From: Baia soyae | GTDB lineage: Bacteria; Bacillota; Bacilli; Thermoactinomycetales; Thermoactinomycetaceae | Length of the DNA stretch: 64,000 nt | Direction: 5' to 3' | Assembly: GCF_004341445.1 (NCBI RefSeq) | Contig: NZ_SLXV01000005.1 | Coordinates: 1-64,000, forward strand | Part shown: positions 1-64,000 of the stretch, piece after piece | Layout: every line of letters starts with the position of its first letter | How positions within the stretch are numbered: position 1 is the stretch's first letter | Program-made: the position numbers and the translations under genes | The notes under the pieces: model-generated | The model's database searches: none | What the model was told of the DNA's origin: nothing | Seen by the model: only the letters and a program-made list of their open reading frames with translations

Positions 1-404
1 GACAAGTTAGCCACCTCTTTTTTGGCGTTTGTATATCTGGCTTCCATTTTTAGACTGGCTCAGTGAGATAGAAAATAGTTTTAAGACACACCCTAGTTTC
101 TCTTTAAAAATAGGGTCGTAATTCTTTCTTTTCACTTTGCAACACCACTTTCTATTGCTCTCATTATATCTCGTCTAATCTTTGTGGTGTTACAATTTCA
201 CTATATCAGGTCAGAAATCTATGTTCTTCGCTTTCCTTATTATTATGCTATTACTTTTAACTATTCTGTTTGCATTCTCAACTTCAATCATTCAACAGAC
301 ATTATTTTAAGTAAAGTATTGGGTTTAATCCCAATACTTTACTATTACGACAAATGTATAATTTTATTTATCAAATATACCAACTGTATAAGGAAGTGAT
401 TAGT
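1..404. other. AT-rich non-coding left edge
   Basis: No convincing gene is visible on either strand. A 71-codon frame starting near 184 has no ribosome binding site and an unnatural composition, so I do not call it. The stretch holds a strong palindrome just before the integrase. It is plausibly the inside end of an integrated element that continues left of the window. Confidence 0.5.
310..343. repeat. Perfect 14-bp inverted repeat upstream of integrase
   Basis: Two 14-base arms (AGTAAAGTATTGGG and its exact complement) surround a 6-base TTTAAT loop, about 60 bases before the integrase start. It could be an operator for integrase control, a terminator for a transcript from the left, or a recombination-associated site. 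No T-run follows on the plus strand, which argues against a simple terminator. Confidence 0.7.
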
Positions 405-1952
405 ATGGAACGAGTAGCAATGTATTTACGGAAGTCCAGAGCAGATGTAGAGGCGGAAAATCGAGGGGAAGGAGAAACATTAGCTAAACATAAGAGAGCA
501 CTTTTTAAATTAGCTAAAGACAAGGGTTTAAACATAATTAAAGTCAGGCAAGAAGTTGTTTCTGGAGAAAGCCTTCTACATCGTCCAGAAATGATGGAAT
601 TGCTTAAAGAAGTCGAAAATAAACTCTATGACGCAGTTCTTGTAATGGATATGGATCGTCTTGGACGTGGCAATATGCGCGATCAGGCAATTATTTTGGA
701 AACATTTAAGAATTCAAAAACAAAAATCATTACTCCTCGTAAAACATACGATTTAGAAGATGAGTTTGATGAAGAGTATAGTGAATTTGAAGCATTTATG
801 GCTAGAAAAGAATTAAAGATCATTACCCGACGTATGCAAAGTGGCAGAAAGCGTTCTGTTATGGAAGGAAATTATATCGGCCCAACGCCACCGTACGGTT
901 ATCAAATTGTAAAGGAGAAAGAACGCCGATTCCTAGTACCCGATCCAGAGCAATCATTGGTTATAAAGATGATTTTTGACTGGTATACAAGCGAAAATCC
1001 AAAAAATAGATTAGGAACTAGAAGAATCGCTCACAAATTAAATGATCTAGGTTTTCTCAGTAGTACAGGAAACACATGGAAACCGGTAAGCATTCGAGTA
1101 ATATTAAGAAATGCAGTATACATCGGTCGAATACAGTGGAGTAAGTCTGCGAGAAAAAAATCTATTGACCCATCACAAAAATACAACACCTATGTACAAC
1201 CCCGTGATACATGGGTAGATGTCAAAGGTTTTCACGAACCTATTATATCAGATGAGCTTTTTGAAAAAGCCCAAGAAATCCTAAATAACCAACATCACCC
1301 ACCAGTGGGGAGTGGGAAAAAAATAGCCAACCCCTTTGCTGGTTTAATTAAATGTAAAAAATGTAAATTCTCCATGTATAAGCGATCCTATCATGGAAAA
1401 GCTAGGGACAGAATTTTTTGTAAGGAAGTTACTTGTGATTGTAAATCTGGTATTTTTGAGGTTGTTGAAAAACGATTACTATCTTCATTACAAGAATGGT
1501 TAGATGAATATAAAATAAGTATATCTGAACAGGACATTACACAGAGAAACGATATGTCAAATGTCGAGTATCTACAAAAAAGTATATGTAATCTACAAAG
1601 TGAAATAAAAAGCCTACAAGAACAGAAAGAAAAGCTACACGACTTTCTAGAACGTGGAATTTATGATGAGATTACCTATTTAGAGAGATCCACAAATATT
1701 GCTGAACGTACAAAGCATGTCCAAGATCAACTTAGTAACACTCTTCAAGAATTAGAGATAGAACGTAAACGAATAGAGGCAAAAACAAAGATAATCCCGA
1801 ATGTCGAACATGTATTACAACAATATCCCAAATTAGACAATCCTCTGGATAAAAATACGTTACTAAAGAGTGTTATTGACTACTGTCTTTTTGAAAAAAA
1901 TACAACACGTCAGGTTGATGACTTTACTTTAATTGTATATCCAAAGCTCTAG
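405..1952 (+). CDS. Large serine recombinase / site-specific integrase
   Basis: This 515-residue protein is a large serine recombinase of the kind that integrates phages and other elements. The N-terminal resolvase domain starts with YLRKSR, whose Ser-9 is the expected nucleophile, and continues with the DMDRLGRG segment of the catalytic fold. The middle is the recombinase domain, with GPTPPYGY and the R-x-I-L-R-N-x-x-Y-I-G helix region. A zinc ribbon follows (CKKCKF, then Cys residues about 25 residues later). The C-terminal part is a coiled coil rich in Lys, Glu and Gln, used in these enzymes to control integration versus excision. I chose ATG 405 over an earlier in-frame ATG because AGGAAGTG lies just upstream and the family begins at MERVAMYLR. 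Composition is more AT-rich than the neighbours, as expected for a transferred gene. No excisionase or other phage gene is visible in the window. Confidence 0.92.
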   Translation: MERVAMYLRKSRADVEAENRGEGETLAKHKRALFKLAKDKGLNIIKVRQEVVSGESLLHRPEMMELLKEVENKLYDAVLVMDMDRLGRGNMRDQAIILETFKNSKTKIITPRKTYDLEDEFDEEYSEFEAFMARKELKIITRRMQSGRKRSVMEGNYIGPTPPYGYQIVKEKERRFLVPDPEQSLVIKMIFDWYTSENPKNRLGTRRIAHKLNDLGFLSSTGNTWKPVSIRVILRNAVYIGRIQWSKSARKKSIDPSQKYNTYVQPRDTWVDVKGFHEPIISDELFEKAQEILNNQHHPPVGSGKKIANPFAGLIKCKKCKFSMYKRSYHGKARDRIFCKEVTCDCKSGIFEVVEKRLLSSLQEWLDEYKISISEQDITQRNDMSNVEYLQKSICNLQSEIKSLQEQKEKLHDFLERGIYDEITYLERSTNIAERTKHVQDQLSNTLQELEIERKRIEAKTKIIPNVEHVLQQYPKLDNPLDKNTLLKSVIDYCLFEKNTTRQVDDFTLIVYPKL

Positions 1953-1992
1953 CATCGATCTATAGGAAGATTGCTTTTTTTATAGATCGATG
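1953..1992. repeat. 12-bp inverted repeat abutting the integrase stop codon
   Basis: CATCGATCTATA and its exact complement flank a 16-base spacer that contains a T6 run. The left arm starts directly after the TAG stop. It may end the integrase transcript, although the T-run lies in the loop rather than after the stem. Alternatively it may be part of an attachment site, because it lies between the integrase and a gene with a truncated 3' end. Confidence 0.6.
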
Positions 1993-2002
1993 TGTATCTG
2001 TA

Positions 2003-2536
2003 TTATGTTATCCCATAAACATACGGGAGTAGATCGTATAACGGAAACGTAATAACCAATGACTTATCGGCAATATAGAAATCTTGATCCGGTTTTATAC
2101 TTTTAAAGGGTTCAAATACAGGGAGATCGCGTTCCTTAATTTGCAGTCGAATAATCTCAGAAATTTTCGCTACATAGTCACTATTTGGTTTAAATAAATC
2201 CTTCAGTTCGTACTTCCTTCCCGTAGTCGTATCAAAAGTGAGCGGACGAATGACCGTGTTACCATGCGCTCCTCCTGTAAAGGAGTACACACCTAAAACA
2301 AGACTTAAGATATTTCGTTCGTTTGTCTTAATCTCAAAATTCCCTACCATCTCCTGAAGATCTGGCTGCCCTAATCCTTGATCACGAAGTAAGCGGTTCA
2401 GCGTTGTCTGGATAGTATGATTGATTTTTTGTTGCACTGTCTGGTTAGATAAGCCATATACTTCAGGCTCATAAACATGAATGTGTGGATTAGGAGAATA
2501 AAGCTTCGTGTGAATATGAACCGGAAAAGTTACCAT
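2003..2536 (-). CDS. DUF3298 (RsiV/PdaC-type) protein, probably truncated at C-terminus
   Basis: This 177-residue protein contains the DUF3298 fold found at the C-terminus of RsiV and PdaC, with the family stretches YSFTGGAHGNT, TFDTTTGRKYELKDLF and DQDFYIADKSLVITF. It has no signal peptide or membrane segment, as in the cytosolic-looking Bacillus relatives I remember. AAAGGAG lies 11 bases before the ATG. The protein stops abruptly after LLPYVYGIT. From memory, relatives continue past this point with roughly 15 to 30 more residues beginning GFP. The stop lies only about 50 bases from the integrase stop, facing it. I infer that integration replaced the 3' end of this gene. Function unknown; an anti-sigma-like or ligand-binding role is only family guesswork. 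Confidence 0.75.
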   Translation of the reverse strand: MVTFPVHIHTKLYSPNPHIHVYEPEVYGLSNQTVQQKINHTIQTTLNRLLRDQGLGQPDLQEMVGNFEIKTNERNILSLVLGVYSFTGGAHGNTVIRPLTFDTTTGRKYELKDLFKPNSDYVAKISEIIRLQIKERDLPVFEPFKSIKPDQDFYIADKSLVITFPLYDLLPYVYGIT

Positions 2537-2755
2537 AGATGATATCTCCTTTAAATCGTTTTATACCAATCTATGATTTAGATCCATCATCCAGAATCAG
2601 CAACGTATATAACTATGCAACACGGTATTCGGCTTCCCAATGAAACCTTTTATTTTTAATCCAAAACTCCTGCAACTAATTTTTTTGATATAATATATAA
2701 TGTAAATATTCTATATTTATAAACAAAAGGACCATCATAGCGAGAGGGTGATTGA

Positions 2756-3004
2756 ATGTCTGATTTTGAAAAGCGGGTTAAAACCATTGTTGCAGAGCAA
2801 TTAGGAATTAGTATTGAAGAAGTTAAAAATGAAGCATCCTTCGTAGATGATTTAGGTGCAGATTCCTTAGATACCGTAGAACTAGTCATGGCACTAGAAG
2901 ATGAATTTGGTATCGAAATCCCTGATGAAGAAGCGGAAAAAATCACAACCATTCAACACGCTATTGACTATGCAAGAGTTCACGAACGTGCTGCTCATGA
3001 ATGA
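2756..3004 (+). CDS. acpP: Acyl carrier protein
   Basis: This 82-residue acidic protein carries growing acyl chains as phosphopantetheine thioesters for the cytosolic fatty acid synthesis enzymes. The attachment serine is in [10 protein letters not shown] near residue 37, and the sequence around it ([20 protein letters not shown]) is the standard AcpP signature. The start ATG follows GAGAGGGTGATTGA. It stands alone rather than in the usual plsX-fabD-fabG-acpP-rnc operon, so it may be either a relocated housekeeping gene or a second copy; the sequence itself looks like a fully typical AcpP. An AT-rich region with several TATAAT-like matches lies at about 2685-2717 upstream, and a hairpin follows the stop. 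Confidence 0.93.
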
Positions 3005-3026
3005 TTTTCACCCGTAGCGAATCAAC

Positions 3027-3064
3027 ATGAAGTGCTATCCTAAATAAATCAGATGGCACTTCAT
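3027..3064 (+). terminator. Hairpin after acpP
   Basis: ATGAAGTGC pairs perfectly with GCACTTCAT, and the stem extends by four more pairs including one G-T. The loop is AT-rich. There is no clean T-run after it, so termination efficiency is uncertain. Confidence 0.5.
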
Positions 3065-3085
3065 ATCTTCATTCCATTTATTACA

Positions 3086-3517
3086 CTATACTATTTTTTC
3101 CCAAGCTTCTATTTCACCGTCCACTACTTCAAACAACGGATGTACTTCCATTTTCGCGACGTGTTTCCATGTCTCCAATAAAGATGGATCCCGCACCTTC
3201 AACTTCTCGCATAGCCATTTCCATTCGTAATCTACTTGTCCTTTCGTCACTTTCATTTTACACTCTGTACGAACGTCCCCTACTTTGGTCTCATCAAAAC
3301 GATATCCCCGTTCTTTCGATTCTTGAAGAATATACATTAAATATGTAGCAATTGCTTGAAGAGGCTGTTCATGTTGTTTGAAACGAAGTAACTGAGGATG
3401 TTTCGTATACCCTTTCGTTTGTCCACTTAAAACCGCTTGGGCCAGTAGAGATTCCCGCCAGAGTGCAACCAAGCCTTTTGAATCTAAATATTTGGGGTGG
3501 AGACTCCACAATCTCAT
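3086..3517 (-). CDS. Pyrimidine dimer DNA glycosylase (endonuclease V family)
   Basis: This 143-residue protein opens with MRLWSLHPKYLDSKGL and continues with LWRESLLAQAVL and GYTKHPQLLRF. These match the Pyr_excise family related to T4 endonuclease V, which cuts the glycosidic bond at UV-induced pyrimidine dimers and then nicks the DNA. It is the second gene of a two-gene minus-strand unit, 14 bases after spore photoproduct lyase, so both genes serve UV-lesion repair by different chemistries. The C-terminus is acidic and has no recognisable extra domain. The family assignment is by remembered sequence; the exact lesion range cannot be judged from sequence. Confidence 0.8.
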   Translation of the reverse strand: MRLWSLHPKYLDSKGLVALWRESLLAQAVLSGQTKGYTKHPQLLRFKQHEQPLQAIATYLMYILQESKERGYRFDETKVGDVRTECKMKVTKGQVDYEWKWLCEKLKVRDPSLLETWKHVAKMEVHPLFEVVDGEIEAWEKIV

Positions 3518-3531
3518 CGGTTCATCCTCCC

Positions 3532-4557
3532 TTACGTAAAATATTCAATGACCGAGTTCGGAAAAAACTGATGAACATACCCTTCGATGGTCTCATGCAA
3601 ATCCGTTGCTCGATCTGTATCATAGACGTATTTCATAATGCCATACCTTCCCCACTTCAATTTCCGTTCCTCTTCATTCATTTCCAACTTCGTCTTCGGA
3701 TAATTTTTTTCAATCACTCGTTTTGCTGGTTTGGTAAATCGATGTTGGATCAATTCAAAGGTAATATGATCAGATAATTCTTTCGGGATTTTAGCTGATA
3801 GCATGTGGAAAAGCTCCAGATAACCTTCCTTCCATCCCTCGTGCATGTAAAGAGGTGCCACTACAAAACCAAGAGGATAACCTGCTTTAGCTACTTTAAC
3901 AGCGGCCTCCACTCTTTGTTCAAGGGAAGAAGTCTTGAGTTCAAAGTTTTTGATCACATATTCTGAGTTGACACTAAATCGAAAACGAGTATTTCCGTTA
4001 TGTTTAGCATGAAGCAAATGATCTACATGGTGGAATTTCGTTGTAAATCGCAATCTCCCATGGGTTGTTCCTCCAATAAATTCAATGGCTTTATATAGAG
4101 AATGGGTTAGATGGTCTATCCCTACAATATCAGAAGTACAAGAAGCTTCAAAGCGAGTAATTTCTGGTTCTCTCTCGTCCATATATTTCTGAGCTTGATC
4201 GAAAATATCATCCAGGTTTACATAGGTTCGAATGTATGGCTTCTGCCCAAGTGTTGTTTGTAAGTAGCAATAATGACAATGCGCCATACATCCAGTAGCT
4301 AGCGGAATGGCGTATTCTGCTGATGGTTTCGAGGTATCAAACTTTAACGTTTTTCTGATTCCTACCACAAGAGTAGACTTCGCAATCCGATATTTTTGCG
4401 CATCATTTTCACCAGGTAAGTCCCGAATTTGATTATGGGAAGTCGTTTCTCGTATCTCAACGTCTAATTTTTTAAATTTCTTATATAGTTCTTGTCCAAG
4501 AGGATACTTTAACGCATTGGGTTCAAAATACACAAGTTGAGGAATAAATGGCTCCAC
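3532..4557 (-). CDS. splB: Spore photoproduct lyase (radical SAM)
   Basis: SplB directly reverses 5-thyminyl-5,6-dihydrothymine, the UV lesion formed in dry spore DNA, during germination. The 341-residue protein has the radical SAM iron-sulfur motif CMAHCHYC (CxxxCxxC) near residue 91 and a second conserved cysteine in SCTSDIVGIDH, matching the H-atom donor Cys141 of B. subtilis SplB. Length is close to the B. subtilis enzyme. GTG 4557 was chosen because GGAGGTGTTAGA precedes it directly. A CAAACTA box around 4589-4595 (minus strand) resembles a sigma-G -10, but the -35 partner is poor. It is followed by a pyrimidine-dimer glycosylase, and there is no splA homologue in front. Confidence 0.95.
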   Translation of the reverse strand: MEPFIPQLVYFEPNALKYPLGQELYKKFKKLDVEIRETTSHNQIRDLPGENDAQKYRIAKSTLVVGIRKTLKFDTSKPSAEYAIPLATGCMAHCHYCYLQTTLGQKPYIRTYVNLDDIFDQAQKYMDEREPEITRFEASCTSDIVGIDHLTHSLYKAIEFIGGTTHGRLRFTTKFHHVDHLLHAKHNGNTRFRFSVNSEYVIKNFELKTSSLEQRVEAAVKVAKAGYPLGFVVAPLYMHEGWKEGYLELFHMLSAKIPKELSDHITFELIQHRFTKPAKRVIEKNYPKTKLEMNEEERKLKWGRYGIMKYVYDTDRATDLHETIEGYVHQFFPNSVIEYFT

Positions 4558-4663
4558 TCTAACACCTCCGATTAATAGGTCTTAGTTTGCACAAACATTA
4601 GGTAGCCATTCTAGAATTTGATTCCAACGAAACACACATAACATTTTAATGCCCCTCTATACA

Positions 4664-4696
4664 CAAAAACCGCCTCTAGACCGACGTCCAGAGGCG
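4664..4696 (-). terminator. Terminator after hepT operon
   Basis: On the minus strand a stem CGCCTCT / AGAGGCG is followed by GGTTTTTG, 11 bases after the hepT stop. Confidence 0.8.
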
Positions 4697-4707
4697 ATTA
4701 TTCATAT

Positions 4708-5679
4708 CTAAAACGACCGAGTCACAATAAACTCCCCAATAAAGCGCAACGACTCCCGCTCATACGTATCCGGCAACTTTTCCAAAGCCGTTAATGCCCG
4801 ATTCAAATATCGTTTCGAAAGCGCAAGCGTATACGGAATGCCCTCCGATTGGCAAACCATCTTCAAGATCTGAGGCAAATCCCCTTCAGTCCCCCGTGAC
4901 TCTAGATAACTACGGATCATTTGCTGCTCCACAGGTGTGCCGTTTTCCAATGTATGGATAACCGGTAACGTTACATTTCCTTGTAATAGATCACTCCCTG
5001 CCGGCTTTCCTAACACCTTTTCATCTCCTGTTAAATCGAGAACATCATCCGTCATCTGAAAAGCCATACCGACAGAGTATCCATACTGATACAAGGCCCT
5101 CACAGCCGATTCAGAGGCCCCACTCACAATCCCCCCTAGTTGACAGCTAATTGCCATCAACAAAGCTGTTTTTCGCTTAATTCGATGCAAATAACGTCGT
5201 AGGGACTGATCAGGTTGATACAGGTCATGAATTTGATCGATTTCTCCACGAACGAGGAAAACCAGAGCCTTGGCTAATATCTGATGAACACGAGGATCTG
5301 AGAGGCCTGCTACTTCAGTCAATGCACGAGCAAAGATAAAATCGCCTGTGTACATGGCAACTTGATTATCCCACTCCGCTTTTACTGTTTTTCGCCCACG
5401 ACGAGTCTCAGCATCATCGATCACATCATCATGAACCAATGTGGCCATATGAATCAATTCTAGCGCAACTGCCACTTTTTCTAACTCTGACAAACGATAC
5501 TCCCCAAAGTGACCTGCTAATAAGACAAATAACGGTCTCATCCGTTTGCCGCCTGCATCAAGCAAATGCCTGGACGAATGGAGTAGCTCCTTCTCATCTG
5601 TGTGAATGGTTTCCGCTAATCGATATTCAATTTGTTTTAAATCCTTTTTTAAACTTTGATATATATCTGTTAGAAGCAT
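4708..5679 (-). CDS. hepT: Heptaprenyl diphosphate synthase component II
   Basis: This is the catalytic subunit of a heteromeric long-chain trans-prenyl diphosphate synthase that builds the menaquinone side chain from farnesyl diphosphate and isopentenyl diphosphate. At 323 residues it has the normal family length. The first aspartate-rich motif is HDDVIDDAETRRG near residue 84 and the second is QMTDDVLDLTGDEK near residue 215, with the GGKRMRP substrate-binding motif near residue 43. It needs the small subunit HepS, encoded upstream. It is the last gene of hepS-menG-ubiA-ubiX-mqnA-hepT, spaced 18 bases after mqnA, and a terminator follows. The start ATG is preceded by AGGGTGAAGAG. Confidence 0.93.
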   Translation of the reverse strand: MLLTDIYQSLKKDLKQIEYRLAETIHTDEKELLHSSRHLLDAGGKRMRPLFVLLAGHFGEYRLSELEKVAVALELIHMATLVHDDVIDDAETRRGRKTVKAEWDNQVAMYTGDFIFARALTEVAGLSDPRVHQILAKALVFLVRGEIDQIHDLYQPDQSLRRYLHRIKRKTALLMAISCQLGGIVSGASESAVRALYQYGYSVGMAFQMTDDVLDLTGDEKVLGKPAGSDLLQGNVTLPVIHTLENGTPVEQQMIRSYLESRGTEGDLPQILKMVCQSEGIPYTLALSKRYLNRALTALEKLPDTYERESLRFIGEFIVTRSF

Positions 5680-5697
5680 CTCTTCACCCTAGTTTCT

Positions 5698-6537
5698 CTA
5701 GCTCTTAGAAAAGGACAATTGGAACATCTGGATAGCGATTTCTGGTGGAAGCGTTCCGAGTTCCGCCGCATAGCGATAAAACAACTGTAACCCTTCCAGT
5801 TCACGTTTTCCCAAATCGTGAGACAGGCCTGCAAAGTATTGTTTCCAATACGGAACCTCTCCGCCCACTTTTCGTTGCGCCGCTTTTATAATTGCCATTG
5901 GTTCTTGCTTTCCGCTCTTTTTACTTCTCATAAACCGATCATAAATCTCTGCCATCAAATCGGGGCGCTTCTGAGCAATCTCTTTTCGAACGGCCCATAC
6001 AGCAAAGACCATAGGGAGACCCGTTTGCTGATACCATAGCTCACCGAGATCATATACATGGTAGTGTGGTTTACTCCAAGCCGCTCGGATGGCATCATCT
6101 CCGATTAGTAAAGCTGCATCGGACACTTGCATCATTTGCTCCAATTTCGGCTCCATCACTTGATACAAAGGCGCTACACCGGCAAATTTCTCTAAAATCA
6201 CACGCAGTAAGTTAACCGAAGAAGCCGATGCATTTGTCAGAGCGATCGATGCTTGATCTAGCTCCTGTAGGGACTTCCCTTTTGTAAATAAAAAAATAGA
6301 ACCCACTGGACCATATGCGCTCACTGATAGATTCGGAAAGAGGTAATAACGATCCGAGTGCTCTGCAAAAGCAAACGAAGAGATTGCGCCTAGATCGATC
6401 TCACCTTTGGACATAGCTTGATTCAAAGTAGCCGGGACATGATTCACCCACTCGATAGGTAAGCCATTTGAATCAAAAAAATGAAAAACAGGTAAAACAT
6501 TTGTGTAGGAAATCTCACCGATTCGGATAGGTTTCAC
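5698..6537 (-). CDS. mqnA: Chorismate dehydratase of the futalosine menaquinone pathway (MqnA)
   Basis: MqnA removes water from chorismate to give 3-[(1-carboxyvinyl)oxy]benzoate, the first step of the futalosine route to menaquinone. The protein begins VKPIRIGEISYTNVLPVFHFF and has the family segments GEIDLGAISSFAFAEH and LLIGDDAI, a periplasmic-binding-protein-like fold. I place the start at GTG 6537 rather than an upstream ATG because GGGAGGGTGG precedes it and the GTG overlaps the TGA stop of ubiX in a GTGA coupling. That gives 279 residues. MqnA and MqnD are related folds; the position beside ubiX and ubiA genes and the N-terminus favour MqnA. The other futalosine genes (mqnB, mqnC, mqnD, mqnE) are not in this window. 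Confidence 0.88.
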   Translation of the reverse strand: MKPIRIGEISYTNVLPVFHFFDSNGLPIEWVNHVPATLNQAMSKGEIDLGAISSFAFAEHSDRYYLFPNLSVSAYGPVGSIFLFTKGKSLQELDQASIALTNASASSVNLLRVILEKFAGVAPLYQVMEPKLEQMMQVSDAALLIGDDAIRAAWSKPHYHVYDLGELWYQQTGLPMVFAVWAVRKEIAQKRPDLMAEIYDRFMRSKKSGKQEPMAIIKAAQRKVGGEVPYWKQYFAGLSHDLGKRELEGLQLFYRYAAELGTLPPEIAIQMFQLSFSKS

Positions 6538-7127
6538 TTGCCACCCTCCCATCTTTTATATAACTGATGAGCAACCCCAAGCTGGTCTAAAACCTTTCCT
6601 GATACAAAACAAACCATCTCATCTAAACTCGATGGACGATGGTAAAAGCCCGGCATAGGGGGAACGATTTGTACTCCTAGTCTACTTAACTTTAGCATAT
6701 TTTCTAGATGGATCGGGCTAAGTGGAGTCTCACGGGGTACAAGGATGAGAGGATAACGTTCCTTTATCATGACATCGGCCGCTCGCTCCAATAAGTTGGA
6801 CGAGATACCGGAAGCAATCTTTGCTAACGTACCCATCGTACATGGAACCACAACCATTCCATCTACTTGAAAAGACCCGGAAGCAACCTGTGCACCAATA
6901 TCACGAATAGGATGGTAGACTAATTCTCCAGAGAGATGGCCAAATCGCTCGACAAAATTTTGCTCTCTCTTTACTACTTCCCAATCATGCTCCTCTAATA
7001 ACACCCTCCAAGCCGCTTCCGTCACGATCACATGAACTTCATGACCCTGACGTAGCAACTCTTCCATGACCGATAAGGCGTAAGGCGCTCCGCTTGCTCC
7101 ACTCATCGCTACAATATAACGTTTCAT
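6534..7127 (-). CDS. ubiX: Flavin prenyltransferase (UbiX/MqnM family)
   Basis: This 197-residue protein makes prenylated FMN, the cofactor of UbiD-type decarboxylases, by joining dimethylallyl phosphate to FMN. It shows the FMN-binding start YIVAMSGASGAPYAL, the VVVPCTMGTLAKIASGIS stretch and LILVPRETPLS, all diagnostic of UbiX. In this operon it most likely serves the decarboxylation of the prenylated naphthoate in the late futalosine pathway; the UbiD partner (MqnL) is not present in the window. It overlaps ubiA upstream by 4 bases and mqnA downstream by 4 bases, so the three are translationally coupled. Confidence 0.93.
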   Translation of the reverse strand: MKRYIVAMSGASGAPYALSVMEELLRQGHEVHVIVTEAAWRVLLEEHDWEVVKREQNFVERFGHLSGELVYHPIRDIGAQVASGSFQVDGMVVVPCTMGTLAKIASGISSNLLERAADVMIKERYPLILVPRETPLSPIHLENMLKLSRLGVQIVPPMPGFYHRPSSLDEMVCFVSGKVLDQLGVAHQLYKRWEGGK

Positions 7128-7996
7128 ATCATCAACACATCCGCAAAGCTAAAGATGAATACGATCATACTTAATACTCCATTCATGGTAAAAAAGGCCA
7201 TGTTTAGACGAGATAAATCATCTGCCGAAACAATTGAATGTTCATAAACGAGGATCATAACAGCAATCACAACACCCAGTACATAAATCCAACTTAATTG
7301 GGTGAAAAAAGCAAGAGCAATCAGTCCGAGCGCTGTTCCCACGTGCATCCAGCTTGAAATAACGAGTGCTACTCGTACTCCAAATCGAGATGGGATCGAA
7401 TGTAAGCCTTCACGCTTATCAAAATCTACATCCTGACACGCATAGATAACATCAAAGCCGCCAATCCAAAGAGCCACTGTTGCAAATAAAATAAGTGACT
7501 TCAGATCAATCTGACCTGTTGTAGCCACCCAACCACCCAGAGGCCCAAGTGCAGTTGCAATTCCCAACACAACATGACAAAGCCACGTAAACCGCTTCGT
7601 ATAGGAATAAAGCACAAGGAAAAACACAGCAACCGGTAGTAACTTGACAGCTAACATATTCAACTGATACGCGGCCACGAACAGTACGATAAAGGAAACG
7701 ACTACGAATCCCCAAGCAAACATCTCCGATATCAGACCTGCTGGGATATGTCTGGTAGCTGTTCGCGGATTTCGGGCATCAATTTTTCGATCGATCACGC
7801 GATTGAGAGCCATAGCGGCACTTCTCGCACCCACCATCGCAAGCGTAATCCATCCGATCTGTGCCCAAGTCGGAAATCTCCCTAATACTTCTAAACTACC
7901 TAAAACTGCACCCAGATATGCAAATGGCAATGCAAAGATCGAGTGTTCAAACTTGATCATATCTTGTATGAGTCTGAGCTTGTGAAAAAATTTCAT
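7124..7996 (-). CDS. UbiA-family prenyltransferase (MqnP type)
   Basis: This is an integral membrane prenyltransferase that attaches the polyprenyl chain to the aromatic head-group precursor of menaquinone. The first aspartate-rich motif is NRVIDRKIDARNPRT and the second is CQDVDFDKREG; about eight hydrophobic segments are visible. I start at ATG 7996 (MKFFHKLRLIQDMIKFEHS), because the longer frame to 8077 runs back through the end of menG and the family begins at this motif; this gives 290 residues. Between menG and ubiX it completes a futalosine-type set, so the substrate is probably 1,4-dihydroxy-6-naphthoate rather than 4-hydroxybenzoate. That assignment is inference from context. Confidence 0.88.
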   Translation of the reverse strand: MKFFHKLRLIQDMIKFEHSIFALPFAYLGAVLGSLEVLGRFPTWAQIGWITLAMVGARSAAMALNRVIDRKIDARNPRTATRHIPAGLISEMFAWGFVVVSFIVLFVAAYQLNMLAVKLLPVAVFFLVLYSYTKRFTWLCHVVLGIATALGPLGGWVATTGQIDLKSLILFATVALWIGGFDVIYACQDVDFDKREGLHSIPSRFGVRVALVISSWMHVGTALGLIALAFFTQLSWIYVLGVVIAVMILVYEHSIVSADDLSRLNMAFFTMNGVLSMIVFIFSFADVLMI

Positions 7997-8015
7997 AATC
8001 CTACCTACACCATCC

Positions 8016-8738
8016 TTACTCGGAACGCTTTCTCCCCACATGTAGTGCTGTAATTCCGGCTGTGAGAGGGTATACATCTACCTCTAACCCAACCTCATTT
8101 TTCATCACGCTAGCTAACTCTTCATAGTCAGGAAAAGCGATAAGTGACTCAGGTAACCAGCTATACTGCTCATATCGATTCGCAAACAGTTTCCCTAAAA
8201 GAGGTAATAGGCGTTGGAAATAAAAGTAGTATAGTTTACGAAATGGCTTCCAAGTAGGCTTGGATAATTCAAGCGATACGACGAGACCACCTGGTTTCAC
8301 AACACGTTTCATCTCTTTTATTACTTGTACATAATCCGGAACATTACGCAAAGCAAAGCCAATGGTTACATAATCGAAGCTAGAATCCTCAAACGGAAGA
8401 CTCATCGCATTTCCCTGCACAAGTTCAATCTGGTCGCTACGCCCACTGTCTTGTACTTTTTGTCGCCCGATCTCTAGCATATTGGAGCTAAAATCTAATC
8501 CGACTACATTTCCATCTCCAGATGCTTCCGCTAATGCTAGGGTCCAATCGCAAGTTCCACAGCAGATGTCTAATGCCGTCTGCCCCGGCTGGACATTCAT
8601 CTTTTTCATTGCAAATTTACGCCATGCTTTATGACGGCGGAAACTAAGCAGTGTGTTCATCCGATCATAATCTTTGGCGATACTTTGAAACACACCATGA
8701 ACGAATTTTTCTTTCTCAGCCCCAGTCCGTTTCTCCAT
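8016..8738 (-). CDS. menG: Demethylmenaquinone methyltransferase
   Basis: This SAM-dependent methyltransferase (UbiE/MenG) performs the last step of menaquinone synthesis, C-methylation of demethylmenaquinone. The 240 residues begin with FVHGVFQSIAKDYDRMN and carry the SAM motif ALDICCGTCDWTLAL, then GNAMSLPFEDSSFDYVTIGFALRN, all family hallmarks. It lies between hepS and the ubiA gene, as in many Bacillales, where hepS-menG-hepT form one unit. The ATG is preceded by AAAGAGGTAACGG. Confidence 0.94.
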   Translation of the reverse strand: MEKRTGAEKEKFVHGVFQSIAKDYDRMNTLLSFRRHKAWRKFAMKKMNVQPGQTALDICCGTCDWTLALAEASGDGNVVGLDFSSNMLEIGRQKVQDSGRSDQIELVQGNAMSLPFEDSSFDYVTIGFALRNVPDYVQVIKEMKRVVKPGGLVVSLELSKPTWKPFRKLYYFYFQRLLPLLGKLFANRYEQYSWLPESLIAFPDYEELASVMKNEVGLEVDVYPLTAGITALHVGRKRSE

Positions 8739-8756
8739 CTCCGTTACCTCTTTCTG

Positions 8757-9440
8757 TTAGAGATTCCTGTGTTCTTGCTCAATCCATTGCTCTAATTCAC
8801 GCCGGAGCCATACTGGAAAATGAGATTGTCTCCAGATCTCTTCTGCCTGAGAAACGGCGTCGTGAAAGCGTTCTTGCCATCGGGGATGCTCTTCTTGCTC
8901 GTCCAATAGCAATAATGGCAATAGAACCGTCATCCATTCTTTGCCTATATGATGTTCGACAAGAAAAAAACCGGCGATAGCAGTTAAGATTTCCACCGAT
9001 TCGATCTTTCTTATAGAAGGGGAGACAGCTTCTTCTCCACAATACATTTTCATTTTTTGCTCGTTTGTACGACTAGTGGCTTGGGAGAGACATATAATTC
9101 CATCGATTTCTCCAGCCATGGCTAATTGTTGATAAAACAAACTACTATAAAAGTCTCCTGCAAGTACGGTCAACTGACGAACTCGGTGCAATCCCTCATT
9201 TTCAATCGTCTGCAAAGGGATTTGTTCGTGCGTCGTAAGCGCCATATGTAAACATGCTGCCGCTTTGATAAAAGTCCTTTTACGCTCTTCTGGCACCTCA
9301 CAAGCCGTTAGCAAGAGGTCCAATAAACGAACAAATCGAGTTGGGATGGGTGGTGCACCCAGATTCATATATAAGTCCGAATTCACAACAAGTCTTTCTA
9401 AATCCATAAGAATTTTATGATCTGTAGATATGGACGTCAT
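8757..9440 (-). CDS. hepS: Heptaprenyl diphosphate synthase component I
   Basis: HepS is the small non-catalytic partner of HepT. The 227-residue protein is weakly conserved but shows the HEPPP_synt_1 features LTVLAGDFYSSLFYQQLA and the N-terminal segment around residues 40 to 60. It lacks the DDxxD motifs, as expected. It is the first gene of the menaquinone operon. The start ATG follows AGGGGGCGTGTAG, and an extended -10 promoter (TGGTATACT) lies about 50 bases upstream. Confidence 0.85.
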   Translation of the reverse strand: MTSISTDHKILMDLERLVVNSDLYMNLGAPPIPTRFVRLLDLLLTACEVPEERKRTFIKAAACLHMALTTHEQIPLQTIENEGLHRVRQLTVLAGDFYSSLFYQQLAMAGEIDGIICLSQATSRTNEQKMKMYCGEEAVSPSIRKIESVEILTAIAGFFLVEHHIGKEWMTVLLPLLLLDEQEEHPRWQERFHDAVSQAEEIWRQSHFPVWLRRELEQWIEQEHRNL

Positions 9441-9488
9441 CTACACGCCCCCTAAAAATACCAAATGAGAATAGATAATTTCCTTGCT

Positions 9489-9497
9489 AGTATACCA
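9489..9497 (-). promoter_or_regulatory. Extended -10 promoter for hepS operon
   Basis: TGG followed by TATACT on the minus strand, about 50 bases before the hepS start. No good -35 box is present, as is common with extended -10 promoters. Confidence 0.4.
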
Positions 9498-9520
9498 TAC
9501 TTTCGTGAAAATCAGCACAA

Positions 9521-9976
9521 TCAATCTGTTGTTTTTTTGTCATTTGACAAGTCGAAATCTTGAATACTTTCTTTAGACCACTTCGATTTTTTGACTCTCT
9601 CTTGCCATTCCGATCTCTTGATACAAATCAAGCGGGCTGTTTCTGGCTCTTTATTTACAAATCGAAGACGAAGCACCTCTATATGTGTCAATTTAATAAA
9701 GGATTCCGTTATTACATCTTGCGCCAACTCTTCCCATTCGGTAGCAGTTTCCTTGAACTCAATAAAAAGAGCTCCTTGCTTTTGGTCGATCTGTCCTACC
9801 TTCCATTTTCGGTTTAAATCGACCACAAACGAAACCCATGAATTTTCATCCTGCAACATCACTTCTTTAACAGGTTCCTCTTGTTCTACTGAATATCGTA
9901 CAAAGAGAGAAAGCCCTACTGCTAGACAAATAGCTCCAGCCATTCCCCATGACCAATAGCGAAAAAAGGTCCTCAT
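9521..9976 (-). CDS. Membrane-anchored protein of unknown function
   Basis: This 151-residue protein has one N-terminal transmembrane helix (about residues 8 to 27, WSWGMAGAICLAVGLSLFV) and a mainly charged extracytoplasmic part. The C-terminal tail is rich in Lys, Ser and Asp. I do not recognise a family. GGAGGATTACATGAA before the ATG supports it as a real gene. It lies between mtrB and hepS on the same strand and may be transcribed with mtrB, about 80 bases downstream of it. No catalytic motif is visible. Confidence 0.7.
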   Translation of the reverse strand: MRTFFRYWSWGMAGAICLAVGLSLFVRYSVEQEEPVKEVMLQDENSWVSFVVDLNRKWKVGQIDQKQGALFIEFKETATEWEELAQDVITESFIKLTHIEVLRLRFVNKEPETARLICIKRSEWQERVKKSKWSKESIQDFDLSNDKKTTD

Positions 9977-10057
9977 TTCATGTAATCCTCCGTAGGCTTT
10001 TTCACCAGTTTACGCACTCAGAGCAGAAACATGCTATGCTTGACCTTTTTTGCTTGA

Positions 10058-10279
10058 TTATTCATCCGATTCAATTGTACTAAATGGTGTGACGATCGTT
10101 GCTTTGCCTCGTACTTTTATAGCCGATGTATGTTCAGTAAATTGAGCAATCATAATCTCGCCCTGATCTAATTTCTCAGAATGATGAAACCTTGTATCTT
10201 TTCCTCTTGTAAGTCCAATTACATTTACGCCATTTTCTTTTGCTTTAATAATAAAATAGTCTCCAGAATGATTTGACAT
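10058..10279 (-). CDS. mtrB: Trp RNA-binding attenuation protein (TRAP)
   Basis: TRAP forms an 11-mer ring that binds tryptophan and wraps trp leader RNA to promote termination. The 73-residue protein matches TRAP closely: [30 protein letters not shown] and [12 protein letters not shown] cover the RNA-binding KKR-type face and the tryptophan pocket. The start is ATG 10279, preceded by GAGGAGGCTGATTTCT; a longer frame upstream has no support. In B. subtilis mtrB is co-transcribed with folE; here a tRNA gene and a terminator separate folE from mtrB. No trp operon is in the window. Confidence 0.93.
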
Positions 10280-10351
10280 AGAAATCAGCCTCCTCTTACT
10301 ATGCAATCAAAAGTGTACCACAAAATAGGGGTATCATACGAATTCCAAAAT

Positions 10352-10380
10352 AAAAAAGACTCCCCCATCTCTGGAAGAGT
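10352..10380 (-). terminator. Terminator after tRNA-Pro
   Basis: On the minus strand an 8-pair stem (ACTCTTCC with GGGGGAGT, two G-T pairs) is followed by CTTTTTTATTTT, directly after the tRNA CCA end. Confidence 0.75.
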
Positions 10381-10384
10381 TTGT

Positions 10385-10461
10385 TGGTCGGGCTAACCAG
10401 ATTTGAACTGACGACCTCTTGCACCCCATGCAAGCGCGCTACCAAGCTGCGCCATAGCCCG
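10385..10461 (-). tRNA. tRNA-Pro (anticodon GGG)
   Basis: A full cloverleaf is readable on the minus strand: acceptor arm CGGGCTA / TAGCCCG, D-arm with GCGCAGCTTGGTAGCGC, anticodon stem CTTGC / GCAAG with loop ATGGGGT, and a T-arm with GTTCAAATC. The discriminator is A and the CCA end is encoded. The loop gives anticodon GGG, reading proline codons CCC and CCU. Confidence 0.93.
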
Positions 10462-10531
10462 ATCTTAAAAAACAGTAAATCTTACCATTTCATTATAAGA
10501 TCGGGGCTGGGGCACGTCAAGACCAAATAAA

Positions 10532-11110
10532 CTAGGTTAATGATCCCATCCGAATCATCTTAAACACTTCATCCCGCTTCACTACATCTTCCGCATAGAT
10601 ACCACGGGCTACGCTGGTTACTGTTTTTGAGCCAGGCTTCTTAACCCCTCGCATCGTCATACACATATGTTCTGCTTCTAGTACCACAAACACTCCGTGC
10701 GGATCGAGTGTCTCCATCATCGAATCAGCAATCGTGCTTGTAATCCGCTCTTGAAGCTGAGGACGTTTGGTCACAGAATCGACCGCACGAGCTAATTTAG
10801 ATAGACCTGTTACTCTGCCCCCGCGTGGGATGTAAGCAATATGGGCATGTCCAAAGAATGGAACCAAGTGATGCTCACAGGTAGAGAAGAACGGAATGTC
10901 TTTTACTAAGACAACCTCTTCATGGTCCTCTCCAAACACAACTGAGAAATGCTCCTTTGGATCTTGATCCAAGCCTTGAAATACCTCGGCATACATTCTG
11001 GCAACACGGGCTGGAGTATCTAATAGACCTTCTCGCTCTGGATCTTCACCTACAGCTTCCAAAATCATACGCACTGCTTGTTCAATTTTATCATGGTCGA
11101 CGTGTTTCAA
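10532..11110 (-). CDS. folE: GTP cyclohydrolase I
   Basis: FolE converts GTP to 7,8-dihydroneopterin triphosphate, the first step of folate synthesis. The zinc and active-site residues are visible in [14 protein letters not shown] and [16 protein letters not shown], with RPQLQERIT between them. I start at TTG 11110, because GGAGGAAGTCATT precedes it and the resulting N-terminus ([19 protein letters not shown]) lines up with B. subtilis FolE; the longer ATG-initiated frame has no binding site. That gives 192 residues. It is separated from mtrB by tRNA-Pro, unlike the mtrA-mtrB operon of B. subtilis. Confidence 0.93.
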
Positions 11111-11200
11111 AATGACTTCCTCCATCTCATTATCTAATTTATAAAACAAATTTAATTATACTTCAGCTGAATATAACTATGTAAGATAAAAACTTATGCT

Positions 11201-11236
11201 AGCAAAAAGCCCCTTTTAGAAAAGGGACTTTTTGCT
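11201..11236. terminator. Bidirectional terminator between hbs and folE
   Basis: A symmetric AAAAAGCCCCTTTT / AAAAGGGACTTTTT hairpin with T-runs on both strands. On the minus strand it ends the hbs transcript. Confidence 0.8.
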
Positions 11237-11284
11237 CAGTATATGTAGTTTCCTGAAATCCACTCAGAAATATACTTATCTGTA

Positions 11285-11560
11285 TTACTTGTTCACTACG
11301 TCCTTTAGTTGCTTACCTGCTTTAAAAGATGGAACTTTGGTTGCAGGAATATCAATTTCTTCACCTGTTTGTGGATTCCGACCTTTACGAGCTTGACGAT
11401 CGCGTACTTCAAAGTTGCCAAATCCAATCAATTGTACTTTCTCACCTTGAGATAAGGACTCAGAGATTGCACGTAATACTGCTTCAACTGCTTCTGAAGC
11501 CTCTTTTTTCGTCATTTGGGTAGCATCTGCTACTTGATTGATCAAGTCGGTTTTATTCAT
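11285..11560 (-). CDS. hbs: DNA-binding protein HU
   Basis: HU is the abundant histone-like dimer that bends and compacts DNA. The 91-residue protein starts [19 protein letters not shown] and contains the DNA-binding arm signature [21 protein letters not shown]. The start is ATG 11560 after AGGAGGTGCGTT; a longer frame is unsupported. Position between spoIVA and folE matches the B. subtilis hbs locus. It has its own promoter (about 11626-11655) and terminator, so it is monocistronic. Confidence 0.96.
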
Positions 11561-11625
11561 AACGCACCTCCTGATTAGATCCAAGCAGATTCCAGATAAA
11601 ATCTAGAACTGGTTGGGACAATCCT

Positions 11626-11655
11626 ATACTAATACAGTGCGAATCCCCTTTGCAA
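11626..11655 (-). promoter_or_regulatory. Sigma-A type promoter for hbs
   Basis: On the minus strand TTGCAA and TAGTAT are separated by 18 bases, about 65 bases before the hbs start. Confidence 0.5.
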
Positions 11656-11698
11656 GAGAAAAGTCCTTGATTTCCCTATGATTGTTCAAAAAAGACAC

Positions 11699-11735
11699 AA
11701 AAAAGGCCTAGATGGTTAGATCTAGACCTTTTTGC
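11699..11735 (-). terminator. Terminator after spoIVA
   Basis: An AAAAAGG...TAGAT / ATCTA...CCTTTTTT hairpin starts one base after the spoIVA stop on the minus strand. Confidence 0.85.
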
Positions 11736-11736
11736 T

Positions 11737-13215
11737 CTACAGGATAATGGCAATAAGTCCGCCAGAGCCTTCGTTGATGATACGCTCTAATGTTTCTTGT
11801 AACTTGTAACGAGCATTTTCTGGCATCATAGACAATTTTGCTTGAATTCCTTCTCGAACGATGGAATTGAGCGAACGTCCGAAGATATCCGACTCCCAGA
11901 TGCGTAGTGGGTCTGTCTCAAAATCTCTCATCAGGTAGTTTACCAATTCCTCAGACTGTCTCTCACTACCAATGATCGGTGCAAACTCAGAGTGTACATT
12001 TACCCGAATCATGTGAATCGAAGGAGCGGTCGCTTTCAGTCTAACTCCGAAACGAGGACCTTGTTTGATTAATTCTGGTTCATCCAAGCTCATTTCCTCT
12101 AGTGAAGGAGAAGCTACGCCGTAACCGGTTGTCCGTACCATCTTAAGTGCTTCTGCCACTTTATCATACTCTCGCTTCGCTAGTGAAAACTCTTGCATCA
12201 TCTCAAGCAGATGATCTTTGCCTCGGATTTCGACACCCACAACTTCTGCTAGAACGTGATCATACAACTCATCTGGTGCATAGAGGTCGATTTCAGCGAT
12301 CCCTTGCCCCATCTGCATGCCTGAGAGCGCTGCTTTCTGGATAAACTCAAAATTGTAAAAATGACCTACCACTCGGTCTACATCGCGCAGTCTTTTGATA
12401 TCTTTGACTGTTTCTCTAACGGAGTTTTCAAAATCACGACGTAACCAGTGCTCATCATCAAGCACCATAACCCAGCTAGGCAGATTTACGTTCACTTCAT
12501 GTACCGGGAATTCATACAATACTTCACGTAAAACACCTAAAATATCGTCCTCTCCCATCGTCGCCACAGAGAGTGCCACCACAGGAATGTCATATTTCTC
12601 AACGAGTTCGGCACGAAGCGCTTGTACCGACTCACTGTACGGACGAGTGGAGTTTAATAGCATGATAAATGGTTTTCCAACTTCTTTTAACTCATTCACA
12701 ATTCGCTCTTCTACATCTTCGTAAGAATATCGAGGAATGTCAGCGATACTTCCGTCTGTTGTTACGACAATTCCCAAGGTAGAATGCTCTTGAATGACTT
12801 TTCTCGTACCAACCTCAGCCGCTTCTTGAAACGGTACTGGCTCATCAAACCACGGTGTATTAATCATTCGGGGACCATTCTCATCTTGGTATCCTTTGGC
12901 ACCTTCGACAACATATCCTACACAATCTACTAAGCGTACATTTACTTTTAAACCTTCCTCTACACTTACATTAATTGCTTGATTGGGTACAAATTTTGGT
13001 TCGATCGTCGTGATCATTCTTCCTGCACCACTATGTGGGAGCTCATCTGTTGCTCTCGATCTTTCGGAATCATCACGAATGCTTGGGATCACCACTTGTT
13101 CCATAAACCGTTTGATAAAGGTGGATTTCCCTGTGCGCACCGCACCAACCACACCAAGATAGATGTCACCGCCTGTGCGCTCTGCAATGTCTTTTAAGAT
13201 ATCTACTTTCTCCAT
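11737..13215 (-). CDS. spoIVA: Stage IV sporulation protein A, coat-basement ATPase
   Basis: SpoIVA polymerises on the outer forespore membrane with ATP hydrolysis and forms the platform for coat and cortex assembly. The 492-residue length matches the family. The Walker A-like motif GVVGAVRTGKSTFIKRF lies near residue 22, followed by the LVDCVGYVVEGAKGYQDE segment. The C-terminus ends GGLIAIIL, the hydrophobic tail needed for polymerisation and membrane anchoring through SpoVM. AAGGAGG lies before the ATG. A good sigma-E promoter is found about 100 bases upstream, as expected for mother-cell expression. Confidence 0.97.
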   Translation of the reverse strand: MEKVDILKDIAERTGGDIYLGVVGAVRTGKSTFIKRFMEQVVIPSIRDDSERSRATDELPHSGAGRMITTIEPKFVPNQAINVSVEEGLKVNVRLVDCVGYVVEGAKGYQDENGPRMINTPWFDEPVPFQEAAEVGTRKVIQEHSTLGIVVTTDGSIADIPRYSYEDVEERIVNELKEVGKPFIMLLNSTRPYSESVQALRAELVEKYDIPVVALSVATMGEDDILGVLREVLYEFPVHEVNVNLPSWVMVLDDEHWLRRDFENSVRETVKDIKRLRDVDRVVGHFYNFEFIQKAALSGMQMGQGIAEIDLYAPDELYDHVLAEVVGVEIRGKDHLLEMMQEFSLAKREYDKVAEALKMVRTTGYGVASPSLEEMSLDEPELIKQGPRFGVRLKATAPSIHMIRVNVHSEFAPIIGSERQSEELVNYLMRDFETDPLRIWESDIFGRSLNSIVREGIQAKLSMMPENARYKLQETLERIINEGSGGLIAIIL

Positions 13216-13315
13216 GCATGAACCTCCTTCAAGGTATCCGTACTACTGGATTTGTCGCCGGTGCGAAAGGCAAAATCCTCCCTTCTCCGGTTTTCCCACT
13301 CCTTAGGACACTACT

Positions 13316-13343
13316 AATATATGAGTGTAGAATCTATATATTC
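13316..13343 (-). promoter_or_regulatory. Sigma-E promoter for spoIVA
   Basis: On the minus strand GAATATA and CATATATT are separated by 13 bases, fitting the sigma-E consensus (-35 with ATA, -10 CATAnAnT). It lies about 100 bases upstream of the spoIVA start. The assignment is by eye; the known sigma-E control of spoIVA supports it. Confidence 0.6.
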
Positions 13344-13364
13344 CTACGAAGAAAGAGAAACAAA

Positions 13365-13499
13365 CTATAAATCATCATCTGAGGACTTCTTCACCCTGAC
13401 CGATGTCGTATCAAAGCCAGTCATTTTCACAGAGCTAGAAAGGCGTCCCAAGAGGAAAATACCAGGAATTACAATGAGATGAAGCAATATCATTTCCAT
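13365..13499 (-). CDS. Small hydrophobic-start protein, unknown
   Basis: A 44-codon frame between yphF and spoIVA, reading MEMILLHLIVIPGIFLLGR at its start and ending with a charged KKSSDDDL tail. It would be a single-pass membrane peptide (helix about residues 2 to 17) with a short cytosolic tail. AAAGGGTG lies 7 bases before the first ATG; the second ATG at 13493 is also possible. I do not recognise it. It is downstream of a strong terminator, so it would need its own promoter or be spoIVA-associated. Confidence 0.4.
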   Translation of the reverse strand: MEMILLHLIVIPGIFLLGRLSSSVKMTGFDTTSVRVKKSSDDDL

Positions 13500-13571
13500 C
13501 CTGCCACACCCTTTCGGCTCTTTCTTCTTGCGGTCATTTTATGTACGGATAAGTCCCTATATGTCACAAAA

Positions 13572-13613
13572 AAACAAACCAAACAAGCTTTTGGTAACTT
13601 GTTTGGTTTGTTT
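13572..13613 (-). terminator. Strong terminator after yphF
   Basis: A perfect 16-bp stem (AAACAAACCAAACAAG and complement) is followed on the minus strand by a run of seven T. It begins directly after the lipoprotein stop codon. Confidence 0.9.
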
Positions 13614-13614
13614 G

Positions 13615-14310
13615 CTATGGTAAGATAGGCTCTTTTCCATCCCATTTTATTACAGGAGAATAGGCAGGTACCTGCAGGGAAAGCGGGCTGATCCATTGTC
13701 TGAGGTCTGTCCCTACTGCTGGTTTTTCTTTCGCTGCTTGAATGAATCGCATATAATCCATGCGGTAGTCGAGATATAAAACACCTTTATCACTGATTAA
13801 ATAGGATAGCTCGAGATCCGAGTGATAAGGGCTTTTGATTTTAGAGACTTCTCCGCCTAGTTTCTTAAAATCTATCTCATACAAAGAGGGAGAAACTTTG
13901 GTTCCAAGCGGATACTCATTGTTCCTCTGATAATAAAGCCCCACACGCTCCGCAAACGTCTTAACTTTATCGTTTAATCGGAGATCAAACACCCGAACCG
14001 TTGCCTTTTTTTCTACATCTGTCAGCACATACAGATAACTTCCTCCTCTTTCAAATGCAGTAGGTGGAATCTCTGTCCGTCCCGAAATAGCTTGAAAATC
14101 TACTAAATACTTGGAAGTGAATATCCGTTCTTCCTCTTTATATTTATAAGGTAATACTTTTTTCTCATGTTGATAGGAAGACACAGCCGACTGGACTCTT
14201 TCTATATGTATCGGTAAATCATCCACCTGCTGATTCAGCTCATTCGGGTATGTACATCCAGATAATAATAAAATCATTGCACCAAGTATTGATAATAAAC
14301 GAAGCTTCAT
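13615..14310 (-). CDS. YphF-like lipoprotein
   Basis: This 231-residue protein begins with a lipoprotein signal peptide (MKLRLLSILGAMILLLSGC, lipobox LLSGC with Cys-19). The mature part contains repeated YPLGTK and DLELSYLISDKGVLYLDYR segments with no catalytic motif. Position, size and lipobox correspond to B. subtilis YphF, which lies beside spoIVA. Function is unknown. It is 19 bases after a DUF2768-like small gene, so the two form an operon ending at a strong terminator. Confidence 0.75.
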   Translation of the reverse strand: MKLRLLSILGAMILLLSGCTYPNELNQQVDDLPIHIERVQSAVSSYQHEKKVLPYKYKEEERIFTSKYLVDFQAISGRTEIPPTAFERGGSYLYVLTDVEKKATVRVFDLRLNDKVKTFAERVGLYYQRNNEYPLGTKVSPSLYEIDFKKLGGEVSKIKSPYHSDLELSYLISDKGVLYLDYRMDYMRFIQAAKEKPAVGTDLRQWISPLSLQVPAYSPVIKWDGKEPILP

Positions 14311-14329
14311 CCTTTGTTCACCTCTTCAC

Positions 14330-14497
14330 TTAACTCATCGAACGTAAACCAAACAATAAGGCCATGAGGAATGTAACAACTGCCACGATCTTTAATAGGA
14401 TTCGCAATACCTTACTTTTTAATGAACCAGACCATACCACGATGAAATTGGTAAGGAGAAACAATCCAACTGCATACATCCAGTTCCATTCTTTCAT
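14330..14497 (-). CDS. DUF2768-like small membrane protein (YphE position)
   Basis: A 55-codon frame not usually called by length cut-offs. It reads MKEWNWMYAVGLFLLTNFIV at the start and ends LLFGLRSMS, with two hydrophobic helices separated by a short basic loop around SLKSKVLR. This pattern, and location directly upstream of yphF in the gpsA-spoIVA interval, match the DUF2768 family (YphE position in B. subtilis). AGAGGTG lies about 9 bases before the ATG. The family assignment rests on topology and synteny. Confidence 0.65.
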   Translation of the reverse strand: MKEWNWMYAVGLFLLTNFIVVWSGSLKSKVLRILLKIVAVVTFLMALLFGLRSMS

Positions 14498-14593
14498 CTA
14501 ACATACACCTCTTTTTTTATCAACTCAACTATATTTCCGCTAGTACCTATCCACATACAGGATAAGCGTCCAGAGCGTCTACCGTGATCATTG

Positions 14594-14602
14594 CATACAA
14601 TA
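14594..14602 (+). promoter_or_regulatory. Candidate mother-cell (sigma-E/K) -10 element
   Basis: CATACAATA fits the -10 of both sigma-E (CATACAnT) and sigma-K (CATAnnnTA), about 35 bases before the plus-strand gene at 14637. No clear -35 box is visible, so this is weak evidence that the gene is a sporulation gene. Confidence 0.3.
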
Positions 14603-14636
14603 AATGGACAATAGCCCTTGAATTGGAGGAGGTACT

Positions 14637-15191
14637 ATGAAACAAAGAAGACGTCCTGCTTCGAGCACCCGCCCTAAAAGACGTGTAAGAAAGCCAACAG
14701 AAGCACGATCCACACTCCCTGCAAATCCACCCGTCCAAGAAGCCAAATCGCCCCTATCATCGATTAGTTTAGCACAGATGTTATCTGGATTCCTCACTTG
14801 CCGTTCAACTGTGCAAGATTTAAGTACATCTTTAACAAAAGTGGCATCCATTATGGATAATACCTATCAGTTTTTCAATCTAGCCCAACAATACGTAGGC
14901 AAGAAGAAAGGTTCCGTTCAAAATCAACAAAAAAATCTCTTTCCACTCCCCGAGCAAGCATCCGATCCTGGGGATTTACTAGATGATGAAATTCCCGTGA
15001 TTAACCTTCCTAAAAACATGAGCACGACTGGGAACCCAATAATCGGTAAATTGCTAAAACGGATGGATCTCAATCAAATTATGTCGCTCATGCAATCACC
15101 TTTTGTGCAGAAACTGATGTCTGGCTTCCTCTCACGAGGCACCACCGCCCAGACTTCCGATCTAAATCGTCATCAAAAACAAAGAAGATAA
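14637..15191 (+). CDS. Basic protein of unknown function, possibly sporulation-associated
   Basis: This 184-residue protein starts with a very basic, Arg/Pro-rich tail (MKQRRRPASSTRPKRRVRK). It then has a region with the amphipathic stretch TYQFFNLAQQYVG, an acidic patch DLLDDEIPVI, and ends with a Leu/Met-rich helix and another basic tail (RHQKQRR). GGAGGAGGTACT before the ATG is excellent. No family is recognised; the overall design resembles small spore-associated proteins such as the YqfQ/VrrA group, but this is a loose impression. It is the only plus-strand gene between 3 and 24 kb. Confidence 0.6.
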   Translation: MKQRRRPASSTRPKRRVRKPTEARSTLPANPPVQEAKSPLSSISLAQMLSGFLTCRSTVQDLSTSLTKVASIMDNTYQFFNLAQQYVGKKKGSVQNQQKNLFPLPEQASDPGDLLDDEIPVINLPKNMSTTGNPIIGKLLKRMDLNQIMSLMQSPFVQKLMSGFLSRGTTAQTSDLNRHQKQRR

Positions 15192-15225
15192 GGGGTTTGC
15201 CACTTGGCAATACCCTTCTTTTTTG
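15188..15225 (+). terminator. Terminator after the plus-strand gene at 14637
   Basis: AAGGGG..TTGCC / GGCAA..CCCTT stem (two internal mismatches) followed by CTTTTTTG, starting at the stop codon. Confidence 0.75.
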
Positions 15226-15237
15226 TTCATCCACATA

Positions 15238-15271
15238 CGTGTAGCCAGTCTTTTTCAAGACTGGCTACACG
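15238..15271. repeat. Perfect 15-bp hairpin without T-run
   Basis: CGTGTAGCCAGTCTT and its exact complement enclose a 4-base loop. Neither strand has a T-run afterwards, so it is not a standard intrinsic terminator, although it lies 138 bases after the gpsA stop and may act on that transcript. It could also be a small repeat element. Confidence 0.7.
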
Positions 15272-15408
15272 TTACAAGCTACATTCAGCAAATGAGCAAA
15301 GCGCTGGTCCCTGTACCCTCTATGCTCTATGCTCGGAATGTATGGTTTCATAACCTACTACAAAATATGTTTGTTCATCGGAATGTGGCACAGGGCATTT
15401 GCCTAATT

Positions 15409-16431
15409 TCATGACCAACCTTGTACATAGTCCTGTAATTCGTGTGTTTTATCACGACTCATCAGATCAGTCAAAGCTTTTCTAGGACATTTGTCCGCAA
15501 AGAGCACTTGATACAATTGTTCGGTAATCGGCATTTCAACCTGATAATGCTTCGCCATCGTATAAGTAGCTTCTGTGGTCTTGACGCCTTCCACTACCAT
15601 ACCCATCTCCACTAACACTTGATCCAGTTTTTTCCCTTGGCTAATCATATTCCCAGCTCGCCAATTGCGACTATGCGGACTTGTGCAAGTAGCAATTAAG
15701 TCCCCTACACCCGCCAAGCCCACAAATGTATTTGGCTGTGCGCCCATCGCAAATCCAAGTCGCGCCATCTCAGCCAATCCGCGTGTGAGCAATGCAGCGA
15801 TCCCGTTATCGCCAAACTCCATCCCACTACATAGTCCTGTAGCAAGAGCAATCACATTTTTCAGTGCTCCACCCATTTCACAGCCGATCACATCTGTATT
15901 GGTGTAAACGCGAAAATAGGAATTCATAAAACAAGACTGTGCAATCTCAGCAGCATGTGAGTCTTTAGACGCGACTACAACAGCCGTAGGGAGCTTCTGA
16001 ATCACTTCTTCTGCATGGCTAGGACCTGTTAAAGCCACAATCTGATTCGCATGCTCAGGTAGCTCTTCCGCTAATACTTGAGACATACGCTTGAAGGTGC
16101 GAACTTCCAACCCTTTGGAGGCATGAACAATCACTGAATTTGGCTTTAGGTAGGGCCTAACTTGTCTGGCCGTCTCTCGCAGCGCTTGTGAGGGAACGAC
16201 AAACACTACCACATCACTCCGCCGAATCACTTCAGATAGGTTAGCAGAAGCTTGTAGAGAAGGTGCTAGGGAAGCCTTTGGTAGATAGTGTTCATTTGTA
16301 TGATAGGTATTAATCTCTTGAACAGCTGATAAACGTCTTGCATACAGTCTGGTTTCATTTCCGTTTTCAGCCAACACAGACGCAAGAGCAGTTCCCCAAC
16401 TCCCCGCGCCTAGAACCGCCACATTCTTCAT
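15409..16431 (-). CDS. gpsA: Glycerol-3-phosphate dehydrogenase [NAD(P)+]
   Basis: GpsA makes sn-glycerol 3-phosphate from dihydroxyacetone phosphate for phospholipid synthesis. The protein begins MKNVAVLGAGSWGTALASVL (Rossmann dinucleotide motif) and has the catalytic region GALKNVIALATGLCSGM and GLAGVGDLIATCTSPHSRN. I chose ATG 16431 over a GTG at 16443 because GGAGA abuts the GTG; the GTG remains possible. The length of 340 residues is normal. It is 11 to 23 bases after plsY, and the two form a glycerolipid-supply unit. Confidence 0.95.
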   Translation of the reverse strand: MKNVAVLGAGSWGTALASVLAENGNETRLYARRLSAVQEINTYHTNEHYLPKASLAPSLQASANLSEVIRRSDVVVFVVPSQALRETARQVRPYLKPNSVIVHASKGLEVRTFKRMSQVLAEELPEHANQIVALTGPSHAEEVIQKLPTAVVVASKDSHAAEIAQSCFMNSYFRVYTNTDVIGCEMGGALKNVIALATGLCSGMEFGDNGIAALLTRGLAEMARLGFAMGAQPNTFVGLAGVGDLIATCTSPHSRNWRAGNMISQGKKLDQVLVEMGMVVEGVKTTEATYTMAKHYQVEMPITEQLYQVLFADKCPRKALTDLMSRDKTHELQDYVQGWS

Positions 16432-16454
16432 GTTGGTGTTCACTCTCCTACATA

Positions 16455-17042
16455 CTAAATTTTTCTCTCGACACCTTTAAAGAGGTTGCTCAAATTCGAA
16501 CGATGACGCCAAAATGCAAACACGGTAAACAACAAGCTTGTCCAAAGATACACGGTGGGATATGTACCGACAAAATAAATAGCAATCGGTAGTGTCGCAG
16601 TGAAGATGAGTGACCCCAAAGAGACATAACGGGTAATCACAATGACGATAATCGCAATCACACCCGCTATGAGGGTAGCCTGAAACATGAGGGCTAAAAA
16701 GACACCCACCGTAGTGGCGATCCCCTTCCCACCACGGAAACCTAGATAGACCGGCCAGTTATGTCCAGCTACTGCCGCAAGCCCCGAAACCATTAAAACA
16801 ATGGGGTCATTTGCACTTAACCATCCTGCAAGTAGCACAGAGGCAATCCCCTTAGACAAATCAAGAGCAGCCACCACAATCGCTGCCGTTTTCCCCAAGG
16901 TTCGAAGCGTATTCGTCGCCCCCGCGTTTCCACTACCGTGTTCACGAATATCGATTCCACGGGTTATCTTTCCTACTACATAACTAAAACTGATAGATCC
17001 TAGCAGATACGCAAGTACAATGGGCACTACCCAATGAATCAT
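16455..17042 (-). CDS. plsY: Acyl-phosphate:glycerol-3-phosphate acyltransferase
   Basis: PlsY acylates glycerol 3-phosphate at position 1 using acyl phosphate, at the cytoplasmic membrane. The 195 residues show the three family motifs: AYLLGSISFSYVVGK at the start, GSGNAGATNTLRTLGK in the middle, and GHNWPVYLGFRGGKGIATT. Five hydrophobic segments are visible. It lies between der and gpsA as in B. subtilis relatives, so its substrate supply is encoded next door. Confidence 0.96.
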   Translation of the reverse strand: MIHWVVPIVLAYLLGSISFSYVVGKITRGIDIREHGSGNAGATNTLRTLGKTAAIVVAALDLSKGIASVLLAGWLSANDPIVLMVSGLAAVAGHNWPVYLGFRGGKGIATTVGVFLALMFQATLIAGVIAIIVIVITRYVSLGSLIFTATLPIAIYFVGTYPTVYLWTSLLFTVFAFWRHRSNLSNLFKGVERKI

Positions 17043-17069
17043 ATCTATTCCTCTCCCTGTCTCGATCGA

Positions 17070-18383
17070 TCAATTTTTCTTTCGTAGATAGATATTGACT
17101 GGAGTACCTTTAAATTCAAACGCTTGACGAATTTGATTGTCTAGATAACGTATATAGCTAAAATGAGATAACTCTGGATCATTTACAAACAATACAATGG
17201 TAGGTGGCTTGACTGAAACTTGTGTTGCATAGTGGATACGTAAACGCTTTCCTTTATCCGAAGGAGGCGGTACAGCCATGATCGCATCGTGGATAACTTG
17301 ATTAATCACAGAGGTGGAGATACGAAGAGCATGTTGCTCTGCAACCTCTTGAGCCGCTGGAAGAATCTGATGAACACGTTGCTTTGACTTCGCTGAGACA
17401 AACAAAATCGGTGCATAAGACATAAATTGAAACTCTTCACGGATCAATTTCCGGAAATAGTTCATCGTCTTATCATCTTTCTCTACCGCATCCCATTTAT
17501 TTACCACGAAAATGGAAGCACGACCTGCTTCATGCGCATAACCTGCAATCTTTTTATCTTGCTCCGCGATTCCCCGTTCGCCATCTAATACGATCAAGCA
17601 GACATCCGATCGCTCAATCGCACGCATCGCACGGATCACACTAAACTTCTCAATCGATTCATATACTTTGCCACGTTTACGTAGTCCAGCTGTATCGATC
17701 AATACATACTCTTGGCCATCACTTTCAAACGGAGTGTCAATCGCATCACGAGTCGTGCCGGCAACCGGGCTCACAATCACTCGTGTTTCTCCTAAGATCG
17801 CGTTAACAAGTGAAGACTTTCCTACGTTTGGACGGCCGATTAAGGAGATACGAATCGTCTCTTCATCGTACTCTTCATCTGTACCCTCTTGGAAATGACT
17901 TACCACAGCATCAAGCATGTCCCCTGTACCTGAACCATGCAGGGATGAGATTCCAATTACTTCGCCAAAACCAAGCGAGTAAAACTCGTACATTAAATCC
18001 TCATGCTTAATATCATCCAGCTTGTTTACAGCTATGACCACCGGCTTCTTCGAACGATGCAAGAGGCGTGCTACCTCTTCGTCGTTGCCCGTTACTCCAT
18101 CACGTCCATCGGTCACGAGCAAAATGACATCTGCTTCTTCGATGGCGAGTTCAGCTTGGTTTTTAATATGATCTAAAATTTCATCTTGTTCTCCAAACTC
18201 TAGACCACCTGTATCAATCAGATGGAATTCGCGTCCGTTCCATTCACTTTTACAGTAAATTCGGTCACGTGTAATCCCCGGCCGATCTTCAACAATCGCG
18301 ATTCGTTCGCCAGCCAGACGATTAAAAATAGTGGATTTGCCCACGTTTGGTCGGCCAACAATCGCTACTACGGGTAAACTCAT
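17070..18383 (-). CDS. der: Ribosome-associated GTPase Der (EngA)
   Basis: Der is the double-GTPase factor needed for 50S subunit assembly. The 437-residue protein has two complete G domains: [14 protein letters not shown] with DTGGLE and NKLD, then [14 protein letters not shown] with DTAGLRKRG and NKWD. A KH-like domain closes the protein and ends in IYLRKKN. Length and domain order are standard. Confidence 0.97.
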
Positions 18384-18476
18384 GACTTATATCCTCATTT
18401 CTTACTATGTATTCATTTCGTTATCTCTTACTTGCAACATACCTAATCTTAACGAGAAACTAGTGTTTTATCAACC

Positions 18477-18665
18477 TTAATCAGAATGACGAACCAGTAT
18501 AAAGGTCGTCGGAGCCACTTCATGCACCATTGCATCAAGAATTTTCTCTAGAGTAAAAGATTGTCTTTCCAACTCTTCTCTACTATCTACGACGAAAATG
18601 GGAGACCCACCCGCTACTGTCTCTTTTTGTAGGGTAACAATGGCTAAAATTTTTTGGTCACTCAT
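18477..18665 (-). CDS. Capping complex subunit for YIEGIA
   Basis: This 62-residue protein matches the small family named as the capping complex subunit for YIEGIA, by its size and by its overlap with the YIEGIA gene. It begins MSDQKILAIVTLQKETVAGG and ends in a hydrophobic APTTFILVRHSD strand. It overlaps the YIEGIA gene by 4 bases (ATGA), indicating coupled translation and probably a stable complex. The biological role is not established to my knowledge; conservation in spore formers suggests a sporulation link. Confidence 0.7.
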   Translation of the reverse strand: MSDQKILAIVTLQKETVAGGSPIFVVDSREELERQSFTLEKILDAMVHEVAPTTFILVRHSD

Positions 18666-19558
18666 GACGTTCCACCCCTTGATGCATTTGCTTGTAGTGG
18701 TTTTTTCATCGCACTCTCTAAAACAGGTACTTTCCCAATGATATCAATGGATGTCTGTACATTTCGATCTTGTGGTAGAAGGAGAAGTCCAAGCCGCCCA
18801 TCCTTTAAGTCGAGCTTCCCAAGCGGTGTGAGCGCTGGCTCCCCGGTATCTCGATACACACCGAGCACGGTGGATACATCATGCAAGATCGCTTGTCGTT
18901 GACCGACATTGGACAACGTAATTCGGCTACTCGCATCTTTCGGCGTTAAGATCATCCCGATTCCATTTTCCATAATCGCTTTTTTATCACTAGATAGCCC
19001 TACGTTCATCAGATAGATATCCTCTACATATAAACTAGCTCCATCCAATCGCAACTTTGCCTCGCGAATGTCAACGATGCTGTTAAGCATCTTACCAGAC
19101 ATAAAAAACCGGCTACAGATGACACACACAACTCCGACAATCACCCCGACAGTAGCATTCCACATGATTACGGTAAACGAAGTAAGGAGCGCAGAAGCGA
19201 TGGTCAGGTAATTACGTCCCTCAAATACCATGGCGATTCCCTCAATATAACTCACACCACGAGGAACTAATTCCATTTGATCAATCTTCGATAACATCGT
19301 TCGCTCCATATTTCGAACATCCCGAAACTGTTGCGCCGCTAATGCCAGAAAGGTAAATGCCGTAAAATCTTTCTTTATTAATGCTGGAATCGCCACAGAC
19401 CCCAGCCCCGCAGCGATAATCCCTAACGCCAGATGAATAATATATCCATGCGGATAAGTAGGGTATTGTCTGTAATCCGTTTGCAACAGATAAATCCGTG
19501 TACAAACCCCAGCTAACCCGCTGATAATAACCGCCACCATCAAATGATCTAGATTCAT
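18662..19558 (-). CDS. YIEGIA family membrane protein
   Basis: This 298-residue protein contains the exact family signature SYIEGIA near residue 106. The N-terminal half has about four membrane segments (starting MNLDHLMVAVIISGLAGV), a second hydrophobic hairpin follows the signature (around VIMWNATVGVIVGVVCVIC), and the C-terminal part is a soluble domain. I chose ATG 19558, preceded by AAAGGAGTTTATCGTT, over a longer frame. It is known as a conserved protein of spore-forming Firmicutes with no settled function. It is expressed with its capping subunit. Confidence 0.85.
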   Translation of the reverse strand: MNLDHLMVAVIISGLAGVCTRIYLLQTDYRQYPTYPHGYIIHLALGIIAAGLGSVAIPALIKKDFTAFTFLALAAQQFRDVRNMERTMLSKIDQMELVPRGVSYIEGIAMVFEGRNYLTIASALLTSFTVIMWNATVGVIVGVVCVICSRFFMSGKMLNSIVDIREAKLRLDGASLYVEDIYLMNVGLSSDKKAIMENGIGMILTPKDASSRITLSNVGQRQAILHDVSTVLGVYRDTGEPALTPLGKLDLKDGRLGLLLLPQDRNVQTSIDIIGKVPVLESAMKKPLQANASRGGTS

Positions 19559-19601
19559 AACGATAAACTCCTTTGCTAGTACGCTTATCGTTAGTCTAAA
19601 C

Positions 19602-19637
19602 AAAAATAACCAGCCCATTCTTCCGAAGGGCTGGTTT
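19602..19637 (-). terminator. Terminator after the S1-domain gene
   Basis: AACCAGCCC / GGGCTGGTT hairpin followed on the minus strand by TATTTTTG, 9 bases after the stop of the S1 gene. Confidence 0.8.
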
Positions 19638-19645
19638 ACGGTATC

Positions 19646-20767
19646 TTATTTAAAATTTTTTAGATCTGGGAATACATCTCCCAATGTTACATTCATAGGT
19701 TCTTCTTCTACTTGATTTTCCATTCTTACTGGTTCTTGCTTTGGTTCGACTTCCTTGATGCTCAAGCTAATCCGCTTCTGCTCTGGAAGGATATCAAGCA
19801 CTTTCGCTTGCACTTCTTGCCCTTCTTGAAGAGCTTCACCCGGAGTGCCAATATGATCATGTGAGATTTGAGAAATGTGTACTAAGCCTTCCACGCCTGG
19901 TGCCACTTCTACAAATGCACCAAATGTTACCAAACGTTTCACCGTTCCTGTAATGATATCTCCAGCACTCACTTGGTCAGCTACTTTCTCCCAAGGACCT
20001 TGAAGTGTTTCTTTGATGCTTAAGCTAATCCGCTCTTGCTCACGATCAATTTTAAGAACTTTTACTTTTACCTGATCGCCTTCTTTTAAAGCATCAGCTG
20101 GATGCTCTACACGATGCCATGCAATCTCCGATACGTGAACCAAACCATCCACGCCGCCCAGATCCACAAACGCACCGAAGTCTGTCAGACGTTGTACCGT
20201 ACCCTCTAATACATCGCCAGCTTCAATTTTCTCCAAAGCCGATTTTTTAGTCTGTTCCAATGCCTCTGCCAAAACTGCTTTGCGAGAAAGAATACATTTG
20301 TTTTTCTCACGGTCCAGCTCGACAACCTTTAAGGTCACTTCTTCCCCAACAAAGCCACTAAAGTCCTCGATAAACTTTGTATCTACTAAGGATGCCGGGA
20401 TAAAACCACGAACACCTACGTTTACGACTAAACCACCGTTTACTACCTCATGTACAGTAGCTTGTAAAGTTGCGCCAGATGCTAATTTTTCTTCCAACAG
20501 AGTCCACGCTTTCTCTGCTTCAACGGCTTTTTTCGAAACAATAAATTGATCCTCTTCTTCATTGTGGCGAATAATCTTTACCTCTACTTCTTGACCGTCC
20601 GCTAGTACATTGGAAACTTGACTTACGTGTACGCCAGCCAACTCAGAGATAGGAAGAATGGCTTCACTTTTCCAACCAATATCAACAAGAGCTTGACTAT
20701 TTTCTACCTTTACCACTTTCCCTTGCATAACATCTCCAACCTGTAAGCTTTTCATTTCTTCCGTCAT
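19646..20767 (-). CDS. 30S ribosomal protein S1 homologue (four S1 domains)
   Basis: This 373-residue protein consists of four S1 RNA-binding repeats, the last two being the clearest ([27 protein letters not shown] and [28 protein letters not shown] are recognisable as near copies). It ends with an acidic tail containing [12 protein letters not shown]. Length and domain number match the short Firmicute form (YpfD in B. subtilis) rather than the six-domain enterobacterial S1. Whether it acts as a true ribosomal S1 in low-GC Firmicutes is doubtful. Confidence 0.92.
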
Positions 20768-20856
20768 GACTACTCCTCCTCAAATCGAATGACAATTCAT
20801 CTTTTTATATAGAGAAAGATCAAGAGATAAGGCATAAGCCTTTGCATTTGATCCCA

Positions 20857-21450
20857 TTACCGATATTGATGAAGTAATGATTCTACTTCTTTCTTCCAAC
20901 GAGCACTCAAACGGTCCACACCATCTGATGTCGACTTACCGTCCACAAGATACTCCGCAGGTAGAATAGGCTCCCCATAAACGATCCGAACCTTCCGAAA
21001 CAGACGATAGGGTCCAATAATCGCTACTGGAACAATTGGCGAATTCGTACGAAGGGCAAACATAGCTGCTCCGACATGCACTTTACGAATTTCACCTGAC
21101 TTATCACGAGTTCCTTGCGGAAAAATCCCGAGCACTTTCCCTTCTCGTAGGATTCGGATGGATGCCTTTAATGCTTGTGAGTCTCCACCACCCCGTTTGA
21201 CAGGAAACGTACCGACTATGTAGAGCGCTTTTTTGATGATCGGAACCCGAAACATTTCTTCTTTCGCCATAAAATGTACTTGCCTAGGTAAACTAATTCC
21301 GAGTAGAGGTGGATCTAAGTTGCTAATATGAATGGGTGATACAACCACACCACCTGATTTAGGAAACTTTTCTACTCCAATTACTTCATATGGAAAGAAA
21401 ATCCGATAAATCAAGGTGATGAGGAATCGAAGGAGTTTATACAACCACAT
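20857..21450 (-). CDS. plsC: 1-acyl-sn-glycerol-3-phosphate acyltransferase
   Basis: PlsC adds the second acyl chain to make phosphatidic acid. The catalytic HxxxxD motif is HISNLD near residue 46, and the later glycerol-3-phosphate binding region is FPQGTRDKSG, where most relatives have FPEGTR; the Glu to Gln change is unusual. A hydrophobic N-terminal helix is followed by the soluble domain, 197 residues in all. I start at ATG 21450, which overlaps the TAA of cmk region by context and has CGGAG just upstream. It directly follows cmk, as in B. subtilis ypfD neighbourhood. Confidence 0.9.
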   Translation of the reverse strand: MWLYKLLRFLITLIYRIFFPYEVIGVEKFPKSGGVVVSPIHISNLDPPLLGISLPRQVHFMAKEEMFRVPIIKKALYIVGTFPVKRGGGDSQALKASIRILREGKVLGIFPQGTRDKSGEIRKVHVGAAMFALRTNSPIVPVAIIGPYRLFRKVRIVYGEPILPAEYLVDGKSTSDGVDRLSARWKKEVESLLHQYR

Positions 21451-21451
21451 A

Positions 21452-22123
21452 TTACTCCGCACCGCCCATTTTGGTGCAACATAGTTCTAAGATCATCTCC
21501 ACCATTTCTTCGATCGTTTGATCTGTGGAATCGATTAGGATTGCATCTTTTGCTTGTCTAAGTGGTGAGAATGTGCGATTTCGATCATTTTCATCTCGTT
21601 GCTTAATCTCCTGTAATAACTTTTTATAATTAGGAGATTGATTCTTTCCTTGCAACTCCTCAAACCGACGACGCGCCCGCTCCTCAATCGATGCGGTAAG
21701 GAAAACCTTCACATGTGCTTGTGGTAAGACATGTGTGCCAATATCGCGACCATCCATCACCACACTTTGTACTTGAGCAATCTCTTGTTGCTTTCGAACC
21801 AAAGCTTCTCTAACTCTAGGCATCGCTGCAATCGTAGAAGCGAAGTTTGATATTTCCGAAGTTCGGAGTTCATCTTTTAACACTACATCACGAACCTTCA
21901 CTCCACCCTCGACCAATGTCATAGGGGTAGAAAGAGCTAACTCCGAAATTTCCTCTTCCTGATCAGCAGTTAAGCTCTCCTGAAGAGCCAACCAAGCTAT
22001 CGTTCGGTACATCGAACCTGTATCTACATATGGAATCTCCAAACGCCTAGCTACCCGTTTGGCTACCGTACTTTTTCCAGCTCCTGCCGGACCATCAATA
22101 GCTATTAATAAATGACTGTTCAT
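21452..22123 (-). CDS. cmk: Cytidylate kinase
   Basis: Cmk phosphorylates CMP and dCMP. The 223-residue protein has the P-loop AIDGPAGAGKSTVAKRVA, the DTGSMYRTIAW nucleotide-binding motif, VMDGRDIGTHVLP and the lid region RARRRFEEL. These are standard for the family. It heads a cmk-plsC-S1 series in the usual Bacillales order. Confidence 0.96.
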   Translation of the reverse strand: MNSHLLIAIDGPAGAGKSTVAKRVARRLEIPYVDTGSMYRTIAWLALQESLTADQEEEISELALSTPMTLVEGGVKVRDVVLKDELRTSEISNFASTIAAMPRVREALVRKQQEIAQVQSVVMDGRDIGTHVLPQAHVKVFLTASIEERARRRFEELQGKNQSPNYKKLLQEIKQRDENDRNRTFSPLRQAKDAILIDSTDQTIEEMVEMILELCCTKMGGAE

Positions 22124-22437
22124 TAAGACAACGAATCCTCCCTAACTTGCAGAGCGGACTACATGAAAAAGAGCAGGTCTCCCTGCCCGTCAATGGCAAT
22201 CCAGATCGACAATTGACCTAGTTCCATGAGTCGACATCCACTCATGATCAAGCAGTATGTACTTCTTTCTTTTTTAAATGATTCAGAAACTAGACAAAAA
22301 GTTCTGACCACAATTTCCAAAAATGATACTTTTACTTTATTTTAGAATAGCACAGAGTATCATGCTTTGCAATGAAAACAACCAGAAGCCAGGTAAAAAT
22401 CACTGGCTTTCTAGTTGGTTTTTTGATTAAAAGATCG
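22124..22437. other. Intergenic region between ypeB and cmk
   Basis: About 310 bases with no convincing gene. A 28-codon minus-strand frame (22159-22245) lacks a ribosome binding site. In B. subtilis this position holds ypfA and ypfB, which are absent here. The right part carries the ypeB terminator. Confidence 0.5.
22374..22409 (-). terminator. Terminator after ypeB
   Basis: AAGCCAG / CTGGCTT stem, continued on the minus strand by CTGGTTGTTTTC, 29 bases after the ypeB stop. Confidence 0.6.
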
Positions 22438-23784
22438 TTATATCTTCTCTGGCTCTTCTTTTTCTATTTTCTCTACAAACTCTTCTTCGCCTGTATCACC
22501 ATTAATGAAGATTCGATACTGATTATCCTTTAAAGTGCCTAGGAATTCGTAGCAGAGTGCTTCTTTTCCATCTTCACCGTAGATATAAGCTTGGTTGGTT
22601 CCTGTTACTTTCAAGTGAGGATTTACCTGTTTACGAGCTTGTTCATGAGTCAAAGTCGGCTTTTCGAATACGCGCTCTTTGCGATTAAATACGTACTCGT
22701 CTGCCTGAATTCCAATAATTTCACCGTTATCTAGAGCAATTTTAAGCGCTAGAGCCTCAGGGTAGATGAGAATGTTGCCTTCCTTATGTACCATGCTAAG
22801 TGTAAGGATGTGATCTTCGTCAATATGCGAAATCGGTACCATTCCCTCATATCCCATCTTCTTCAAGAAGGATTGTGCCTTTTCTAACGCCTGCTCACGG
22901 CTTAACTTAGACTCTTTGACTGGACGATTGTACAGCATCCAAGTCACATGCCCCTCTGTACGGGTTAAGTCCAAATTACAAGGTCCATTTTTCCCTTCAA
23001 AGCTAATACTGTAAACCGGGAAATCGCCCTTCTCTGCAAATGTCACTTTCATGCCTTCTGTCGTACGGTCAAGAAGTTTGGCTGCTTTCTCTTTCGCTTC
23101 TTCTTCCGAGATATTACGCCCTTTTAAGGTAGTAAATTTCTCTTTCTTACGCACTTCCAAGTTATTAACCGTCGGACCCCAATCTACTTCTGGGAATTGC
23201 ACGACCATATTGTTCACTGCTTGAAACCCATCAATAATCGTATGATCCAGTTTCTTATCCTCTGTCGCTATGGCCAGTTCTACATCCATCCAACGTAAAT
23301 TTTTAGAGATAACCTGTGATTGCACTTCATTTAGCTTTCCTTTAATATCCGTTGCATTTTGATAAAGCGTATTTAGGGTTTGATACTCCTTTTCCGAAAG
23401 GGGCTCTTTATTGAAATCTCTAACCCCAGCATGATAGGAGAAGGTCCCCATTCGTCCTAAGAACTTTTGTGTATCGTGAAACGGCATCAAACTAAGAGGT
23501 AGCTGGGCCACATCACTTTGAGCAGCATACGTAAGCCTCCATACATTGGTGAGAGAATCAGAGAGATGTTTTTGCGAATTAACCGCTAGCACTTTTCCAA
23601 TCTCACCCTGCAAGGCATCCATATGGTTGTTTAATTCATGAAAAGCTCTTTGATACTGGTTCTCTGCTTTGATTAAAACCGAACTTTTCTCTTGATATTC
23701 TTTATATGCCCAAGCTCCCATACCAAGGAGTACTACAAGTGTGATAGGAAGGAAAACACGAGCTATTTTTCCATACGTAGACAT
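22438..23784 (-). CDS. ypeB: Germination protein YpeB
   Basis: YpeB is required for the correct assembly and stability of the cortex-lytic enzyme SleB in the spore. The 448-residue protein has an N-terminal signal/membrane helix (about residues 9 to 27), a long helical region, and three C-terminal PepSY-like repeats recognisable by NISEEEAKEKA, LSREQALEKAQSFL and LTHEQARKQV. The YpeB family length is about 450, so it is complete. It is 15 bases after sleB, forming the classic sleB-ypeB operon. Confidence 0.95.
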   Translation of the reverse strand: MSTYGKIARVFLPITLVVLLGMGAWAYKEYQEKSSVLIKAENQYQRAFHELNNHMDALQGEIGKVLAVNSQKHLSDSLTNVWRLTYAAQSDVAQLPLSLMPFHDTQKFLGRMGTFSYHAGVRDFNKEPLSEKEYQTLNTLYQNATDIKGKLNEVQSQVISKNLRWMDVELAIATEDKKLDHTIIDGFQAVNNMVVQFPEVDWGPTVNNLEVRKKEKFTTLKGRNISEEEAKEKAAKLLDRTTEGMKVTFAEKGDFPVYSISFEGKNGPCNLDLTRTEGHVTWMLYNRPVKESKLSREQALEKAQSFLKKMGYEGMVPISHIDEDHILTLSMVHKEGNILIYPEALALKIALDNGEIIGIQADEYVFNRKERVFEKPTLTHEQARKQVNPHLKVTGTNQAYIYGEDGKEALCYEFLGTLKDNQYRIFINGDTGEEEFVEKIEKEEPEKI

Positions 23785-23799
23785 AACCTTTCTTCCTCC

Positions 23800-24282
23800 T
23801 TAGCGACAAAATATATGTTTGCCGATCTTTTTCACTTGTGGGCGAGACCAAATCCATTTGGATGTAGCGGTGGCAGGATTAAAATAATAATTACATCCTA
23901 CTGCTGGGTCCCAACCACCAATCGCATCCCTAGCTGCTTTATAGGCTGACTCGTTTGGCTCCATCCAAATTTGTCCATCTGCCACACAAGTAAACGCTTG
24001 TGGCTGGAAGATCACTCCGGAGATCGTATTAGGAAACTGCGTGCTATCCAAGCGGTTTAATACGACTGCCGCTACTGCTACTTGCCCCTCATATGGCTCC
24101 CCTCGTGCTTCACCATGAACTGTTCGTGCTAACAGTGTAACGTCATTGCTGGAAAATCCTTTATAACTTTTACCTGCATTAGCTGCCTGAGCAGGAGCTG
24201 TTTCGGAGCTACCAACAAGCGACATCAGTAGAAAAGCCGCCACACCACCGATAATCCACTTTCGAACTCTACTATTCATCAT
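23800..24282 (-). CDS. sleB: Spore cortex-lytic enzyme SleB, short form
   Basis: SleB is a lytic transglycosylase that degrades the cortex during germination. This 160-residue version has a signal peptide (residues 1 to about 33, ending in PAQAA) followed directly by the catalytic domain: VHGEARGEPYEGQVAVAAVVLNR with the catalytic Glu, then GVIFQPQAFT and GWDPAVGCNYYFNP. B. subtilis SleB is about 305 residues and carries an N-terminal peptidoglycan-binding domain that is missing here. AGGAGCGTC precedes the ATG, and a good sigma-G promoter lies upstream, matching forespore expression. Confidence 0.92.
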   Translation of the reverse strand: MMNSRVRKWIIGGVAAFLLMSLVGSSETAPAQAANAGKSYKGFSSNDVTLLARTVHGEARGEPYEGQVAVAAVVLNRLDSTQFPNTISGVIFQPQAFTCVADGQIWMEPNESAYKAARDAIGGWDPAVGCNYYFNPATATSKWIWSRPQVKKIGKHIFCR

Positions 24283-24318
24283 GACGCTCCTATCTTTGAA
24301 GCTTGAAATATTTGTCTC

Positions 24319-24349
24319 TAGTTTGAGCGCACGAATTTTCCTTTATGCA
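24319..24349 (-). promoter_or_regulatory. Sigma-G promoter for sleB-ypeB
   Basis: On the minus strand TGCATA and CAAACTA are separated by 18 bases, close to the sigma-G consensus (TGmATA, CATACTA). It lies about 40 bases before the sleB start. sleB is known to be sigma-G dependent in B. subtilis. Confidence 0.6.
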
Positions 24350-24460
24350 TGTCTACAAATTTTTTATATAAAATCGACTTCATCTTTATCTAATCTTTAA
24401 CTCGCTGTTTTATAGTCCTACTGTACACGAAAGAAAAAATTGTAGGAGGACAGTTACAAG

Positions 24461-25096
24461 ATGAAAAAACTATTTACGTATATATTCGTTGGTATCTTAT
24501 CTATATCGGTTGTAGCTTGTGGAGGAAAAGCAAACCAGCAGGCAACTACCGGAACAGAAAGTAAGACAGGGGAAAATAAAACAACACAGCAAGAAAAAGG
24601 GACCGATTTATTTGTTGGAGATTCTCTATTTAAAGGACTACCTGAATTTGCAGGTAAAGAAAATGTAATCTCAGTAGATGGAACCACAGTTCAATTTGTT
24701 ATCGAACAAAATATAAAAGAAATCCTTGATAAAAAGCCTGAGAATCTTTATTTATTACTAGGTTTAAATGATTTATCTTTTCCCGTAAAAGATCCAGTAA
24801 AAAAAGAACTGGATGACTATGAAAAATTAATCAAACAACTAAAAGAAAAAGCACCTCAGATGAAGATTCATATGCTATCCCTTCCATCCGGGACAGCCGC
24901 GGCATTGAAACAGAATCCACAATATAAAAATATCCCTTCTGTTAATAAAGGGATCGAAGAACTTGCTAAAAAAGAAGAAGTTCACTATGTTGATTTATCC
25001 TCTTTGTTGAAGGAAAAACCAGAACTATATGGTGAGGACGGCATTCATTTCAAAAAAGAATTTTATCCACTTTTACTCGAACAAATCAAAAAATAG
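24461..25096 (+). CDS. SGNH/GDSL-fold lipoprotein
   Basis: This 211-residue protein has a lipoprotein signal (lipobox SVVACG, Cys-20) and a flexible Thr/Gly-rich linker. The SGNH hydrolase-like domain follows: block I FVGDSLFKGL near residue 51, block III-like LLLGLNDL with the conserved Asn, and block V DGIHF with the Asp-His pair. The catalytic Ser, Asn, Asp and His are thus all visible. AGGAGGACAGTTACAAG precedes the ATG. It lies 18 bases before a membrane acyltransferase-3 gene; together the pair looks like OatA divided between two genes. The likely substrate is a cell-wall polymer, but this is inference. Confidence 0.82.
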   Translation: MKKLFTYIFVGILSISVVACGGKANQQATTGTESKTGENKTTQQEKGTDLFVGDSLFKGLPEFAGKENVISVDGTTVQFVIEQNIKEILDKKPENLYLLLGLNDLSFPVKDPVKKELDDYEKLIKQLKEKAPQMKIHMLSLPSGTAAALKQNPQYKNIPSVNKGIEELAKKEEVHYVDLSSLLKEKPELYGEDGIHFKKEFYPLLLEQIKK

Positions 25097-25114
25097 AGAG
25101 GAGACAGATTAACC

Positions 25115-26302
25115 ATGCATGGCATTATGACAAAGGAGGCAAAATCCCAGCCGCTAAATAATAGATATGTCCCTGGATTAGATGGATTAAGAGCATTTGC
25201 GGTACTAGCGGTTGTTATTTATCATCTAAAAATAAATTTCTTTGCACCTGGCGGACTCATTGGAGTAGGAATCTTTTTCGTTTTATCAGGATATCTCATT
25301 ACCGATATCCTCCTTACACAGTGGAAAAAACATAGAAAAATTAACTTACATGATTTCTGGGTAAAGCGAGCCAGACGATTGCTACCCGGACTGCTTTTAT
25401 TATTAATCGTTGTCGTGATCGGGATAGCGATATCCAATCCTTCCCGATTCGCAACCTTCTGGGGTGACCTCCTTGCATCGCTGTTATATATAACCAATTG
25501 GTGGTTCATTGTAAGTGATGCATCGTATTTTTCTCATTTCAGCGCACCCTCTCCCTTGTTGCACCTGTGGTCTTTAGCGGTAGAAGAGCAGTTTTATCTC
25601 ATTTGGCCATTTCTACTCGTGTTAGGACTTGGTGTTATGAGAAAGAAATGGATAGTCATGCTAATCCTCTTAGGAGCATTTATCTCGGCGCTTGCTATGG
25701 CCCTTCTCTATCAACCTGGCTTGTTAGATCAAAGCAGAATTTATTATGGAACCGATACTCGTGCATTCGCTCTACTCATAGGTGCCGTACTCGCTTTTTA
25801 CTGTCCGATGCAAAAGATTCCAGAGAAAGTCACTACTTCCCGTAGTCTAAGAGTAGGAATCAGCTTATTGGGAGCAGGAGGATTCATCACTTTATTATGG
25901 ATGATCTTGTTTACAAACGAGGTGGATCCCTTTCTTTACAAAGGGGGAATGGTCCTTCAATGCGTAGCAACTGCGGCTCTCATCATAGCAATCGTCTACC
26001 CTTCGACCAAATGGTTTCACCAAATTTGGGAATGGGGTCCGCTAAGATGGTTAGGAGTTCGCTCCTATGGGATTTACTTGTGGCATTTCCCTGTACTATT
26101 ACTTCCCTTCCCAACAATACTGGAGGGAGAGGAATACACGATCATTCGTGCAGTTATTCAGGTTTCTATCATTATCATCATAGCAGCTCTTTCTTGGGAA
26201 TTTATTGAAAAACCAATTCGATACAGACAACAAACGTTACGTAAAAATCGTATTTCAGAAAATCAAACAAAAATCATAAAAATCCCCTCTCGTCTTATGT
26301 GA
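25115..26302 (+). CDS. Acyltransferase-3 membrane protein (OatA-like transmembrane part)
   Basis: This 395-residue protein is an acyltransferase family 3 enzyme, which moves acetyl or other acyl groups across the membrane onto extracellular polymers. The start region VPGLDGLRAFAVLAVVIYHL carries the signature with the essential His, followed by FFVLSGYLIT, RARRLLPG and WSLAVEEQFYLIWP. About ten membrane segments are visible, ending in FIEKPIRYR. It stops there, without the SGNH domain that OatA has, and the preceding gene supplies an SGNH lipoprotein. GGAGACAG precedes the ATG at a slightly long distance; an ATG at 25127 is an alternative. Confidence 0.92.
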   Translation: MHGIMTKEAKSQPLNNRYVPGLDGLRAFAVLAVVIYHLKINFFAPGGLIGVGIFFVLSGYLITDILLTQWKKHRKINLHDFWVKRARRLLPGLLLLLIVVVIGIAISNPSRFATFWGDLLASLLYITNWWFIVSDASYFSHFSAPSPLLHLWSLAVEEQFYLIWPFLLVLGLGVMRKKWIVMLILLGAFISALAMALLYQPGLLDQSRIYYGTDTRAFALLIGAVLAFYCPMQKIPEKVTTSRSLRVGISLLGAGGFITLLWMILFTNEVDPFLYKGGMVLQCVATAALIIAIVYPSTKWFHQIWEWGPLRWLGVRSYGIYLWHFPVLLLPFPTILEGEEYTIIRAVIQVSIIIIIAALSWEFIEKPIRYRQQTLRKNRISENQTKIIKIPSRLM

Positions 26303-26325
26303 CAAGAGGGGATTTTTATGATTTT
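26270..26325. terminator. Bidirectional terminator between the acyltransferase and MFS genes
   Basis: A stem of about 20 pairs (core ATCCCCTCT / AGAGGGGAT with flanking A- and T-rich arms) spans the acyltransferase stop codon and serves both convergent genes. Confidence 0.85.
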
Positions 26326-26327
26326 CT

Positions 26328-27599
26328 CTACCTTCGATTTCGAGGCCATAGTATGACTGGGATGAGCAATAAGGATAAAACTCCTCCTAATAATGACAAT
26401 GTTGCATAACTGGAGTTAGCTACAATCATTCCGGAAAGTGCTCCGCCAGATGCTCCAGCTAGTGCGACAAAAACATCTACAGTGCCTTGTACCTTCGCAC
26501 GCGTCTTAGGCTCGGCAGAATCGACAATCTGCGCAGTCCCACTGATTAAACCAAAGTTCCAACCTAATCCAAGTAACGAAAGGGCTACAATTAAGAGCGG
26601 AACCGAATCGCTGGGTGAAAATGCGGCTACCAGTGCTGATATCAGGAGTGTCACACCCGAAGCAATACTCATCGCTACGCGGCCTATCTTATCAACGAGA
26701 ATTCCTGTAAAGAGGGAAGGCAAGTACATGGACCCTATATGGAAAGCGATCACCATGCCAATTTCACCTAGACCGTGACCGTGATGTTGCATATGAATCG
26801 GTGTCATGGTCATAATGCCCACCATCACCATCTGCGTAAGGACCATCACAGTAGCGCCAATCGTAATCCCTCTTTTTTTATCTGCGGGAATGTCTTCCGA
26901 TTTAGAAGAGACCTCGTCGGTATATTTCTGCTTATAAGATTCTATTTTTCTGGCTATTTCGAGTGGATCAGGACGAAGCATGATATAAAGGACAAGACCG
27001 GCCATAAAAAAAGCAAAAGCAGATAAGATAAAAGGGCCTGCAAGTTTAGGAATACCAATAGATACAGCAAATCTTCCCATGATATCTACGAGATTAGGCC
27101 CGGCTACCGCACCAAATGTGGTCATCACCATCGTAATACTAATCGCAGTAGCTCTTTGTTTCTTGTTGGCTAAATCAGTACCCGCGTAGCGAGCTTGTAA
27201 ATTGGTAGCTGTACCGGCTCCATAGACCAATAGTGAAATGAGTAAAAGGACAATACTACCTATCATGGTCGCAACGACCACACCTACAGCACCTAGCCCA
27301 CCTACCATAAATCCTGTCGCAAGACCTACTCTACGCCCAGAGCGTTGTGAGAGTCTCCCTACAAGGAATGCGGCTCCTCCAGATCCCAGAGTAAATAAAG
27401 CGGCTGGTAGTCCTGCAAAGGCATCCGTTCCCAGCATCTGCTGAGCGATAAGAGCACCCACTGTAACGCCTGCTGCTAGACCTGCTCCGCCAAATATTTG
27501 GGATAAACTTATTATGATTAAGACACGTTTGTATAACTTTCTTAGTTTACTTGGTGAGTCTATATAGCTTTGAACAGCAGAATGCTCTACTTCAATCAT
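26328..27599 (-). CDS. MFS transporter
   Basis: A 423-residue major facilitator with about 12 membrane helices. The family signature between helices 2 and 3 is visible as GRLSQRSGRRVGLATG, and the equivalent in the second half is GILVDKIGRVAM. The central loop (around DEVSSKSEDIPADKKRG) is charged. Substrate unknown. It lies after the terminator of the siderophore operon and is separated from it by about 130 bases, so it may be independent, although a role in siderophore or metabolite export cannot be excluded. Confidence 0.85.
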   Translation of the reverse strand: MIEVEHSAVQSYIDSPSKLRKLYKRVLIIISLSQIFGGAGLAAGVTVGALIAQQMLGTDAFAGLPAALFTLGSGGAAFLVGRLSQRSGRRVGLATGFMVGGLGAVGVVVATMIGSIVLLLISLLVYGAGTATNLQARYAGTDLANKKQRATAISITMVMTTFGAVAGPNLVDIMGRFAVSIGIPKLAGPFILSAFAFFMAGLVLYIMLRPDPLEIARKIESYKQKYTDEVSSKSEDIPADKKRGITIGATVMVLTQMVMVGIMTMTPIHMQHHGHGLGEIGMVIAFHIGSMYLPSLFTGILVDKIGRVAMSIASGVTLLISALVAAFSPSDSVPLLIVALSLLGLGWNFGLISGTAQIVDSAEPKTRAKVQGTVDVFVALAGASGGALSGMIVANSSYATLSLLGGVLSLLLIPVILWPRNRR

Positions 27600-27692
27600 C
27601 TATAACTCTCTCCTCTAAGATTACAAATTATATTTATAAATCACATGTTTATTATTAAAATATAACAGGAATTAATTCTTAATCATACAAGC

Positions 27693-27730
27693 AAAAACCC
27701 CTCTTATCCTATGAGATAAGAGGGGTTTTT
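27693..27730. terminator. Terminator of the siderophore operon
   Basis: A perfect 16-bp stem (AAAAACCCCTCTTATC and complement) with T-run, directly after the DAHP synthase stop codon on the minus strand. Confidence 0.92.
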
Positions 27731-28762
27731 CTATCTAATTACCTTACGGATCGCATCCATAAAGCAATCAAATTCATATAAATTCATTTGTTGTTTTGAA
27801 TCCGATAGTGCTTTTGCCGGATTCGGATGTACTTCTGCCATGACGCCGTCTGCTCCCACAGCTAGGGCAGCTTTTGCCATAGCGGTTAGGATATCTTTTC
27901 TTCCAGCTGAATGAGTAACGTCTACGATGACAGGTAGGTGTGTCTCCTGTTTGAGGATTGGAACTGCTGAGATATCTAGCGTGTTTCGAGTCGCTGTCTC
28001 ATAGGTTCGAATCCCTCTTTCGCAGAGAATTACGTTCTTATTTCCTTCTGCCAAGATGTACTCCGCCGCCAATTTGAACTCCTCAATCGTAGCTGACAAA
28101 CCTCTTTTTAGTAATATAGGCTTGTTGGTTTTCCCGAGTGCTTTCAGAAGCGGGAAATGGTGCATATTGCGTGAGCCTATTTGCACGACATCCACATAAG
28201 GAAGCGCTTCATCCAGTTGGTCCACGGACAAGATTTCGGTGATGACTGCCATTCCCTGTTCTCGTGCCACTCGTGATAGAATCTGTAGCCCTTCTACACC
28301 GAGACCTTGGAAGTCATAGGGGGAAGTACGTGGTTTAAAAGCGCCTCCTCGTAACAAACGAACCCCTTGTTGTGCCATTTTTTCTGCTACTATGCTGGTT
28401 TGATCATAGCTTTCGACTGCACACGGACCCATAATAAAATGCGGATTTCCATCTCCAATTCTTTCTCCATTAATCGTGATAATGGTATCCTCTTGCTGGT
28501 ATTCTCTTGAGTAATACATTACTTTTTTAGCTTTGGCTTTGGCTCGGATTTGGACCCGTTCTTGAAGCAGAGTTGCTACCATTTCTACTTCCTGTTGATC
28601 CATGTATCGAATCGCTTGTTGGAAAGGAAAATTCATCATCAATCCATGATTTTCTTTTGCATCCTGTACAAGTTCCTGTCTTTGACTCATCAGATTCAAA
28701 ATCTCCCTATCTAGATCCTGAATCGTTCCGCGTAAATCGGTTACGGTTGACAATGAAATCAT
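27731..28762 (-). CDS. DAHP synthase with degenerate chorismate mutase-like N-terminus
   Basis: The C-terminal 245 residues are a 3-deoxy-7-phosphoheptulonate synthase of the AroA(G)/KDO8P-like type: [56 protein letters not shown] and [11 protein letters not shown] are all present. The N-terminal 90 residues correspond to the chorismate mutase domain of B. subtilis AroA. Here the GKAK and DPVRE regions that carry active-site residues are replaced (QDAKENHG, then NFPFQQA), so mutase activity is probably lost. It is the last gene of the bacillibactin operon, where it would raise chorismate supply for DhbC. A housekeeping copy presumably exists elsewhere; I cannot see it. Confidence 0.9.
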
Positions 28763-28794
28763 CTCCTTGGATGATAGATAACTTTATATCGAAC

Positions 28795-30189
28795 TTATGA
28801 GGCACGAGCTTTTTGGGATGGTGCCTCGCTTATTTTTTCTGTGTTCTTCAGCTGAATAGCAAAGATGAGAGATAAGATTAAAAAGATAGCAGAACCGAAT
28901 AATGCCCATTGGTAGGTAATTGGATTCGTCTGACTACCACCGATTAAGTCGGCCAATCCAATGACACTGGCTAAGATCGCAACGCCTAAGACGGATCCGA
29001 GGCGGTATTGAACTTGAAATAAGGTTGTTGCCCTCGCCATAGAGCCATGAGAGATATGGTTAAAAGCAGTGGCTCGCAAGGCTCCTACCGAATGACCGAG
29101 GAAAATCCCTACGCTAAACATGAGCACTCTCACAATCCATGGGTTAACCGATGCCGACAAGAATGCGATTAATGCAAAGACTACAACTGAGCCTGTTAAT
29201 GATAGAATCATTAATCGCTTTACGCCTAGTTTTTTAAGGGATGTCGGTAGAAGTTGAGATGAAATCATCAGCCCGATTGCTTCCGGAAATACAGTAAGCC
29301 CCGTGTTAAGTGCAGATACATGGAGCGCACTTTGATACATGAGCGGGAACGTATACAGCATTCCAAACAACGCGGCAGCCGAACAAGCTGAGATAATGCT
29401 CATGATTCGAAACAATGGCTCATTCAACAATTTTAGATCTAACAAAGGATCTTTTGCTCGCCACTCTACGAAAATGAGAGCAATCATAAAAGAAAGTCCT
29501 AAAACGCCTGTGATCCATATCTCAGGTGAAGTCCACCCTTGAGACGGTCCCTGAGTCAAAGCATACATAAACATCGAGAATCCAAAGACTGAGAGCAAAA
29601 AACCTTTCCCGTCAAAACGTTCACGGGTCTCTTTTCGATATTCTTCGAGAAACAACATCCCTACGATCACGGCTAAAATCCCAAATGGAATATTAATATA
29701 GAAAATCCATCGCCATGAAAGCTGATCCACTAGAAATCCGCCGATAATCGGTCCTAGAGCAGGTGCGACTGCAACCGGAAACACAATCATACGTGACAAC
29801 CTAGGCCGCTCTTCGGGTGTAAAGGTTCGAAAGAGAATCGCCATCCCTACTGGTGTCAATAGACCTCCTGCCGCACCTTGAATGATTCGAGCTATGTTCA
29901 GTGTGACCAAGCTATTAGCCATTCCACACAAAAACGATGACACTGTAAAAATGCTAAGGGATATTAAAAACACTCGTTTCGTTCCAAAGCGATCTCCTAA
30001 CCAGCCGGCAATCGGTAGGAGCATCGCCACTCCTACCAGATACCCTACATTGATAGCGCTGGTTGCCGAGAGAGGGATTTGAAAAGCTGCCCCCATCGCA
30101 GGTAAAGCTACATTGGTAATCGTCGCATCCATCGCCGCCATAAACATGGCTAACACATAGACCAATACAACGACTTTTCTTTTACTCAC
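28795..30189 (-). CDS. DHA2-type MFS exporter, probable bacillibactin exporter
   Basis: This 464-residue protein is a 14-helix EmrB/QacA-type drug:proton antiporter. It has the early motif MDATITNVALPAMG, GWLGDRFGTKR between helices 2 and 3, and the antiporter motif C stretch around ALGPIIGGFLVDQLSWRWIF. It lies in the siderophore operon between mbtH and the DAHP synthase gene, with 13 bases to mbtH. Export of the finished catecholate siderophore is the simplest role and parallels YmfD/EntS-type exporters in other systems. That assignment is by context only. Confidence 0.88.
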   Translation of the reverse strand: MSKRKVVVLVYVLAMFMAAMDATITNVALPAMGAAFQIPLSATSAINVGYLVGVAMLLPIAGWLGDRFGTKRVFLISLSIFTVSSFLCGMANSLVTLNIARIIQGAAGGLLTPVGMAILFRTFTPEERPRLSRMIVFPVAVAPALGPIIGGFLVDQLSWRWIFYINIPFGILAVIVGMLFLEEYRKETRERFDGKGFLLSVFGFSMFMYALTQGPSQGWTSPEIWITGVLGLSFMIALIFVEWRAKDPLLDLKLLNEPLFRIMSIISACSAAALFGMLYTFPLMYQSALHVSALNTGLTVFPEAIGLMISSQLLPTSLKKLGVKRLMILSLTGSVVVFALIAFLSASVNPWIVRVLMFSVGIFLGHSVGALRATAFNHISHGSMARATTLFQVQYRLGSVLGVAILASVIGLADLIGGSQTNPITYQWALFGSAIFLILSLIFAIQLKNTEKISEAPSQKARAS

Positions 30190-30202
30190 TCAAATCGCCT
30201 CG

Positions 30203-30424
30203 TCACATAACAGGATTGATTTTTACTGCTTTTATAAGCTGTGTTGGGATTAAGCTCTTCCACTCTTCATTTATATAAGCGAGGCAGTTGTCTTTTTGAT
30301 CCTTACCGTATACTACCTTCCATCCCGCAGGAACTTCGATCCAACTCGGCCATAATGAATATTGTCCTTCTTCATTCAGTAGGACGAAAAAGGTACCTGA
30401 TTGCTCGTCAAATGGATTGCTCAT
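30203..30424 (-). CDS. MbtH-like NRPS accessory protein
   Basis: MbtH-like proteins bind adenylation domains and stimulate them. The 73-residue product has the signature NEEGQYSLWPSWIEVPAGW with the conserved Trp residues and the SLWP motif. ATG 30424 follows GGGAGGGGAGAAC; the frame extends upstream into dhbF territory without support. It sits 14 bases after dhbF, where the B. subtilis dhb operon also carries its MbtH protein (YbdZ/YukI type). Confidence 0.93.
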   Translation of the reverse strand: MSNPFDEQSGTFFVLLNEEGQYSLWPSWIEVPAGWKVVYGKDQKDNCLAYINEEWKSLIPTQLIKAVKINPVM

Positions 30425-30438
30425 GTTCTCCCCTCCCA

Positions 30439-33400
30439 TTACGAATAAACTACATTTGCTAGTTCTTTTAATTTCTCTCCCAAAATCTGACCAATTTCCT
30501 TCAATGGTTCTGGTTGGCACATGTCTTTATGTCGGCATGCAATCTCGTGCACCTCGATCTCTCCATCCACATACGGTTCCCATGAATCTGCAAACAGAGG
30601 CGTGAACCAATCTGGAATCACCGTCGAGCGGAAGAAAAGAAGATTCCCTTTAAAAGGAGCTGGCATATATTTCCGTAAAATGTCTATCGAATTTATATAA
30701 GCACTTCGCAAATTCAAGATAATCTCTTTATCTAGGCTTGCTAAAGCACTACCATCTCTACTAAGAATCTCCATTGCTCCCTCTAAGTCTAGCCTCTTGT
30801 CACCCAAGTCATCAGGGTCGTATCCACCTAGTGCCAGTAGGGCAAGTAGGGCCTCGTCATCACTTGGTGTACGTTTGATCGAAAAATGGCTTGGGTACGC
30901 ATCTAGCATCACTAAAAGAGCAACTTCGTCTCCTTGTCGTTGGAGTTGTGTAGCCATAGCATGAATCACATTTCCTCCTAGAGACCACCCTAGTAAATAA
31001 TACGGACCTTCTGGTTGAATCTCTTTCATATGCTCTATATAATCCGCCGCCATCTCCTCAGTCGATCTCGGCATGACATCTTTCCTAGCAATCCCTCGAG
31101 CCTGTAGACCGTAGATTGGGTAATCCACACCCAGTGTCGTCATAAGACCCGCATAGCACCAGCTAAGTCCCCCAGCTGGATGAGCACAGAATAACGGATG
31201 CCGAGTCCCATTTTCTCGAAGTGGTAGAAGCACTTCTAATGGGTTATGACTACTCCCCATCGCTAGGCTTTCAGCAAGGCCGGCTACCGTCGGGGCTGTA
31301 AACAGGTGACCGATATTGATTTCCATACCCAGAGATTCACGAATTCGAGTCATCAAGCGAACTGCGAGTAATGAATGTCCTCCAAGTTCAAAAAAGCTAT
31401 CATCGATTCCCACACGTGGTAGATCTAAGACTTCCATAAAGAGATCGCACAAAATCTCTTCTTGAGGCGTTCTCGGTAACCGCCCAGATGCCTGAGTCGA
31501 AAAGTCTGGTGGAGGCAACGATTTCTGATCTAATTTGCCATTTGGCGTTAAAGGTAGCTGGTCCATTAGCACCATAGCAGATGGAACCATATACTCCGGT
31601 AATCGGCTTGCCGCATGCGGGCGTAGTGATGAAAGCTCCTCTTGCGACTGAGATACCGTAACGACATAAGCAATAAGTCTCTGATTCCCAGGCTGATCCT
31701 CACGGACGACGACCGCTACCTGTTTCACATCTGGATGTTCATTTAGAACAGCTTCAATCTCCCCTAATTCAATTCGGAAACCGCGAATCTTAATCTGCTG
31801 ATCTGCTCGTCCTAGGTAATCTAGCGTTCCATCAGGTCTGAGGCAAGCCAAGTCGCCTGTACGATACATCCTTGAACCCGGTTTCCCAAATGGATTTGCG
31901 ATAAATCGTTCAGCCGTTAGCCCTGGGCGATTTAAGTATCCTCGGGCCAATCCATCACCCGAAATATAAAGTTCTCCTCTAACCCCCGGTGGGACTGGTT
32001 GCAACCATTGGTCTAATACATACACGCCTAAGTCAGGTATTCCTTCTCCAATCAAACTACTAGCCGAGATCTCAACACTCGCTTGATCGAGTGGACAATA
32101 ACTTACATGTACGGTGGTCTCCGTGATTCCGTACATATTAATCAATCGTGGCTTTTGATCCGAATGGCGGGTATACCAATCTTTTAATCTACTAAACTCT
32201 AAAGCCTCTCCACCAAATACGATATAGCGTAAGGAGAGTCTACTTCCTATTTCCTGATTCTCTTGATCGGACTGAATCAATTGATAGAAAGCAGAAGGAG
32301 TTTGATTTAATACCGTTACCTCTTCCTCTACCAATAGCTTTAAGAAATCAACCGGAGAGCGACTCGTGTCATAAGGAACAATCACTAGACGGCCTCCATA
32401 GAGCAGTGCCCCCCACATCTCCCATACAGAGAAATCAAATGCATAGGAGTGGAATAAGGTCCACGTATCAGTAGATTGGGACTGGAACCATGAATCCGTT
32501 GATTGAAAGAGACGAATCACATTTTGATGCGGGATGACGACACCCTTCGGAAGCCCGCTCGATCCAGAAGTATAAATGATATAGGCTGGATGCTGTGGTG
32601 ATAATGGCTGGATCCGATCTGCATCTACCGGATTGGATAGAGCACCTTCACCTTGATTCACATCCTCAAGCAACATAAGCGGAATCGAGTGATCTTGAGG
32701 CAACGAAGGAGCAACCTCTGCATTTGTAATCATGCATGAAGGCTTTGCATCACTCAGCATAAACGAAATGCGCTCTGTTGGATAAGCCGGATCGAGAGGA
32801 ACGTATCCTGCACCCGTCTTCAGAATCCCTAGTAATGCCACCATCATCTGGGCAGATCTCGGTAGGGCAAGGGCAACAAATTGCTCAGGTCCTACTCCTT
32901 GTTCCATTAACGAGTACGCAATCTGATTCGCTTTTGCGTTTAGCTCCTCATAGCTTACTCTTGTATTCTCATAAACGAGCGCTGTCTGTTTCGGATAGAG
33001 AGTAGCCTGTCGTTCAAAGAGGGAGACAATCGTATCCTCCACCTCGAGGCTCTCTTTCACATCCTGGGTTAGTTTCGCCCGTTCTTCTCCACTCAAGATT
33101 TCAAGACGGCCAATGGATTGATTTGGATCGTGTGATGCGCCCTCTAATAACCTGAGCAATCTCTCAATTAAATGCTCCATCGTATTCCGTTCAAATAAGT
33201 CGGTACTATACTCTAAGAAGCCATGTAATCCGTTTCCAATTCCCTCTGCATCAAAGGACTCTCGAAACTCTAGAGTTAGGTCAAATTTAGCAGTGCCCGT
33301 ATTGCTCAGATGGAAATCGGCGTCTAGCTCAGGTGCATTCCACTTTAGATCAGGTGTGTTTTGCATGGCGATCATAATCTGAAATAACGGATGCTTCGAA

Positions 33401-36400
33401 CGAGAACGAGTTGGATTTAGCACTTCCACCAGCTTTTCAAACGGAACATCCTGATGTTCATATGCACCGATATTTACTTTCTTGACTCGCTCAATCAGTT
33501 CCCTGAAACTTGGCTCACCCGATGTATCCACTCGTAGCACTAATGTGTTTACAAACAACCCCACGAGATCGACAATCCGATCATCATTCCGGCCCGCAAT
33601 CGGACTTCCAAGTGGAATATCGGTCCCTGCTCCCAACCTTGTTAATAAAGCGGCGAACCCAGCTTGTAGAACCATAAAGAGGCTGGCACCATTTTTACGA
33701 GCGATCTCCGTTAGTCGGCTATGGAGCCCAGAAGGTATCTCGAAAATGAGGCTTTCTCCTTGATAGCTTGATTCGAATGGACGCTGGTGGTCGGTTTGCA
33801 ACTCTAACTGATCCGGAAGGTGGGACAAAGCCCCTTTCCAGTATTCAATTTGCTGAGCAATTAAGCCATCTTGATTGTTATCGTAGTTTAGTAAATTCTC
33901 CTGCCAAATGGCATAGTCCGCATACTGAACGGGTAACTCAGCAAAAGAATGCGTTTCTCCTTTTGCTCTTTCTCGGTATGCAAACTCCAGATCTTTTATC
34001 AGTGGCGCAAGTGACCAGCCGTCTCCTACGATGTGATGTAGCAATAGTACCAGCACACCGGAATTGGCTGAAAGCTCAAATAGCTCGGCACGAATGGCAG
34101 GTTCTTTTGATAAATCAAAGCTATATCGTGCTGCCTGATGTTGAAGCTCCGAAAGCTCTTCTTCCGTGCACAAGGTCACATGTAACGTTGGCACCGCCTG
34201 ACTTGCTTCTAAGATCAGTTGGCAAGTGCTACCTTGTTGATCTGGGAAAATCGTCCGAAGAACTTCATGACGTTTCACTACATCAGCGAGGGCTTTCTCT
34301 AGCGCACCTTTGTTCATATTTCCTTGTAGCTGAATGATAAGAGGAATGTTATAAGTAGGACTTGGTCCCTCTAGTTGATGAAGAAACCATAAACGCTTCT
34401 GGGAAAACGACAATGGAGCCTCTGACTCTCTCTCCACTCTCACGATCGGCGGGCGAACTGGCTTCCCTTGATCCAGCTGCCCAATTAATCCAGCTACAGT
34501 AGGCGTTTCGAATAATTTTCCAATACCGAGTTCCACATCGAAAACGGCCCGAATCCGATTCATCAGATTCCCTGCCAGTAGTGAGTGTCCTCCTAAATTG
34601 AAAAAGTTATCATCAATTCCCACTCGAAATAAGCCTAATACCCCAGCGAACAGATCACATAAGATTTCCTCTTGTGGTGTTCTTGGCTCCCTCTTGATAG
34701 TAATCGACTCAAAATCAGGTGCAGGAAGCCTCTTTCGATCTAGTTTGCCATTCGGAGTAAGCGGTAGTTCTTCTAACGAGACAAAAGAGGATGGAATCAT
34801 ATAAGCAGGTAAACTTCCACCCACAAACTGACGAAACTCTGCCCAGTCCAAGTTGACACCAGCTGGTGGGACGATATAAGCGACCAATCGTTTGTCTCCC
34901 GGCCGATCCTCTCTCACGATGACGGCTACTTGGTGAACTAGCGAATGACTCGCAATCACCGCTTCCACTTCACCTAGTTCAATCCGATACCCTCTAATTT
35001 TGAACTGATGATCCGCTCGACTGACATACTCTAACGTTCCATCTGGACGCCAACGGGCAATATCGCCTGTTCGATACATGCGCGAACCCGCAGGTCCATA
35101 TGGATTAGCAATAAATCGCTCCGCTGTAAGATCTGGACGGCCAAAGTATCCCCGTGCTAATCCTGCGCCCGCTATGTATAAATCTCCTGGAATCCCTGGG
35201 GGCAGTAATCGTAAGCTAGCATCCAGAATGTATACTTGCGTATTCCATAACGGCCGACCAATCGGAGGCGATAGCAATTGCTCCTTAGAAAGAATACATG
35301 ATGTTGACCAAATCGTGGTTTCCGTCGGTCCGTATAGATTGGTTACCTTACAACCCAGCTCAACCAGCGCAGATGCCAGATGACTCGGAAGCGCTTCTCC
35401 TCCTACCAGCACTTTTAGCCCTTCAATCGAAACATCGTCATAAGAGGCAATCGTTTGCCAAAGTGTCGGCGTTGCCTGCATATGCGTAATACCATTCTCT
35501 TGAATCATCTTGACCAAAGCAGAGGGTGTTTGAATCGCTTCTTTCTGGGCAACCAGACAAACCGCTCCACTAATCAACGGAAGGAAAATCTCTAGAACCG
35601 AGATATCAAAAGCGATCGTGGTAACAGCTAATAGGCGATCCTCTTGGCCCATCGAAAATTGATCTTGCATCGATAATAGGAAGTTTAAGAGGCTCTGCCG
35701 ATGTATGACTACCCCTTTAGGCTTGCCCGTAGAGCCAGAGGTGTAGATCATATACGCTGGATGCAATGGGGAAATGGTTTCGCTCGGTGCAAAGTCGTAG
35801 CTACTAAATGTATCTAGCTCCTTATTCAACTCTGTATCATCTAAAACCAACTTGGCAACAGGAGCCTCTTCCGATAGTTGACCTTCTAACTCCCTTGTCG
35901 TAATGATGTAAGAAGGACTCGCATCCTCTAACATGTACGAAATACGTCCCACCGGATATTCTGGATCAATCGGAAGATAGCCAGCTCCCGTCTTTAGAAC
36001 CGCTAACATCGCAACGACCATATCTACACCACGAGGCAACATAATCGCAACAAATTGCTCTGGACCCACACCACGTGAAGTAAGCAAATTGGCTAAACGA
36101 TTACTTCGTTCACTTAATCCCCTATAAGAAAGAGTCGTATCAGCACAGATCACAGCTGTTTCTTCTTTACGCGCCCATACTTGTTGTTCAAAAAGCTCCA
36201 ACACACTACTGTCAGCAAATGGCTGCTCCGATTGATTCCAATCCTCTACAATCTTCCTACTCTCCTCAGGAAGCAAGAGATCGCAGGAACCTAGAGAATC
36301 TGCACTCTCCATTTGGATCACCTGCCTGATGACAGATTGGATCCGGCGAAGATGAAGACTCACTTCCTCCGCTTCGTAGAGATCCGCATTTGCCGCGAGA

Positions 36401-37584
36401 TCCATTCGTAATCCTTGTCCACCTTGTTGCTCATAGAGATGGAGAGAGATATCTTCAACCGGTCCCGTGGCTAGCTTGTGAACGATGCCACAAGCATCAG
36501 CAAAACGAAGTCCATATTCAAATGGCATAATATTGATTTGCGGACCAAACAGGCGATTGTTTTCACCTAATAATTTACAATCCCGACGGATCTCTTCATG
36601 CCGATAACGTTGGTGATTTCTCGTATCGCCCATTGCCTGGCGAATTTGTTTCATAAGCTCACGAAATGACATCCCCGGATGCATGTCTAGCCAAAGTGGC
36701 ACGATATTCATAACCATCGCTGGTACCTTCAACGAAGCAGAACCCATGCGCCCCATCATCGGCACACTTAACACAATCTCCTTCGATCCAGTCAAACGAT
36801 GCACATAGATGGCCATAGCCGCAATCATGCACTCCTGCCAGCTCGTCTCACATTCTCTAGCCCATTTTTTCAGGTTTTCAAAGTCGTCAGGATGTAAAAA
36901 ACAAGTAGACAAGTCCGTATTTCCAGATAACAAAACGGCACGATCCGCTAAACTAACAATATCGGTTTGATTCTGGTACTGTTCCATCCAAAATAGACGA
37001 TCATCCTGATATTTTTGTGAATTCCGATATGTGACATCTTCCTCAATAACCCGCTCAAATGAGCCGAAAAATCGCTCCCCACAAGGACTTCCTTCGATCA
37101 AAGCGGTATACACTTTCGCAACTTGTTTTGACAAGAGGGAAAATCCAAAACCATCAATCGCGATGTGGTGGATCTTCTGATACCAAAATGTACGATGATC
37201 CTCTAGCTTTAACAAAACTTGCCTACAAAGTGCCTCATGAAGCAAGTCAATGGGTTTAGCCAAATCCTCTTTCATCCACTTCATCGCTGAATCGTACGGA
37301 TCGCTCTCTTGACTCATATCGATAACTAGGACTTCAACCTCCTGATCACTACGAATCTCCTGCCACGGCTCACCCTCATCTTCATGAAACCGAACATGTA
37401 ACGATTCTGCTTCTACAATCGTCTGTTTAATGGCTTGGATTAATGGTTCTAACTCCACATTTCCTTCTATTTCTACATATTCACCCGTGTTATAAATCGG
37501 ATTCTCTGGATCTAACTTCTGAGCATACCAGATCCCTGATTGTGCCCGAGTAAGGGGTCTACGATTTGTGTTTGTATGCAACAT
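30439..37584 (-). CDS. dhbF: Dimodular NRPS DhbF (Gly and Thr) with thioesterase
   Basis: DhbF joins 2,3-dihydroxybenzoate, glycine and threonine and cyclises three units to bacillibactin. The 2381 residues read C1 (HHIAIDG, about 139-145), A1 (about 465-950), T1 ([10 protein letters not shown], about 1000), C2 (HHIVGDG, about 1180), A2 (about 1500-1980), T2 ([10 protein letters not shown], about 2066) and TE (GWSLGGN, about 2198). Aligning the A domains to GrsA by eye gives a pocket code of D-I-L-Q-V-G-L-I-W for A1, typical of Gly, and D-F-W-N-V-G-M-V-H for A2, typical of Thr. There is no epimerisation domain. AAAGGTGG precedes the ATG. The domain order and codes match B. subtilis DhbF. Confidence 0.97.
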
Positions 37585-37617
37585 CTATTTTGCCACCTTT
37601 AAACAAGTTGGTGTGAA

Positions 37618-37848
37618 TTAAGCGTGTCGTTTAGCAGAAGATAATAGTTCCCACCAATGAGAAAGGGTTGGGTTCTCCGCCAGAGCAATAAAGTCAACCT
37701 CCACGCCATCCTGTCTCCAGCTCTCCACCAAACTCATCATCCGAATGGAATCAAGGCCTCTATCAAGTAGATTCTCTGTTTCCGAAATCGTTGCTTCTGG
37801 TTCATCTAATAAATGGGCTACTTGTTTACAAAGTGTCTCAAACGTCAT
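37618..37848 (-). CDS. Free-standing aryl carrier protein (C-terminal part of DhbB)
   Basis: This 76-residue protein is the carrier that holds 2,3-dihydroxybenzoate for DhbF. The phosphopantetheine serine is in LLDRGLDSIRMMSLVE near residue 35. In B. subtilis DhbB and E. coli EntB this domain is fused to isochorismatase; here it is a separate gene whose ATG overlaps the end of the isochorismatase gene by 11 bases. AAAGGAG lies 13 bases before the ATG, inside the upstream gene, so it is a genuine start rather than a frameshift scar. Confidence 0.88.
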   Translation of the reverse strand: MTFETLCKQVAHLLDEPEATISETENLLDRGLDSIRMMSLVESWRQDGVEVDFIALAENPTLSHWWELLSSAKRHA

Positions 37849-38497
37849 AAGAATACTGCTCCTTTTTCAATTGCTCGATGATCTGATTTGTCGTAATGGT
37901 GTAAGCGCAGCGTGAAGCAGCATAATGCATGGCCATTTGATGATCCTGAAGGGAGAAATCAGCGACTGCATCTGCTACAAAGAAGGACTGAATGTCTTTC
38001 ATAAATGCGTCACAAGCCGTAAGTAGGCATCCGATATGCGCGTACACTCCGCAAATGATAAGCTGGTCCCGTCCCTGCTCTTGCATGTATTCTAGTAGAT
38101 CCGTTCTCTGAAAAGCACTATAACGCCATTTCGTCAGGACTCGGTCATTCGCTTCAGGCGAAAGCTCATCCACGATATCCGTCTGCAACGGGTCTTCTCC
38201 CATCCCTGGCCCCCAGAAATCAATCAGTAACGCTCGATCCTCTGGACTTTGATCTCCTGGTTGTGCCGAATAAACAGCCGGAATCTCCATTTCGCTGCAT
38301 GTCTCTTTGAGAGATCGTATGTGATCCATCAACTCCACAATCGGCGATTGATTCACTTGATACGGGCGCATAAAGTACTTTTGCATGTCGTGAATCAGTA
38401 ATACAGCACGCTTTGGATCGGCCTCCCAAGCAACTTTATTGGTAGGTAAATCGATCATTGTTGGCATCGCATAGGGTGTAATCAATGGAATCCCCAT
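37838..38497 (-). CDS. dhbB: Isochorismatase (N-terminal part of DhbB)
   Basis: This enzyme hydrolyses isochorismate to 2,3-dihydro-2,3-dihydroxybenzoate and pyruvate. The 219 residues include the catalytic Asp in [11 protein letters not shown] near residue 37, [12 protein letters not shown] with the Lys, and the [16 protein letters not shown] segment. Relatives carry a C-terminal aryl carrier protein of about 80 residues after this point; here the gene ends with TGA and the carrier follows as a separate, overlapping gene. No other gap or damage is visible. Confidence 0.94.
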
Positions 38498-38511
38498 GGT
38501 TTCACTTCCTT

Positions 38512-40143
38512 TTAAACTTTTTTAAGTGTCATCTTCTCCACAATCATCTGGCGCAACATTTTTTTACTCACTTTTCCGAGTGGTGTCTTCGGGAATTTAT
38601 CTACAAACTCAATCCGATCAGGAATTTTATATGCGGCAAGTCCCCTGTCCTGCAGAAAACGCCTAATTTCGGATGGAGTAGGACGATTCTCTCTTGGAAT
38701 CATAAACGCACATGATCTCTCTCCGAGGAATGAGTCTGGCATCGATACGATGGATACATCTAAGAGGTCTGGATGAGCCAATAGATGATTCTCTACTTCT
38801 TCAGCGGCGATCTTCTCGCCACCGCGATTAATTTGATCTTTGTTTCTTCCCTCCACGATGATATAACCTTCCTTGCTCAACCTCACAATGTCCCCTGTCC
38901 GATAAAAACCGTCAGCGGTAAACGAACGAGCATTATGTTCTTCTGCTTTGTAATAACCTCGTATCGTATACGGACCACGGGTTAATAGTTCACCTGCTTC
39001 TCCTTGTGACACTTCCTGATCTTCTTCATCCACAATTCGAATCTCATCATAAGATGACATCGGTCTACCTTGTGTTTCATGAATCAAATCATCTGAATCA
39101 TCAAGTCTCGTATAATTAACTAAGCCCTCCGCCATTCCAAACACCTGTTGAAGTGTACATCCGAACGAAGGCTTTACTCGCTTCGCCATCTCTGTACTAA
39201 ACTTCGCTCCCCCAACTTGCAGCACTTTCAAGCTTGAAAAATCAAACGTACGTGTTTTAACCCCTTCAAGCCAGATAAGCGCAATCGGTGGAACCATCGC
39301 AGTGATCGTTACTCGTTCTTTCTCAATGAGTGGAAAAGTCTCATCTGGACTGGAGCCAGAAGATAGGACAACCCTTCCCCCCGCATACAAAGTACCGAGC
39401 ACTCCAGGCGAACTAAGCGGAAAATTATGAGCAACTGGCAGCACTGCCATATAGACACTATCCACATTCATCTGACATACTTCATTACTCATACGAAGGC
39501 TATAAATATAATCATTATGAGTCCGCGGGATAAACTTAGGTAATCCTGTGCTTCCTCCCGATAATTGAAAAAGAGCGACATCTTCACCACTTACTTGTAC
39601 CTCTATCATAGGTGATGAGTCATACACATTAGCTAGAGAGAGAAATCCACTTTCATTCCCCTCTCCCGTAACGAATACATGCTTTAATGAAGCGGTTTCT
39701 TCTTGAACCTTTGTAGCCAAAGAAACATAATCAAATCCAGCATGGCGGCTTCCTGGGATAATGTAAGCGACTGCTGCTGTAAATCCACAGAAATAGGAAA
39801 TCTCACTATATCGATGAGTCGGAAGGGCTAGTACTGGAACCGCTCCCAATCGAAACAATGCAAAACAAACTTCAAAAAACTCGATCGTATTTGGAAGCTG
39901 AACAACCACCCGATCTCCTTTTTGAATCCCCCTCTTTTGCAATCCTGATGCAAGTTGATCTGCTCTATGATCTAGCTCCAGGTAGCTAATTTGAAGATCC
40001 CCTGCCGTAACTGCGATGCGCTCCCCATATAAGTTAGCACGCTCTCGCAAGATCTCGCCAAACGTTTCTCCCTGCCAACACTGGGTATCCTTGTATTTTT
40101 TGACAAAATCACTTGGCCAAGTTGAACAACCTGATAACATCAT
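38512..40143 (-). CDS. dhbE: 2,3-dihydroxybenzoate-AMP ligase
   Basis: DhbE activates 2,3-dihydroxybenzoate as the adenylate and loads it onto the aryl carrier. The 543 residues show the adenylation motifs [19 protein letters not shown] (A3), [13 protein letters not shown] (A5), [11 protein letters not shown] (A7) and the C-terminal Lys in [12 protein letters not shown] (A10). The A4 region HNFPLSSPG contains the Asn that contacts the dihydroxybenzoate in DhbE. GGAGGGGC precedes the ATG pair. It lies between dhbC and the isochorismatase gene. Confidence 0.96.
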
Positions 40144-40168
40144 GCCCCTCCGCTCATATCATTCTGAA

Positions 40169-41356
40169 TTATAAGGCTTTTGTTCCGATCCCCATCGCAT
40201 AAAGCATCGTCCGCATCTTAGCTGATGTCTCCGCTAATTCGTCCTCCGATTTGGAACCTGATACCACTCCCGCCCCTGCATATAAGGACATCGACGCCCC
40301 TTCTAATTCAGCGCACCGAATCGCAACAGCCCACTCTCCGTCGCCACTCTCATCACACCAGCCAACCATACCGGTAAAATACCCTCGATCAAACGGCTCG
40401 ATTTCTTGAATCGCTTGAAACGCTCTCTCTGTCGGATAACCACAAACAGCCGGCGTTGGATGCAAGGCAAGAGCTAGATCCAAGGAAGAGATCGAATCAT
40501 CTAACGCCTCTCCTTTTACCACAGTTGAAAGATGCCACATGGTTTCAGTTTGGACAAGTGTCGGCATGCTCGGAACTTCTAGGTTCCGGCACAAAGGTTG
40601 CAATGCTCCCTTCACAGCCTCCACCACAATTCGATGCTCATGAAGATCTTTTTCCGATTGAAGTAACTCTTTCGCCCGTCTCTCATCTTCTACTGGATCT
40701 TCACTTCGCGGCCTAGACCCTGCAAGCGGATTCGCGATAACCATATGATCTAACTTGGAGACAAGAAGTTCAGGGCTCGCTCCCAAAAAAGTTCTCTGCT
40801 TCCCTTCCTCGACCTCTTCACTTCTTACATCAACAGCAAATGTAAAGCCTTGTGGATTATACTGCGCTAGCTTTTGTAGAATCCCTTTTGGATCAATCGA
40901 TTCCGTCGCATGAACTCGTACTGATCTAGATAGGACCACCTTATCGAAATCCCCTGCTGCAATACCAGCAAGCCCTTTATCTACACCGGCTCGATATGCT
41001 TCTGGCGCTGGCACCGGCTCGATTTCAAATTGAGCCAATGGTGAGAACTCCTCATTTAATGCCTTCTCATATCGATGTGGCTCTGAAAATACGCACTTTT
41101 CCGGAATAACCAGTTGTAACTCATTTTGATGATCAAACGGAATTGCTCCCACAACCACGGGATGCTCATGCCCTTGTTCACGTGCATCTGACAACGCCTG
41201 CTTAACCAGATGAGCCACTTCACCCCCATCTACTACTCGCTTGAAAACACCTGTTCCGTGTACCACATTCCTCGGGGAAGCAAAATAAAAATCCCCTGCG
41301 GCGTACTCATCGAGCAACGGTTTCTCTTGTACTTCCTCCTGAACCATTCGATTCAT
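40169..41356 (-). CDS. dhbC: Isochorismate synthase
   Basis: DhbC converts chorismate to isochorismate, the first dedicated step of dihydroxybenzoate synthesis. The 395 residues carry the chorismate-using enzyme motifs [41 protein letters not shown] and [31 protein letters not shown] precedes the ATG. Because the menaquinone genes in this window are of the futalosine type, isochorismate made here is probably used only for the siderophore. Confidence 0.96.
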
Positions 41357-41375
41357 GTTTCCATCTCCTCCTCAG

Positions 41376-42167
41376 CTAAACACCTAAAGTGGCTCCACCA
41401 TCGATGCAAATATTTTGCATGGTAATATGGGACGATCGATCCGAAACCAAAAATAGTACGGTTTCCGCTATATCAATCGGCCTTGCTATCTTCCCAAGCG
41501 GAATTCCAAGTCGGTAGTCTTCACTCACTCCATTAATGCATCGATCTTTGCTACGTTGTTCATCATCTTGCCACAGCAATTTAAGCATGTCTGTCTCTGT
41601 TGATCCAGGAGAGACGATATTGCATCGAATGTTGTATTGCGCTAGTTCAAGACCTAGACACTTGGTAAACATCACTGCTGCTGCTTTAGAAGAAGCATAA
41701 GCAGAAAACGACATTCTCGGTGTGCTTGCGGCGTTCGACCCAACGGTTACAATCGAACCTCTTCTTCGTGGAATCATGCGCCGACTCACACTACGCGACA
41801 GATAAAAGACACCTGTCGAGTTAACAGCGAAGGTTTGCTCCCAATCTTCATCTGTCAGATTGCTGACTGTTCCCATCCGCAATACACCTGCTACATTTAC
41901 TAAAACCTCAATCGGACCTATTTCCGCTTCGATCTGATCAACCACGCTCTCCACTTCGGTCCGGTTTCGAATATCCACTGGAAATACAGCTACATCCGAT
42001 CCAGCCTCTTTCAACTCTGACTCCAACTGATAGAGCCCCTGTTCATCACGATCAAAAACCGCTACAAACATTCCACTCTTAGCGAGCTCCTGAGCAACGG
42101 TCCGTCCAATTCCTCCAGCAGCACCTGTTACAATCGCTACCCGACGATTTAACTTTGACTCCCCCAT
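41376..42167 (-). CDS. dhbA: 2,3-dihydro-2,3-dihydroxybenzoate dehydrogenase
   Basis: DhbA oxidises 2,3-dihydro-2,3-dihydroxybenzoate to 2,3-dihydroxybenzoate with NAD. The 263-residue short-chain dehydrogenase has the cofactor motif VTGAAGGIGRTVA, VNVAGV in place of NNAG, and the catalytic YASSKAA segment preceded by a Ser in VGSNAAS. It is the first gene of the minus-strand siderophore operon. AAAGGAATG lies 8 bases before the ATG, and the promoter with a Fur box is about 80 bases upstream. Confidence 0.95.
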   Translation of the reverse strand: MGESKLNRRVAIVTGAAGGIGRTVAQELAKSGMFVAVFDRDEQGLYQLESELKEAGSDVAVFPVDIRNRTEVESVVDQIEAEIGPIEVLVNVAGVLRMGTVSNLTDEDWEQTFAVNSTGVFYLSRSVSRRMIPRRRGSIVTVGSNAASTPRMSFSAYASSKAAAVMFTKCLGLELAQYNIRCNIVSPGSTETDMLKLLWQDDEQRSKDRCINGVSEDYRLGIPLGKIARPIDIAETVLFLVSDRSSHITMQNICIDGGATLGV

Positions 42168-42246
42168 CGAACTTCATTCCTTTCAGTAACAAAACGTATC
42201 TATTTAAACAATCGAAAATGATTCTCAGTGTCATTCGCGCAAGTAA

Positions 42247-42275
42247 ATGATAACTATTATCAATCTAATAGTCAA
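42247..42275 (-). promoter_or_regulatory. dhb operon promoter with overlapping Fur box
   Basis: On the minus strand TTGACT (42275-42270) and TATCAT (42252-42247) are separated by 17 bases. The Fur box TGATAACTATTATCA on the plus strand (42248-42262) overlaps the -10 and spacer and differs from the 7-1-7 consensus TGATAATnATTATCA at one base. Iron-bound Fur would block this promoter directly. A weaker match (TGATTCTCAGTGTCA) lies at 42219-42233 just downstream. Confidence 0.85.
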
Positions 42276-42372
42276 TAAATATTAAGCTAGTTGTAAAATT
42301 ATTTTTTTATATATTAAAGAAACAATTTTGTAATGAGATTGTTATATACCTTATCTTTTTGTGTTTTTAGTA

Positions 42373-42401
42373 TTGACTCAAATGTCAATCAAGGCTATAT
42401 T
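42373..42401 (+). promoter_or_regulatory. Promoter of the siderophore uptake operon
   Basis: TTGACT and TATATT separated by exactly 17 bases, about 65 bases before the binding-protein start. The Fur box begins 5 bases after the -10. Confidence 0.75.
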
Positions 42402-42406
42402 GGTGA

Positions 42407-42421
42407 TGATAATGATTATCA
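42407..42421 (+). promoter_or_regulatory. Perfect Fur box of the uptake operon
   Basis: TGATAATGATTATCA matches the 7-1-7 Fur consensus at every defined position and covers the expected transcription start. Confidence 0.9.
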
Positions 42422-42464
42422 ATACTATTGTAACCTATTTGTTTACATAAAAGGAGAAAAAATA

Positions 42465-43406
42465 GTGAAAAAGAATGTAGTCAGACTTAATTTAATAGCC
42501 GTTTTTATGTTGTTATTCGTACTCGTTGCTTGTAACAACAAAACCGAAACCGTTTCCAGTGAAAGCGGAAACAAAACACAAACCCTTTCTTATCTGGGTA
42601 AAGAGTATAAAGTCCCTACTCAAGTGAAAAACATCGCAACCGCTAGTCTAGAAGCGATGGAAGATGCTGCTGTGCTTGGTGTAAAACCAGTAGGCTCTAT
42701 TACAGTAGGAGGAAAAATTCCTAGTTACCTTGCCAAAGAGTTAGACGGCGCCAAATCAATCGGGGAAAAGCAACAACCTAATTACGAAGCTCTCCTCACT
42801 TTAAAGCCGGATGTCATTATGGGTACATCGAAGTTTCAACCAGACGTAGTAGAAAAGTTAAACAAAATGGCTCCTATGCTCCCTGTCTCCCATATCGCAA
42901 CAAATTGGGAAGCGAATCTTAAGCTAATGGCGGATCTAACTAAGAACAAAGAAAAAGCAGAACAGATTATTGGTAAATTTAAAGAGGACGCTGCTAAATT
43001 GAAGGAATCCCTGCAACCTCTGAAAGATAAAAAAGTCGTCGTCATCCGAATTCGTAGTGGAAGCATCAACCTGTATGCAGATAATGCCTACTTCAACCCA
43101 ATTTTATATAACGACCTAGGGCTAACCGTTCCAAAAGAACTCCAAACACTCAAAGCACCTGTTGTTTCATTGGAAAAGTTCGCTGAAATCAATCCAAATT
43201 ATATCTTCGTTCAATTTGCCGAAAGTGAAAATGCTGACAAGAAACAAGCACTAGAAGACCTGAAAAAGAACCCAATCTGGAACAGCATCCAAGCGGTTAA
43301 AAACAAAAAAGTCTTTGTAAACGCAGTAGACCCGATGGCTCAAGGCGGAACAGCTTGGAGTAAAATCGCTTTCCTAAAAGCAGCAGAACAATTAAAGAAT
43401 AAGTAA
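42465..43406 (+). CDS. feuA: Catecholate siderophore-binding lipoprotein (FeuA-like)
   Basis: FeuA captures ferric bacillibactin outside the membrane and delivers it to the permease. The protein has a lipoprotein signal with lipobox LVAC (Cys-23), followed by a class III periplasmic-binding-protein fold: KNIATASLEAMEDAAVLGVKPVG, NYEALLTLKPDVIMG and the C-terminal lobe around VVVIRIRSGSINLYADN, which contains Lys and Arg residues suited to a catecholate. I start at GTG 42465, preceded by AAAGGAG, rather than at the ATG 132 bases upstream, because the upstream frame would run through the promoter. That gives 313 residues. Confidence 0.93.
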   Translation: MKKNVVRLNLIAVFMLLFVLVACNNKTETVSSESGNKTQTLSYLGKEYKVPTQVKNIATASLEAMEDAAVLGVKPVGSITVGGKIPSYLAKELDGAKSIGEKQQPNYEALLTLKPDVIMGTSKFQPDVVEKLNKMAPMLPVSHIATNWEANLKLMADLTKNKEKAEQIIGKFKEDAAKLKESLQPLKDKKVVVIRIRSGSINLYADNAYFNPILYNDLGLTVPKELQTLKAPVVSLEKFAEINPNYIFVQFAESENADKKQALEDLKKNPIWNSIQAVKNKKVFVNAVDPMAQGGTAWSKIAFLKAAEQLKNK

Positions 43407-43435
43407 GCTAGCGCAAAGTTAGGTGTGTCACTGAT

Positions 43436-44443
43436 ATGGTAAATAAAAATCGAGTACCCAAATTGATCATTTTCACAGCTCCATTGCTGTTTGTTCTCGT
43501 CATTTTCCTATCCATTCTCTTTGGAGCGAAATCGATTGAACCAATGACCATTTGGAACGCAATCTTTCACTATCATGCAGACAACGTGGATCATGCGATT
43601 ATTCAAAGCTCGCGATTCCCTAGAGCACTAGGCGCATTACTCGTAGGTGCATATCTAGCCATATCGGGCGCACTCATGCAGGGGATGACAAGAAATTATC
43701 TTGCATCCCCTTCTATTATGGGCGTTACGGATGGGTCCGTCTTTGTCATTACGCTATGCATGGTTTTCATTCCAAGCCTCTCTTCTTATCAGATGATATC
43801 TGCCTCTATGATCGGATCGGCACTAGGTGCCATCATCGTATTTGGCTTTGGTAATCTCGTTCGAAATGGGCTCTCTCCTATTCGACTGGCCATTATCGGT
43901 ACCGTAATCGGTACTTTTTTAAGCAGTCTGTCCGCTGCGATTGCCTCCTACTTTCAAGTATCACAAAATGTTAGCTTTTGGTATAACGCTAGATTGCATC
44001 AGATTGATCCGAGTATGCTGAAACTAGCGATTCCTTTTGGTGTAATCGGAATCATCCTTGCCTTATACGTATCCAAATCCATTACCATTCTCTCACTAGG
44101 AGAAGATATCTCCATCGCCCTCGGGCAACGTACCAAGTACATAAAAGTGATGTCCATGTTAGCCGTTATATTCTTAACAGGAACGGCAGTTGCTCTAGTT
44201 GGAAAAATCGGATTCGTTGGACTTATCATCCCACATATGACTCGGTTTCTAGTAGGGATCGACTATAAATGGGTGATTCCCTGCGCAGGAATCGTGGGTG
44301 GGTTATTCCTCGCTGTATGCGATATCCTAAGCCGATTTATTAATTATCCGTTTGAAACGCCGATTGGTGTTTTGACTGCCATTATTGGTGTTCCTTTCTT
44401 CCTCTATCTCATTCGCACCAAGGGGGGAAAGAATGTTGTCTAA
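43436..44443 (+). CDS. feuB: Siderophore ABC permease (FeuB-like)
   Basis: A FecCD-family permease of 335 residues and about ten membrane helices, half of the ferric siderophore channel. The family signature is visible as SRFPRALGALLVGAYLAISGALMQGMTRN, which is the canonical R-x-P-R motif, and GFVGLIIPHMTR near the C-terminus is the ATPase-contact loop. It is followed by feuC, which overlaps its last codons. The ribosome binding site (AGGTG) is weak. Confidence 0.93.
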   Translation: MVNKNRVPKLIIFTAPLLFVLVIFLSILFGAKSIEPMTIWNAIFHYHADNVDHAIIQSSRFPRALGALLVGAYLAISGALMQGMTRNYLASPSIMGVTDGSVFVITLCMVFIPSLSSYQMISASMIGSALGAIIVFGFGNLVRNGLSPIRLAIIGTVIGTFLSSLSAAIASYFQVSQNVSFWYNARLHQIDPSMLKLAIPFGVIGIILALYVSKSITILSLGEDISIALGQRTKYIKVMSMLAVIFLTGTAVALVGKIGFVGLIIPHMTRFLVGIDYKWVIPCAGIVGGLFLAVCDILSRFINYPFETPIGVLTAIIGVPFFLYLIRTKGGKNVV

Positions 44444-45446
44444 ATCAACAGGCCCTCGATACGTAAAAAGCTTATTGATCCTGATTCCCTTATTCGTCAC
44501 GATTTTTTATATCAGTTTAACCAATGGAACTTTTGACCTCACCATAAACGATGTCATACATACTCTCTTACGAATCAATCCTGTTCCAGCACATGATCTT
44601 GTCCTATTCGACTACCGACTCCCGAGAATTGTCGTTGCCAGTTTAGTCGGCTTGGGACTCGGAATCGCTGGAGCCGTCATCCAAGGGATCACAAAAAATG
44701 GATTAGCCGATCCTGGAATTTTAGGAATCAATGCAGGAGCAGGGGCTGCTATCGTTCTATTTCTTTTCTTCTTTCATGAACAATTTGGCTCGTTTTCGGT
44801 TCTCATGCAACCACTGTTTGGGTTGATTGGTGGACTAGTGGCTGCTGTTATTATTTATCTGTTAGCTTGGAAGAATGGTCGGATAGATACACAACGGCTG
44901 ATTCTAACCGGGATTGCCATCAGCTCCGGCTTTGGCGCGCTCGCTATGTATCTATCCCTGAAAATGAAGGCATCCGACTTTGAAATGGCCACCGTCTGGA
45001 CTACAGGGAGTGTATACAATGCGAACTGGCAATCGATTCTCGCCATGTTACCATGGTTCCTTCTTATCATCCCAATCTATCGAAAATCCTACTTGCTCGA
45101 CTTGTTTCAACTAGAAGAATCGAGCTTGAAAAGCTTAGGGGTCTCGATCGAAAAAGAAAAAGCGATCCTTTTATTAAGTAGTATTGGGCTCGTAAGTGCC
45201 TGTGTCTCGGTCTCTGGTGGAATTGGCTTTATTGGTTTGATGGGTCCGCATATAGCCAAACAACTCGTCGGGCTACAGCACCGTTACATCATGCCTATCT
45301 GCGGCGTAATCGGCATGATTCTTGTCGTCGCATCCGATTTTATCGCCAAGAATCTATTTTCCCCAGCGGAAATATCAGTAGGGATCATCATTTCAATCAT
45401 AGGTGTACCTTACTTTCTTTATTTACTATTAAAGGCTAGAAGTTAG
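44433..45446 (+). CDS. feuC: Siderophore ABC permease (FeuC-like)
   Basis: The second FecCD-family permease, 337 residues, with the motif YRLPRIVVASLVGLGLGIAGAVIQG and the coupling loop GFIGLMGPHIAKQLVG. I start at ATG 44433, preceded by AGGGGGGAAAGA and overlapping feuB by 11 bases; the longer frame from 44385 is inside feuB. FeuB and FeuC pair as the heterodimeric channel. Confidence 0.93.
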   Translation: MLSKSTGPRYVKSLLILIPLFVTIFYISLTNGTFDLTINDVIHTLLRINPVPAHDLVLFDYRLPRIVVASLVGLGLGIAGAVIQGITKNGLADPGILGINAGAGAAIVLFLFFFHEQFGSFSVLMQPLFGLIGGLVAAVIIYLLAWKNGRIDTQRLILTGIAISSGFGALAMYLSLKMKASDFEMATVWTTGSVYNANWQSILAMLPWFLLIIPIYRKSYLLDLFQLEESSLKSLGVSIEKEKAILLLSSIGLVSACVSVSGGIGFIGLMGPHIAKQLVGLQHRYIMPICGVIGMILVVASDFIAKNLFSPAEISVGIIISIIGVPYFLYLLLKARS

Positions 45447-45464
45447 ATTTTAGGAGAGATCGCG

Positions 45465-46298
45465 ATGAGTATCCTACGTGTAGAAAATGCGGAAGCAAGA
45501 TATGAGGGGCATATCATCTTTGAAAATCTGTGCCTAGACGTAATCAAAGGAAAAATTACAACCATCATTGGTCCCAATGGTTGTGGGAAGTCCACTCTAC
45601 TTAAAACCATGGGGCGAATTCTCAAACCGAAGGTTGGAAAAGTCTACTTACAGGAACAAGATATTAACACACTTCCTACGCAAGAAATTGCGAAGCGCCT
45701 TACCTTGCTTCCCCAAAACCCTGTAGCTCCTGGAGAACTTGAGGTAGAAGAACTGATTTCCTATGGTAGATATCCGCATCGGAAAAACATCAGCAAATTA
45801 ACCACCGAGGATAAGGAAAAGATTGAATGGGCACTCGAAATTACTCACATCCTCCCCTATCGCAATCGTCCACTCGGTAGCTTATCAGGAGGACAAAGGC
45901 AAAAAGTCTGGTTAGCCATGGCGCTCGCGCAAGATACAACGGTCCTACTATTAGATGAACCAACTACTTATCTAGATTTAGCCCATCAACTAGATGTCTT
46001 GCAAATCGTCGAAAATCTAAATCAACATCATCAATGTACCGTTGTGATGGTACTACATGATATTAACCATGCCGCTCGATTTTCTCATGAAATTGTGGGG
46101 ATGCGGGACGGAAACATCATCGCAACCGGGAGCCCTGATGAAATGATTACAGTAGATATCTTAAAGCAAATCTTTCATATCGATGCCCGAATCATGGTCG
46201 ATCCATTTAATGGCTCACCTGTATGCTTTGGATACGAAAGTGCGTTAGCAGAAGAAGGGTTAGAATTGCTTACGAAAAAGGAGAATGTTGCCACATGA
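45465..46298 (+). CDS. Siderophore ABC transporter ATPase (YusV/FhuC type)
   Basis: This 277-residue protein is the ATPase that energises FeuBC. Walker A is GPNGCGKSTLLK, the signature is LSGGQRQKVWLAMALAQD, Walker B is VLLLDEPTTYLDLAHQLD, and VVMVLHDINHAARF gives the switch His. In B. subtilis the ATPase for Feu is encoded elsewhere (yusV); here it is in the operon, between feuC and the esterase gene. Confidence 0.95.
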   Translation: MSILRVENAEARYEGHIIFENLCLDVIKGKITTIIGPNGCGKSTLLKTMGRILKPKVGKVYLQEQDINTLPTQEIAKRLTLLPQNPVAPGELEVEELISYGRYPHRKNISKLTTEDKEKIEWALEITHILPYRNRPLGSLSGGQRQKVWLAMALAQDTTVLLLDEPTTYLDLAHQLDVLQIVENLNQHHQCTVVMVLHDINHAARFSHEIVGMRDGNIIATGSPDEMITVDILKQIFHIDARIMVDPFNGSPVCFGYESALAEEGLELLTKKENVAT

Positions 46299-47119
46299 GC
46301 AGGAGCATCGAAAAACTCGAATCATCTTCTCCTCAGATAGACCGCTGGGTTATACATAGCAAAGAATTAAATCTACCCTACCATCTAGATATTTCTGTAC
46401 CCACAAAACCAGCTCCACCTACAGGGTACCCAGTAATCTATATACTAGATGGGAATGCCTTTTTCCAGACCATACAGGAACAAGTTCGCTTACAATCAAA
46501 GCGGGCAGACAAAACAGGCATCCACCCTTCCATTGTCGTCAGCATCGGTTATCCAGGCGACAAAGACTTTAATCTTCCACGTCGCTTTTTTGATTTCACT
46601 GCACCATCCGCATCAGAGATTCCACCTAAGCCAAATGGTGAGAAATGGCCCGAATCAGGAGGGGCCGATCAGTTTCTCCACTTTATCGAAACCGAACTAA
46701 AGCCGTTTATTCTCGAGAAATACAAAGTAGATGAAAGCAAGCAGACCCTTTTAGGCCATTCTCTAGGAGGTTTGTTCGTTCTCGAAGTACTCTTTACCAA
46801 ACCTCAAGCTTTCCAAGGGTATGTCGCCAGCAGTCCTTCGATTTGGTGGAACCAATGTGATGTTTTAACGAGAGAAGCCAATCTCCCTTCTCTCCTCTCA
46901 TCCATTTCTTCCGAAGTTCGGCTCTTTCTGACGGTTGGCTCCTTAGAACTGGATCACATGGTCAAAGATGCTACTGCGCTAGCTAAAAGACTCCAAGCCC
47001 TAAACCACGACTCATTCAAAATGAACTTTCACAACGCAGAATTTGAAAATCATTTATCTGTCGTAGCTACCACACTCAGCCGTGCTCTACGTTTTGCCGG
47101 AAATAACGAGATATCATAA
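46295..47119 (+). CDS. besA: Ferric-bacillibactin esterase (BesA-like)
   Basis: BesA hydrolyses the trilactone of imported ferric bacillibactin so that iron can be released in the cytosol. The 274-residue alpha/beta hydrolase has the nucleophile elbow LLGHSLGGLFVLEVLF, YILDGNAFF near the N-terminus, and the family segment AFQGYVASSPSIWW. ATG 46295 overlaps the TGA of the ATPase gene (ATGA), with AAAGGAG upstream. A terminator follows. The catalytic Ser is in GHSLGG and a candidate His is in EFENHLS. Confidence 0.9.
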   Translation: MSRSIEKLESSSPQIDRWVIHSKELNLPYHLDISVPTKPAPPTGYPVIYILDGNAFFQTIQEQVRLQSKRADKTGIHPSIVVSIGYPGDKDFNLPRRFFDFTAPSASEIPPKPNGEKWPESGGADQFLHFIETELKPFILEKYKVDESKQTLLGHSLGGLFVLEVLFTKPQAFQGYVASSPSIWWNQCDVLTREANLPSLLSSISSEVRLFLTVGSLELDHMVKDATALAKRLQALNHDSFKMNFHNAEFENHLSVVATTLSRALRFAGNNEIS

Positions 47120-47128
47120 AGTTAAACC

Positions 47129-47168
47129 GATCGGTATGCAGATCCTAATTGCATGCCGATCTCTTTGA
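47129..47168 (+). terminator. Terminator of the uptake operon
   Basis: GATCGGTATGCA pairs with TGCATGCCGATC (one G-T), followed by a moderately T-rich tail. Confidence 0.7.
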
Positions 47169-47228
47169 TTTCATACATCTTTATCGTATAATACTAAGGT
47201 TAGTCATCACGGAAAGGCAGGCACTTGG

Positions 47229-48197
47229 ATGAAAACCATTCAAATCATTACAACAGGTGGCACGATTGGGATGGCTGTAGATCCCGAATCGCAAGGAGCA
47301 AAACCGACTAGCTTCTCATTTATCACAGATAACATTTCTCTATTTTCACCTTATGCCCACATACAAGTGGATTCTTATCTTAATATCCCAAGCCCACATA
47401 TGACACTGAATCATATGGTAAATCTCGCTCAAAAAGTGACACATTATCTGGAGCAACCCGAAATTGATGGAGTCGTCATCACCCATGGGACTGATACCAT
47501 GGAGGAAACTGCCTATTATCTACAACATGTCTTACCAAAAGGAAAGCCAGTTATCATAACAGGCTCAATGTCGAATCAAAGCGAGGCTAGTTTTGATGGA
47601 CTGCAAAATCTCGTTCACTCTGTACATATTGCAACTTTGCCTGAATCTGCACCCCATGGAGTCTTAGTTGTGTTTCAAAATGAGGTGCACAGCCCGATCT
47701 ATATGACGAAAACATATCCAGACCGCCTTCCTTTCTTCGAATCCTTAGTAGTGGGTCCGATGGCAAAGCGATTAAAAGCAGATGAATTCGAATGGATTGT
47801 CCCAGCACTCGACCACCCGCAATTCCCCATCCAATACTTAACCAAAGATGTCGTCCTCTTCACTGCTTATGCAGGCATGGATTGTTCTTACATCGATTGG
47901 GCAATTGCTAATAAAAAGGATGGCATCATCATTCAAGCACTCGGTTTCGGACATTTACCCCCGGCTGTCATCCCTTCCATAGTAGTAGCGATTCAATCCG
48001 GTATCCCCGTAGTCATCACTTCACGATGTGCTTATAGTACGACAGGTACCGCGTATGCATATGAAGGAGGAGGGAAACATTTAGAAGAACTTGGCTGTAT
48101 CCTTGCCCAAGGAAATGGTCAGAAAATAAGAATTTTCCTAAGTATGATCCTAGAGCAAACAACCAATTTAACCAAAATCAAAACCTACTTTAGTTAG
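47229..48197 (+). CDS. ansA: L-asparaginase
   Basis: This 322-residue enzyme hydrolyses asparagine to aspartate and ammonia. The first catalytic motif is IITTGGTIGMA at the start and the second is VVITHGTDTMEETAYYL near residue 85. There is no signal peptide, so it is cytosolic. It lies 18 bases before a purine-type permease and 100 bases after the siderophore operon terminator, so it is a separate two-gene unit; the link between the two is unclear. Confidence 0.93.
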   Translation: MKTIQIITTGGTIGMAVDPESQGAKPTSFSFITDNISLFSPYAHIQVDSYLNIPSPHMTLNHMVNLAQKVTHYLEQPEIDGVVITHGTDTMEETAYYLQHVLPKGKPVIITGSMSNQSEASFDGLQNLVHSVHIATLPESAPHGVLVVFQNEVHSPIYMTKTYPDRLPFFESLVVGPMAKRLKADEFEWIVPALDHPQFPIQYLTKDVVLFTAYAGMDCSYIDWAIANKKDGIIIQALGFGHLPPAVIPSIVVAIQSGIPVVITSRCAYSTTGTAYAYEGGGKHLEELGCILAQGNGQKIRIFLSMILEQTTNLTKIKTYFS

Positions 48198-48215
48198 AAA
48201 TCGAGGGAATCAATC

Positions 48216-49487
48216 TTGAAACCACTTCTTTCACTCTTTGAGTTTGAAAAAAATAATACTACGTTTCAACGAGAAATTACCGCAGGCTTAACCGCATTTT
48301 TCACCGTAGCCTATATCATCGTGGTAAATAGTTCCATCCTCCATGATAGCGGGATTAATCTTCAAATGGCCGTTTTAGCAACTGTTTTTGTTTCGATCTT
48401 CGGATGTCTATTGATGGGGCTATATGCAAATGCTCCTATCGTCCTCGTACCCGGCATGGGCATTAACACGTATTTCACCTATACCATCGTACACAACCAA
48501 GGTTTATCGTGGCAGTCAGCCCTGGGAATCGTCGTGGTCTCTGGTCTTATTTTCATCATCGTCGCGTTTTCCAGCATAGGGGTAAAAATCACCAAATCCA
48601 TCCCTGCATCTCTGAAGCACGCCATCTCCGTTGGTATTGGTGTCCTTATCACCTTTATTGGTCTGCAAAAAGGCGGAGTCGTCTTGGTTCACCCTCAAAC
48701 AGGGCTTCAATTAGGGAGTCTGAGTGATCCCCAAGTGATCCTAACCTTAATTGGTCTTTTGATTGCACTCGTCTTATTTATACTTGATCTAAAAACAGCA
48801 TTTTTGCTAACCATTCTCTCCATCACTGGCTTAGCCGCTTATATTGGAATCATAAACTTATCAGGGTCAAAGCCCCTACACATAAGCGAATACTCCTCGT
48901 TCTTTGGCTCATTTTCGCTCAAAGATATTGGTACAGTAGATTTCTGGTTAGCTGTTTTCTCGTTAACCCTTCTTTCTGTGTTTGAACATGTTGGCTTACT
49001 TCAAGGACTACTACCTAACAAAGATCGTTTTGCGCGATCCTTAAAAGCAGGTTCCATTACAGCTATGGTATCCGGATTATTTGGCACCAGTCCGACCATT
49101 AGTGCAGCCGAAAGCGCGGCTGGAACAGCGGTAGGGGGACGAACAGGGCTCACAGCAATCACAGCTGGAATTGCATTTGCGTTTACACTGTTGTTCTTAC
49201 CATTTATCAACATGATTCCAAACAGTGCTACCTCTCCCATACTCGTCATCGTTGGAGCACTCATGTTTCAATCCGTAAAAGAGATTCCGTTCCATAATCT
49301 CAGCGAAGCCATCCCTGCCTTTTTGCTTATCATCTTCATCGGCTTCACACAAAGCATCCCAGACGGAATGGCATTCGGCTTTATCAGCTACGCCATTATT
49401 CGGATTATCAATAAAGATTTCCGTAAAGATAATATTGTGTTATTTGTAATTGCAGGACTCTTCCTGATATCGTTGTTTTTGAAGTAA
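48216..49487 (+). CDS. NCS2 (AzgA/PbuG-type) purine permease
   Basis: This 423-residue membrane protein belongs to the nucleobase-cation symporter family that imports hypoxanthine, guanine or adenine. It begins LFEFEKNNTTFQREITAGLTAFFTVAYIIVVN and contains the substrate-site stretch GLFGTSPTISAAESAAG, both characteristic of the AzgA/PbuG branch. About 12 helices are visible. The start is TTG 48216 after GAGGGA. No purine riboswitch is visible upstream. Confidence 0.9.
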   Translation: MKPLLSLFEFEKNNTTFQREITAGLTAFFTVAYIIVVNSSILHDSGINLQMAVLATVFVSIFGCLLMGLYANAPIVLVPGMGINTYFTYTIVHNQGLSWQSALGIVVVSGLIFIIVAFSSIGVKITKSIPASLKHAISVGIGVLITFIGLQKGGVVLVHPQTGLQLGSLSDPQVILTLIGLLIALVLFILDLKTAFLLTILSITGLAAYIGIINLSGSKPLHISEYSSFFGSFSLKDIGTVDFWLAVFSLTLLSVFEHVGLLQGLLPNKDRFARSLKAGSITAMVSGLFGTSPTISAAESAAGTAVGGRTGLTAITAGIAFAFTLLFLPFINMIPNSATSPILVIVGALMFQSVKEIPFHNLSEAIPAFLLIIFIGFTQSIPDGMAFGFISYAIIRIINKDFRKDNIVLFVIAGLFLISLFLK

Positions 49488-49499
49488 ATGAATAGACAA

Positions 49500-49541
49500 A
49501 AAAGACCCCCTTACCAATTAAGATGGCTGAGGGGGTCTTTT
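49500..49541. terminator. Bidirectional terminator
   Basis: AAAAGACCCCC / GGGGGTCTTTT hairpin between convergent genes, with T-runs on both strands. Confidence 0.85.
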
Positions 49542-49563
49542 GCTTTCTCTGTTACATTATCTA

Positions 49564-50535
49564 TTACTTAAACCGCTTCCTTATTAAATCCTCTGCTATC
49601 TTCTTCCCATGATAACGGCCATTTTCTATAAAAATCTTAGTCGAATCAAATCCTGTAGCAACTACGCCTGCTAAATAGGCACCTGGGATACCCGTTTCCA
49701 TCGAGTCGCTTAAAATGGGAACATATCGCTTGGAATCGATCTCAACACCCAGTTTCTCTAAAAACGATAGATTAGGACGATAGCCAATCATGGCAAATAC
49801 GACATCGGCAGGAATCGATATCTGTTCCCCCTTTGCATCCACAATCACCTCATGGGGTGTAATCTCCTTCATTTGTGCTCCCCAGACCATCTTCACTCGT
49901 CCATGTTCAATAGCTGCTTCAATTTGTGGTAGCACCCATGCCTTCACGCTAGATGGAAAAGCATCCTTACGATATACCATCGTGACATCCGTTCCTGCTA
50001 ATGATAGCTCTAAAGCTGTATCAATAGCAGAGTTACGACCACCTATGACGACCGCCTTTTGATGCGCATAAGGGTGTGCATCTTTAAAGTAGTGATGGAC
50101 ATGAGGCAAATCCTCCCCAGGTACCGCTAGTAAATTAGGATTATCATAATAACCAGTAGCAAGGATTACATTTCGGGCCTCATAAACCTGTTTCCCTTGG
50201 CGATTTTCACTTGTTATGCGAAATCCATCTGGTGTTCTCTGTATATCGACTACTTCTTCATGTGTATGAATCCGAATTTGAAACAGATGAGCCAATGTAC
50301 GAAAATACTTGAGTGCCTCTTCCCTACTTGGCCTCTCTTTAGAAGAGATAAAAGGAACTCCACCAATTTCGATCTTATCCGGAGTGCTAAAAAAAGTCAT
50401 AGATGATGGGTAGTGATAGACAGAGTTAACAGCACATCCCTTTTCTAAGATGAGTGGCTCGATTCCCGCCTTTTTCAATTCAATAGCTGTAGATAATCCA
50501 CAAGGACCCGCACCAATAATGATGGCTTCCTGCAT
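49564..50535 (-). CDS. ypdA: YpdA family FAD-dependent reductase (bacillithiol disulfide reductase)
   Basis: YpdA reduces bacillithiol disulfide with NADPH. The 323-residue protein has the FAD motif AIIIGAGPCGLSTAIELKKAG with the Cys residue typical of YpdA, NADPH motif KAVVIGGRNSAIDTALEL, and ILATGYYDNPN. Thioredoxin-reductase CxxC is absent, as expected. ATG 50535 follows AAAGGAATGAAGTTTG; a TTG three bases earlier is unlikely. Adjacent to glutamate dehydrogenase, as in B. subtilis ypdA-gudB. Confidence 0.88.
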   Translation of the reverse strand: MQEAIIIGAGPCGLSTAIELKKAGIEPLILEKGCAVNSVYHYPSSMTFFSTPDKIEIGGVPFISSKERPSREEALKYFRTLAHLFQIRIHTHEEVVDIQRTPDGFRITSENRQGKQVYEARNVILATGYYDNPNLLAVPGEDLPHVHHYFKDAHPYAHQKAVVIGGRNSAIDTALELSLAGTDVTMVYRKDAFPSSVKAWVLPQIEAAIEHGRVKMVWGAQMKEITPHEVIVDAKGEQISIPADVVFAMIGYRPNLSFLEKLGVEIDSKRYVPILSDSMETGIPGAYLAGVVATGFDSTKIFIENGRYHGKKIAEDLIRKRFK

Positions 50536-50557
50536 CAAACTTCATTCCTTTGCCAAA

Positions 50558-50588
50558 AGAAAAACACCCGTTTATAGGGCGTTTTTCT
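50558..50588 (-). terminator. Terminator after gudB
   Basis: AAAAACGCCC / GGGTGTTTTT stem (one G-T) and T-run on the minus strand, between gudB and ypdA, so the two are separate transcripts or read through partially. Confidence 0.75.
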
Positions 50589-50608
50589 ATTCGAGATCGT
50601 TATTTTTA

Positions 50609-51892
50609 TTATACCCAACCTCTGAAGCGTGATGCCTCAGCCATCTTTCGTACCCCTACCATGTAGGCGGCCAAGCGCATGTCCACTCCCCGAGATTCAG
50701 CAGCGTTATAAACATTCTCAAAGCCTTTAACCATCACTTTTTCGAGTTTCTCTTCCACTTCTTCCTCAGTCCAGTAATAACCTTGATTGTTCTGAACCCA
50801 CTCGAAATAAGAGACAGTTACTCCACCCGCACTTGCCAGTACGTCTGGAACGATCAAAACACCGCGTTCATGAAGGATTTTCGTCGCTTCAAGTGTCGTT
50901 GGACCATTCGCCGCTTCTACTACAATGCCCGCCTTAATGTTATGAGCATTTTTCGCCGTAATCTGGTTTTCGACAGCAGCTGGAACCAGAATATCACAAT
51001 CAAGCTCTAATAGCTCTTGGTTTGTAATCGTCTCTTTAAACAAGTTCGTTACAGTCCCAAAAGAATCACGACGCTCGATCAAATATTCTATATCTAAGCC
51101 ATCTGGATCATGCAAAGCCGCCTGAGCATCGGAAATCCCGATTACTTTTGCGCCTGCTTCATGCATAAATTTCGCTAGGAAACTACCTGCATTACCAAAA
51201 CCTTGAACCACAACTCGCGCGCCTTTTAGTTCTAAGCCACGTTTTTTAGCGGCTTCTCCGATCATGATCGTAACACCTTTAGCAGTAGCCGTTTCACGTC
51301 CTCGTGATCCTCCAAGCACCAAAGGCTTACCTGTAATAAAGCCAGGTGAATCGAATTCACGAATACGGCTATATTCATCCATCATCCATGCCATTACTTG
51401 CGAGTTTGTAAACACATCTGGTGCAGGGATATCCTTTGTAGGCCCCACTAGTTGGCTAATAGCTCGTACATAGCCACGAGAGATACGTTCTAGCTCACCA
51501 AATGACATTTGACGCGGATCACAGATGATACCACCTTTACCACCGCCGTATGGCAAATCGACAATTCCCGATTTTAAACTCATCCAAATTGAAAGCGCTT
51601 TCACTTCTGATTCGGTCACATCCGGATGAAAACGTACTCCACCCTTAGTCGGACCCACTGCATCATTATGTTGCGCGCGATATCCAGTAAATACCTGCAC
51701 AGAACCGTCATCCATTTTAATGGGAATACGCACAGTCAATACGCGTAGGGGTTCCTTTAACAACTCATACATCGCTTCTGAATATCCAAGCTTATCAAGT
51801 GCTTCTTTAATAACGGTTTGTGTTGATACAAGTACATCTAGATTTTCCTGTTCACGAGACTCCTGACCTGTGGCCATCGTATGTTGTCCCAT
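50609..51892 (-). CDS. gudB: NAD-dependent glutamate dehydrogenase
   Basis: This 427-residue enzyme interconverts glutamate and 2-oxoglutarate. The active-site region is KGGVRFHPDVTESEVKALSIWMSLKSGIVDLPYGGGKGG, seen with the catalytic Lys near residue 105, and the cofactor site follows in VVVQGFGNAGSFLAKFM. Position between ypdA and a mecA-like gene matches B. subtilis gudB rather than rocG. I start at ATG 51892, 6 bases after GAGGTG; ATG 51895 and earlier GTG codons are less likely. Confidence 0.95.
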   Translation of the reverse strand: MGQHTMATGQESREQENLDVLVSTQTVIKEALDKLGYSEAMYELLKEPLRVLTVRIPIKMDDGSVQVFTGYRAQHNDAVGPTKGGVRFHPDVTESEVKALSIWMSLKSGIVDLPYGGGKGGIICDPRQMSFGELERISRGYVRAISQLVGPTKDIPAPDVFTNSQVMAWMMDEYSRIREFDSPGFITGKPLVLGGSRGRETATAKGVTIMIGEAAKKRGLELKGARVVVQGFGNAGSFLAKFMHEAGAKVIGISDAQAALHDPDGLDIEYLIERRDSFGTVTNLFKETITNQELLELDCDILVPAAVENQITAKNAHNIKAGIVVEAANGPTTLEATKILHERGVLIVPDVLASAGGVTVSYFEWVQNNQGYYWTEEEVEEKLEKVMVKGFENVYNAAESRGVDMRLAAYMVGVRKMAEASRFRGWV

Positions 51893-52072
51893 CATTACCA
51901 CCTCGAAGAGTAATTACAAATAAAAGAAAAAGACTAAAGCGTTGCAGAAATGTAATAGCAAACCAAGTATACACCAATTATATTAGGTAAGAGAACCCCT
52001 ATCACTACCACACTCTACTACATTATGATTCCAGAATCAATTGTATAGAGCAAAATGGATTTTTATTGATGA

Positions 52073-52100
52073 CAAAAAGCACGTCCTATGCCGGACGTGC
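52073..52100 (-). terminator. Terminator after mecA
   Basis: GCACGTCC / GGACGTGC hairpin followed by TTTTTG on the minus strand, one base after the stop codon. Confidence 0.88.
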
Positions 52101-52101
52101 C

Positions 52102-52701
52102 TCAATCACTTGTACCAAAACATTTATTAATCTCACGGATCGCATTATTCCCCCAGATTACTTTGCCATACTCAGTAAGAACAGCATCCGTGACTGTAGA
52201 GGCTTCTCCATACTCAGATAACATTGCGACCAGTGTATCCAGATTAGGTGCTTCCAATCCTTCATCTAGCACTAGATAGTAAACATCTTGGTAGGTGTAT
52301 ACTCTTCCACCTTGAGGAATAATTGACTTCATGCGTATCGCTGCCTGAATCAGATATTCGAGGTCAGAAAAACGGAAAATAACTCGATCCGTCTCTTCCA
52401 TAGTGACTTCTAACTCATACATATCATCTGTATCAAAGTCATCATCGCTTGCCTGTGGTGTACGACCACGAGTTACCACCACAACCATACCTTGTGCAGG
52501 CATTGCAAACACCTCTACTGCAACAGGTCCAGCAATCTCAAAGCCCAATTCTTGGTATGCATGCTCCATCATATCGTTGAACAATTCATGTACCTTAGGG
52601 ATATCACGCCACATGTCTTCTTTCTTGATCCCGCGATCCATGAGATCGTCTAAGGTCAAGAAGAAACGGACCTTGTCTCCCCCTAGACGCTCGACACGCA
52701 T
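52102..52701 (-). CDS. mecA: Adaptor protein MecA/YpbH
   Basis: MecA-family adaptors deliver substrates such as ComK or aggregated proteins to ClpCP. The 199-residue protein has the N-terminal substrate domain starting MRVERLGGDKVRFFLTLDDL, an acidic linker around ASDDDFDTDD, and the C-terminal ClpC-binding domain with VIFRFSDLEYLIQAA. ATG 52701 follows GGGAGGGTTAATC. The locus beside gudB is the ypbH position of B. subtilis, so it may be the YpbH paralogue; if only one copy exists in the genome, MecA is the better name. Confidence 0.9.
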   Translation of the reverse strand: MRVERLGGDKVRFFLTLDDLMDRGIKKEDMWRDIPKVHELFNDMMEHAYQELGFEIAGPVAVEVFAMPAQGMVVVVTRGRTPQASDDDFDTDDMYELEVTMEETDRVIFRFSDLEYLIQAAIRMKSIIPQGGRVYTYQDVYYLVLDEGLEAPNLDTLVAMLSEYGEASTVTDAVLTEYGKVIWGNNAIREINKCFGTSD

Positions 52702-52832
52702 GATTAACCCTCCCTCACTGGAGACCTCCACAACATATAATATGTGGAGAAAGAGTGAACCGTTCCGTCCTCGGGTCTCCATTTCTTTCTTCTTTTATTT
52801 TACACGATTTAGTAAGCTTTTGCATTAGCCAC

Positions 52833-53210
52833 TCAAAGCCACGTGGTGGTTTTCTGTTTCTTTACCCATCTTTTCCCCTCTTGTAAACCTATTAACAAAC
52901 AAAAAAGGAGAATAATCAACGGAGAAGACCAGATTAATAATAAGAGAAGTCCTATGTATCCTAGACAGATAAAAAACTCAATATTTATCCCTTTCCGTAG
53001 CCGTTCCCAAGGTAGCTCCAACAACATACCAAATATATATAAAAAGTTAGTAATGCATAAAAAAACACTGCTGATATAAAATAACATAACAATCAGGAAG
53101 CGATAGTTTAGATACTGCCACCAACTATTTGTGTCAGTGTAGTCTAAGCTCACTGCCACAAAAACAAGCAAAGATGTAAACAGAAGCAAAGAAATCTTTC
53201 GCACTATCAT
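52833..53210 (-). CDS. Small multi-pass membrane protein, unknown
   Basis: This 125-residue protein has three to four hydrophobic helices (about residues 5-23, 37-65 and 80-107) and a Lys-rich C-terminal tail (WVKKQKTTTWL). AAAGGAG lies 9 bases before the ATG, so it is probably real. I do not recognise a family. It lies between mecA and fer, facing away from fer; there is no clear operon partner. Confidence 0.6.
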   Translation of the reverse strand: MIVRKISLLLFTSLLVFVAVSLDYTDTNSWWQYLNYRFLIVMLFYISSVFLCITNFLYIFGMLLELPWERLRKGINIEFFICLGYIGLLLLLIWSSPLIILLFCLLIGLQEGKRWVKKQKTTTWL

Positions 53211-53315
53211 AGTATGTTTCTCCTTTAATGTTTGAAACTAGTCTATGAGCTTAGACAAGCAAACATCCTTCTCCATTTACGAAATAACAAAAAAATCTTG
53301 ATCTTTTCGCAATGA

Positions 53316-53630
<315 letters not shown>

Positions 53631-53644
53631 TATTTTTTTGAGAC

Positions 53645-53672
53645 TTGCAATCATTCATATGTATGATTGCAA
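53645..53672. repeat. 10-bp inverted repeat after fer
   Basis: TTGCAATCAT and its exact complement around an 8-base loop, between the fer stop codon and a proper terminator. No T-run follows. It may stabilise the mRNA 3' end. Confidence 0.5.
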
Positions 53673-53676
53673 CTAC

Positions 53677-53721
53677 AATACCTAGTGAGCTTCTATTGAA
53701 GTCTACTAGGTATTGTTTTTT
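53677..53721 (+). terminator. Terminator after fer
   Basis: AATACCTAGT / ACTAGGTATT stem followed by GTTTTTTATTT. Confidence 0.88.
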
Positions 53722-53834
53722 ATTTGCTTCCTCTTGAAAAACTGAATACAATGGGAATAGACGAAAATCGGTAGCAAAACTTGCTCCACACGATCGTCCA
53801 TTACATATCGCATTACAATTTAGGAGGAACTCTT

Positions 53835-54329
53835 ATGTCTAAAGAACTAGTAGTAGATGCTTTTATTGAAATTCCTACAGGAAGTCAAAACAAATATGAA
53901 TTTGACAAAGAAAACGGTGTGTTCCGTCTGGATCGTGTATTATTTTCCCCTATGCATTATCCAACCGAATACGGCTACTTAGAAGGAACCCTTGCTAAAG
54001 ATGGTGATCCACTTGACATCCTAGTCCTTACAAGCTTCCCAACCTTCCCAGGTTGCGTCATCTCTAGCCGTATAGTTGGCGTACTAGTCATGTCAGATGA
54101 CAAAGGCCAAGATGAAAAAGTACTTGCTGTACCAACAGAAGATCCACGTTTTAAAGACATCAAATCCTTGGATGACGTAACTGATCATGTGAAGAAAGAA
54201 ATCGAACATTTCTTCCGCGTCTACAAAGATCTTGAAAACAAAACCACCGTCATCGAAGGTTGGCAAGGCGCAGATTTCGCTGCTAATCTATACCAAGAAT
54301 GCTTAGATCGTTATCAAAGCAATAAATAA
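53835..54329 (+). CDS. ppa: Inorganic pyrophosphatase (family I)
   Basis: This 164-residue cytosolic enzyme hydrolyses pyrophosphate. The family I signature DGDPLDILVLT near residue 61 supplies metal-binding Asp residues, preceded by YPTEYGYLEGTL; VPTEDPRFKDIKSL is the third conserved block. ATG 53835 follows AGGAGGAACTCTT; an upstream ATG at 53781 is not supported. Many Bacilli use a family II enzyme instead, so this type is mildly informative about lineage. Confidence 0.95.
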   Translation: MSKELVVDAFIEIPTGSQNKYEFDKENGVFRLDRVLFSPMHYPTEYGYLEGTLAKDGDPLDILVLTSFPTFPGCVISSRIVGVLVMSDDKGQDEKVLAVPTEDPRFKDIKSLDDVTDHVKKEIEHFFRVYKDLENKTTVIEGWQGADFAANLYQECLDRYQSNK

Positions 54330-54351
54330 AAATAATGATACAAACAGTCTA

Positions 54352-54378
54352 AAGAGAGCCGATTTGGCTCTCTTTCTT
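54352..54378 (+). terminator. Terminator after ppa
   Basis: AAGAGAGCC / GGCTCTCTT hairpin with a T-rich tail. Confidence 0.8.
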
Positions 54379-54412
54379 ATATAATCTGCTAAAAAACACG
54401 AATTAAAATCCG

Positions 54413-54441
54413 TTGACTCGTTATATTATTCGTGTTAATGT
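54413..54441 (+). promoter_or_regulatory. Candidate promoter of the T-box operon
   Basis: TTGACT, a 17-base spacer and TAATGT preceded by TGT (extended -10 style), just upstream of the leader. Confidence 0.4.
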
Positions 54442-54475
54442 AGATGAAACTTCAAATATGACATTACTTTGATGG

Positions 54476-54737
54476 AGCCAAATGAATGCATTCACTCTCA
54501 GAGAGCCGGTGGTAGGTGCGAACCGGTAGGAAATCATTCATAGAGCACTCCGGAGTAGACTAGCTGAACTCTATGAATAGTAGGTTAGTACGGTGGAAAC
54601 CGTTATCCCATGTGTCGATATGTTTTATTTCGACCAACAAGGTCATATGTGTGAGCATATGACAAACTGAGGGTGGCACCACGACCTTTCGTCCCTCATC
54701 CATAATAGGATGAGTATGGGATGAAAGGTCTTTTTTT
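54476..54737 (+). promoter_or_regulatory. T-box leader (tRNA-sensing attenuator), probably serine-specific
   Basis: The highly conserved T-box AGGGTGGCACCACG is at 54670-54683, and it is followed by a terminator whose stem is GACCTTTC (54683-54690) / GAAAGGTC (54723-54730) with a T7 run. Upstream are the stem I type elements AGAGAGCCGGTGG, GGTGCGAACCGG and CTCCGGAG. Uncharged tRNA would favour the antiterminator and switch on the aminotransferase-serA operon. Serine is the expected effector because of the genes; I could not fix the specifier codon with certainty (TCT and AGC triplets are both nearby). Confidence 0.9.
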
Positions 54738-54763
54738 ATTACCTTTGAGGAGGAATTATACCC

Positions 54764-55921
54764 ATGACATTTTCGGAAAAGTTTCATCTACGCATCCCCG
54801 GGCCTACGCCCATCCCATCACGAGTTCAACAAGCGATGAATCAACCGATCTTCGGACATCGTAGCCCTGAAGCCACACAGCTCATTCTCGAATGTAGTCA
54901 ACAACTAAAGCCTATTTTTGGCACAGAGCAAGACCCGCTCATTCTCACCAGTAGCGGTACATCTGCCTTAGAAGCGGCTGTTATCAACACATTATCGCCT
55001 GGGGACGAAGCTCTAGTGATCGTCACAGGAGCATTTGGCGACCGCTTTGCAAAAATCGTGGAGCGTTATGGATTCACACTACATCGGCTCGATATCGAAT
55101 GGGGGAAAGCATGTAGACCTGAACAGTTACAAGCAGCACTCCAGCAGCACCCTAAGACGAAAGCTGTTTTTGTCACGTACTGTGAGACGTCTACAGGTGT
55201 CTTAAATCCGATTCAAGAACTATCTCAAGTGGTTCGCACTCACTCAGAAGCTCTTTTCATCGTAGATGGTGTTAGTTGCTTAGGCGCCGTACCTTGTCAG
55301 ATGGACGACTGGGGACTTGATATAGTCGTAACGGGTTCACAAAAAGCCCTTATGCTCCCACCAGGGTTAGCGTTTATCGCCGTCAGCGAGCGTGCATGGG
55401 GAGAAATTGAACAGAATCAAACATCTAGTTTCTATCTAGATTTACTTCGTTATCGAGACAGCTTATCACAAAACACAACTCCTTATACTCCGGCTGTTTC
55501 CCTGCTTCTAGGTCTAAAAGAAGCACTATGCATGTTAGAAGAAGAGGGGTTGGAGCAAGTCTTTAAGCGACATGAGTTATTGATGAACATGTGCCGAGCA
55601 GGAGTGCAAAGCCTTGGACTCACCCTCATGGCAAGTGATCAAGACTCCTCTCCTACTGTTACCTCGATTTACGGTGGAGCTGAGGCATGGAGTTCAGAAG
55701 ACGTAAGAAAGCATTTAAAACAATTACGCGTCTTAGTAGCGGGTGGACAACAACATTTAAAAGGACAGATATTCCGTATCGGTCATATGGGCTACTGTGA
55801 TTCTCTAGACGTACTAACCGCTTTAAGCGCACTCGAAATCGCCCTTATCCAAGCAGGAGCATCTGTTTCACTTGGTTCTGGCGTAAAAGCAGCTCAGGAG
55901 GTGTACCTTAACCATGTATAA
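54764..55921 (+). CDS. Class V aminotransferase (serine/alanine-glyoxylate type) in serine operon
   Basis: This 385-residue PLP enzyme belongs to the small-subunit hydrogenase / alanine-glyoxylate aminotransferase group. It has LRIPGPTPIPSRVQQAM at the start, LILTSSGTSALEAAV, and the PLP lysine in VVTGSQKALMLPPGLAF near residue 190. It is not a SerC-type phosphoserine aminotransferase by sequence. It lies under a T-box and overlaps serA by 8 bases. I infer that it replaces SerC by transaminating phosphohydroxypyruvate or hydroxypyruvate; a serine-pyruvate or serine-glyoxylate reaction is the alternative. Confidence 0.85.
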   Translation: MTFSEKFHLRIPGPTPIPSRVQQAMNQPIFGHRSPEATQLILECSQQLKPIFGTEQDPLILTSSGTSALEAAVINTLSPGDEALVIVTGAFGDRFAKIVERYGFTLHRLDIEWGKACRPEQLQAALQQHPKTKAVFVTYCETSTGVLNPIQELSQVVRTHSEALFIVDGVSCLGAVPCQMDDWGLDIVVTGSQKALMLPPGLAFIAVSERAWGEIEQNQTSSFYLDLLRYRDSLSQNTTPYTPAVSLLLGLKEALCMLEEEGLEQVFKRHELLMNMCRAGVQSLGLTLMASDQDSSPTVTSIYGGAEAWSSEDVRKHLKQLRVLVAGGQQHLKGQIFRIGHMGYCDSLDVLTALSALEIALIQAGASVSLGSGVKAAQEVYLNHV

Positions 55922-57494
55922 AGTACTTATTACGGATCCACTAAGCGATCTTGGAATCGAAAAATTACTACACGCAACCGATGTGCAAGTAATTCGCCAA
56001 ACCAATCTAACCCCCGAACAGCTCCTTATCGCGATCGAAGATGTTGATGCCTTACTCGTACGTAGCCAGACAAAGGTAACGGCTGATGTTATCGCAAAAG
56101 GGAAAAAACTAAAGGTAATTGGCCGAGCAGGAGTGGGTGTTGATAACATTGATGTCTTGGCTGCTACACAGCACGGTGTCATTGTTCTCAATGCACCAGA
56201 TGGAAACACCATCTCCACTGCTGAGCACACCTTTGCCATGATGATCTCCCTCGCCCGTAACATCCCACAAGCTTACCGTTCTACGGTCCAAGGAGAATGG
56301 AAACGGAAAGAGTTTGTCGGGATAGAGCTAAATAAAAAGACTCTCTCCATCATTGGCTTAGGAAGAATTGGGGCTGAACTGGCTAAGAAAGCAAAAGCAT
56401 TTCGCATGCAGGTAGTCGCCTTCGACCCGTATCTGACCGAAGAGCGTGCAGAGAAGTTAGGGGTGCAAAAAGCGACCCTTCATGAAGCGATTGCCCAAGG
56501 AGACTTTATCTCCGTCCATACCCCTCTCACCAAGCAAACTCGTCATCTCATTAGTGATCATGAATTTACCATGATGAAAGACGGCGCACGCATCTTAAAC
56601 TGTGCTCGTGGTGGCATTATTGACGAAGATGCTCTATATCGAGCGCTAGTGGAGGGCAAAGTAGCAGGTGCCGCATTAGATGTGTTTGAAATAGAGCCTC
56701 CTGTTGAGCACCCTCTATTTGGTTTGGAGCAAGTAATCGTAACTCCCCACTTAGGAGCCTCTACGGTGGAAGCTCAAGAAAACGTAGCAATCGACGTATC
56801 CGAAGAAGTGCTGAAAGTATTACGTGAGGAAGCATTTAAAAATGCGGTCAACTTACCTTCCATCCCAGCAGATCTACAACAAAAAATTGCCCCTTATCAA
56901 ACATTAGTAGAAAAATTGGGTGAGTTTGTAGCCCAAATTTCGAAAGGTGCACTGAAAAAAATCACCGTTACCTACGCAGGTGACGTGGCAAATATGGAAG
57001 TAGCACCGCTCACACGTACCATTCTAAAAGGGGTGCTTTCGCATCATCTTTCTGACGTCAATTATATAAATGCTCCTGAGATCGCTAAGCAACGTGGTAT
57101 TCAGATCGTTGAGCAGAAATCTTCTCATAACCACGGATTTACACAGTTAATCAGTGTCCATGTAGAGACGGAACAAGATTCCTATAGCGCAGAAGGAACC
57201 CTCTTAAATGGATTTGGCGCTCGTATCACGAAAGTAAACGGCTATTCGGTGGATCTCTCCCCTACCGGGCATCTCCTCTTTATCGAGCATCAAGACCAAC
57301 CGGGGGTAATCGGGAAGGTGGGAACCTTGCTCGGCACTTATAAGGTAAATATCGCGACCATGCAAGTAGGACGTGAAACCATCGGTGGGCAAGCAATTAT
57401 GCTCCTCCATATTGATAAAGCAATTGATGAAACTCTGCAAATGGACTTACAAAAAGTTGATTCCATCCAAAAGGTGACGATCTTAGAATTGTAG
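55914..57494 (+). CDS. serA: D-3-phosphoglycerate dehydrogenase
   Basis: SerA starts serine synthesis from 3-phosphoglycerate. The 526 residues show the full long form: substrate half with LLVRSQTKVTADVI, NAD motif LGRIGAELAKKAK, catalytic Arg, Glu and His in LNCARGGIIDEDAL and VTPHLGAST, an intervening domain, and a C-terminal ACT domain (HQDQPGVIGKVGTLLGTYKVNIATM) for serine feedback. It overlaps the aminotransferase gene by 8 bases. AGGAGGTGTACCTTAACC precedes the ATG. Confidence 0.97.
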   Translation: MYKVLITDPLSDLGIEKLLHATDVQVIRQTNLTPEQLLIAIEDVDALLVRSQTKVTADVIAKGKKLKVIGRAGVGVDNIDVLAATQHGVIVLNAPDGNTISTAEHTFAMMISLARNIPQAYRSTVQGEWKRKEFVGIELNKKTLSIIGLGRIGAELAKKAKAFRMQVVAFDPYLTEERAEKLGVQKATLHEAIAQGDFISVHTPLTKQTRHLISDHEFTMMKDGARILNCARGGIIDEDALYRALVEGKVAGAALDVFEIEPPVEHPLFGLEQVIVTPHLGASTVEAQENVAIDVSEEVLKVLREEAFKNAVNLPSIPADLQQKIAPYQTLVEKLGEFVAQISKGALKKITVTYAGDVANMEVAPLTRTILKGVLSHHLSDVNYINAPEIAKQRGIQIVEQKSSHNHGFTQLISVHVETEQDSYSAEGTLLNGFGARITKVNGYSVDLSPTGHLLFIEHQDQPGVIGKVGTLLGTYKVNIATMQVGRETIGGQAIMLLHIDKAIDETLQMDLQKVDSIQKVTILEL

Positions 57495-57539
57495 TCTAAA
57501 ATGGATAGGACTCGAAAAGAAAGGGTGACGACCATCCTT

Positions 57540-58247
57540 ATGGCCAATCATTCGCCCATAAAAGCCGCCCTCGTAACAGGGGCTAGTAAAGGTCTTGGTA
57601 AGGAGATCGTTCGACGCTTTGCTTCCGCGGGGATTTATGTCCTCGCAACTGCTCGAAGTGTAGAAAAACTAAATGAGCTCCAAGAGGAGTTCCCAGATCA
57701 TGTTATTACCTTCCCTGGTGATATTTCAGACAGCAATCATGTGAAAAATTTAGTGGATCAGGTGATTCATTCCTTTGGACGACTTGATTTCGTCATTAAC
57801 AATGCAGGTCTTGCCCATTTTGCTCCCGTTGAAGACCTAACCGAAAATCAATGGGATGAAATGATGAGTGTCAATCTTAAAGCGGCATTCCTAGCTTGTA
57901 AATACGCGATCCCCCATCTAAAGAAGACTCAAGGCCACATCGTCAATATTTCTAGCGTGGCAGGAACAGAAGCATTTGCTCGAGGTGCGGGTTACTGCGC
58001 ATCCAAATTTGGGATGATGGCATTATCGGATGCCTTAACCCAAGAGTTAAAACCTCATTATGTAAAAGTAAGTACACTCTGTCCGGGCTCTATTCAGACC
58101 GAGTTCAGCTCCAACCCGAAGAGTTATTCTCTTCATGCATCTGATGTAGCTGAATCTGTTTATCAAATTATCACTGCACCTGCTAATATGATTATTGGAC
58201 GCGTCATCATGCGCCCAGTCGTACCCGTAGACTTCCAGAAGAAATGA
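57540..58247 (+). CDS. Short-chain dehydrogenase/reductase
   Basis: This roughly 235-residue SDR has VTGASKGLGKEIVRRFASAG, NNAGLAHFAP, the catalytic Ser in VNISSVAGTEA and the YCASKFG motif, so it is a complete classical SDR. Substrate unknown. The start could be ATG 57501 or ATG 57540; neither has a strong binding site, and I prefer 57540 because family proteins begin about eight residues before the cofactor motif. It follows serA by 45 bases and is probably transcribed with it and the next gene. Confidence 0.85.
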   Translation: MANHSPIKAALVTGASKGLGKEIVRRFASAGIYVLATARSVEKLNELQEEFPDHVITFPGDISDSNHVKNLVDQVIHSFGRLDFVINNAGLAHFAPVEDLTENQWDEMMSVNLKAAFLACKYAIPHLKKTQGHIVNISSVAGTEAFARGAGYCASKFGMMALSDALTQELKPHYVKVSTLCPGSIQTEFSSNPKSYSLHASDVAESVYQIITAPANMIIGRVIMRPVVPVDFQKK

Positions 58248-58257
58248 GGATTTTTAG

Positions 58258-58809
58258 TTGAAATCTTTTGTAATAGAAACAACTCTTCAAGCTCCTGTGG
58301 AGTATGTTTATGATTACCTCTGCGATGCCGAGCGAGAAATCGCAAATAATCAAGGTAAAATCATCGATGCAGCCTATGATACGACGGAAGCTGGAGGACA
58401 TCTCATCCTCTCCTATCAAGTTGATCTGAGCTTGGCCATCGTTCGAGAAGTCCTTTCCTTTCAAGAAAAGGTAAAAAATCAATCCATCATCTCTCAATTT
58501 CAATACGAACGCTACTCGATCAGCGAATCCATTCAGCTACAAGCAGATTCCGAGATCAGTACTCGGGTTCGAATTGAATACAAACCCAAATCCGATACGT
58601 TCTACAACTTCACGACATTTGGAATGAATCGGATCGATGCCAAGCGAATGGCAGAACAACTTTGTAACTTAAAAGCCATCTCCATTCGAGATATCGAAGA
58701 CTTGTATCTTCGCACACATAGTGCCTACTCTCCATTCCCTGTACGCCATCAGGTTAGCAAAGATGAGATAAAAGAACGATTAAAGCGTAAGTCTATTGTG
58801 CGAGTGTAG
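58258..58809 (+). CDS. SRPBCC/START-like protein, unknown ligand
   Basis: This 183-residue protein begins KSFVIETTLQAPVEYVYDYLCDAE, the typical start of SRPBCC proteins that bind hydrophobic ligands in a deep pocket. The rest shows alternating strands and a C-terminal helix, as the fold predicts, but no recognisable family label. The start is TTG 58258, preceded by GAGGATTTTTAG, 10 bases after the SDR stop. Its partnership with an SDR suggests binding or modification of the same small molecule; this is inference. Confidence 0.6.
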   Translation: MKSFVIETTLQAPVEYVYDYLCDAEREIANNQGKIIDAAYDTTEAGGHLILSYQVDLSLAIVREVLSFQEKVKNQSIISQFQYERYSISESIQLQADSEISTRVRIEYKPKSDTFYNFTTFGMNRIDAKRMAEQLCNLKAISIRDIEDLYLRTHSAYSPFPVRHQVSKDEIKERLKRKSIVRV

Positions 58810-58831
58810 GAAATGATCTTAGAAAATAAAA

Positions 58832-58878
58832 CAGAGCTACCACATCTGATATAAAAAGATGCGGTAGCTCTGTTTTTA
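58832..58878. terminator. Bidirectional terminator
   Basis: CAGAGCTACC(A)CATCT / AGATG(C)GGTAGCTCTG stem with one mismatch pair and T-runs, between convergent genes. Confidence 0.88.
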
Positions 58879-60030
58879 TATGTCTGTTTCATGATCTGCT
58901 TCTAACTTCGCAAATACTTTCTTTAACAAAGGTGGTGTAATGAGAGTAGTCAGGATCACTACAGTAATAATAGCTGTGAAATACTCTTGCTTCAATAAAT
59001 GTGACTCTAACCCTATCGCCGCGATAATAAGAGCCACTTCTCCTCTTGATACCATCCCTGCACCAATTCCTAGCGCAGAACGACGACGAAAACCGGTTAA
59101 CCTAGCTCCGAGGCCCGAACCAATTAGCTTTGTTAAGACAGCAATAATCGTAAGCCCCACGATAAGCAAAAGTTGACTCTCCATACCAGCAAACGAAACG
59201 GACAAACCGATACTTACAAAGAAGATCGGCACAAAAAAGGCGTATGCAATCGGCTCAATCTTCTGCTCAACCGAATGTCTATATGGAGTTTGAGAAATAG
59301 AAACTCCCGCAGCGAATGCACCTATAATAGCAGCAACTCCTAGAGACTCTGCTAAATAAGCAAAAAAGAAACAAAGAACAAGTGCCGTACTCACCACAGA
59401 CTCTGATACCCGCCAAAAACTGAACTTCTTCATGACCCACGGAACAATCTTCCATCCAAGCAGCCCGATCGTAACAAAAAAGGCCAATTTTTTAAGCAGT
59501 ACCACCCCTAAGCTAACCTCTCCCGTAGTCAGTAAACTCATCATGACAGCCAAGCCAATTACTACCAAAATATCGTCCAATACGGCTGCACCTAAGATAG
59601 TAGCACTCTCTCGGCTTTTTAAATGTCCCAGCTCTTTTAACGTCTGTGCAGAGATACTAACCGAAGTAGCAGATAGCAATAAGCCTAGAAAAAGAGCATG
59701 AGACTGACTTAATTCCATCCCTAAGCCAACTAAATATCCTCCCAAAAGAGGAAATATAATCCCCCCCACCGCCACTGCGATTGAAGAATTTCGGTTCTGA
59801 TGCAACGATCTGATATCCGTCTCCAATCCTGCGATAAACATTAACAGGATCACTCCGATTTCACTAAGCTGACGAATCATATCTGACCCTTGAATCCATC
59901 CAAACACCGCCGGGCCAATGATAATACCAATTAGCAACTTTCCAAGAACCGCCGGTTGCCCAAGCCTTATACTAATCTCACCCGCTACTTTCGTCGCAAG
60001 CAAAATAATTAAAATCTCTACGAATAACAT
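58876..60030 (-). CDS. CPA2 family cation/proton antiporter
   Basis: This 384-residue protein has about 12 to 13 membrane helices and belongs to the monovalent cation:proton antiporter-2 family (NapA/GerN/KefB relatives). The ion-binding Asp pair is in GAAVLDDILVVIGLAVMM near residue 151, and GIGAGMVSRGEVALIIAAIG is the conserved C-terminal helix region. It lacks the RCK/TrkA-N domain of full KefB proteins. AAAGGGGTGCTAT precedes the ATG. A long leader with a terminator-like hairpin precedes it, so expression is probably controlled by attenuation. Confidence 0.9.
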   Translation of the reverse strand: MLFVEILIILLATKVAGEISIRLGQPAVLGKLLIGIIIGPAVFGWIQGSDMIRQLSEIGVILLMFIAGLETDIRSLHQNRNSSIAVAVGGIIFPLLGGYLVGLGMELSQSHALFLGLLLSATSVSISAQTLKELGHLKSRESATILGAAVLDDILVVIGLAVMMSLLTTGEVSLGVVLLKKLAFFVTIGLLGWKIVPWVMKKFSFWRVSESVVSTALVLCFFFAYLAESLGVAAIIGAFAAGVSISQTPYRHSVEQKIEPIAYAFFVPIFFVSIGLSVSFAGMESQLLLIVGLTIIAVLTKLIGSGLGARLTGFRRRSALGIGAGMVSRGEVALIIAAIGLESHLLKQEYFTAIITVVILTTLITPPLLKKVFAKLEADHETDI

Positions 60031-60251
60031 ATAGCACCCCTTTCACGATCTCCTTAGTAGTACCGATGGAAAGCGTCATCGTATCCAATATCATCATCAT
60101 TTAAAATGGCAATAAACATAGCAGATCATCCCTCTCCTTCCCAACATACAAAAAGAGCCTGTCCATGCAGGGAACTTTCCACCTAAAAATAGGCAGAAAG
60201 GCCCCTGCATGACAGGCTCCTCCGAATTCAGTCGTATTGATTTATATTGTT
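60031..60251 (-). promoter_or_regulatory. 5' leader of the antiporter gene
   Basis: About 215 bases of probable untranslated leader between the promoter and the start codon. It contains a long terminator-like hairpin, then a 21-codon open frame (60054-60119) whose stop lies beside AAGGAG. The known Na+, Mn2+ and c-di-AMP riboswitch motifs are not obvious to me. It may respond to an ion or to translation of the small frame. Confidence 0.5.
60148..60219 (-). terminator. Long leader hairpin with T-run (attenuator candidate)
   Basis: On the minus strand GAGCCTGTCATGCAGGG pairs with CCCTGCATGGACAGGCTC (one bulge), extended by CTTTC / GAAAG, and is followed by TTTTTG. It lies about 30 bases after the predicted transcription start and before the antiporter gene. 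Confidence 0.75.
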
Positions 60252-60281
60252 ATTATATTGTATCTTCCTTAGACAAGTAAA
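60252..60281 (-). promoter_or_regulatory. Sigma-A promoter for the antiporter leader
   Basis: TTTACT and TATAAT on the minus strand separated by 18 bases. Confidence 0.55.
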
Positions 60282-60290
60282 GATAATTTG

Positions 60291-60320
60291 TTGACTTGAT
60301 GTTCGGAAATAGAATAGAAT
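60291..60320 (+). promoter_or_regulatory. Promoter of the tetR-monooxygenase operon
   Basis: TTGACT, an 18-base spacer and TAGAAT. The -10 overlaps the left end of the large palindrome, which fits repression by its own TetR. Confidence 0.65.
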
Positions 60321-60357
60321 AATGACCATAGTCATATATGACTATGGTCATTATTCT
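60316..60357. promoter_or_regulatory. Perfect 42-bp palindromic operator
   Basis: The 21 bases AGAATAATGACCATAGTCAT plus A are followed directly by their exact reverse complement, without a spacer. It lies between the -10 box and the tetR start codon. The size suits two TetR dimers or one large half-site pair, so it is very likely the autoregulatory operator. Confidence 0.88.
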
Positions 60358-60373
60358 AGGTGGTGATTCATTT

Positions 60374-60958
60374 ATGTTAAGAGAAGCCAAGAAAAAAGCT
60401 CTAAAAGAAAAAATTTTCTTGCAATCTATGCGCTTATTTGTTGAAAAGGGATTTGATCATGTAACCATAGAAGAAATTACCCAATCGTGTGGGATTGCCA
60501 AAGGAACTTTCTATAATTATTTTCCTCAAAAAGAGTCGATTTTACTTTATTTAGGCTCATCTCAAATGGAATTCATACAACAAAATATTTCAAAGTATGC
60601 TCATCTAGAAATAAAAGAAAGGGTCTTCCAGCTTTTTGATGACCTCACTAGTCGTTATCTAGATCATCCAGAGTTGATAAAGGTTTTCCTCTCAGAGATG
60701 ATCCGATCCTCTGGACTAATGAAAGAAGAACAGAAAACGATTGATCACTTTAGATCTGTGTTAATGAAAATGATTGATGAAGCTAAACAATCTAAGCAAA
60801 TAGTAGGAAATCCATCCTCTGAGCATGTTACCTCTGTGTTAATGGCTATATATTTTTATTCCTTAGTGAATTGGAGTATCGTTAATTCTGACAAAAAGGA
60901 GTTAAAGAGTATGGTTCGCAATCAACTAGAAATGGTTTGGAAGGGGATTCATTCATGA
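60374..60958 (+). CDS. TetR family transcriptional regulator
   Basis: This 194-residue protein has the TetR helix-turn-helix in the first 60 residues: FLQSMRLFVEKGFDHVTIEE and the recognition part CGIAKGTFYNYFPQKESILL. The C-terminal ligand domain is helical and not similar enough to known regulators for a ligand guess. ATG 60374 follows AGGTGGTGATTCATTT; a longer frame from 60338 would start inside the operator. Its ATGA stop overlaps the monooxygenase start. I infer that it represses its own operon through the upstream palindrome and is released by the compound the enzymes modify. Confidence 0.92.
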   Translation: MLREAKKKALKEKIFLQSMRLFVEKGFDHVTIEEITQSCGIAKGTFYNYFPQKESILLYLGSSQMEFIQQNISKYAHLEIKERVFQLFDDLTSRYLDHPELIKVFLSEMIRSSGLMKEEQKTIDHFRSVLMKMIDEAKQSKQIVGNPSSEHVTSVLMAIYFYSLVNWSIVNSDKKELKSMVRNQLEMVWKGIHS

Positions 60959-62145
60959 GAAAAAAAGTCATTATAATAGGCGGTGGAATAGCAGGTCTCA
61001 GCGCTGCCATTGCTTTGCAGAAGCTTGGATTCGATGTGAATATTTATGAGGAATATCCAGAACGGAAGCCTGCTGGTGCTGGGATAGTCCTCGCATCCAA
61101 TGCTTTAAAAGGATTAGATCATCTAGGCATTTATCAACAAGTTAAGAATCATGGCAGATCCATTCATGGACTTACACTTTTATCAGAAAAAGGAAAGCAC
61201 TTATCTAAGCAAACCATTCCATCTCCGTTTGAACAAATATCCATTCACAGAGCAGATTTACATCTCCTATTAAGCTCGGCTGTACAACCGGATACAGTTT
61301 ATATGGGAAAGAAGTGTATTCACTTTGAACAGGATGAAACTGGGGTAACTGTATTTTTTCAAGATCATAGTAAGGCTACCGGAGATTTTTTACTTGCTAC
61401 TGATGGCATACACTCTGTTATCCGAAAAAATCTACTACCTTCCACGCAACTTCGTTATGCAGGTTACACTTGCTGGAGAGGTGTTATTACTCAAAGTAAT
61501 GTCAATTGTATTCCAGAAGATGCTACTGAAACCTGGGGGATCAAAGGGAGATTTGGTATAGTGCCATTACCTAATCAACAAATCTACTGGTACGCCTTAA
61601 TCAATGCACCTTATCAAAGCGCGCAATACTCTGCATATCAAGCAAAAGATCTATTCGAACATTTTAAAGATTATCATGATCCGATTCCTAGTATTTTGAA
61701 TGGTAATGCGAACAACAAGATGATTCATAATGATATTATCGATATTCCATCTCTTCAACGATTTGCCTTTCATCGAATACTTTTGATGGGCGATGCTGCA
61801 CATGCCATAACTCCAAATTTAGGACAAGGAGCATGTCAAGCTATCGAAGATGCTGTTGTCCTTGCCCATTGTTTAAAAAATAATCCATCTGTTCATAAAG
61901 CATTTTCTGAGTTTGAGGCCAAGCGATTAAAAAGAACAGAAACAATCTCACGATATTCACGGTTAGTAGGAAAAATGGCCCAAGTGGATAATCCATTTCT
62001 TTCTTTATTACGAAATACACTATTAAAACGAATACCTAAATCTGTAAACCGCAAGCAACTTGAATATCTGTATAAAGTTGACTTTAACTCACATTTGGGT
62101 AATATAACCAATAACATTGAAAAAACACAGGGGGATAGATCGTGA
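60955..62145 (+). CDS. FAD-dependent aromatic-type monooxygenase
   Basis: This 396-residue class A flavin monooxygenase has the FAD motif VIIIGGGIAGLSAAIAL, the ATDGIHSVIRK region with the conserved Asp-Gly, RYAGYTCWRGV, and the second FAD motif LLMGDAAHAITPNLGQG. These match the salicylate hydroxylase / HpxO / YetM group. The real substrate cannot be read from sequence. It starts at ATG 60955, overlapping the tetR stop, and its own stop overlaps the next start (GTGA). The group also includes enzymes that inactivate antibiotics, such as TetX, but no specific TetX residues were confirmed. Confidence 0.9.
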   Translation: MRKKVIIIGGGIAGLSAAIALQKLGFDVNIYEEYPERKPAGAGIVLASNALKGLDHLGIYQQVKNHGRSIHGLTLLSEKGKHLSKQTIPSPFEQISIHRADLHLLLSSAVQPDTVYMGKKCIHFEQDETGVTVFFQDHSKATGDFLLATDGIHSVIRKNLLPSTQLRYAGYTCWRGVITQSNVNCIPEDATETWGIKGRFGIVPLPNQQIYWYALINAPYQSAQYSAYQAKDLFEHFKDYHDPIPSILNGNANNKMIHNDIIDIPSLQRFAFHRILLMGDAAHAITPNLGQGACQAIEDAVVLAHCLKNNPSVHKAFSEFEAKRLKRTETISRYSRLVGKMAQVDNPFLSLLRNTLLKRIPKSVNRKQLEYLYKVDFNSHLGNITNNIEKTQGDRS

Positions 62146-62876
62146 TCGTGAAGCATCTCAAAAAGCTCAAGGAAGAAGCAGATTCCTACTATAAACAAAC
62201 AGGTCTACCTTTTGTTGTACTAAAGTCAGCGATGACACTAGACGGAAAAATTGCTACCTCGACAGGAGATAGCAAATGGGTAACGGGAGAGACTTCGAGG
62301 CATCATGTTCATGAATTACGGCACATCTATGATGGGATTATGATCGGTGTAGAGACGGCTATCAAAGATCGACCACAACTGACAACTCGCTTACCCGATG
62401 GAAATGGGAGAAATCCAGTTCGAATCATCGCAGACAGTCAATTACGCTTGCCACTTGATTCACCGCTGGTAGATACAAGTGAGGCCCAAACGTGGGTGCT
62501 TTGTACAGATAAAGCAGATATGGAGAAGGAGAAAAGATTAACAGGGTATGGAGTAAACGTGCTTCGTACGGGTAAAGGATCGCGAGTGGAGTTACGTAAA
62601 GCAATGAAGAAATTAGGGGAAAATGGGATTCAATCCATCCTACTAGAAGGTGGAGGGCAGTTGAATTGGTCGATGCTGGAGGCTTCTTTGGTCCAGAAAA
62701 CAATGATCTTTATCGCTCCAAAATTGCTTGGTGGAAAGAATAGTATTTCTCCGATTTCAGGTGAGGGGTTTACACGAATGGGGCTAGCTGTTCATCTAGA
62801 CAAGCTTTCAATCGAACGTTTTGATGAAGATATTTGCATCAGTGGATATCCAATCTACATAAAAGTTGAAAAGTGA
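62142..62876 (+). CDS. RibD C-terminal-type reductase (DHFR-like fold)
   Basis: This 244-residue protein matches the reductase half of RibD: VLKSAMTLDGKIATSTGDSKWVT, MIGVETAIKDRPQLTTR and SILLEGGGQLNWSML are the family blocks. The deaminase half of RibD is absent, so it is either a stand-alone riboflavin-pathway reductase or a recruited NADPH reductase of unknown substrate. GTG 62142 is used, preceded by AGGGGGATAGATC and overlapping the monooxygenase stop. Placement in a TetR-controlled operon away from other rib genes favours a detoxification or modification role. Confidence 0.85.
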   Translation: MIVKHLKKLKEEADSYYKQTGLPFVVLKSAMTLDGKIATSTGDSKWVTGETSRHHVHELRHIYDGIMIGVETAIKDRPQLTTRLPDGNGRNPVRIIADSQLRLPLDSPLVDTSEAQTWVLCTDKADMEKEKRLTGYGVNVLRTGKGSRVELRKAMKKLGENGIQSILLEGGGQLNWSMLEASLVQKTMIFIAPKLLGGKNSISPISGEGFTRMGLAVHLDKLSIERFDEDICISGYPIYIKVEK

Positions 62877-62888
62877 TATGACTGTACT

Positions 62889-62930
62889 AAAAAAGCAGTG
62901 AAGGGAAATCAGCCCTCAGCTGCTTTTAGT
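62889..62930 (+). terminator. Terminator of the tetR operon
   Basis: AAAAAGCAG..AGGG / CCCT..CTGCTTTT interrupted stem, 13 bases after the stop codon. Confidence 0.75.
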
Positions 62931-62934
62931 CTAT

Positions 62935-63118
62935 CTAGTAGGAACACATCCGATTAACCGTTTCTAACACTAATTTCTTAAATTCACTAATATTTACGGT
63001 TTCATCCCAAGTAATTTGTAACAGAAACCTTTGAAATAGCGCGATCATGGCACGAGCTGTACCTTCGGGGGATAAGTTTTTCGAAATCTCTCCATTTGTC
63101 AAAAAGAAAATATAACCA
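62935..63118 (-). pseudogene. C-terminal fragment of a TetR family regulator
   Basis: On the minus strand a frame of about 60 codons reads ...GEISKNLSPEGTARAMIALF, then QRFLLQITWDETVNISEFKK and ends VLETVNRMCSY. This is typical of the C-terminal ligand domain of TetR proteins (the GTARAMIALFQRFLLQ helix and the final helical tail). Upstream, an in-frame TGA and AT-rich sequence follow, with no helix-turn-helix and no start with a binding site. It is therefore the relic of a regulator, probably of the neighbouring EamA transporter gene or a lost gene. It is distinct from the intact TetR at 60374. Confidence 0.65.
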
Positions 63119-63126
63119 AATCAAAC

Positions 63127-63156
63127 AAACAAAACCCAGCTCATATAGAACTGGGT
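63127..63156 (-). terminator. Terminator after the EamA gene
   Basis: ACCCAG / CTGGGT stem extended by TTC / GAG-type pairs, followed on the minus strand by TTTTGTTTG. Confidence 0.7.
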
Positions 63157-63180
63157 CATCTTTGCGTTATGATATCTATG

Positions 63181-64000
63181 TTATTTCGCTAATTTCATCT
63201 TCTTTTCACTACTAGCACGACGGAACTCGGAGTACCCAATTCCGACGAGAATAAGAATGGTCCCCATCCATTGGATCATCGAAACAGATTCATTTAATAA
63301 AAGAGCAGATGTTAAGATGACGACGGGTAGTTCGACTGATCCTAAGATCGAAGCCATACCTGACCCGATATGCGGTATCCCAATCGCAAATAAGTAGGAA
63401 GGAATGAGAGAACCAAATAATCCTAGTAAAAGTCCCCAAGCCCACAAGCCATCCAGTAAAGAACCATCCACTAAAAAGGTTGGCGGATAGATTCCAAACA
63501 TAGCAATCAAGGTCCCGGTTATCATCCAAGCACCCCGAAGAGAAGGGTGGACAGTTGGCGCTAGTGTTCCATTGAAATAGATAAATCCTGTATAACCAAT
63601 GGCAGAAAGAATACCATAGAAAATCCCAATCCCAGAAAGCTTAGACAGCTCCTCTGCTGAAATTCCTGCCGCTAAGCAAGTTCCAAGTAAAATAACGCCA
63701 ATGGAAATAAGTTCATCCTTCGTTGGCTTACGGCGTGATGTTAGACACTCAAGTAGCATACCCATCCATGTAAATTGGAACATCAAAATAATAGCAAAAG
63801 ATGCCGGTATTGTTTGTAAGCATAGATAGTAGGCAACTCCTGTAATGGCAGAAAATGCACCACCCAATAAGAGTGATACGAGATCTTTACAACTGATCTG
63901 CTTTTTTCTCCACTCTACGCGTCCTCGATACGCTAGATACCACATACCTAGTGTCCCGACGAGCACTTGGCTTCCTGACACTTGTGCAGGGCTATATCCC
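63181..64000 (-). CDS. EamA/DMT family transporter, 5' end outside window
   Basis: At least 273 residues of a drug/metabolite transporter with two EamA repeats. About nine membrane helices are visible; the conserved inter-repeat stretch is YFNGTLAPTVHPSLRGAW and the last repeat has GMASILGSVELPVVILTSALLLNE. The reading frame stays open to the window edge (GYSPAQVSGSQVLVG is a typical first-repeat stretch), so the GTG at 63981 is not the true start. Substrate unknown; relatives export amino acids or metabolites. Confidence 0.9.
   Translation of the reverse strand, partial: GYSPAQVSGSQVLVGTLGMWYLAYRGRVEWRKKQISCKDLVSLLLGGAFSAITGVAYYLCLQTIPASFAIILMFQFTWMGMLLECLTSRRKPTKDELISIGVILLGTCLAAGISAEELSKLSGIGIFYGILSAIGYTGFIYFNGTLAPTVHPSLRGAWMITGTLIAMFGIYPPTFLVDGSLLDGLWAWGLLLGLFGSLIPSYLFAIGIPHIGSGMASILGSVELPVVILTSALLLNESVSMIQWMGTILILVGIGYSEFRRASSEKKMKLAK

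Follow-up and report, generated by a model that had tools for sequence, protein, structure and literature searches.

A TetR-monooxygenase pair and a riboflavin-type reductase in one overlapping gene string of Baia soyae: probably two modules

What is a reductase of the RibD type doing behind a TetR-family regulator and a flavin monooxygenase? Positions 60291-62876 of the window raise this question, where by the window we mean the whole stretch of DNA analyzed, the first 64,000 nucleotides of Baia soyae contig NZ_SLXV01000005.1. The original prediction was that of an undescribed system. We consider it probable that this one string of overlapping genes combines two modules: a TetR-monooxygenase pair, and a riboflavin reductase which, with a separately encoded deaminase, replaces the fused ribD gene.

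All three genes are on the forward strand. The first, tetR (60374-60958), encodes a TetR-family regulator of 194 aa (PF00440, 50.5 bits, cut-off 24); the start chosen, 60374, is downstream of a ribosome-binding-site-like AGGTGGTGA (60358-60366, forward strand, a sequence reading), and a second in-frame ATG stands 5′ of it at 60338, inside the palindrome described below. The second gene (60955-62145) encodes an FAD monooxygenase of 396 aa, NCBIfam PRK06753 (NF005243, 454 bits, cut-off 365), which also matches PF01494 (97.9 bits, cut-off 22), and whose best solved-structure match is the flavoprotein monooxygenase 3rp6 (169 bits). An identity as a tetracycline destructase or Tet(X) was rejected, with 77.6 and 68.2 bits against cut-offs of 550 and 750, and the protein also falls below the cut-off for the FAD-dependent urate hydroxylase HpxO (258.9 bits vs. 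500). The third gene (62142-62876), which starts with GTG, encodes a stand-alone RibD-type reductase (RibD_C) of 244 aa (PF01872, 197.3 bits, cut-off 24.1). The TetR_N, FAD_binding_3, and RibD_C domains each score above their cut-off in the profile search, and the three genes do overlap end to start, at ATGA (60955-60958) and GTGA (62142-62145), as had been noticed before. Our genome sample includes three genomes of the window genus (G000, which is the window genome, G001, and G002) and one of the genus of G005; the order of the trio is identical in G001 and G002, and so in 3/3 genomes with G000. A promoter for the reductase itself was sought, and the promoter-like matches there are not above chance, including an internal one at 62078-62105 that belongs to a class of matches no commoner than chance.

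Upstream of tetR we find a predicted promoter-like sequence, TTGACT-18-TAGAAT (60291-60320, forward strand), with 10 of 12 consensus matches, in a class of matches observed 15 times against a shuffle mean of 10.2, only slightly over chance. It runs into a probable TetR operator at 60315-60358, a palindrome that is indeed perfect, but measures 44 bp and not 42 bp as first described, with arms of 22 nt, 100% complementary, and no spacer. The -10 does lie within it, as the palindrome opens with TAGAAT. By simple arithmetic, a perfect 22-nt inverted repeat is far beyond chance. Inside it there are two putative operator sites with the sequence TGACNNNNGTCA, at 60323-60334 and 60339-60350, and the same motif precedes other tetR-monooxygenase loci. 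These two are the only occurrences in the window, where 0.8 are expected; 22 of 100 shuffles reach two, thus the motif by itself proves little. In G001 the palindrome is still a perfect 44 bp, by means of paired changes. In G002 the inner bases have changed and the full symmetry is lost, yet all four TGAC/GTCA blocks are retained, and for that reason the operator is better read as two neighboring TGACNNNNGTCA sites, each presumptive, than as a single long palindrome.

A search for the monooxygenase in 121 genomes, at an E-value of 1e-30 or better, reports matches in 26 of them, at 28 loci, and 10 of the 28 have at least 45% identity. In eight of these 10 the same TetR adjoins the gene, and TGACNNNNGTCA occurs once or twice upstream (twice in G000, G001, G002, G015, G005, and G110, once in G037 and G060). 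The remaining two are the G062 locus, where the TetR matches only distantly and TGACNNNNGTCA is absent, and the G014 locus, where a contig ends close upstream of the monooxygenase. At the 18 more distant loci, TetR and TGACNNNNGTCA are never found together (0/18); G022 has a distant TetR without the site, and G081 has the site without the TetR. The monooxygenase of G060 has three interrupting stops, and the matches of G037, G110, and G005 each include one stop by count, with open frames there of 380, 399, and 394 aa. Because TetR and TGACNNNNGTCA recur at eight of the 10 closer loci, this appears to be an older pair that regulates itself and occurs in several families. That TetR would regulate its own gene together with the monooxygenase, as originally proposed, is well supported by the presence of TGACNNNNGTCA upstream of the same pair in other genera and families.

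The reductase behaves differently. A RibD_C gene is found beside the monooxygenase at 3/28 loci, all of them in the window genus (for flanks of about 1.5 kb per side, less at contig ends), and five TetR-monooxygenase loci outside the genus are without it. Thus, the trio is conserved in 3/3 genomes of the genus, but RibD_C is found at 0/25 of the other loci within those flanks of about 1.5 kb, and the proposal of a joint pathway of hydroxylation then reduction finds no support, the more so as the reductase has a likely explanation in riboflavin synthesis. In that proposal, a single compound, aromatic or antibiotic, would be the substrate first of the monooxygenase and then of the reductase, and would serve as inducer too. 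The proposal would fit overlapping genes behind a single and probably regulated promoter, and other substrates are conceivable for the RibD reductase domain, which is described as DHFR-like in PMC3631187. But the TetR-monooxygenase pair occurs without the reductase, the reductase clade occurs without the monooxygenase, the RibD active site is retained, and in G001 and in G002 the operon gene is the one and only RibD_C gene reported by a PF01872 search. We give this reading very little credence.

Which reductase is it, then? It scores 219.3 bits against TIGR00227 (cut-off 150.15). It also passes the bifunctional model TIGR00326 (166.1 bits, cut-off 156.35), but covering only positions 134-342 of 343; the N-terminal zinc deaminase domain is absent from the 244-aa ORF, which places it outside the bifunctional RibD/RibG proteins. 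An archaeal-type reductase was rejected, with 171.1 bits against a TIGR01508 cut-off of 186.45 and with K28 present. This K28 is aligned to a lysine of the B. subtilis chain 2b3z that we take to be Lys151, assuming that the deposited chain is offset by 12 residues. In the window protein, K28, S44, W46, T48, R53, R60, D76, R83, and E169 are the counterparts of the AbRibD active site, given in PMC3668577 as Lys156, Ser172, Trp174, Thr176, Arg181, Arg188, Asp204, Arg211, and Glu290, a correspondence set by spacing and alignment, not by structure, in which the first eight residues are identically spaced. Eight of the nine are invariant in 13 sequences, and T48 is nearly so. PMC3631187 ties the bacterial lysine to a preference for the deaminated substrate, with Asn at that position in archaea and Thr in fungi. 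K28 fits an enzyme that would act after a separate deaminase. Most likely, the protein is the pyrimidine (AROPP) reductase of riboflavin synthesis, lodged behind a TetR-monooxygenase pair.

Is there a vacancy for such an enzyme? The rib operon of G000 shares a contig with the reductase gene, past which it lies by about 13 kb, on the opposite strand and in the order ribE, ribBA, ribH, and then scpA/scpB-like genes (ribBA and scp identified by eye). Before ribE there is an FMN riboswitch (117.1 bits, cut-off 66.2), as there is in G001, G002, and G005, and no ribD was found in the rib operon of any of these four genomes. A fused RibD frame is present in 19/23 genomes of the family, and it is absent in the same four (the searches for RibE and RibH covered 15/23). 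Because the genus has the remaining genes of the rib operon but no fused ribD, riboflavin synthesis offers the reductase a ready role. As for other RibD_C genes, G000 has two, the operon gene and a copy on contig C64, and G005 has one intact stand-alone copy and the fragments of a broken one. A candidate ribD remnant before ribE, consisting of five weak tblastn matches (the best 8e-06 over 27 residues), was rejected; the query parts, from residues 8-48 of over-long ORFs, lie ahead of the deaminase domain, and the matches overlap the riboswitch, thus we read them as no remnant.

The other half of RibD is also present. Each of the four genomes that lack fused RibD has a stand-alone RibD-type deaminase, about 150 aa long (G000:C1, G001:C6, G002:C15, and G005:C29); that of G000 is at G000:C1:33704-34156, and in G000, G001, and G002 it is at most about 8 kb from the same gene pair. 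The G000 deaminase scores 173.6 bits against TIGR00326, over positions 1-138 only. Since the reductase alone and the deaminase alone both pass it, the TIGR00326 cut-off is no test of fusion. Moreover, a deaminase of a Laceyella plasmid carries the annotation "bifunctional RibD", and automatic names conceal the split. An intact stand-alone reductase plus an intact stand-alone deaminase occur in 4/4 genomes without fused RibD vs. 1/19 of the others (G015, Hazenella coriacea), with a Fisher p of 0.0006 by genome and 0.029 by genus, values to be read knowing that related genomes are not independent. Could such a pair of halves work? According to PMC3668577, which cites Magalhaes 2008, monofunctional enzymes used in place of E. 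coli RibD still give detectable turnover, and PMC4921024 describes the intermediate handed between the two steps as highly reactive. The zinc motif of the deaminase is present (HAE and PC..C). The canonical deaminase motif is PCXHXG(R/K)TPPC in PMC3668577, and the window-genus deaminase has GPC in place of PPC; it also has a Tyr at the position of BsRibG Asn103, a ribose contact (PMC8256712), where the fused RibDs of the family vary too. Both substitutions weigh against our explanation.

Alternatively, riboflavin could be imported, the rib operon could be decaying, and the half-RibD genes could have some other role. The loss of fused ribD would agree with that, as would the related half-RibD genes found on mobile elements. 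However, ribE, ribBA, and ribH are open and have dN/dS of 0.02-0.11, that is, the rib genes are under purifying selection, and the FMN riboswitch is well above its cut-off. The reductase and the deaminase are both kept, and both are constrained (dN/dS 0.15 and 0.08). We find a dead pathway hardly credible. For tetR and the monooxygenase dN/dS is 0.19-0.55, where the upper values rest on very small dS.

The synonymous divergence among the three genomes of the genus tells the two modules apart. The reductase has dS of 0.40-0.53 and the rib genes 0.30-0.80, vs. 0.03-0.18 for tetR and 0.02-0.18 for the monooxygenase, which indicates different recent histories. Between G000 and G001, a tract of high identity goes from about 60.2 to 62.4 kb, and so extends ~250 bp into the reductase. 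Most likely, judging by these alignments, the tetR-monooxygenase part was swapped between members of the genus at a later date than the sequence on either side of it. This tract covers tetR, the monooxygenase, and the beginning of the reductase gene, and it can be cited, with the GTGA overlap of the last two genes and the trio order in 3/3 genomes, in favor of a flavin supply: the reductase would make a riboflavin precursor, and its place in the operon would have been selected as induction of an FAD monooxygenase raises the need for flavin. We regard this as unlikely, as the coupling is absent at the 25 other monooxygenase loci within the flanks examined, and it would involve one of several pathway enzymes, with ribE-ribBA-ribH under the FMN riboswitch. 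The position of the reductase behind the monooxygenase is probably incidental, that is, unrelated to the chemistry of the monooxygenase, although with the trio intact in 3/3 genomes and the tract entering the reductase some selected linkage is possible.

In the two-module explanation that we prefer, TetR would bind the two TGACNNNNGTCA sites at the -10 and repress its own gene and the monooxygenase, as the comparison with other loci suggests, until a small-molecule inducer would free it from the operator. The RibD_C gene would provide the reductase half of RibD, in all likelihood reducing AROPP with NADPH; the preceding step would be performed by the separate RibD-type deaminase, and the two would jointly stand in for the fused ribD that the FMN-riboswitch rib operon lacks. 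It is odd for a vitamin gene to be placed under an inducible repressor, unless transcription at a basal level or from an internal start is enough, and in G000 alone the second reductase, on C64, could serve. On present evidence, we do not see in the trio an undescribed pathway of hydroxylation and reduction. Two outcomes had been named beforehand as speaking against that pathway, a non-conserved association of the genes and a riboflavin role for the RibD-type activity, and both are largely what we observe.

Where did the reductase come from? Our reductase tree includes 51 rows of 73 matches, leaving out repeat gene copies, the G005:C12 pseudogene, a degenerate G018:C5 copy, and several class-level rows. 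The 10 stand-alone reductases form one clade (100/100), in which those of the window genus join the mobile copy of their own genome, G000:C64 (100/99), and that of G005 joins the G004 and G015 copies (86/97). The AU test rejects a constraint that unites G005 with the window genus (p 0.004, for a group named after the tree was inspected), which makes it most likely that the two genera took up their reductases separately. By this tree, the split of ribD apparently arose twice, but there may have been a single shared loss of ribD with later replacement. The deaminase tree has 47 rows, among them G001, G010, and a second G013 copy that were put in by script, and without TadA-like proteins below 100 bits, a broken G022 copy, repeats, and several class-level rows; there, 14 stand-alone deaminases form one clade (100/100).

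Six of the 10 reductases are directly behind an XRE-UTRA regulator (C64, G004, G008, G015, G019, and G021; domains by Pfam for C64 and G004, by alignment for G008, G015, G019, and G021). On the C64 contig there are genes for a phage-type integrase, a rolling-circle replication initiator, and an FtsK/SpoIIIE-like protein, and ARAGORN reports 0 genes on this mobile contig. The G004 and G021 loci have a replication-relaxation protein, as well as a large protein with relatives in G008 and in a Laceyella plasmid; in G019, a resolvase gene stands about 4 kb from the reductase, and near the G015 reductase no mobile genes were seen by eye. The most parsimonious reading of these neighborhoods is that the window reductase was captured from a mobile element, a direction of transfer that we infer only; the gene belongs to the clade of stand-alone reductases, most of them XRE-UTRA-linked and several on mobile elements. 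On the deaminase side, 6/14 are behind a GntR-UTRA regulator (G003, two loci in G018, two in G013, where one of the two regulators is broken, and the Laceyella sacchari plasmid NZ_CP103867; domains by Pfam for G003 only). The G020 deaminase has a UTRA fragment nearby, and by eye no UTRA regulator was seen near the deaminases of G010, G011, G015, G005, or the window genus. The XRE-UTRA and GntR-UTRA proteins have 36 invariant columns common to nine sequences. A motif scan for these regulators in 84,980 species genomes reports eight loci, all of them presumably from Thermoactinomycetaceae; this single-motif scan passed over G000 and G013 and is therefore incomplete. In plasmids, the C64 reductase matches 117 records, and 0 at 60% identity or more; the XRE-UTRA protein matches 173 records, again 0 at 60% identity or more and one with more than 80% cover, its best match being the GntR regulator of the Laceyella plasmid; and the Laceyella plasmid deaminase matches itself plus 95 records below 60% identity.

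What do these elements sense? One tentative possibility is that UTRA-domain sensors, of XRE or GntR type, and single RibD halves form switches on mobile elements of Thermoactinomycetaceae, in which the sensor would read the riboflavin intermediate that its paired enzyme makes or consumes. Hosts that acquired both halves would then have lost ribD, apparently twice, leaving an essential step to parts of mobile origin, here inside a TetR-monooxygenase operon. In searches of an open-access library, we found among the papers listed no link of the UTRA domain to RibD or riboflavin, no operon of TetR, FAD-dependent monooxygenase, and RibD, and no account of a split RibD in Thermoactinomycetaceae or of horizontal transfer of a monofunctional RibD. 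If true, two halves, each with a gene of its own that is related to those of mobile elements, have taken the place of a fused enzyme of a core vitamin pathway, at separate loci and outside the FMN riboswitch. Importantly, before an overlapping gene is called a catabolic or resistance step, one should check for a housekeeping copy. It is the split ribD, together with the half-RibD genes linked to UTRA regulators, that deserves to be followed, and the latter pose a testable question, namely, which metabolite these elements sense.

With respect to known systems, the TetR-FAD monooxygenase (PRK06753-like) pairs of other genera have the same two genes and TGACNNNNGTCA operators as the window, but the third gene, RibD_C, is present only in the window genus. 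The B. subtilis RibD/RibG (2b3z) shares the reductase domain (174.6 bits over residues 13-237) and the same active-site residues, including the specificity lysine, whereas the window gene has no deaminase domain and stands outside an FMN-riboswitch rib operon, behind a TetR-type promoter. The archaeal M. jannaschii enzyme 2azn and the fungal RIB7 are also monofunctional RibD_C proteins of like size (156 bits to 2azn), but the window protein scores under the cut-off of the archaeal model and carries the bacterial K28. The XRE-UTRA-linked reductases of Thermoactinomycetaceae (Laceyella, Hazenella, Shimazuella, and G000:C64) belong to the same clade, with 61-76% identity and likewise no deaminase domain; unlike them, the window copy has no XRE-UTRA partner, and is found downstream of a TetR-monooxygenase pair.

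Creatininase-family genes accompany stand-alone RibD-type deaminases, those lacking a reductase domain, in two other genomes of the Thermoactinomycetaceae. At two loci of G018, the pair formed by a GntR-UTRA regulator and the deaminase is immediately preceded by such a gene (L176 3166-3774 and L179 1988-2683, in the coordinates of the stretch around each locus), and in G010 one adjoins the deaminase on the opposite strand (L125 2000-2749). ArfB, an archaeal riboflavin enzyme, is a member of the creatininase superfamily; when compared with the ArfB model, the creatininase-family genes at both G018 loci and in G010 scored well under the cut-off. A NUDIX gene adjoins the deaminase of Hazenella coriacea (L165 5429-5752), and another is found near that of G013 (L168 3026-3487).

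Within the window, a T-box leader at 54460-54699 (107.8 bits vs. a cut-off of 93) is followed by overlapping open reading frames at 54764-57494. The minus strand carries an open reading frame of 2381 aa (30439-37584), which by its size is perhaps a multimodular protein. In Laceyella sacchari, a mobile-element-like region includes a Type II hammerhead ribozyme (L088 3813-3877; 52.9 bits vs. a cut-off of 37).

The stand-alone deaminase of the window's own genome is flanked by a block (L166 10317-17218) that includes genes of 1078 and 617 aa, the latter transporter-like, as well as a short open reading frame rich in cysteine. Its large genes are absent from the stretch examined in G002, of the same genus, and are again found beside the deaminase in G001, the third genome of that genus in the set searched. 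Judged by eye, the block resembles a lanthipeptide cluster.
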